Shown here: piece by piece, positions 1-28,158 of the stretch
How positions within the stretch are numbered: position 1 is the first letter of the stretch
Layout: each line of letters starts with the position of its first letter
DNA from: a virus
IMG/VR virus record: IMGVR_UViG_3300025151_000220
Location: 1 to 28,158 of that record
Length of the DNA stretch: 28,158 nucleotides
Strand: one strand, 5' to 3'
Position numbers and translations under genes: made by a program
Notes under the pieces: generated by a model
What the model saw: only the letters and a program-made list of their open reading frames with translations
Database searches by the model: none
What the model was told of the DNA's origin: nothing

Positions 1-393
1 CGGTTTTCTAATTTCTGGTAGTTTTTCAACGTGGTGCTGCTGAACGGAGAACCCAACACCAGTTCCACCCAATAGCAAAAACATACATTCGGAAAAAGCT
101 TCAGCATGATCGATTGGCATATAAGCACAATTATACACACGGTTTGGAGCAACTTCAATTGGTTTGCCAGCGAATTGCATTGAACGCATAGACGGCAAAA
201 CTTTCTTTGGTATAACATAGTTGTCATACACTTTCTTAATTTCTTTCTTCAATTCTGGATATTTCTTAATATGCATATTCATATTACGAGTACAAAGCTC
301 TACCCAATTTTCCCTACGTTCTTTTTTAGGAACGTACTTGGCGTACTTCATGTGTACGGTGATGTCTGACAGAATTTCTGACGCTATTTGCAT
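1..393 (-). CDS. nrdJ: Ribonucleotide reductase, class II type (N-terminal 131 aa, cut by window edge)
   Basis: Makes deoxynucleotides from ribonucleotides for phage DNA synthesis. Only the first 131 codons are present; the gene runs off the left edge. Visible signatures are the LPSMR segment (about residue 67), the NCAY segment carrying the N-terminal redox cysteine (about residue 90) and the glycine-rich GGTGVGFSVQ loop (about 109-118). These, together with the short N-terminus without an ATP cone, match the monomeric adenosylcobalamin-dependent reductases rather than the T4 class Ia NrdA. The ATG at 393 overlaps the helicase stop by one base (TAATG), so translation is probably coupled to the helicase. 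The class II assignment is inferred from the N-terminus alone; family membership is much more certain than class. Confidence 0.85.
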   Translation of the reverse strand, partial: MQIASEILSDITVHMKYAKYVPKKERRENWVELCTRNMNMHIKKYPELKKEIKKVYDNYVIPKKVLPSMRSMQFAGKPIEVAPNRVYNCAYMPIDHAEAFSECMFLLLGGTGVGFSVQQHHVEKLPEIRKP

Positions 394-1772
394 TATTTAT
401 CTCCTTTGTTACTTTTCATTAGCTTTTCGTATCTCTCTCGCAAATATTCTTTTTGATCTTTGGCGGGATCTTGCTTTCCTTTGATTTCAGACATGCTAGT
501 CTTCTGATGCACGTCAATATATACCTTGCTGGTATCCATGTCGATTGGATAAACTAAGCCGTCTGGACCAAAACGATTTTTTGCTACAAAGAACCTTCCT
601 GTGTTATCATTTTTATCCTCGGCAGTGCGGGATAGAGTAAATATAAAGTCGGCAACAAAACATTTGGAAAAAGCTTCAGAAATTGACTCGGCTGAAACTA
701 TTTCTGCGTTATATCCTGTTCGATTTGTTTGACTACATGTCCACAGTGGACACTCAAATTCTTTTGCAACCCCACGTAGCTCCTCATAAATTGATTCTAG
801 ATCGTGTCGTTTTTCGCTGTATGATTTTTTTGGCTTTAAAAGATCTGCGTAATCCACCAAGATTAAATCGACATCTGTACCTAGATTCCTTAGCTTATCC
901 AAGTGCGATCTAATTGTATTTGGTGACGCCGACTTTGTTGGGTACTCTTTAACAATTAGAGAACCTTCAACATCTTTGATAGTTTCCAGAATCTTATCTT
1001 TATTATCATTAAGATAGGATAGGGGAACTCCCGTAATACAACTATCGTAACGTCGAGCGATGACTGTATCCCCAAGCTCTAAAGTGTAATGCACAACTGT
1101 TAAGCCGTTCTTTACAGCTTGCGCTCCCAAGTGAACCAACAAGTGGCTCTTTCCAGCGCCGGTTGCTGCGATAGCCACTCCTAGCTCGCCTTTGCCTAAA
1201 CCACCTTGAGTAATATTATCAAACTCACCCCAACCAGTTGAGACTGGATCTCTAGCCTTGAGTAAAAATCTTTGTTCAAAATCTTTTAAGTAATCATAAC
1301 CACAATCATTATTTCCGCCTAACTTTAAAGCAGTATTAATAACGTCTGCAATTTCATCAAAAGAAGAACTTCGAAGTAAATCAACAGACTTAATAATCGC
1401 AGCCTTTAACTTCTGCTTTCTACAAAAATCAAGCGAAGCATCTTTAATAAAATCTGCACCCTCTGTATCTTGATTCGCATGGACGCGAACCATGAAGTCC
1501 TTCATCTGCTTAAAAATAACTTCATCATGCTTATTTTGTTCTGATAGTAATACAGATGCCATTGTGTTTAATGAAGGGTGAACTTTGTAATTTTCTCTAT
1601 AGTCATAAAGCATCTCGACAAATGACTGCAAATAATTAACATCAAAATAAGAGTAATCCAGAACTTCTCCAATTTGGTCTGCAAATGCCCTATCTATGAA
1701 AATAAGCTTTGCTAGATTCTCTTGAAACTTAGCTCCAAAATTAGAAAAGTTTTCAATATCGTTTTGGTACAT
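393..1772 (-). CDS. gp41: Replicative DNA helicase, DnaB/T4 gp41 family
   Basis: Hexameric 5'-3' helicase that would unwind DNA at the phage fork. The 459-aa length is close to T4 gp41 (475 aa). An all-helical N-terminal region is followed by a RecA-type ATPase core: Walker A AATGAGKS at residues 202-209, catalytic-glutamate region around TLELG (231-235), Walker B LILVDYADLL at about 303-312, and the WTCSQTNR sensor motif near 344-351, as expected for DnaB (superfamily 4). The ATG at 1772 lies 1 base from the exonuclease stop and follows a GGGGG ribosome-binding site; the stop overlaps the reductase start. No primase domain is fused and no separate primase is visible in the window. Confidence 0.93.
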   Translation of the reverse strand: MYQNDIENFSNFGAKFQENLAKLIFIDRAFADQIGEVLDYSYFDVNYLQSFVEMLYDYRENYKVHPSLNTMASVLLSEQNKHDEVIFKQMKDFMVRVHANQDTEGADFIKDASLDFCRKQKLKAAIIKSVDLLRSSSFDEIADVINTALKLGGNNDCGYDYLKDFEQRFLLKARDPVSTGWGEFDNITQGGLGKGELGVAIAATGAGKSHLLVHLGAQAVKNGLTVVHYTLELGDTVIARRYDSCITGVPLSYLNDNKDKILETIKDVEGSLIVKEYPTKSASPNTIRSHLDKLRNLGTDVDLILVDYADLLKPKKSYSEKRHDLESIYEELRGVAKEFECPLWTCSQTNRTGYNAEIVSAESISEAFSKCFVADFIFTLSRTAEDKNDNTGRFFVAKNRFGPDGLVYPIDMDTSKVYIDVHQKTSMSEIKGKQDPAKDQKEYLRERYEKLMKSNKGDK

Positions 1773-1773
1773 T

Positions 1774-2721
1774 CTACCCCCTGTGAATTTTGTTTAGACT
1801 AGAGAACAAATCGCCCCAGTTCATCTCACCAAAGCCATCCTCAATCATCATCTTACGAATATTTGTTTTAGCGAATTGTTTTGGATAATTTTTTATATGT
1901 TCTTTAATGATTGCAGACGTAGCTGTAGAGATTGAAGGCGTATATAGTTGCATGATTTTATAGTTTTTTTCAATCAACTCTTTCTTTTCTATAATCGCAT
2001 TATGTATCTTCAATTTATTTTCCACCTTTTCACAATCACTTAAAAGTCTTTTAATGGTGTATGTTTCCTCGCCACACATATCAGGAAACTTCTTTGCAAT
2101 CGTTTTCAAGCCAGCACCGCCAACACCCGGCAGGTTATCAGACTTGTCGCCTGCTATTGCGCGTGCCAAAGCAAAATTGCTTGGATGGATTAAAAATTTA
2201 TCTGTCACTCTATTTTTGTTCATTACTTCTTTTTGAACTGGTCTGTACAAAACTGTTGTATCATCCAATAATTGAAAAAAGTCTTTATCACTTGATACGA
2301 TTACCTTATTGTCTTCTTTATGAAAATTACAAAGGGCGGCGATAACATCATCTGCTTCTGTATAATCAATCATAATTTGACTTACTGGCATATTATTAAT
2401 GTATTCAGCTAGTCGTAGCTGCTGCCAGATCTTGTTTTGTAACTCTTGTTCTTCTGAGAGATTACGAATACCCCTGTTTAATCTAATAGGCTTTCGCCCT
2501 TCTTTATATTCTTTAATTGTCTTTCTGCGTTTTGATGACCCCTCTCGACCATCCCAGCAAATATAAACTTTGCTTGGTTTAACTTCCCTGCATAACTTTT
2601 GCAGGATTTTTAGTGAGCCTTTGATTCCCCCGATCGGTTGCCCGTTTGAAGACAGTGAAGGATCAACGATGTAGGCTCTGTAGTACATGTTTAACATGTC
2701 TACGATCATAATTCTTTCCAT
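1774..2721 (-). CDS. 5'-3' exonuclease / RNase H of the FEN (T4 rnh, PolI N-domain) family
   Basis: Removes RNA primers and flaps at lagging-strand junctions. The 315 aa match T4 RNase H (305 aa). The metal-binding acidic set is visible: D8, D57, E122/D124/D125 in TEADD, D145 and D147 in SSDKDF, and D192/D195 in GDKSDN. The helix-3-turn-helix DNA clamp (PGVGGAGLKTIAKKF) follows at about 198-212. It is first in the block exo-helicase-reductase, which has its own sigma-70-like promoter. The first ATG (2721) sits right behind the hairpin with no clear ribosome-binding site; the second ATG at 2709 (MIVDML) has GGAAAG upstream and keeps the first catalytic Asp, so 2709 may be the real start. Confidence 0.9.
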   Translation of the reverse strand: MERIMIVDMLNMYYRAYIVDPSLSSNGQPIGGIKGSLKILQKLCREVKPSKVYICWDGREGSSKRRKTIKEYKEGRKPIRLNRGIRNLSEEQELQNKIWQQLRLAEYINNMPVSQIMIDYTEADDVIAALCNFHKEDNKVIVSSDKDFFQLLDDTTVLYRPVQKEVMNKNRVTDKFLIHPSNFALARAIAGDKSDNLPGVGGAGLKTIAKKFPDMCGEETYTIKRLLSDCEKVENKLKIHNAIIEKKELIEKNYKIMQLYTPSISTATSAIIKEHIKNYPKQFAKTNIRKMMIEDGFGEMNWGDLFSSLNKIHRG

Positions 2722-2726
2722 AAAAT

Positions 2727-2760
2727 AACCCCTGATAGAGATCTCATTCTATCAGGGGTT
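2727..2760 (-). terminator. 12-bp inverted repeat after uvsX: terminator and/or operator
   Basis: Arms 2727-2738 and 2749-2760 are perfectly complementary (AACCCCTGATAG type) with a 10-base loop. On the minus strand the stem is followed by ATTTT just before the exonuclease ATG, so it could end the uvsX transcript. One arm also overlaps the -10 element of the promoter at 2746-2774, so a repressor operator is an equal possibility. Confidence 0.6.
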
Positions 2761-2774
2761 AGTGTTGAAGTCAA
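2746..2774 (-). promoter_or_regulatory. Sigma-70-type promoter, TTGACT-N17-TAGAAT
   Basis: On the minus strand TTGACT (2774-2769) and TAGAAT (2751-2746) are separated by exactly 17 bases, one mismatch each from the bacterial consensus. Transcription would begin near 2739 and drive exonuclease, helicase and reductase. It is the only near-consensus housekeeping promoter I found between genes in the window, which fits early expression by host RNA polymerase. Confidence 0.6.
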
Positions 2775-2813
2775 GGATTATAATTTGACCTGACTTCGGC
2801 AGGGGTTGGTTTT

Positions 2814-3923
2814 TTACTTTTCCTCTTTCTCTTCATAGAAGTCGGACGAGTTGCCAATTCTTTTATCGAATTTCATGACAACTTCTTCTTCTAAAAGTTC
2901 TGTAACCCTATCATAAAACTTTTGATCTTCTAACTTTTTAAGCCACTGCTTGCCTTGGAATTTATCTGTGGACCCATCTTCATAGTGAAGAGTAAACCAA
3001 GCACCAGCATTTGTTAGTTTGTCTGATGGCTTAACTGCTTCAAACCAGCTTTCCTTGTCCATGATCTTTACTTCATCGCCAGCCCATAGAATCTTGAAGT
3101 TGCATTGTCTCCCTTGGGTTCCAAAGCGGGACTTCTCAATCTTAGCTTTTACTTCTGTACCGATCCTAAATCCCTTATCATCAAAGATAAAAGACGATTT
3201 ACCTTTACGAGCAGTTAGCCAGATTCTTAGTGAATAAGAATAAGCTAAAGCTTTGCCTCCCGGTGTAAAGTAAGGAGTTGTAAGAGCTTCTGCTGTATTT
3301 CTAGTGATGTTGGTCTTCAACTGATTTAGAATCAACAGAGTTGACTTTGTATTCGCTATCGGCTGAATTAGCTTTGCCATACCCTTTGATAGAATACGAG
3401 GCTTCACAGCCATTGTTGATAGCGGATTAAAGTCTGATTCAATATCTGATACCGATGGAGTTAAAGCCATACTATCCCAGATAAAGAGCATTTGACTATC
3501 GTTGTTAGCCAATAGACTCTCAATAGTTTCCAACACAAACTCTACTGAACTTGCTTGAACATAAAGCAATCTTTCAATATCACAACCCGCATTTGCTAAA
3601 AATTCTGGGTCAATAGAGTTTTCTGAATCGAAGTAGATTACATCTATTCCCATTCTTTGAGCATTTCCTGCGATTTGTGCTGCCATATAAGACTTACCAG
3701 TTGCTTCCAAACCGGCAATCTCACTTACCTTTCCTACAGGAATGCCACCCCACGAGCCTCTTTTGATAATACCATCAAGCCATTTACAACCAGTGGGAAT
3801 AAATTGATTGACCTCTGTTGGATTATCTTCTGCCAATGAGAATGCCACACTAGTTCCTGCTTTTTTATTAATTAATTTTCTCATGTCAGCTATGTTTAGC
3901 CGACCAGTTGTTGCTTTCGCCAT
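2814..3923 (-). CDS. uvsX: UvsX/RecA-family recombinase
   Basis: ATP-dependent strand-exchange protein for recombination-dependent replication and repair; it would act together with the gp32-like protein encoded just upstream. 369 aa from the chosen start. RecA core: Walker A GLEATGKS at 71-78, the DSENSID segment with the catalytic Glu at 101, Walker B QMLFIWD at about 144-150, and the LILNQLK/N segment typical of loop L2. The acidic C-terminus (EEKEEK) is usual in this family. I chose the ATG at 3923 because GGAGG lies 5 bases upstream of it; the open frame extends to 3968, but those 15 extra residues would be read from the G/C hairpin at 3943-3966 and start next to the gp32 stop. Confidence 0.95.
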   Translation of the reverse strand: MAKATTGRLNIADMRKLINKKAGTSVAFSLAEDNPTEVNQFIPTGCKWLDGIIKRGSWGGIPVGKVSEIAGLEATGKSYMAAQIAGNAQRMGIDVIYFDSENSIDPEFLANAGCDIERLLYVQASSVEFVLETIESLLANNDSQMLFIWDSMALTPSVSDIESDFNPLSTMAVKPRILSKGMAKLIQPIANTKSTLLILNQLKTNITRNTAEALTTPYFTPGGKALAYSYSLRIWLTARKGKSSFIFDDKGFRIGTEVKAKIEKSRFGTQGRQCNFKILWAGDEVKIMDKESWFEAVKPSDKLTNAGAWFTLHYEDGSTDKFQGKQWLKKLEDQKFYDRVTELLEEEVVMKFDKRIGNSSDFYEEKEEK

Positions 3924-3942
3924 TTTTCCTCCATAATGAAAG

Positions 3943-3966
3943 GGGGGGGAGCAGTTGCTCCCCCCC
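3943..3966 (-). terminator. Very stable G7/C7 hairpin between gp32 and uvsX
   Basis: An 11-bp perfect stem (seven G-C pairs followed by AGCA/TGCT) closes a tiny loop. It starts 5 bases after the gp32 stop and ends 20 bases before the uvsX ATG. The tail on the minus strand is only TTTCATTA, so it is likelier an attenuator or mRNA 3'-end protector than an efficient terminator. Confidence 0.6.
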
Positions 3967-3971
3967 ACTGA

Positions 3972-4712
3972 TTAGCTAGCGAGTAGCTCATTGAATGCAC
4001 TTCCTACCTCATCGTCCGATGCTGCTTTGTAAGAACTTACAGCCTCTTTCTCTTCGGAGGATACACCCTCACGATGTCTGCGGAAAATTTCCTCTACTTC
4101 CTCTGTGGTCTTAGTTACAAACAAAGAGTCATATGGAATCTCTGCCTCCATCCACTCTCTAGCTTTGGATGAATCATTATCCAATGCACTTGAGCGGCGA
4201 CGTGGCTGAATGTCTGTAGAGGGGAACATTTGACCCGCCTTCTTACCATAGGAGATAACAAGATCTGTGCCATTCTCTGGGTCAGTAATATCACCGTAAT
4301 CAGGGTTTAGAACTAGGTTTAGCAGGTTCTCGTAAACAGTCTTACTGTAACCCCAAAGGCGAACACCCTTATCTTCTTCTCCACGGACGATTACTGGGGA
4401 AAAGAAACGCTGCTTGGCTCGTAGTTGGTTAGCCATCTTACGATCCTCCTCATCCTTTGTTGAATATAGTTCAGCTACGAAGTCACAAACTGGACACTTA
4501 TCTCCAAGATTTTTCTTAGGACATAAGAAGCCGGGTTCATCAGCTACCCCGTAATGAAACCAAAACTCTTTAAAGGGATCCCCATCAGGATCCGGTACAA
4601 TACGGAGAGTCTGTTCCCCGTCTTGCGGCTTCCAAAAGAAATTTCTCTTATCTCCACCTTTTTTGCTCAACGCGTCCAACTTTTGACGCATTTTATCTAG
4701 ATTAATAGCCAT
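3972..4712 (-). CDS. gp32: Single-stranded DNA binding protein, T4 gp32 family
   Basis: Coats single-stranded DNA during replication, recombination and repair. 246 aa, shorter than T4 gp32 (301 aa). The basic N-terminus (about 1-23) corresponds to the cooperativity region. The zinc site is intact and in the family order: H53, C64, C73, C76 (T4 uses one His and three Cys). An OB-fold core follows, and the C-terminus is acidic and ends in DDEVGSAFNELLAS, the part that recruits partners in T4. A strong AAAGGAG site precedes the ATG at 4712. The gene lies between the tubulin-like gene and uvsX, and its leader contains a hairpin that could mediate autoregulation as in T4. Confidence 0.92.
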   Translation of the reverse strand: MAINLDKMRQKLDALSKKGGDKRNFFWKPQDGEQTLRIVPDPDGDPFKEFWFHYGVADEPGFLCPKKNLGDKCPVCDFVAELYSTKDEEDRKMANQLRAKQRFFSPVIVRGEEDKGVRLWGYSKTVYENLLNLVLNPDYGDITDPENGTDLVISYGKKAGQMFPSTDIQPRRRSSALDNDSSKAREWMEAEIPYDSLFVTKTTEEVEEIFRRHREGVSSEEKEAVSSYKAASDDEVGSAFNELLAS

Positions 4713-4735
4713 TTATTTTCTCCTTTTAAGTTATA

Positions 4736-4758
4736 GGGCTAGTTGATTTATCAAGCCC
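4736..4758 (-). promoter_or_regulatory. Leader hairpin of the gp32-like gene, possible translational operator
   Basis: GGGCT/AGCCC outer stem (4736-4740 with 4754-4758) and TGAT/ATCA inner stem with a 3-base bulge. It starts 2 bases after the preceding stop and lies 23 bases upstream of the gp32 ATG, followed by an A-rich unstructured stretch and the ribosome-binding site. There is no U-tract, so a terminator is less likely. T4 gene 32 is autoregulated through a structured element and unstructured leader; the same role here is inference. Confidence 0.4.
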
Positions 4759-4760
4759 CG

Positions 4761-5555
4761 CTATTGTATAAAATTTGTATGATATGACAAATAAATAAAG
4801 TCTTGATCATACTCTGTAGTTACTATCTTGTGTTCTACTTTTACATTATCTTCTCTCATTCTTTTTAATGTTTCTTTGATTTTTTCAAGTAGGTCTGTAT
4901 CCATTTTCAATGTTTCTTTCGAACAAGCAAAGTATACCTCTTTTTGCCTCACATTGTCAAGTGGAAAAACCAACTTTTCTTCTGCTTCGGCAAAAACTCC
5001 TAATGATTTTATCCGACAAGCTTCGTTTGGTGGTTCAATTTCAGAATAAAGAGATTCTTCATTTTGCAACCAATTCACCATGTTAATCATCTTTGCCAGT
5101 GTTTGTGATAACACATTATCATATTCCAATAACGAGACTTCAGGCATAAACAAAGATTTAAAATTTTTCTCTTCGACTAAGCAAATATCTTCAAAAAGAC
5201 CTGATCTGGCGTAGTTCTGAAGAATCTTACTTATTGCCCTTTGTTGTTTTTGGACTTCTTCCGACAGAAAGTCCTCATCTCTTAAGATGTAAATAATTTT
5301 TATTTTTGCTTCTTTAATTTTTTCTAATGTGCGCAGGATGCCACCTGCTATCTTTTCTTCTCCGCTACAAACAAAGTATACACCAGTTTCGGTGCTGATG
5401 TCAAGTGAAAATTCGGGAACCTTATCTTCTGATTCCTCTACGCTTTTTAAAGTTGGGAAATCTGATTTAGTAATACAGAATAATTCCTTATTGGCTAACG
5501 CCGAAAGATTCTTTGCAACTGCGCTACCCAACTTGCCATAACCAAAAATTATCAT
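4761..5555 (-). CDS. Divergent tubulin/FtsZ-superfamily-like protein of the replication cluster
   Basis: Function unknown. The 264-aa protein has the layout of a small tubulin/FtsZ fold. A beta strand and glycine loop IIFGYGKLGSAVAKNL lie at 2-17. A second strand and loop, VYFVCSGEEKIAGG (59-72), sit where FtsZ has its GGGTGTG loop. The strand IKIIYIL (85-91) and a helix ending in LQNYARSGLFEDICLVEE come next. A long helix at about 142-166 corresponds to the central helix. A C-terminal alpha/beta half ends in TEYDQDFIYLSYHTNFIQ. The GTP-loop glycines and the catalytic Asp loop are degenerate, so GTPase activity is doubtful. It overlaps the polymerase stop by 4 bases and precedes gp32, so a role with the replisome or DNA positioning is inferred. 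Alternative: a GxGxxG Rossmann nucleotide-binding protein. Confidence 0.5.
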   Translation of the reverse strand: MIIFGYGKLGSAVAKNLSALANKELFCITKSDFPTLKSVEESEDKVPEFSLDISTETGVYFVCSGEEKIAGGILRTLEKIKEAKIKIIYILRDEDFLSEEVQKQQRAISKILQNYARSGLFEDICLVEEKNFKSLFMPEVSLLEYDNVLSQTLAKMINMVNWLQNEESLYSEIEPPNEACRIKSLGVFAEAEEKLVFPLDNVRQKEVYFACSKETLKMDTDLLEKIKETLKRMREDNVKVEHKIVTTEYDQDFIYLSYHTNFIQ

Positions 5556-6709
5556 ATTTTCCTCATATTGCCAAATGTTTTACCACCAGACACATTCACC
5601 TTAAACTTTCCTAGTCTAGTGTCTGCAAAGCAGTTTAACATAGTGGTCATCATATTAAAGTCTTCTTTTGTGACATCTACAACAATTGAATCATGAACAA
5701 TAAAAGCAATCTTAGATTTTTTATTTTTAAGCAAGTTGTCAAGTTTAACTGCCTGCTCTAACACTAGATCAGCACAAGTGCTTTGAATCAAATAATTAAG
5801 AGCATGGAAGTCGTCAGATTCAATCTCTCTTCCAAAAATATTTTTAACTGCCTTGCCATCATAATATTTCTTTAAGACTTTTTTCCTGTCATAAGTTCTG
5901 TTTAGAAGATGGTCATCTGAATTAGGATTGTACAGCCAAGAGAACAACCTTACTTTTGCCTCTTCTCTTGTTCCTAATCCTCTAAAAACATTTTGAATAT
6001 TCCAATCGTGGATATCGTCTTGAGGCTGTTCTACTCCACAAAGGGCTAGTAGTACCCTAGCTTCTGCTGCATTATAATCAAACTCAGCAAATAAATCATT
6101 TTGAGGTTCAATAATACTTCTCAACTCTTTTTTCAAAGTTAAGATTGGAATACTGCCAGATTTATTTGTAAGACGACCAGTCCTACTACCCAGAACATCA
6201 TAATCAATGACACGTTTACCTTCTTTAATCTTTTTAAGAACTCTTTTGTTTCTTGGGTTCTTATCCTCTTCTTCAAGCAAATTCTTAAAATTCACTCTCA
6301 CACGTTGACGCTTAATCTTCTCAATCAAAGAAGCTACTCGTGAAACATGCATATTGAATGAGTTAACTTTATTCTTTTCCACAAAAGCTTTAGTAGCCTT
6401 GTTCAAGAAAGAGTAGTACTCCTTAATTAAGGATTCTGGTAGTAAAGCTAACATGTCCTCATCTCTAATCTTACAAGTTTCTAGGGCTTTCTTTTGAGAA
6501 TTAATTTTATTATTAACTTTTGACCACTCTCCTAGTTCCATATAGGGAAGGTAATCCTCTACCTTCTGGTCCGCTACTGACTGAACATAGAAGGAGCCAG
6601 TGTCCATGTTATCAAAGAACCAAGTAGCCTTATTGCCCTCTGGAAGCGATTGAACAAACTGGTCCTGATAAAAGTAAGTTTTATTGTTTACTTTTTGATA
6701 AAAAATCAA
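5552..6709 (-). CDS. polA: Family-A DNA polymerase, polymerase domain only
   Basis: Replicates phage DNA. All palm and finger motifs of family A are visible: the thumb-proximal GSRTGRL segment at 174-180, motif A FDYNAAEARVL with the catalytic Asp at 211, motif B R248xxxK252 followed by Y260, the QSTCADLV helix at 309-316, and motif C VHDSIVV with H339-D340. At 385 aa it has no 3'-5' exonuclease and no 5' nuclease domain; the first 110 residues are too short for a proofreading domain. Start is a TTG at 6709 (AAGGAT upstream), 2 bases after the stop of the preceding structural gene; no ATG occurs nearby in frame. The end overlaps the next gene by 4 bases. Confidence 0.92.
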   Translation of the reverse strand: MIFYQKVNNKTYFYQDQFVQSLPEGNKATWFFDNMDTGSFYVQSVADQKVEDYLPYMELGEWSKVNNKINSQKKALETCKIRDEDMLALLPESLIKEYYSFLNKATKAFVEKNKVNSFNMHVSRVASLIEKIKRQRVRVNFKNLLEEEDKNPRNKRVLKKIKEGKRVIDYDVLGSRTGRLTNKSGSIPILTLKKELRSIIEPQNDLFAEFDYNAAEARVLLALCGVEQPQDDIHDWNIQNVFRGLGTREEAKVRLFSWLYNPNSDDHLLNRTYDRKKVLKKYYDGKAVKNIFGREIESDDFHALNYLIQSTCADLVLEQAVKLDNLLKNKKSKIAFIVHDSIVVDVTKEDFNMMTTMLNCFADTRLGKFKVNVSGGKTFGNMRKI

Positions 6710-6711
6710 TT

Positions 6712-9072
6712 TTAATCCTTAAAAATGCCGCTAATATTTTTATCTTTTAGCGACTGACTTATGACTGCTTTGGTGTCCTCTGGAACCACCTCTAATAATA
6801 GAGGGACAAGATTATCACACTGAGATTTTGTTTTAGCATTCTCTGCTGCTTTTTTAATAAAGGAACCAACCACTAAAACCACCAAACCAGAGTTGGGTGT
6901 TCCGGCAAATAATGCTGCGAAATTTTGTAATGTGTTGGTGACATCACACTTACCAGTTGTTTTAGAGAGTAACCCAGTTGGCTTTTCTTGTTGGAGGGTT
7001 TTTAAAGATGTACATTTTCCTTGTATACCCACACTTGGATCAGAACCCTTACAATATAATCCAGTATTGCAATCATTGATATCGAAACAGGCGCTACCTG
7101 ACACTCCAAAAATTTCTTCTTCTACTATGTCTGGCGACACATCAAACTTCCCACATACATCTTCTTCGATTAGTATATCCGCTCTGGCTGGCAATGTCAA
7201 GCAGATTCTGGGAAGCTGTATCTGTGGTTCAAAGAAACTCTTTTCGAAGTAAGCATTTTCAGCATAAAGTGGTGCTTTTTTAGCCTCTGCTATTAGATCT
7301 ATTGGCTTGAGCTTTTGATATCCAAAACCTGTATAGGCTTCAATAAGTTTAGTTGATATATTTCTCATTTCAACGTAATCTTTACCAGCTTTATAATCCT
7401 CTACTGTTCTTAAATACACTTCTTTCACTTCATTAATAATAGAATCTCTAGCAGATTTACTATATTGTCTACTTTCTTCATATAATCTGATGTCTACATA
7501 ATCTACCATTACTTCAAAATTGTAAAAATCGTTAATGAGGTTATCAGATATTTTATATTCTGTCAAGTCAAGAGGTTCTCTATCATTCTTAAAGACTTTT
7601 GTTGCGCCTCTTTCAGTCTTTCCAAAGATATTGTATGTTGGGTTCTTTGTGATAAATTCTTCATAGTAATTTTGTAATTTTATTGGAAAATAAGTAAAAT
7701 ATGTATAATCACTAACTGGAGAGAATGCTGCTTTATATGTGTCAGAAGGTTTAATAGTACTAAATTTTTTGTCTATAAAGGAAAGTACTTTTTGTTGGTT
7801 CTCCAAACTTCTAAAGATAAAATTAACAACTGGTTTATTGTCCTCTATTACTAATAATACATCTGTTAATGCTCTTGTTAATTTATTCTCGTCTGCTTCA
7901 TCTATATTAAGATCTTTTAACTTTAAAGTGCCAGTTAAATTCTTACTATTGGTGTCATTAATAACATCATATTTTCTGCTAATATAACTTAATAAAGTAT
8001 TCTTATAATCTGCAACTTTAGAGTCATTAAAAGAAATCTCTTTTCTAAAATAATCTACAAAATCTAAAATATATTGTAAATCAATGACTGATTCCTCACC
8101 GGATAACCCATTCAAGAAGTTTTCAGACTTAACGATAGAATCTTTTGTCTTCAATAAAGCCTCTGTAATAATCAAACGCCTTCTCATTGCTACAACCATA
8201 GCTTTTGACTTCATATTTGCAACCAATCGCCATGGTTTATTCTGATCTACAAAGAATCCTGCTTGGCGAGCAGCGTATTCATATATAAAATAGTTTGGAT
8301 CATTTAAAAAGTCTACTTTCTGATCGTCTGTTGGGGAACCACCATCATCAAATACATCAAACGCTAAATAAGAATCATAAATATCAATGTTTAAAGTATC
8401 AAAATAGCCAGCATAAGTAATTGTGCTTTGTGTTCCCTTGAGATAATTTATAAAAGTATTTTTAAAATCATTAAAATTTTTAATTTGTTTAGTATTCTCT
8501 AGTTGTTTTCCACCTTCTTGCAGAAACTGCTGGAATTTGCCGTCTATATGAGAGTTATACTTGTCTTCTGGTGCAATTGTAGATGTATTGCCTGCTTTTG
8601 CGCTTAGCTCTAGTAAAAATTGACTTTGTGCGGAAGGCTTTTTACTAGCAAAGATTGTTTTCATGAATTCAAAGGCATCTGCAACAAAGTCGAATACACA
8701 TATTTCTTTACTAGGATTTCCACTAATGTTCTGAAATATCCAGTAATTGTGATAAATTAAATTGTTTTTTGTGTTAACTCTGCCATAAAGCGGGTCTTTA
8801 TACCAAGTATCAACTTTATTTTTTATCTCTGGACCTTTTGGATAATTTAAATCATTGACTAGAGTTTTATATATTTTGTGAGAATTGAACTTCTCTTTTG
8901 AAGAGGAGTTTCTATTTGAGCCGGGTAAAATGTCATTGTCTTCTAGTACTTTGTTATAGACAATGTGAAGAGGGTAATTTTCAGGCTTATCTTCTTTTTT
9001 TTGAGTTATCTTCTCATAAGCCTCAATCTCTTTTTCTAAATCTTTAATTGATTTAAAAGTTTTAAGCTTCAT
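6712..9072 (-). CDS. Large virion structural protein (probable baseplate/tail) with cysteine-rich segment
   Basis: 786 aa, family not recognised. It is mostly a charged, Asn/Lys-rich globular protein without signal peptide. Near the C-terminus (about 640-710) is a cysteine cluster with spacing C-x5-C-x5-C-x12-C (ACFDINDCNTGLYCKG, then GKC), followed by another GKC and, after a hydrophobic stretch GLVVLVVGSFI, a last Cys. That pattern resembles small disulfide-knotted modules of secreted proteins. The gene overlaps the preceding 1019-aa gene by 4 bases (ATGA) and ends the structural block, so it is probably a distal baseplate or fibre-attachment component. Function is inferred from position only. 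Confidence 0.6.
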   Translation of the reverse strand: MKLKTFKSIKDLEKEIEAYEKITQKKEDKPENYPLHIVYNKVLEDNDILPGSNRNSSSKEKFNSHKIYKTLVNDLNYPKGPEIKNKVDTWYKDPLYGRVNTKNNLIYHNYWIFQNISGNPSKEICVFDFVADAFEFMKTIFASKKPSAQSQFLLELSAKAGNTSTIAPEDKYNSHIDGKFQQFLQEGGKQLENTKQIKNFNDFKNTFINYLKGTQSTITYAGYFDTLNIDIYDSYLAFDVFDDGGSPTDDQKVDFLNDPNYFIYEYAARQAGFFVDQNKPWRLVANMKSKAMVVAMRRRLIITEALLKTKDSIVKSENFLNGLSGEESVIDLQYILDFVDYFRKEISFNDSKVADYKNTLLSYISRKYDVINDTNSKNLTGTLKLKDLNIDEADENKLTRALTDVLLVIEDNKPVVNFIFRSLENQQKVLSFIDKKFSTIKPSDTYKAAFSPVSDYTYFTYFPIKLQNYYEEFITKNPTYNIFGKTERGATKVFKNDREPLDLTEYKISDNLINDFYNFEVMVDYVDIRLYEESRQYSKSARDSIINEVKEVYLRTVEDYKAGKDYVEMRNISTKLIEAYTGFGYQKLKPIDLIAEAKKAPLYAENAYFEKSFFEPQIQLPRICLTLPARADILIEEDVCGKFDVSPDIVEEEIFGVSGSACFDINDCNTGLYCKGSDPSVGIQGKCTSLKTLQQEKPTGLLSKTTGKCDVTNTLQNFAALFAGTPNSGLVVLVVGSFIKKAAENAKTKSQCDNLVPLLLEVVPEDTKAVISQSLKDKNISGIFKD

Positions 9073-12000
9073 TCTTCCTCTCCGCCACTAAGAGTCAATC
9101 CTGTATTGAGTGCTCCAAAATCAGATCCGAAAGTTTTACTAAATTCGGCTTCATCTATTGTGCCAACTTCTGGCACGCTTGGTAACAATGAGCTTGTTTC
9201 CTTTTTTATTTTTTCTCTTTCTTCTTTTGTTAAATACTTTATATTAAATCTTTCTCGCAAATCAGGAACTGATTGGAACGATTCATTAATATATTCAACT
9301 ATCTCATGTTCAACAAAGTTCTTATATTCTTTTTCTTTAGCATTCTTTGTGGTTCCAGTGCCACCAGATGGGGACTCGATAGAACTCTTTTTTGGACATT
9401 TTTTAAGCTTTGCTTCTTCTAATGCTGGTGAAAACATGTTCTTCGCTGTTACTGAAGTGGTATACTCACCCATACTAATTCTATCTGTTGTTTTGCTAAT
9501 CTGATAATAACCGCTTAAACCAAAGACATCTTTGCTAGGTTTTCTTAGAGTGAGCCCTGCTTGGCTTACGTTAAACTGATTCTTAGGAATGGCAAAGTAT
9601 GCTGTTTTCCCAAAGAATAAATCATTTCCAACAAATTCGACGCTAGCTTCATAAGAGTAACGCAAATATGCTGCCAAGTGATTTGGGTTTTTCATAGAAA
9701 ACAAAGTGTTTAAGGCGGGGTCGTTGATGTAACTAAAGTTTAACCTTTTAACAATCCCGCTATTTTGACCCATTAAAACGTGGTAAATACCATTAGTGTA
9801 GTCTTGCTTTTTATTAAAGTTTCTTTTACCATAATCTTTTAAAAATGCGCTTTTGGCTTGTTTAATATCTTGCGGGTTGTTTAAACTCTCTTGATAATAA
9901 ATAACCAAGGGTCTTTTTACTTCAGATTTCTTTGTAGGTCTCTTTATCAAGTCAGCTAATTTATTTTGAGCTTTTTCTCTTTTGTTTTTATCGTTGCTAA
10001 TTAAATCTTGAAACAAGTCTTTTTCTTTTAAAAAGTCTTCTGATAACTCGTATACTTGTCTTCCTATAAAGCCATGATTTCCTTTTGTATAGTGTCCCAA
10101 CCCTGCACCTAACACTGAAGGTACTAAAGATTCAAAAATAGCATTCATAAAGTCATCTAAAGTTGGATCTACTTTTTCAATATCAATAAAGCTTTTGTAT
10201 AGCCACTCTTTAAAGAAGTCAATATCTACGAGCAAATCACCTAAATTAGTAAAATATTCTTTACCCATAGAGTCTGTTAATATATTTCCTAAACAAATTA
10301 TAGGAAAGTCCTTTTCGTCTTCTTTTTCATCTAAAGTAAAGTCAATTGCTGCGGCAACAAGAGCTTTTAATGGGAAAAAGGTAATATTGCCGTAGTTTTC
10401 TTGGTAATCATCTGTTGCCTGATTTAATATTGCTTTATCAATCGCACTATTTGGACTTTGCTTAGTTATTCCAGCCCTTATCAAAGCGGCTTGCGCTGAC
10501 ATTCTGGAGAGCGTGAACGTTTGAAGAGCTTGATAATAAGCATAAGATTCATGCACATTGCCATCTAAAAGTTTTTCTGCTTTTCCAAACCTCTCTATGA
10601 TTTGATTGCTTTTTAATACTTTACTTTTTGGAACATAGCTGTCATCTATTGTGGGAACAAAATGATTTTTGTCTTTTAATTTTTTTATCTTTTTTTCATA
10701 ATCACAATTGACTTGATATTTTTTTGTATCTTTTTTATCAGAACTTACTTTATTTAAAGAAACGGACATCCCAGGTTTTTTACTCAAGTCTTGAGTGATG
10801 ACAACGTTGTCTGGTGAAAGTACATTGTTTTCATACTCAATTGGGTCCACTTTAAAATTTAAATTCCAAAGAGAATTTTTTTTCATAAAATATCTCATGA
10901 AAAAATGTTCAACATAAGCCAGTAAAGCTTTCTTTTTAGAATTAATTAACTTGTTAGCTTCCTTGATCGCTTCATCTATTTTGGAAATGTTCTTATTATC
11001 TTCATCGTCTCTACAATAATTTTGTAGAAGCTTTTTGCGTTTATCGTTTTCTTGCTTGATAAGCAACAACTCTTTCTTTAAATCTTCAATTATTTTAAGA
11101 TTTGTATTTGGTTGCTCATCCATTATTTCATCAATAATGCCCTTGTTACTAACGAGAAACACATCGTTAGTTTTCTCTTCATCTCTTGTGCCCATAGCTG
11201 CTTCAGGAGCAGCAACATAAGAGACTTGTAAAGCTACTTCACCAGTTTCACTAAATCTAAAATCATGCTTGTAACATGTAAGTCTTAGTTCTTTCTTTTC
11301 TTGAGTTTCAAATATAACTCTATCTTCTGGGCTTACAATGTTTGGGTCTATGTTATCTGGGAATTTATATCCATATTCAAGAAACAAATATTCCCTAATT
11401 GGGTTTCCTGTCTCGTCTTTTTTAGAACCCTTTTTAATTAAACTAATATATCCTGATCCTTGGTCTTGACCAAGTAAAGCTTGAGCATTTCCATCAGCAA
11501 TCGCATCTATAGTTCTACCAATAGCATTATCATATTGCATACCATTAGCAAAGGTTTCAAAGCTATCGAAAAAGAACGACATTTCAACACTATATCTGTT
11601 TGTAACTCCGTAATATTGAAAGTCTCTAGAAACCTGCATATCTTCAATACCAGCGTTACCCTTACCACCATTGTTAAAAAGACCAGCAGCAGGATCAACA
11701 TTTGGTATTCTGTATTCTTTGTTAAAAACAATTTCGCGACTTCTTAAAAACTTCTTTCCTTGAAAAGTCTTTGTGTATAATCTAATATAAGGCACTAACA
11801 CTGCCTGCTGGGCGGGTGTCATATTATTTAAAAAGTTGATATACCTTCTCATGGTATAATCTCTTTTAAAATTTTGAAAGTATCCTTCGTTTTTCTTTGC
11901 TGTTTTAGGAAGAGTTTCTTTTAAAAATTTAGATCTATCGTCTGGATGTAAAAAGAATAATTTATTACCAGTTACTTTTGAAAAGTCCTCTCCATAGATT

Positions 12001-12128
12001 TTTGCTTTAAGACCCTCATCTCCATTAAATGGGGCAGATGGAGACCTCATTTGAGCCAATATCATATCGGTCAAGAAGCCTTGAGGTGATAAATTTTGTG
12101 GAAAGAATATATTCGTTTTATCAGACAT
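9069..12128 (-). CDS. Very large baseplate-associated structural protein
   Basis: 1019 aa, no family recognised with confidence. An N-terminal conserved-looking block (about 95-205) contains TPAQQAVLVPYIRLY, an EIVFNKEYRIP strand and the string GIEDMQVSRDFQYYGVTNRY. A Lys/Glu-rich coiled coil lies at roughly 335-400 (EDLKKELLLIKQENDKRKKL and onward). The last 100 residues are acidic and low-complexity, ending GGEEE. No catalytic motif is visible. Following the gp53-like gene by 1 base and overlapping the 786-aa gene by 4 bases, it is translated with the baseplate set; a wedge or hub role is inferred. The DNA is very AT-rich (15 of 60 bases G or C at 9961-10020). Confidence 0.6.
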   Translation of the reverse strand: MSDKTNIFFPQNLSPQGFLTDMILAQMRSPSAPFNGDEGLKAKIYGEDFSKVTGNKLFFLHPDDRSKFLKETLPKTAKKNEGYFQNFKRDYTMRRYINFLNNMTPAQQAVLVPYIRLYTKTFQGKKFLRSREIVFNKEYRIPNVDPAAGLFNNGGKGNAGIEDMQVSRDFQYYGVTNRYSVEMSFFFDSFETFANGMQYDNAIGRTIDAIADGNAQALLGQDQGSGYISLIKKGSKKDETGNPIREYLFLEYGYKFPDNIDPNIVSPEDRVIFETQEKKELRLTCYKHDFRFSETGEVALQVSYVAAPEAAMGTRDEEKTNDVFLVSNKGIIDEIMDEQPNTNLKIIEDLKKELLLIKQENDKRKKLLQNYCRDDEDNKNISKIDEAIKEANKLINSKKKALLAYVEHFFMRYFMKKNSLWNLNFKVDPIEYENNVLSPDNVVITQDLSKKPGMSVSLNKVSSDKKDTKKYQVNCDYEKKIKKLKDKNHFVPTIDDSYVPKSKVLKSNQIIERFGKAEKLLDGNVHESYAYYQALQTFTLSRMSAQAALIRAGITKQSPNSAIDKAILNQATDDYQENYGNITFFPLKALVAAAIDFTLDEKEDEKDFPIICLGNILTDSMGKEYFTNLGDLLVDIDFFKEWLYKSFIDIEKVDPTLDDFMNAIFESLVPSVLGAGLGHYTKGNHGFIGRQVYELSEDFLKEKDLFQDLISNDKNKREKAQNKLADLIKRPTKKSEVKRPLVIYYQESLNNPQDIKQAKSAFLKDYGKRNFNKKQDYTNGIYHVLMGQNSGIVKRLNFSYINDPALNTLFSMKNPNHLAAYLRYSYEASVEFVGNDLFFGKTAYFAIPKNQFNVSQAGLTLRKPSKDVFGLSGYYQISKTTDRISMGEYTTSVTAKNMFSPALEEAKLKKCPKKSSIESPSGGTGTTKNAKEKEYKNFVEHEIVEYINESFQSVPDLRERFNIKYLTKEEREKIKKETSSLLPSVPEVGTIDEAEFSKTFGSDFGALNTGLTLSGGEEE

Positions 12129-12129
12129 A

Positions 12130-12477
12130 TTATAAACCTAATTTTTCTAAAGCATCTTCTAGAGAGGTTGGGATCTTAAGAACATCACCTATTGAATAGT
12201 CTGCATCTACAGGTCTTTTATTATAGAATCCAATTACCCACCAGTAGGAGGGGTTGCCATAGTACTTCTCTGAAAGTTTATGAAGCCTACTTCCCATAGA
12301 CCAAGTTTCATATGTAAAGCTCATGGAAGCTAAGTCCTCATAACTTGGATATTCAAGGGCTGCTCTTCTTTTTTGAACAACAAAATCACTTAGTCCATAA
12401 CGCGATTTGAATACTTTCTTGTAATCTGTATCTGCGTTTTGCACTTCTTCTGTTTGAGAATATCTTGAATAAGCCAT
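12130..12477 (-). CDS. Baseplate wedge protein, gp53/LysM-like
   Basis: 115-aa baseplate component. Residues 56-104 form a LysM-type unit: ETWSMGSRLHKLSEKYYG, then NPSYWWVIGFYN and a final IGDVLKIP strand. The order of turn, helix and double-Trp followed by GDxLxIP is shared by T4 gp53-type wedge proteins and the LysM baseplate proteins of many contractile phages, where it packs against the hub rather than binding cell wall. It is followed 1 base later by the 1019-aa gene and sits directly after the tube/baseplate protein gene. Wedge assignment is by motif and position. Confidence 0.75.
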   Translation of the reverse strand: MAYSRYSQTEEVQNADTDYKKVFKSRYGLSDFVVQKRRAALEYPSYEDLASMSFTYETWSMGSRLHKLSEKYYGNPSYWWVIGFYNKRPVDADYSIGDVLKIPTSLEDALEKLGL

Positions 12478-12487
12478 GTTTTATACC

Positions 12488-13369
12488 TTAAAATTCGAAT
12501 AAGTTGTTGATAACAGCGCTGGCATTTCCATCAGCTACTGCACCATTAACATTAAGATTTTGTGTTTCTTTTGCTTGAGAGTTAACTTTTCTTGTTGCGT
12601 AAGGGAAGTTCTTTCTTTCACCACCAAGCCAATTGCTGTCTGGTCCCCAACCTAACTTGTGTTCGTGTAATGGGCTAAAAGAAAAGCTAAAGTTTACCAT
12701 TCTTGGAAACATAACTGGCTCTTCACCTTCAGTGTTTAAAGATGAGTCCATTAAAAATCCATTGTCTGTATCCATTGTTACTGATAAGTTTGTTATGTAA
12801 CCAAGCAAGCCAACAGATGGGTTGGAGGAATTACACAATAAGTTAGCGTATTTAATTCTTACCAAGGGGGCACCTGCTATTACTTGGTTTGGAGAAAGCC
12901 CAGAAGCTGCATCTCTAAATGCACCTGCAATATTTGCCGAGCCAAATGATTTATAGACTGGATAAAGGTTCTTGATTATTGTGCCTAAAGCTGCAAAGTT
13001 GGCATTGGCGTCTGCTATATCTCGATTTGGAATCTTAAAGCCAAGTGAAATAGCACGAGTAGTGTTCCTATAGATTGGAATAGGATCTGCTCTGCCGTAT
13101 ACCTGTTGTGGGTTCCAGCCGGGGCTGAATGAATCACTATGACTTGTTATAAAAGCAGGCAAGACTAATCTAGTATCTCTATCAGTAACTGGAAAGGTCA
13201 TTATTAAGTTTGCAAATGCTTCTAATTGATTTCTAATCTCTGCTACATCGCGCCCAGTTGTATCAATGGAAACGTTTTGTTCAGCTTGAGACCCCTCAAT
13301 AGCGTTCCTGTTTGCTTCATTTACAAACTTATTAAACTTTGCTATATTTTTATTTACACTATCTAACAT
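12488..13369 (-). CDS. Tail-tube/baseplate junction protein (gp48/gp54-like position)
   Basis: 293 aa. The centre contains the string LVLPAFITSHSDSFSPGW followed by VYGRADPIPIY, then RAISLGFKIP, a pattern I associate with tail and baseplate proteins of contractile phages next to LysM proteins. The C-terminal part has alternating strands (SVTMDTDNGF, MVNFSFSFSPLHEHKLGW), compatible with a tube-like beta-barrel that caps the tail tube. Position between tape measure and the LysM wedge protein fits T4 gp48 or gp54, which nucleate tube assembly on the baseplate; direct homology is not shown. The ATG follows GGGAAC. The first 60 residues look helical. Confidence 0.6.
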   Translation of the reverse strand: MLDSVNKNIAKFNKFVNEANRNAIEGSQAEQNVSIDTTGRDVAEIRNQLEAFANLIMTFPVTDRDTRLVLPAFITSHSDSFSPGWNPQQVYGRADPIPIYRNTTRAISLGFKIPNRDIADANANFAALGTIIKNLYPVYKSFGSANIAGAFRDAASGLSPNQVIAGAPLVRIKYANLLCNSSNPSVGLLGYITNLSVTMDTDNGFLMDSSLNTEGEEPVMFPRMVNFSFSFSPLHEHKLGWGPDSNWLGGERKNFPYATRKVNSQAKETQNLNVNGAVADGNASAVINNLFEF

Positions 13370-13384
13370 GTGTTAAGTTCCCTA

Positions 13385-15001
13385 TCAATCTGGTTCAGTC
13401 GCACTCGCGCCATTTAATGTTTTGCTTTTTTGCTGGTTTATTATATATTTAGCAACGCCTTTTAGCGCTTGTGTTTCTGCGCTTGTTAATGCTGCTACTG
13501 TGCCTCCAGCCATTCCTTTTCCAGTAGCGATAGCGGCGGCTTCACCGGCTTTCTTTTTTTGTTGCTCGGCTAAACCATCTATTACGAATTTCATTTTATT
13601 CGCAACTTCTAAAAAAGTTGTTTGGGCGGTGACGCCTTGAACACCTAATTTTCTTAGTTTGTTAGCTATTGCAGGTCCAACTTTAACTGCGCCTTCCAGC
13701 GTTTCTAAGGCAACTTTAGCTGCTTTGCCAAATCTTTTAGAAGCCTCGTCTAAAGCAGCTTGGGCTACAATGTCTTTAGCGGGTTTTAATTTTTCTTCTA
13801 AATTTATAACAAAACCTGATAAATCATCAATAGGTCCACCGGGTCGATTTAATCTTTTAAAAATTTCAGTTTGTCTGATTAAAACTTTGCTTCTTTCTTC
13901 TGCTTCTGCCCTTGCTATGTTTTCAAAATTTGATATTCTAGCTAAACCGGCTTCTCTGGCTGCTGTCATTGGGCGTACCATACCACCACCCATTTCAAAA
14001 GCACCTGCTCTTCTCATGCCACCTTCAGCACCAAGAGCACGAATAGTGGCAATATCACCAAGACCTGCTCCCTCTAAAGAGCGAACAATTAGACGACCCT
14101 CTCTGCCTCCCATTGCCCTAGCTCTTTTTAAAGCTTCTCTTGTTTTACCTGCAATGTAATCGATTCTTTGTCTTGGGGACATTTCTTGAATTGCAAGAGC
14201 GTTAAACTCAATACCTAGAGCAGAAAATGTTTGATTTAACCTAGCTCCTAATTGTTGAGCACCCTCAATTGTATCAAATTTAGTAGCCAACCCATACAAG
14301 GTATTAGCTTCTGTGCCCATACGGCGAGCCATAACCTGAAACTGCATGAATGATCTATTCATTTCTTGGGGGCTTAAGAAGTCCATAAAACTTTTTATTG
14401 AACTGCTGTAATCTCTAACGACTTTCTCGACACTTTGACCTGTCTGATTAGCAAAACTAACTAAAGATCTTCTTGTTTCGTCAAGCTGACCAGATGTCAT
14501 ATCTAAGTTTGAAGTTAATGTTCCAATTAATCCGGCTGATGTTTTAGTATCAACGCCGAATGCCTTCATTCTAGCTGAAAAGCGAACAAGACCAACTGCA
14601 TTTTTCTCAAAGATTGGTAAAAGTCTAACATTTTCTTTCGCCAATTCTCTTAAAGTTTTAAGGTTTTCTTTGTTTGTAACGCCAAATCTGCTAGTTTCAG
14701 CACCTAAATTTAGCAAATCTTCTCTTGTCTTGGAGATAGACTTTCTATATTCTTCATTAAAACCAGTAGATTTTCTTAACTCTTCTGTAAATTCTGATAA
14801 TTGCGCTGGCAAAGTGCCTATAACTTTAGCTGTAGCATCAAAAGCTTTTGCTGTTGCGTTAGTAGCAGAAAGCGTAACATCTAATGTTTGAACTAAACCA
14901 TTGACATCGCTCAGAGATTGCTTCATCTTGGCAAGAGAGCCGTCAGTATCTTTTGCTATTAACCCCAGTTCTTTAAATTTTTCTATATCAAACGTTGCCA
15001 T
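13385..15001 (-). CDS. Tail tape measure protein
   Basis: 538 aa, almost entirely helical with Ala/Leu/Lys heptads and no aromatic-rich core, located directly after the tail chaperone and before the baseplate genes: the classical tape-measure position. Coiled-coil-like N-terminal half (about 1-200), a Gly/Arg-rich middle (about 290-350, with repeated GG and MGG) and an Ala/Lys-rich C-terminus. If fully helical at 1.5 angstrom per residue it would span about 80 nm. No transmembrane segments or lysozyme domain are obvious. The ATG at 15001 lacks a Shine-Dalgarno; 3 bases upstream is a copy of the ACTATTTAT motif, and the chaperone-extension frame stops 15 bases upstream, suggesting coupled translation. 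Confidence 0.78.
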   Translation of the reverse strand: MATFDIEKFKELGLIAKDTDGSLAKMKQSLSDVNGLVQTLDVTLSATNATAKAFDATAKVIGTLPAQLSEFTEELRKSTGFNEEYRKSISKTREDLLNLGAETSRFGVTNKENLKTLRELAKENVRLLPIFEKNAVGLVRFSARMKAFGVDTKTSAGLIGTLTSNLDMTSGQLDETRRSLVSFANQTGQSVEKVVRDYSSSIKSFMDFLSPQEMNRSFMQFQVMARRMGTEANTLYGLATKFDTIEGAQQLGARLNQTFSALGIEFNALAIQEMSPRQRIDYIAGKTREALKRARAMGGREGRLIVRSLEGAGLGDIATIRALGAEGGMRRAGAFEMGGGMVRPMTAAREAGLARISNFENIARAEAEERSKVLIRQTEIFKRLNRPGGPIDDLSGFVINLEEKLKPAKDIVAQAALDEASKRFGKAAKVALETLEGAVKVGPAIANKLRKLGVQGVTAQTTFLEVANKMKFVIDGLAEQQKKKAGEAAAIATGKGMAGGTVAALTSAETQALKGVAKYIINQQKSKTLNGASATEPD

Positions 15002-15004
15002 ATA

Positions 15005-15013
15005 ATAAATAGT
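15005..15013 (-). repeat. ACTATTTAT motif copy at the tape-measure start
   Basis: Exact copy of the intergenic motif, only 3 bases before the tape-measure ATG. A promoter this close would not transcribe the start codon, so this copy argues for an RNA-level role or coincidence. Confidence 0.5.
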
Positions 15014-15016
15014 GTT

Positions 15017-15175
15017 TTATTCATTATTGGTTTCAACCATTTCAGTTGACTTTTCTATAATCCAAGTTCTTAATGAAACAGGTAAACAATATAGCTCTGT
15101 CCATGTCCAGCCAAAGTCTTTCATCAACCTCAAAAACATCTTATAAACGCTAGAGATATACTCATTGCTCAGGGT
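15017..15175 (-). CDS. Out-of-frame C-terminal extension of the tail chaperone (gpGT-like)
   Basis: A 52-codon frame (ACC at 15175 to TAA at 15017-15019) lies in the +1 frame relative to the gp26-like gene and overlaps its end. Its translation contains DFGWTWTELYCLPVSLRTW, a compact protein-like sequence with conserved-looking W, Y, P and R. The frame is closed by a TGA at 15185-15187, with no ATG before codon 13 and no ribosome-binding site there, so it is best read as an extension reached by +1 (or -2) slippage on the T7 run. It fills the otherwise empty 160-base gap before the tape measure. Alternatives: a 41-aa gene from the ATG at 15139, or a sequencing indel. Confidence 0.6.
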   Translation of the reverse strand, partial: TLSNEYISSVYKMFLRLMKDFGWTWTELYCLPVSLRTWIIEKSTEMVETNNE

Positions 15176-15980
15176 AAAAAAAGCTCAAGCCAACAGGCAC
15201 ACCTCCTTTGTTGATAGATTCACAATTTGAGCACTCATGCTCAAAACTGAAATCAACACCGGGAAGCAAATCAGAATAGTTCTTCATAAAATGTCTTGAA
15301 TCTCTTAAAGGCATGTTCTTAATAAAGTTAGCTAAGAACAATGGATCTTCATTGTCATTAATAGAAACGAATATTTGACGATATCTCTCAATTAATAGCT
15401 CTTCTGGCAGATTGTGCTTCTTCTTTTGTTTTACTCGCTTCTGAATTTCTTTCTCATCATCGCCAGTAAGGACTTTTGCTTTAATAACAGCCTTAGTTAT
15501 AGGCAACTCAATAACAATACCGCCGTCTTGCTTTATTTTATCAAAGTCAACTTCGTAATGCTTTACTTCAGATAGATTTACTGAGGCATCATTAGAGGCT
15601 TGACACTTTTCACATACATAACTGAACTCAAATATTTCACCATATGCATTTGATCTACAAGCAATTTGAATTGCGCTCTTGTCTGAGTTAAGTAATGAGT
15701 CTACTTTAATCCTCTTATCAATTAACACAGATTCAATAACTCGATCTAACACCTCTCCAGACTGAATATAAGATTGATTTAGAAGAATGTCTTCTTCCTT
15801 TGTTGTCATATACTTTATTTCAACTGAATCTTTGTTATAGAGGGGGTGTTGTTCTGGATATAGTAAACCTCTTGATGGTAGATCTACTAACATTGTTGGA
15901 GGCGTATATACATTAGCACCTCCGCTTTGTGCTTGAGCCATAGCTCGCAACAAGCTTTCGTCAATTTGTGGGTTGTTCAT
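15162..15980 (-). CDS. Tail assembly chaperone / baseplate hub assembly protein, T4 gp26-like
   Basis: 272 aa of the T4 gp26/gp51-type family (T4_baseplate). N-terminal LPSRGLLYP at 34-42, the YMTTKEEDILLNQ segment at 57-69 and a helical core precede two CxxC pairs (C123/C126 and C250/C253) that could form a zinc ribbon. The sequence ends with the family's FFYP motif at 267-270. Its position between tail tube and tape measure is where other phages encode the G/GT chaperones that load the tape measure. AAGAGG lies before the ATG. The FFYP codons form a slippery run leading into a downstream frame, so two products may be made. Confidence 0.8.
   Translation of the reverse strand: MNNPQIDESLLRAMAQAQSGGANVYTPPTMLVDLPSRGLLYPEQHPLYNKDSVEIKYMTTKEEDILLNQSYIQSGEVLDRVIESVLIDKRIKVDSLLNSDKSAIQIACRSNAYGEIFEFSYVCEKCQASNDASVNLSEVKHYEVDFDKIKQDGGIVIELPITKAVIKAKVLTGDDEKEIQKRVKQKKKHNLPEELLIERYRQIFVSINDNEDPLFLANFIKNMPLRDSRHFMKNYSDLLPGVDFSFEHECSNCESINKGGVPVGLSFFYPEQ
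15173..15182 (-). promoter_or_regulatory. Candidate slippery site TTTTTTTACC
   Basis: Seven T followed by ACCC at codons F267-F268-Y269-P270 of the gp26-like gene. A Phe-tRNA on TTT can re-pair perfectly after moving +1 or -2, and both shifts lead into the extension frame. The zero frame reaches its stop three codons after TAC, at 15162-15164. Confidence 0.55.
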
Positions 15981-15996
15981 TTTTCCTCTTATTTAT

Positions 15997-16674
15997 TTAA
16001 AAATTACTTTGTGCTGCAACAGAAGCAGCGTATGCACCAGCCGCGTCAGTGACCTCTAGAGTGGCGAAATCATACTTTAGGGATACATCTATGCTTGTTA
16101 GAGAATCTTGCTCGTATGAAAGCTGTGATGGCTTTACAGCGGTAATAAAAGCTCCGTGAAGAGTCCATGTTTCCACAATATTGCCTTCATCATCCAGTGA
16201 CTTTATTTTAACAGGTCCGAGCGATTCTTGTAAGACTGATTTTGACAAATCTTTTGCATATGAAGAGTTTGTTCCTCCCATTACTGGAGATTCTCTACTT
16301 AAATCATCTGGGGTATCCCAAGAGTAATCTGTTAGTTTCTTATAGAAAAGACCTAATATACTTGTAAAAGTATAACCATCAAACAATTCTCTAATAGTAA
16401 AAGAGATTGGCTCCCAAGTTATGGTAGTTGGATATGAGAAAGTCCAGTTTAAAAGCTTTGCATCTTGTGTTTGTAGGGTATACGAAGGGCGACTTACATT
16501 AATAATATAAGCAACATTAACACCTCTTAACTCTAAAAAGAAGCGATATGAATTTTGTAAGTTACCTTCTTGTAGTACTGCGGCTCTTGGAGCAACACCA
16601 TCTTTTAAAAGAGAGTTTTCATGTGAACCGACTACACCAGATCCAAATTTAGTGAATGGAGACTTCTTCGCCAT
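15997..16674 (-). CDS. Second tail tube-like protein (paralogue)
   Basis: 225 aa related to the 185-aa tube protein upstream. Both contain a GRP/SRP turn after the first strands, a TTITWEPISFTI strand pair and the C-terminal unit VETWTLHGAFITAV followed by a DVSLKYDFATLEV strand. The N-terminal 35 residues and an Ala-rich C-terminus (about 212-225) are extra. T4 gp48, gp54 and gp19 share this fold, so this copy may be a tube initiator, terminator or minor ring; which one cannot be told. No Shine-Dalgarno is visible; a CCTATTTAT motif lies 3 bases before the ATG. Confidence 0.75.
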   Translation of the reverse strand: MAKKSPFTKFGSGVVGSHENSLLKDGVAPRAAVLQEGNLQNSYRFFLELRGVNVAYIINVSRPSYTLQTQDAKLLNWTFSYPTTITWEPISFTIRELFDGYTFTSILGLFYKKLTDYSWDTPDDLSRESPVMGGTNSSYAKDLSKSVLQESLGPVKIKSLDDEGNIVETWTLHGAFITAVKPSQLSYEQDSLTSIDVSLKYDFATLEVTDAAGAYAASVAAQSNF

Positions 16675-16677
16675 ACT

Positions 16678-16686
16678 ATAAATAGG
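16678..16686 (-). repeat. CCTATTTAT motif copy before the second tube gene
   Basis: One-base variant of the ACTATTTAY motif, 3 bases upstream of the ATG, the same spacing as at the tape-measure gene. Confidence 0.4.
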
Positions 16687-16702
16687 CTTTGATTAAAATT
16701 TA

Positions 16703-17260
16703 TTAACCAATGGTTACTAGATCTTGGTTGATCTGTAGGTCTGCCCAGTCGTAAACAATTGTTAATGAGATGTTGAGTAGATCTTCTGAACCATAATCTA
16801 AGTCATCGTGAGATACTTTGCTAATCCAAGCATTGTTTAGAGTCCATGTCTCAGCTACAACGCCTTCTGCATTTAAAGCTTGAACCTGAATAGTACCTAA
16901 GTTACCTTGTACAAAGTTTCTCTTTGAGATTGACTTTCTGTGGTTCTCGTTATCACCAGCCCATGAAGAGGGAGAGAAGTAACCAGCATCTCTAATGATA
17001 TTGAGAAGTCTTCTGGAAGCATCAAAGTCAATTGGGTCTACCAAACTAACTTCGATATTGTCCCATGTTACTCTACCGGGGAACTTGAACTCATGACCTA
17101 AGAAGTTATGCTTTCCACCCTCGGATACATTAATATTAGGTCTACCAGCAGTACGAACTACCCAAGCTGGAACATCGCCTAGAATAAGAATAAATTTAAA
17201 TTTTCTTTTAGGCTCGATTCCTGCTGATTGCCATGGTGGTAAATTAGTAGCTTGTGCCAT
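16703..17260 (-). CDS. gp19: Tail tube protein, T4 gp19-like
   Basis: 185-aa subunit of the inner tail tube; T4 gp19 is 163 aa. Visible strands of the tube beta-barrel are KFKFILILGDVPAWVV, the GRPNINVSEGG turn, KFPGRVTWDNIEVSLVDP (the VTWxxIxVxLxDP signature of tube proteins), and VAETWTLNNAWISKV followed by LLNISLTIVYDWADL. It follows the sheath by 16 bases, as gp19 follows gp18 in T4, with AGGAGA before the ATG. It should polymerise inside the sheath around the tape measure. Confidence 0.9.
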   Translation of the reverse strand: MAQATNLPPWQSAGIEPKRKFKFILILGDVPAWVVRTAGRPNINVSEGGKHNFLGHEFKFPGRVTWDNIEVSLVDPIDFDASRRLLNIIRDAGYFSPSSWAGDNENHRKSISKRNFVQGNLGTIQVQALNAEGVVAETWTLNNAWISKVSHDDLDYGSEDLLNISLTIVYDWADLQINQDLVTIG

Positions 17261-17276
17261 TTATAAATTCTCCTGT

Positions 17277-20200
17277 TTAGTCTTCAAAGGAAGCTCCGGT
17301 GTTAGTAATTACGAAATCAACTGCGATAAACTCAATGGCTCTAGCTGGCTTTAAGAATACCTTTGCGTACATGATATTTTGGTCGATTAGGTCTGGTGTT
17401 GTAGTGGTCTTATCTAAAACCAACTTGTAATCAGTTAGACCAAATCTTGCCTTAACATCGCCTAAGAATGGATTAGCTCTGGAAATGAATCTATCCCATG
17501 TTTCTTGAACGTTAGGCTCAAATAGTAGCTCATTTGAGATTCTTGAGATACCCTTCTTGACAAAGAGTAGTAATCTTCTTACATTAATACGATCTAGCGC
17601 ACTTTGTGTAACTTGTAGGGTCTTCTGACCAAAGATTACAATGCCCTCGCTTGGGAAGCTGGCGATTGGGTTGATATTGGCGTCATAAAGATCATCACGA
17701 TCTTCAGAGTTCAATTTGTCGGTTACTCCAACAACTGGTAAGCCAGCAACACCGCTTGACAAGCCGCCTCTGTTAAAGCCTGCTGGAGCAAACCAAGGAG
17801 CTTTAACTCTGTCTGTGTAGGACATTGCACCTACAGCTAGGACAGATGGGGGCATGAAAACTAAATCGCCAGTTAGGGTATCCCTAACTTGTACATAGGG
17901 GTAGTAAGCACAAGCGTAGCTTGAGTTAATACCTCTTTGTTTGAGGTTATCTACTGTTGTGGTTACAGAACCATAAGAAGCCGCTGTTGACTCGTGTAGA
18001 GGGGCGTAATCGCCTTCTAGGTCGATGACTGCTAGAGCATCACCTCTGTCCTCTACAGTATCGATTAGATGTCTTGTGAGACCATCGTTTGTAATACCGG
18101 GGATTGAGATGAGGTTGTACTCAGCAAACTCTGGATCTTTAACAGAGTCTACAGCTTGTTTAATTGTGTTGAAAGCGTAGTTGTTTGTCTCTGTTTTGCC
18201 ATCGTGGAAAGTATTTCTGATTGGGTTTTTCTCAGTGACATTCCAGCCATCAGTACCACCATACATTAAGGTAGTAAATGAATTAATTCCAGCATTTACA
18301 AGATCTCTCCAAGAGCCAGATACGGCAGTAACTGAAGCGTTAGCGTTAGATCTTCTGTTGCCCTCTTCATAAGCATATCTTTTGTTAGTAGCATCATATC
18401 TTACATCATCTAGTGTAAAGATGTACTGGTGGTCAATTGTTGCTGTTGTAGATGGATCATGAATCTCGCTTACATCAGAAGTTAAAGCTCTAACTAGATC
18501 AGGGATTTCTCTGTTGAATACGACAGAAGTATCTGTCTCGCCTGTCCAAACACCAAAGTTGGCTTGTGACACAGCAGATAATCCATCTTGCTCTGTATTC
18601 TGTCTCAATCTTGCCTTGGGGAATCTAAAGGTGTAGTCCAAGTTTTTAACTGATGAAGTTACATATACTGTACCGTCAAAGTTTTCTAATTCCTTGGCAT
18701 TTCCACCTAAGTCGCCGCCGACTGCCCAAACATGTTGAGACTCTGTGTTTGCGCCGGGTGTAATATTCGTTGGTGAGGCAGTAGCAGAAGAGGTCAAGAC
18801 AACACTAACTACCTGATTAGCACCAGTACTTCCTGAAACATGGAAGTCTTTGTAGCCAGTAGGTCCATACACACCAAATGGAACAAATTCCTCATTGGCT
18901 GTGCCTGCTTCAACCGCTGGGTCTAGCTCTACACGAATGTATTGTGATTTATTTGCAAAAGCCCCTCTTAACTCCATTCTTCTTTTGCTGGTGTTGAACT
19001 GGAAGAATTGAGTACCAATTTTAGAACCAACAAAGTTAGGTGATTTTGGGTTTAAGTTACAACCACTGAACTTCTCTATAACTTGTTGTGCTTTGTCATT
19101 ATCTGCAATATTTCTAACTACAACATCAAATGTTGGGTAGGAAACAAAGTCATTTGTTGGTGCCTTAATATTCTGAATACTAATTTTTGTATTCTTTTGT
19201 GCCCATTCGCCATGCCCAAGAGAAACAATTTTAAATAATTTTTCCATATTTCTTGGATCAAAGCTGGCAGATGCATTTGACAAATCTTGTGCAAAGTACC
19301 AACCAGTTCTTGGATCGGTGTGTGCTCTTTTTCTATTGGCGTGGTGGTGAGAAGTGCTCTCTTTGTGGATGGTACCAATGTAAGTAATGACGCCCCAGTT
19401 TGCGTTGTCAGAACTAGCTGAGTGGGCAGCAGGAGCATTACCTGATACTGCGCCAGCAAAGTTAATGTTATTTTCAAATGTCTCACCCAACCAATATGTT
19501 TTGTAGGCATTTGATGTGTTTCTTGTAATATCTCCATTTACAAGAGTGGGGTTGGTATTGAAAACTTTTCTTACAAAGCGCTCATTATTCTTATCAAAGT
19601 TGAACTTAACTTCTTCTACTGTTTGTGAAGCAGTTATTACTACCGTGAAGTGACCACTTGCATCTGATGCAATTAATTCGGCTTGTGCGAAATCTTTTTC
19701 GCAGGCTGTATCGTTGATAGCGGAAATTCCCTTTAGACCAACAGAACCAGTATTGCAATACCAAATAGCAGCCAATGATCCGGTGACTTGTCTTAAATCG
19801 CGGGTTGTAGCTGAGCCTGTAATTTTTTGTGGGAATACAAATAAGCCATAAGCGCCGCCAGCAGTAAGAGAACCAGTGGCATCAATTGCAACTGCGGAAG
19901 CTCCCGCCCATGCGCCACTTTTATCATCGCCGTTTTCAGCCAAAAGCGCTGAAGTTTTCCAGCCAGCTTTAGCATCATCAGTACCGTCATTGTTGAGGTG
20001 CTCAACGCCAGCCAATCTAAAATAAGTTATTGTGGGTGAGTTTTTTAACCAAGCTTGGGCGGCATATGTACCGTACATTGGAGTTAGCTTGTTGCCGTTT
20101 CTCCAAACATCATCGCCGTCTCCACCGGGTACTGGTGCTCCGTAAAGATTTACGAACTCTTCAAATGAATCTACTGTTACAGGACGCATTGCTGGACCAC

Positions 20201-20318
20201 GAAGGGCGCGACCAATGACCATGGGACCAATATCTCTTGGTTCTCTTGGTAGGATAGAGTTGTCAATCTCGTTGAGAAATACGCCGGGTGATACAAATTT
20301 AAACTTCTTTGCGCTCAT
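17277..20318 (-). CDS. gp18: Contractile tail sheath protein, T4 gp18-like, extra long
   Basis: Forms the contractile sheath that drives DNA injection. 1013 aa against 659 in T4 gp18. The N-terminal sheath motif FVSPGVFLNEIDNS is at 8-21. The conserved C-terminal core (roughly 720-1013) contains LISIPGITNDGLTRHL, APWFAPAGFNRGG, NPIASFPSEGIVIFGQKTL and NVRRLLLFVKKGIS, and ends in the IEFIAVDFVITNTG strand that links neighbouring subunits. The region between about 110 and 700 is Ser/Thr/Asn/Gly-rich and longer than usual, presumably one or more surface domains. TAGGAG precedes the ATG; a motif copy (ACTATTTAC) lies 33 bases upstream, so a new transcript may start here. Confidence 0.93.
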   Translation of the reverse strand: MSAKKFKFVSPGVFLNEIDNSILPREPRDIGPMVIGRALRGPAMRPVTVDSFEEFVNLYGAPVPGGDGDDVWRNGNKLTPMYGTYAAQAWLKNSPTITYFRLAGVEHLNNDGTDDAKAGWKTSALLAENGDDKSGAWAGASAVAIDATGSLTAGGAYGLFVFPQKITGSATTRDLRQVTGSLAAIWYCNTGSVGLKGISAINDTACEKDFAQAELIASDASGHFTVVITASQTVEEVKFNFDKNNERFVRKVFNTNPTLVNGDITRNTSNAYKTYWLGETFENNINFAGAVSGNAPAAHSASSDNANWGVITYIGTIHKESTSHHHANRKRAHTDPRTGWYFAQDLSNASASFDPRNMEKLFKIVSLGHGEWAQKNTKISIQNIKAPTNDFVSYPTFDVVVRNIADNDKAQQVIEKFSGCNLNPKSPNFVGSKIGTQFFQFNTSKRRMELRGAFANKSQYIRVELDPAVEAGTANEEFVPFGVYGPTGYKDFHVSGSTGANQVVSVVLTSSATASPTNITPGANTESQHVWAVGGDLGGNAKELENFDGTVYVTSSVKNLDYTFRFPKARLRQNTEQDGLSAVSQANFGVWTGETDTSVVFNREIPDLVRALTSDVSEIHDPSTTATIDHQYIFTLDDVRYDATNKRYAYEEGNRRSNANASVTAVSGSWRDLVNAGINSFTTLMYGGTDGWNVTEKNPIRNTFHDGKTETNNYAFNTIKQAVDSVKDPEFAEYNLISIPGITNDGLTRHLIDTVEDRGDALAVIDLEGDYAPLHESTAASYGSVTTTVDNLKQRGINSSYACAYYPYVQVRDTLTGDLVFMPPSVLAVGAMSYTDRVKAPWFAPAGFNRGGLSSGVAGLPVVGVTDKLNSEDRDDLYDANINPIASFPSEGIVIFGQKTLQVTQSALDRINVRRLLLFVKKGISRISNELLFEPNVQETWDRFISRANPFLGDVKARFGLTDYKLVLDKTTTTPDLIDQNIMYAKVFLKPARAIEFIAVDFVITNTGASFED

Positions 20319-20351
20319 ATACTAAGGTCTCCTAATTCAGACTTTGCTAAA

Positions 20352-20360
20352 GTAAATAGT
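20352..20360 (-). promoter_or_regulatory. ACTATTTAC motif upstream of sheath
   Basis: Copy of the recurring intergenic motif, 33 bases before the sheath ATG in the 62-base gap after the connector gene. I see no terminator hairpin beside this copy. Candidate late promoter or mRNA processing site. Confidence 0.5.
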
Positions 20361-20380
20361 TGTTTGGGAGGCAAAAACTC

Positions 20381-21394
20381 TTACTCTTTAAAAAAGCCAT
20401 CACCAAATTCGTTGAGGTCGCCTACGATGACATGTTCTCTTGGAAACCTAATTTTAACTGGATTTTCTGTAGTTGAGTAATCTCCAATTTGAGAGTTGAC
20501 TCCTTCACCTGTAATATAACCCAATACTCTTAATTTAATTGTGGCTTCATACTTCTTCTCATCCTCGCCCAAATTATCAATGTTATTTTCCATTGAGTAA
20601 GACTCAAAGAATGCTTCATATTTATGATTTCTAGAATAGATCACAAAATTATTGATATTGTTTGAGTAAACCATGAAAGGTTGCATCATCTGGTTTAATT
20701 GTGCTTGGTAGTCTGCTCTTAAGTTAATTGAATAAGACATGTTGTAGTAGACTGGAAGAGGCACATAATATCTTTTATAAACCACTCTTTGATTTTTTGG
20801 AGTTGGAAAGTTCTCATCTGGTCCATGCAATCTTAAGCTTGCGGCTTTTGCAAAATTATTTGTTTTATCTTGTTGAATTTTTTTACCAATATAAAATTGA
20901 TTAATTGGATAATCAACGCCATTTACTTTTTGTCTAAATAAATTACCGGGAATTGGTCTTGCTGTTGCTTGAGTTTTTTCAATGCCATCTCTCTTAATTG
21001 AAATAAGAGGAAAGATCAAAGAATCTGAGTCAGCTTGTCTAATTTCCCTATTGTCTTTTAGAAGAAAAGCTCTCTCTGAAGTTAACCAAAGAACAGGAAC
21101 TTTTTTAAAACCTTGATTTGTTTCAGTGTGAACACCAATAGTATCATCAACCCACCTTAAAACGGCGTAATCTATCGTCTCCTGATTGCTTTCCTTTAAA
21201 ACGAGTTCTTCTGCCTCTGGAATACCTAAAGCCTTTAGAAAGGCACTACGGCTCTTGCAAGGGTAGTGTTTACCTGATAGCGCGGTATGGTGACCGACAC
21301 ATCCGATTTGTTGACTAGCTTTCTTTGCTTGGTCAATACTGGCAAATGCATATTTAATATCTGCTGCATATGAGGTTGTTTGCTTACTTGGCAT
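20381..21394 (-). CDS. Probable tail completion / sheath-stabiliser protein (gp15-like)
   Basis: 337 aa. The middle and C-terminal parts match the pattern of tail-completion proteins: IFPLISIKRDG (about 128), YVPLPVYYNMSYSINL, a Tyr/Gln-rich QAQLNQMMQPFM helix, and a C-terminal beta half (KYEAFFESYSM, YEATIKLRVLGYI). The N-terminal 50 residues form a separate unit with C32, H35, H36, H43 and C46 (GCVGHH then HYPC), which could bind metal. It lies between the gp14-like gene (11-base overlap) and the sheath, where T4 places gp15. The gp15 assignment is by order and strand pattern, not by clear homology. Confidence 0.6.
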   Translation of the reverse strand: MPSKQTTSYAADIKYAFASIDQAKKASQQIGCVGHHTALSGKHYPCKSRSAFLKALGIPEAEELVLKESNQETIDYAVLRWVDDTIGVHTETNQGFKKVPVLWLTSERAFLLKDNREIRQADSDSLIFPLISIKRDGIEKTQATARPIPGNLFRQKVNGVDYPINQFYIGKKIQQDKTNNFAKAASLRLHGPDENFPTPKNQRVVYKRYYVPLPVYYNMSYSINLRADYQAQLNQMMQPFMVYSNNINNFVIYSRNHKYEAFFESYSMENNIDNLGEDEKKYEATIKLRVLGYITGEGVNSQIGDYSTTENPVKIRFPREHVIVGDLNEFGDGFFKE

Positions 21395-21869
21395 TGAATT
21401 TACCCTCTCTTGCTCTTATACACTTAGCTACAATTTCCATTTTTGTATCGTTTTGTCCAAATAGTTCCTGTGGTTCGCTTAAAGAAACAATCTCATAAAA
21501 GAGATCTCCGTATTTAACAAAGTCGCCTTCTCTAACATATAGGTTTTGATCTTCTGTTAATCTTCTTTTATGAAAATGTACGTTAATAGCTCTACGTCTA
21601 TCAACGCCAAATTTGCCAGTTTCTGTAACATATTCTGTCCATTCAATTAAAGCATGTACTCTAATCGGAGGTAGGAAAGTTTTAGTGATCGCTTCACCAT
21701 AAACTTCATGAAACTCTGTATGTTCTATACTAATTGGATAATAAAATATGCCTTGACCGATAACTCGCTCAATAACCTCGTCGTTTATTTGTTTAACAAA
21801 ATCTTTCTCTTTTTTACCTGTAAAAAGAGGGGGTGGGGGTGCATCTGGTCTGTTCCATTCGTTAGACAT
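21384..21869 (-). CDS. Neck protein, gp14-like head-tail connector
   Basis: 161 aa. After a Pro-rich N-terminus (DAPPPPLF), the sequence runs through FGVDRRRAINVHFHKRRL, then VREGDFVKYGDLFYEIVSLSE and LFGQ. The order of FG(L/V), a strand, xxxGDxxxYGxxFYEI and FGQ resembles the beta-barrel core of T4-type gp14 neck proteins, which help seal the portal after packaging. It is shorter than T4 gp14 (256 aa). Its gene sits between gp13-like and the tail-completion gene, the T4 order 13-14-15. The ATG lies 3 bases after the gp13-like stop, and the 3' end overlaps the next gene. Confidence 0.65.
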   Translation of the reverse strand: MSNEWNRPDAPPPPLFTGKKEKDFVKQINDEVIERVIGQGIFYYPISIEHTEFHEVYGEAITKTFLPPIRVHALIEWTEYVTETGKFGVDRRRAINVHFHKRRLTEDQNLYVREGDFVKYGDLFYEIVSLSEPQELFGQNDTKMEIVAKCIRAREGKFNAK

Positions 21870-21872
21870 TTA

Positions 21873-23126
21873 TTATCCCATAAAGATTGGCAGAGGTGTT
21901 TTTGTTTGTAGTTTTTCTGCATTTTCTGCCAATGCTGCATCTCTTTCAGCCAACTTAACATAAGTTAATTCGTCTAATATTTTATTTAACTCTTCCTTAA
22001 GGGCTGATTTTTCTTCTTTGGCTTGTGAAAGTAGGTCTGAAGCATTTAAAGTAACAGTGTTGCCGGGGATTGGGATATTACCCAATTTACCTCTTACTTG
22101 ACCTAACATTTCTTTACTAACAGCTAAAGCATATCTACGAATCCACTGCTTACCAATTGAGTTGATATTTTCATATGGTATATTGGCATATGGTAGAGTG
22201 TTCATGTTGTTAACACCCTGAGTGCCCGTTTTCTTTAGAGCGTCTTCCTCAAGAGGGCTTTTCTCAACTCTAAATCTGAAATGCATCTTAGATGGAAATA
22301 CACCATTGGGTATTGGATAAACTCTAATCTTGTTGTTGTGTATCTCATATGAGAAATGAGAGATTCTTGTATAAATTGAATCTTCATAAGCCATCGCCTG
22401 CATTTTATTTTGCCATGTTGGGACAACTTCAAAAGTTGAATCATCAGTATATTGACCATAGTTTGACATATTGCCAATAACATTCATTCCACCATAATAG
22501 TTAAAGAATCTCCATTGTGCTCTAGGTGAGACGTAATATACTTTTGTAATTGTTATCTTTTTATCGTCAACTGAATCGCCAGTATCTAAAGTTAAATCAC
22601 CTGCTGCAATTGATGCCGTTACTATTCCTTGAAGATCATAATCTTGTTGATCTACTTCCAAATCAAATGAAGCAGAATATTCTGTTAAAGCACCATTTGT
22701 TCCTGCTTCTATTGCAATCCCATCAGAGACTCTTTGACTAGCTGCAAAAGTAAATCTTGGCAATCTGAGAGAAGCTGATACTGGACCTGAAGTAACTTCG
22801 CCATCTTGGTCAAATGAAGCTGTGGCGTTTCCTAATAAATCACCAAGTGAGTTTTTAGCTTGATGTAAATTGATAATGTAGGAATACTCTAAAACAGCTT
22901 CTTCGTATGATGTATATACATTACCTTCAGTTAACTCAACATCTAAAACATCACCGCCAAGCTTTCTATAGGTATAAGCCACTTGGTCAACTGCGCCGCT
23001 TACAAAAGCAGCAGATGAATATATTCCATAAGGAAGAGCAGTGACAACATCACTATGAGTGCCTGTAGCTGGTAATATTACTTTACTAGAGGTACTTGAT
23101 GGTGTTAATGTAGGTTGGGCAGGCAT
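21873..23126 (-). CDS. Neck protein, gp13-like
   Basis: 417 aa, longer than T4 gp13 (309 aa). It starts with a Ser/Thr/Pro-rich 25-residue tail; then EGNVYTSYEEAVLEYSYII begins a helical head-binding part. A Ser/Asp-rich insert (about 95-185) follows. The C-terminal helical region contains IGKQWIRRYALAVSKEMLG, VRGKLGNIPIPG and TLNASDLLSQAKEEKSALKEEL, a pattern typical of gp13-type neck proteins that contact the portal. Its transcription unit seems to begin here: a hairpin (23171-23197) and a motif copy 20 bases upstream precede the ATG. Two short genes follow with almost no spacing. Confidence 0.7.
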   Translation of the reverse strand: MPAQPTLTPSSTSSKVILPATGTHSDVVTALPYGIYSSAAFVSGAVDQVAYTYRKLGGDVLDVELTEGNVYTSYEEAVLEYSYIINLHQAKNSLGDLLGNATASFDQDGEVTSGPVSASLRLPRFTFAASQRVSDGIAIEAGTNGALTEYSASFDLEVDQQDYDLQGIVTASIAAGDLTLDTGDSVDDKKITITKVYYVSPRAQWRFFNYYGGMNVIGNMSNYGQYTDDSTFEVVPTWQNKMQAMAYEDSIYTRISHFSYEIHNNKIRVYPIPNGVFPSKMHFRFRVEKSPLEEDALKKTGTQGVNNMNTLPYANIPYENINSIGKQWIRRYALAVSKEMLGQVRGKLGNIPIPGNTVTLNASDLLSQAKEEKSALKEELNKILDELTYVKLAERDAALAENAEKLQTKTPLPIFMG

Positions 23127-23146
23127 TTAGTTAGTCTCCGTCTTTT

Positions 23147-23155
23147 ATAAATAGT
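23147..23155 (-). promoter_or_regulatory. ACTATTTAT motif upstream of gp13-like gene
   Basis: Recurring motif 20 bases before the ATG and 15 bases downstream of the terminator hairpin. Read on the plus strand it contains TATAAATA, the T4 late promoter core, but pointing away from the gene. Confidence 0.55.
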
Positions 23156-23170
23156 ATAAAATAAAAGAAG

Positions 23171-23197
23171 ACCTCCTAGCTAAATTGGCTAGGAGGT
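23171..23197 (-). terminator. Rho-independent-type terminator after the KP-rich gene
   Basis: Perfect 10-bp stem (ACCTCCTAGC with GCTAGGAGGT), 7-base loop, followed on the minus strand by CTTCTTTTATTTT. Lies 26 bases after the stop of the Lys-rich gene. Confidence 0.8.
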
Positions 23198-23223
23198 GTG
23201 GTAATTCTTAACAAACAGCTTGT

Positions 23224-23622
23224 TTATTTAGAAGCCTTTGTTTTGCTGGCTGCTTTTTTTGTTGTTGTTTTTTTAGTAGCTGCTGGCTTTTTTGCAACCA
23301 CTGCTTTCTTTACTGTTGCTGGCTTTTTTGTAACTACTGCCTTCTTTACCGTTGCTGGCTTTTTTTCTACCGCTGGTTTTTTTACTGTTGTTGTCTTTTC
23401 AACCATAGGGGCTGATTTTTTAACTTCAACAGGCTTTTTAACTTCAATAGGTTTTTTAACCTCAGCAGGCTTTTTAACTTCTGGCTTTGGAGTTGGAGCA
23501 GCTTCTATTACAGGTTCAACCTTGGCTTCTTCTTGTTTGTTTAAAGATTTAGAATATGGATGGTTGATGAACTTCTTGCCGTATTTTTGAGGATATCTCC
23601 TCATTCTTGATTTTTTACCCAT
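23224..23622 (-). CDS. Lys/Pro/Ala-rich basic protein, histone H1/AlgP-like repeats
   Basis: 132 aa. A basic N-terminus (MGKKSRMRRYPQKYGKKF) precedes a short acidic linker (about 31-45). Then a tail about 85 residues long is built almost only from K, P, A, V, T and E. It starts with EVKKP-type pentamers and continues with two 12-residue units of the type KKPATVKKAVV, ending in AASKTKASK. Such tails bind DNA non-specifically in histone H1 and bacterial AlgP-like proteins. Expressed from its own unit (motif 18 bases before the ATG, AAAGGAG site, terminator behind) among capsid genes, it is most likely a virion or DNA-condensing protein. That role is inference. Confidence 0.75.
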   Translation of the reverse strand: MGKKSRMRRYPQKYGKKFINHPYSKSLNKQEEAKVEPVIEAAPTPKPEVKKPAEVKKPIEVKKPVEVKKSAPMVEKTTTVKKPAVEKKPATVKKAVVTKKPATVKKAVVAKKPAATKKTTTKKAASKTKASK

Positions 23623-23640
23623 GATAAACTCCTTTGTCTA

Positions 23641-23649
23641 ATAAATAGT
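23641..23649 (-). promoter_or_regulatory. ACTATTTAT motif upstream of the KP-rich gene
   Basis: Recurring motif, 18 bases before the ATG, 18 bases downstream of the preceding terminator hairpin. Confidence 0.55.
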
Positions 23650-23667
23650 AGGAAATAGGGTAAAACC

Positions 23668-23688
23668 CCGCAATCTTAAAGATCGCGG
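23668..23688 (-). terminator. Terminator hairpin after the 142-aa gene
   Basis: CCGCGATC/GATTGCGG stem (8 bp with one G-U pair that exists only in minus-strand RNA), loop TTTAA, then GGGGTTTT. The strand-specific wobble supports minus-strand transcription. Confidence 0.75.
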
Positions 23689-23719
23689 AGCTTCACTCAA
23701 ATAAAAGAAATGTTAAAAA

Positions 23720-24148
23720 TTAACTAAAAGCGGTAATAAAGGAAACGCTTGCTTCTGCTCTTATAATATTCCAGTGGACTCCACCGCAAATTATTTCAAT
23801 AATGTCACCTAATTTAGCTGCATCACCAAAACCCACTTTTTGCGAGGCAACAGTGTCTTTTGTATCAGCGCCAGAGTCAGCTTGTACAATGGTTTTTCCT
23901 TGAAGCTGAACGTTCGAATCCCCAGTGTCCAATAATACTTCAGCCGCAGCATTTGAATCGTCTGATAAAATGAATGTAAAATATAGACCATCCTTCTTTT
24001 CTGGCAGTGTGATTGTAAAGTTACCTGCGGAGCTTGCATCTACAAGCCATGTAGTGCCTGAATCACTAGTTAGTAATGTTTTGTCAGCCGCAATAATTCC
24101 TGTTCTTGTTAAAGATGCATTTCTAGAAACTCTTCCTAGTTTACTCAT
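23720..24148 (-). CDS. Small beta-rich virion protein, paralogue 2 (candidate capsid decoration)
   Basis: 142 aa from the ATG at 24148. An upstream GTG frame adds six residues (MYRRNI), but those codons are the ribosome-binding site AGGAGA itself, and the paralogue begins with the same MSK(L/I)xRxxR sequence. A short basic N-terminus is followed by alternating strands: TLLTSDSGTTWLVD, NFTITLPEKKDGLYFTFIL, a loop with repeated Asp/Gly, and a final IIEIICGGVHWNII. Position between capsid and neck and possession of its own promoter/terminator unit suggest an abundant head protein. Function is inferred. Confidence 0.7.
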   Translation of the reverse strand: MSKLGRVSRNASLTRTGIIAADKTLLTSDSGTTWLVDASSAGNFTITLPEKKDGLYFTFILSDDSNAAAEVLLDTGDSNVQLQGKTIVQADSGADTKDTVASQKVGFGDAAKLGDIIEIICGGVHWNIIRAEASVSFITAFS

Positions 24149-24192
24149 TATATTTCTCCTATACACAAAGACAATTTTGCCTTACTTGTTTA

Positions 24193-24201
24193 ATAAATAG
24201 T
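24193..24201 (-). promoter_or_regulatory. ACTATTTAT motif upstream of the 142-aa gene
   Basis: Recurring motif, 44 bases before the ATG at 24148 and 14 bases after the preceding hairpin. Confidence 0.55.
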
Positions 24202-24215
24202 GCTTAATAGAGCAA

Positions 24216-24244
24216 AGCCCCATGTTTTATTAAAACATGAGGCT
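24216..24244 (-). terminator. Terminator hairpin after the 157-aa gene
   Basis: 13-bp stem 24216-24228 with 24232-24244 and a 3-base loop; one pair is U-G only in minus-strand RNA. Followed by TTGCTCTATT, a weak U-tract. Confidence 0.7.
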
Positions 24245-24281
24245 AAGCCAAGATAAGACAAATTTTATTTACTATTTTCTA

Positions 24282-24755
24282 CTAGGTGCCGAAGCCTGCG
24301 CGACCAACTGCGCTAGCATTTAACATGCCGTAGACAACCCATGTGGTGCCGTCGCAGTAAAACTCAAGCCATGAACCTTGAAGAACATCATCACTAATAG
24401 TGAGCTTGTGATCAGCGTTGTCGTCGGTTTGAACGGCAGAGTTGGCGTTTGAGCCGCCGGTAACCTGCTCAAAAATAGAGCCAACTAGATCACCATCAGT
24501 GTCTTCGTGTGTGGTAAAGACTACAGAACCGCCATTGTCAGTTAGTGCTGTTTTAAAGACAAACTTAAAGTAAGCTCCATCTTGCTTTTCTGGAAGTGTA
24601 ATTGTTAGAGCGCTACCGTGGTTGTGATCAATGTAGTATAGCTCTCCGGTTTCGGCGGTCTGAATTGTTTTATCAGTACCCGCACTGGTGCCGTTACCTA
24701 GTGTTTCCACTCTTTGGCGGCTAGCAACCCTTGCTGCTCTTGCGATTTTACTCAT
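24282..24755 (-). CDS. Small beta-rich virion protein, paralogue 1 (candidate capsid decoration)
   Basis: 157 aa, related to the next gene: shared N-terminus MSKIARAARVASRQR, shared core ALTITLPEKQDGAYFKFVF and a shared C-terminal unit WLEFYCDGTTWVVYG (aromatic, acidic strand, Cys, Gly, Trp). Between these it has longer Asp/Thr-rich loops. No signal peptide, so not secreted. It follows the major capsid gene and has its own ribosome-binding site (AAAGGAG), upstream motif and downstream terminator, as expected for a protein made in high copy. A head decoration or head-fibre subunit is the best guess. The C-terminal 10 residues are absent in the paralogue. Confidence 0.7.
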   Translation of the reverse strand: MSKIARAARVASRQRVETLGNGTSAGTDKTIQTAETGELYYIDHNHGSALTITLPEKQDGAYFKFVFKTALTDNGGSVVFTTHEDTDGDLVGSIFEQVTGGSNANSAVQTDDNADHKLTISDDVLQGSWLEFYCDGTTWVVYGMLNASAVGRAGFGT

Positions 24756-24804
24756 TTGTGTTTTTCTCCTTTATATTGTAAAGGCTACCTGCCTTATCTA
24801 CAAA

Positions 24805-24813
24805 GTAAATAGT
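24805..24813 (-). promoter_or_regulatory. ACTATTTAC motif upstream of the 157-aa gene
   Basis: Recurring motif, 49 bases before the ATG, 33 bases after the capsid terminator. Confidence 0.5.
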
Positions 24814-24846
24814 TTATAAAATTATAAAATACCTTAAAAGAGAAAA

Positions 24847-24871
24847 CCCCGCTAATCAAAGATTAGCGAGG
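24847..24871 (-). terminator. Terminator hairpin after the major capsid gene
   Basis: 11-bp stem (GCCTCGCTAATC-type arm with GATTAGCGGGG), loop TTT, followed on the minus strand by TTTTCTCTTTT. Lies 30 bases after the capsid stop. Confidence 0.8.
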
Positions 24872-24901
24872 CTTCCCTTCAATCTAAGAGATTGTTAAGG
24901 G

Positions 24902-26653
24902 TTATGCACCCTCTTCACCAAGTAGACCGCGTACAACGACGACGCCGTACATGTCTGGACGGACCATCTTCTTAGCGTAGCGGGTCATGACACCCTTACG
25001 TGGTACGAAGTCCTCGACACCAAAGATGGTGGGAGTGACCTGTAGTGGGACGTAAGGAGCGTAAACATAACCGCTCTCTAGGAAGCTGGAGCCCTTGCGA
25101 CCAACGAGAACGATGTTTCGTGGGAAGTAAGGATCGACGTAAACTTCGAACTTCTGGCTTAGTGAACCGACTTTTTGGGCACCGATGGAACCACGGTCGG
25201 AATCAGCAGTAACAGAGGCACGGAAGCCTGCGGTGAACTCCATGATGTTAGCAACTTCTGGTGAGCAAACTACGAAGTTAGCACCACCGCGAAGTGTCTT
25301 TCTGTGGATTTGAGCAGAGATATCATTGATTGTCTCAATGAGAGTCTCGTACCACTCGCTAACTGTACCTGTGAAGTCAGGTGAAGCAGATGTTGCACCT
25401 AGTTCAGCACCTGTCACTTTGTTAACGAATAGACCGGGAGCGCGTGACCAGTAGAAAGTACCGGCTGTAGCACCCTTGATGAGATCGTTGAGGATCTCGC
25501 GGTCGATTTCGAGAGCAACATGCTCTGAAAGAATGCTTGTTAGCTCAACCTCAGCGTCGAGGTTGTGGTAAGCGTTTAGGTCTTGACCTAACTCTGGTGA
25601 CCACTTAGCCTTGAGCTTCTTGGTTTGTGCTGTAACAGCAACTGAGTCAACCTTGATATCCAACTCTGGAATATTCTCGTTTGCCTCAAGACCCATTGTG
25701 CTAGCCAAAAGAGCACCAACAGGAAAGTCAGGATCAGCAGCTGTAGCAGCGCTGTACTGATCTGCAAGAGCGTAAGAAGCTGTGCATTGTACAGTGGCGG
25801 GGGTCCCCGGATCAACCGTAGCAGCAGAGTTTGCACCGTCAACGATTACAACCTGAATTGCTCCGTCAGAAGTGAGCTTAGTGAGACGACGTACTTGCTC
25901 ATCAGCACTTGTACCAATGGTACCAAGATCGAATGATGAAAGCATGTCTAGGTTAATATCAGAAGGTACTTTAGCAGAAACTACTTCTAGTACACTAATA
26001 CCCTTATCGGCATTAGCAGCCAAGAGATCGGGGTCAAAATCGATAATCTTCTTTTGAGCCTCTGTTAGAGCACCAATTGTTGTCTTAGTACCGAAACCGG
26101 ATGAAGCGGACAACATCATAGCGACATTACCTGTTGGGTGAGCATAGCTATTAGCTAGATCATAAAAACCACCATTGCTAGTTGGATTAGCAGTTGTTGG
26201 GAAGCCGGGTAATTGTACACCGCCAGTGATTTGTTGACCTACTTGGTTACCACCATAAACTGATTTATTCTGAGTGGCACCGCCTCGTCTATGTTCTGCG
26301 TTGAAATCATCACCACCATAGGTGAAGTCCAAGAAGAAAATGAGACCTGATGGTAAACTCATTGGTTGAACGCTGACGAGATCGTTGGCGATTAGACCAC
26401 CGAATACGCGGCGAACGATTGGGAAAGCTACTGCGGCAAAACCCTCAACATCACCGCCTGCGGCGAGAGTTGAAGCTTCACGAAGAAGCTCTTTGGCTTG
26501 GTTTTCTAATAGGCGAGCCATGCCGTTTCTTTGATTTTCGTTATCGAGACCTTCAAGAAGTCCTGTCTTCTCCCACTTGTTGAGTAGAGCAGCACCTTCC
26601 TTCTGTAGATCACGGCTAACGATGTTTTCTGTTAACTTTTGTACGATAGACAT
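24902..26653 (-). CDS. gp23: Major capsid protein, T4 gp23-like
   Basis: Builds the head shell. 583 aa (T4 gp23 is 521). The N-terminal delta region with LLNKWEKTGLLEGL and LLENQAKELLRE precedes FPIVRRVFGGLIANDLVSVQ and PMSLPSGLIFFLDF, the hallmark block of gp23-type capsid proteins. A likely prohead protease site is L57-R58-E59 before A60, matching the T4 (I/L)xE rule and the position of the T4 cut (after residue 65). The C-terminal ends QVTPTIFGVEDFVPRKGVM. Codon use is strikingly more GC-rich than the baseplate genes (33 of 60 bases G or C at 24961-25020), as for a very highly expressed gene. Followed by a strong terminator. Confidence 0.95.
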   Translation of the reverse strand: MSIVQKLTENIVSRDLQKEGAALLNKWEKTGLLEGLDNENQRNGMARLLENQAKELLREASTLAAGGDVEGFAAVAFPIVRRVFGGLIANDLVSVQPMSLPSGLIFFLDFTYGGDDFNAEHRRGGATQNKSVYGGNQVGQQITGGVQLPGFPTTANPTSNGGFYDLANSYAHPTGNVAMMLSASSGFGTKTTIGALTEAQKKIIDFDPDLLAANADKGISVLEVVSAKVPSDINLDMLSSFDLGTIGTSADEQVRRLTKLTSDGAIQVVIVDGANSAATVDPGTPATVQCTASYALADQYSAATAADPDFPVGALLASTMGLEANENIPELDIKVDSVAVTAQTKKLKAKWSPELGQDLNAYHNLDAEVELTSILSEHVALEIDREILNDLIKGATAGTFYWSRAPGLFVNKVTGAELGATSASPDFTGTVSEWYETLIETINDISAQIHRKTLRGGANFVVCSPEVANIMEFTAGFRASVTADSDRGSIGAQKVGSLSQKFEVYVDPYFPRNIVLVGRKGSSFLESGYVYAPYVPLQVTPTIFGVEDFVPRKGVMTRYAKKMVRPDMYGVVVVRGLLGEEGA

Positions 26654-26666
26654 CGTTAAATCCTCC

Positions 26667-27743
26667 TTATTGATTGTTGATCCCTGCTAAAAGCTTTAAG
26701 CGAGTAGCAAGAGATTCTTGTAAGTTATCAGACTCTTTCTTCTGAGCTTTGTCAGATTTCAAGAGCATAGAAGTGCTAGTGCGACGATCTACAGCTTCGC
26801 TCAGAGATTTTGGACTTGACTTTCTTGTCCCAACTGCGCTTTGAAGTGTTTCGTACACTATCTTTGCTTTTTCTACACTATCGGCAGTTTGAATTGACTC
26901 GACAATTTCATTTTTTTGTCGGCTATTATAAGCTGTGTCATTTAAAACTTTATTAGTGTATAAAAGCTTTGCATTGACGAGAGTCATCTCATCAAATTTC
27001 ATTTTGAGACTATCGACGGCTTCGTAGAGGTCGTCTACTTCCTTCTCTAATCTCACGTTCTCATTATTCTTTTGTTGAATAGTTTCGTTTAATGTCTCGA
27101 TTTGAGCATTTAAATCTGAAACTGCTTCTTTATGTTCTTTTGTTAATTCCATCTCCATTTCGGCTATGGAACGAGCTAATAAATCAAGCATCGCCTCCTC
27201 ATCTAGCTCTGACTTTGGACGAGCCATCCAGCCTCTAGGCTGTGCCTCAAAGTCCAATTTAATTTTTTCAGCGATTACTTCGTCTTCTGCGACCAATTCA
27301 TCCATGATGTCTGTAATTGCATTTACAATGTCATCTTCGTTTAATTCAACTTCTGTGTTTTCTTCTACCAATTCAACTAAATCAGTCTCTTCTATTTCAA
27401 CAACGCTATTTGATTCTGCAACAATCTTTTCAAGATCAATTTCAATTTCTTCTTCCTGCTCTAATTCAAAGTTGTTTGAATCGGAAAGGTCACCAAAAGC
27501 ATAAGCTTTTCCTTCGTATTCGTCTAATTGAGCTTCAACAATGGACTTATCATCAGCGTCCTTTGGTGCAGCAGGTGTTCCACCGTAGGTTTGTCCCTGT
27601 TGCTCATCTTGTTCTAATAAAGATTCTACAGTATCTTTAATTTGACCAGAATAACGAGCTAATACAGCTTGCTCGGCGCTTTGAATAGCTGCTTCTCTTA
27701 AAGCTGTTGCATCGACGATTGCGTCCTCTAACATTGTTGACAT
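26667..27743 (-). CDS. gp22: Prohead core scaffold protein, T4 gp22-like
   Basis: Internal scaffold for head assembly, normally degraded by the prohead protease. 358 aa. Very acidic middle (about 70-165, runs of Glu/Asp), a coiled coil at about 191-253, and then the most conserved scaffold segment, VNAKLLYTNKVLND at 256-269, followed by RQKNEIVESI and EKAKIVYETLQSA. The C-terminus is basic and Ser-rich. It lies immediately before the capsid gene (13-base gap), the T4 order 22-23, with TAGGAG before the ATG and the motif ACTATTTAT 25 bases upstream. No protease (gp21) or portal gene is visible in the window; they may lie beyond the right edge. Confidence 0.88.
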   Translation of the reverse strand: MSTMLEDAIVDATALREAAIQSAEQAVLARYSGQIKDTVESLLEQDEQQGQTYGGTPAAPKDADDKSIVEAQLDEYEGKAYAFGDLSDSNNFELEQEEEIEIDLEKIVAESNSVVEIEETDLVELVEENTEVELNEDDIVNAITDIMDELVAEDEVIAEKIKLDFEAQPRGWMARPKSELDEEAMLDLLARSIAEMEMELTKEHKEAVSDLNAQIETLNETIQQKNNENVRLEKEVDDLYEAVDSLKMKFDEMTLVNAKLLYTNKVLNDTAYNSRQKNEIVESIQTADSVEKAKIVYETLQSAVGTRKSSPKSLSEAVDRRTSTSMLLKSDKAQKKESDNLQESLATRLKLLAGINNQ

Positions 27744-27768
27744 AAGTAAACTCCTAAATTGGGCTACA

Positions 27769-27777
27769 ATAAATAGT
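27769..27777 (-). promoter_or_regulatory. ACTATTTAT motif upstream of scaffold gene
   Basis: Recurring motif, 25 bases before the scaffold ATG, within the 54-base gap after the 77-aa gene. No hairpin is seen beside this copy. Confidence 0.55.
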
Positions 27778-27797
27778 TGTAAAAAAGGTAAAATGCT

Positions 27798-28031
27798 TTA
27801 TGGACATGGAGGTACTGTTGGGATTGTATATCCTAAACTGATTACCCACTCGTCAACATCAAAGTCTTCCCACTGTGTTTGTGCCACTTCAATTGAATTA
27901 GGAGGCGTGGTGTGTTCCCAAACGCCACGAACTCTGTAGCTTGTAAACCCTTTTTTTATTAATTTACCATTCTGCCCTGCGGCTGATTCAGTTTGAATAT
28001 AATAAGTTATTGGTAATAAAGGTGCAGACAT
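27798..28031 (-). CDS. Small hypothetical protein, 77 aa
   Basis: Not recognised. The product is soluble, with strands ITYYIQTES and TSYRVRGVWEH, a short acidic segment EDFDVDEWVISLGY, and a Pro/Cys end (TVPPCP). The ATG at 28031 follows AGGAA and lies 10 bases after the stop of the preceding gene, so the two are probably co-transcribed. Position before the scaffold suggests a minor structural or accessory product, but nothing in the sequence shows it. Confidence 0.6.
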   Translation of the reverse strand: MSAPLLPITYYIQTESAAGQNGKLIKKGFTSYRVRGVWEHTTPPNSIEVAQTQWEDFDVDEWVISLGYTIPTVPPCP

Positions 28032-28041
28032 ATTATTGTTC

Positions 28042-28158
28042 CTATTTGTTAGGTGGGACTGTTCCTAAATTGTGTTTTCTTGCAACTGCCCTTGAGAGTG
28101 TTTCCATTTCAGCATCTGTTAAGACTCTTGTAATGGCAATAAATGTTCCAATTGACCC
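28042..28158 (-). CDS. C-terminal end of a protein with a LamG/concanavalin-like finish (cut by window edge)
   Basis: Only the last 38 codons are present, stop TAG at 28042-28044. The visible end reads FIAITRVLTDAEMETLSRAVARKHNL. A strand, then (N/T)RVLTDAE, then a helix and a hydrophobic end is the usual finish of LamG/concanavalin-type lectin domains in phage and secreted bacterial proteins, where the residues after DAE form the closing helix. If so, the gene probably encodes a fibre, decoration or adhesin-type protein. Assignment from 38 residues is tentative. Confidence 0.5.
   Translation of the reverse strand, partial: GSIGTFIAITRVLTDAEMETLSRAVARKHNLGTVPPNK

Follow-up and report, generated by a model that had tools for sequence, protein, structure and literature searches.

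Tail assembly chaperone genes of tailed phages are read with -1, -2 or +1 frameshifts, and a 2016 review set T4 apart from this practice (PMC5009743). Phage lambda shifts by -1 to make G and GT, phage Mu shifts by -2, and the shift in the archaeal myovirus HSTV-2 is very likely +1 (PMC5009743). In the Vandenendeviridae phage Adele, a -1 shift takes place at GTTTTT, a poly-T site that ends the short form, and the region downstream had earlier been annotated as a separate gene (PMC12846349). Tail assembly chaperones of T4-like phages were identified by Vladimirov, Gautam and Davidson (2022, Virology 566:9-15), a paper that later authors cite for a short gene accompanied by a fused long gene and for -1 poly-T sites. 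A first-pass annotation of the locus described here had supposed that frameshifting was undescribed in the T4 gp26/gp51 family; this is wrong, as judged from the use of that paper as a source on T4-like tail chaperones. The chaperone pair is therefore already known. The branch that we describe, in which the shift would go in the unusual +1 direction, looks new, no description of it having surfaced in a literature search that missed most subscription papers.

We analyzed a 28,158-nt stretch of viral DNA (IMG/VR record IMGVR_UViG_3300025151_000220; hereafter the window), in which one locus very probably makes two tail assembly chaperones from a single gene through a +1 slip, as judged from sequence comparison (Table 1). 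The zero-frame gene belongs to the T4 gp26/gp51 family (Pfam T4_baseplate): its product matches PF12322 with an E-value of 9.9e-12 and 45.4 bits (cut-off 24.5) over profile positions 13-207 of 219, and PHROG 150 (baseplate hub) with an E-value of 3.6e-13. The gene is placed between tail tube genes upstream and the tape measure gene downstream, the latter being annotated at the equivalent place in Flavobacterium phage immuto and Listeria phage LIS04. In the window, the tape-measure open reading frame starts 15 nt past the +1-frame stop, and its product found no convincing match of its own in Pfam or PHROG. Upstream, the two tail tube paralogs are adjacent (15997-17260). Lambda G/GT likewise sits between tail tube and tape measure genes and joins a short zero-frame product to a shifted C-terminal domain; the lambda shift is -1.

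Table 1. Features of the tail chaperone locus, in window coordinates.
Feature	Position	Strand	Evidence
Tail tube protein, upstream	16703-17260	-	Pfam Phage_T4_gp19, E = 1e-8; PHROG 4542, E = 4e-20
Tail tube paralog, upstream	15997-16674	-	PHROG 4542 (tail tube), E = 3e-14
Short chaperone gene (G / TAC-N / T4 gp26 type), zero frame, 272 aa	15162-15980	-	PF12322 and PHROG 150
Shift window, between +1-frame TGA (15187-15185) and zero-frame TGA (15164-15162)	15162-15185	-	Sequence and open-frame list
Putative slip site, seven T (TTT TTT T)	15176-15182	-	Sequence; UUU then U/C in 72/72 distinct relatives
Predicted +1-frame extension (T / TAC-C-like domain), FFTLSNEYISSVYKMFLRLMKDFGWTWTELYCLPVSLRTWIIEKSTEMVETNNE and stop	15017-15181	-	pN/pS, three-helix model, profile match to cyanophage -1 extension
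Next gene, probable tail tape measure protein, 538 aa	13385-15001	-	Position

At its 3′ end, the zero-frame gene reads AGC TTT TTT TAC CCT GAG CAA TGA on the minus strand, with AGC at 15185-15183, the two TTT codons at 15182-15180 and 15179-15177, TAC at 15176-15174 and CCT at 15173-15171. The +1 frame has 55 open codons including GCT, from 15184 to 15017, and is closed directly upstream by the in-frame TGA, which confines a shift to the stretch bounded by the AGC codon and the stop of the zero frame. Counting from the first Phe, the first ATG in this +1 frame comes at codon 15, and no GTG or TTG lies before it. In a locus with an identical site sequence (L002), the -1 frame meets a stop a few codons after the run, and the extension lies in the +1 frame. 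We modelled the short form and the extension separately. The AlphaFold2 model of the short form has a mean pLDDT of 87, and in its own model the extension is predicted to form three helices in a compact unit (pLDDT 88), with the first ATG of the window's +1-frame extension falling within helix 1. Fold searches of the PDB returned no match with E < 0.001 for the short form or the extension, and a PDB sequence search returned nothing convincing.

Relatives were gathered from a viral-contig search (80), to which we added five named isolates and one uncultured huge phage. The junction could be read in 76 loci, corresponding to 72 distinct genes (the five named isolates included), and the same layout recurs throughout. 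A UUU codon precedes a U or C, the zero frame runs on only briefly to its stop, and a conserved domain follows in the +1 frame, where the extension lies in all 72 distinct genes. The slip site reads TTT TTT TGG CCT in 47 of these genes, TTT TTT TAC CCT in 11, TTT CTA TGG CCT in 7 and TTC TTT TGG CCT in 2, with five further variants found once each. Rhodothermus phage RM378 likewise fits, with the site TTT TTT TGG AAT. One relative (L015, 3770-3830) has two tandem copies of the slip motif, giving FFGLNSECIETFFGINSEY in the +1 frame and a second TTTTTTTGGC about 33 nt downstream; in another (L076, 3720-3790), the +1 extension ends early after GNARFFI, probably through a base error in that contig. 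No relatives were confirmed in bacterial genomes by a search with one pattern, and searching viral contigs with the genes of Vibrio phage Bakedbeans and of Atu_ph07 yielded no further relatives. Three long relatives (100-159 kb) carry one PF12322 copy each, so no T4-style second gene is seen there.

Taking one representative per 80%-identity cluster (n = 31), we found the +1 frame open for at least 54 codons (median 75), as against a median of 4 in the -1 frame. Read in the +1 frame, the extension has a pN/pS ratio of 0.28 for the window group and 0.20 for the marine FFWP group, compared with 0.88-1.77 when read in either of the other frames; for a small set of greater diversity, the +1 frame has 0.58 versus 0.88 and 1.26. 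Purifying selection acts on the +1 frame alone. Codon choice at the junction is also restricted: CCT makes up 28 of the 29 Pro codons that follow the slip site, compared with a usage of roughly 31% (binomial p ~ 2e-13, ignoring remaining relatedness), and the Tyr codon at the slip site is TAC in 11 of 11 genes, though TAT is commoner in these genes. Both are expected from coding in two frames. What we find is a conserved second frame that overlaps the chaperone 3′ end, has no start of its own and is under selection, as in G/GT-type pairs.

These comparisons bear on most of what the first-pass annotation had proposed. Its coordinates and its description of the gene end, the run and the downstream frame hold against the sequence and the open-frame list. 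The alignment of related genomes that it recommended shows the position of the run, the frame offset and the downstream frame to be conserved across the 72 distinct genes, and this conserved frame has, as it had noted, a stop just upstream and no early start of its own. Its central proposal, a programmed frameshift in a gp26-type chaperone yielding a G/GT-like pair, is supported by the recurring layout and the selection on the +1 frame. It had also wondered whether FFxP might be a conserved slippery sequence. FF(W/Y)P does overlap the slip site, but FLWP, FLFP, FFRP, FFHA and FFST also occur, so FFxP is not universal; what the sites share is a UUU with U or C after it.

The direction of the shift had been left as +1 or -2. 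A -2 ribosomal shift at the seven-T run, as is known for phage Mu (PMC5009743), would enter the same frame as +1 and add one residue more. Phe-tRNA could re-pair fully after such a slip in the window and in the other relatives with seven T. The interrupted runs, however, argue against it. At TTC TTT TGG (L018 and L019), TTT CTA TGG (7 genes), TTT CTT TGG (immuto) and TTT CTA TTC (LR756508), all with the same downstream frame, a -2 slip would put Phe-tRNA on UCU, AGU, GCU or ACU, which allows no acceptable pairing, whereas a +1 slip would keep it on UUU or UUC. Re-pairing after -2 at every homologous site, the mark of a Mu-type shift, is therefore not what we see. Because several slip-site variants are unable to shift -2 while all are able to shift +1, +1 programmed frameshifting is the best reading; it fits all relatives, and we consider the -2 alternative very unlikely.

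Slippage by RNA polymerase on the T run would instead produce some mRNAs one U shorter, from which the long form could be made without any slipping of the ribosome. Seven T are present in 23 of the 31 clusters, as such a process might favor, but seven is a short run for efficient polymerase slippage, and the remaining 8 clusters, with runs of 3, 4 or 6 T, keep the same frame arrangement. We regard transcriptional slippage as, if anything, even less probable than a -2 shift. Nor do we give much credence to the downstream frame being a separate small gene, expressed from an internal start or by coupling at the zero-frame stop. In cyanophages, the homologous region is annotated as a gene of its own, the small gene 51, which has an ATG, and small open reading frames are annotated at the extension in immuto and SP-15. 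Against this, conservation extends back to the slip site, and the first ATG lies anywhere from 8 to 46 codons into the extension, is absent in 1 of the 31 clusters and in the window would begin translation inside the first predicted helix. Finally, although the break falls at a homopolymer run, a continuous gene broken by one base through sequencing or assembly error or pseudogene decay can be dismissed: the same seven T in contigs from other metagenomes (L002 and L003, 99-100% protein identity) and in more distant relatives show that the run is not a sequencing slip, the identical break recurs in independent contigs and isolates, also at interrupted runs, and the extension is under purifying selection.

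Under +1 frameshifting, most ribosomes would terminate at 15162 to give the short form of 272 aa. In a minority, the P-site Phe-tRNA on a UUU that precedes a U would slip +1, skipping one base, perhaps by re-pairing from the UUU at 15179-15177 to that at 15178-15176. The exact slip codon is one that we infer, and a slip from the second UUU in Listeria phage LIS04 would land on UUA, which makes the first UUU the likelier site there. Reading on in the +1 frame as far as 15017 would add a further helical domain, for a long form of about 320 aa. If the pair works as lambda G/GT does, the short form may coat the tape measure protein encoded by the next gene and the long form may bring in tail tube subunits. 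Slipping in cells, its rate and this division of labor between the two forms are likewise what we infer.

A familiar +1 event offers a comparison. In the bacterial RF2 gene (prfB), which shifts at CUU UGA C, the P-site codon re-pairs with a U-rich +1 triplet, much as is proposed here. The RF2 site has a stop codon at the A site, whereas the window group has a sense codon, UGG or UAC, and no Shine-Dalgarno sequence is conserved at the close RF2 spacing among the relatives. Downstream RNA structure does not appear as a general stimulator either (mean z of -0.59 over 55 distinct 70-nt stretches). The window does carry a strong Shine-Dalgarno-like AAAGGAGGT inside the chaperone gene (15209-15201) that is common to close relatives; we set it aside as a stimulator, since it lies 18 nt before the T run and occurs in the nearest relatives only. 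Mu and HSTV-2 also shift into this frame in a tail chaperone gene, HSTV-2 very likely by +1 as well, but they belong to other phage groups. Adele resembles the window group in its poly-T site and in the earlier annotation of its downstream region, and differs in shifting by -1.

Elsewhere in the family, the direction differs. P-SSM2-like cyanophages have T TTT TTC at the site, and 76 of their 77 readable contigs carry the extension in the -1 frame; in the remaining one (L152), a motif search found no extension. A -1 extension also occurs in isolates of Vibrio, Xanthomonas, Acidovorax and Pseudomonas phages and of Ackermannviridae, in some cases at a less canonical site (CTT TTC or ATT TTC, for example). 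T4-like -1 relatives of this kind (U UUU UUC) thus differ from the window, whose extension is in +1. In Synechococcus phage S-SCSM1 (L092, 5669-5874), the extension is in +1 with its own ATG while the site is still T TTT TTC, possibly reflecting separate initiation or a sequence error. T4 shares the PF12322 family with the window group but has two genes: gp26 matches the profile over its full length, and gp51 has an additional C-terminal tail. Frameshifting has reportedly been retained in several T4-like groups, with T4 itself said to use genes 26 and 51.

In a tree of short forms, the +1 group occupies one half (support 100/100) together with two long-branched -1 members, and the other half holds the remaining -1 members and the T4 and AS4 pairs. 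The two long branches are huge phages (Atu_ph07, L091, 2444-3510; LR756511, L090, 2501-3400), and their placement is unsure. In profile comparison, the cyanophage -1 extension matches the +1 extension on one side (probability 83%, E = 9e-6) and the C-terminus of T4/AS4 gp51 on the other (probability 97%, E = 8e-11); the direct match between the +1 extension and the T4 gp51 C-terminus, at 1.2%, is not significant. The extension would thus be linked to the gp51 C-terminus in two steps, via the cyanophage -1 version. The +1 branch is large and mostly uncultured, and includes uncultured marine myoviruses and phages of Flavobacterium, Microcystis, Bacillus, Listeria, Streptococcus and Rhodothermus. 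We think it probable that this deep branch of the gp26 family, separate from that of T4, relies on +1 frameshifting at UUU-Y with a sense codon in the A site and no recognizable stimulator, that the other branch uses -1 or split genes, and that the direction has switched at least once with the protein pair kept.

In public records of these phages, the extension is a hypothetical protein or absent, which can now be corrected. A +1 site beside a sense codon would also be a useful natural model, because no general +1 motif has been established (PMC10885494). That a single family has the same pair by +1, by -1 or as two genes lends support to the chaperone reading, and these three routes suggest that what is conserved is the two products, not the way of making them.
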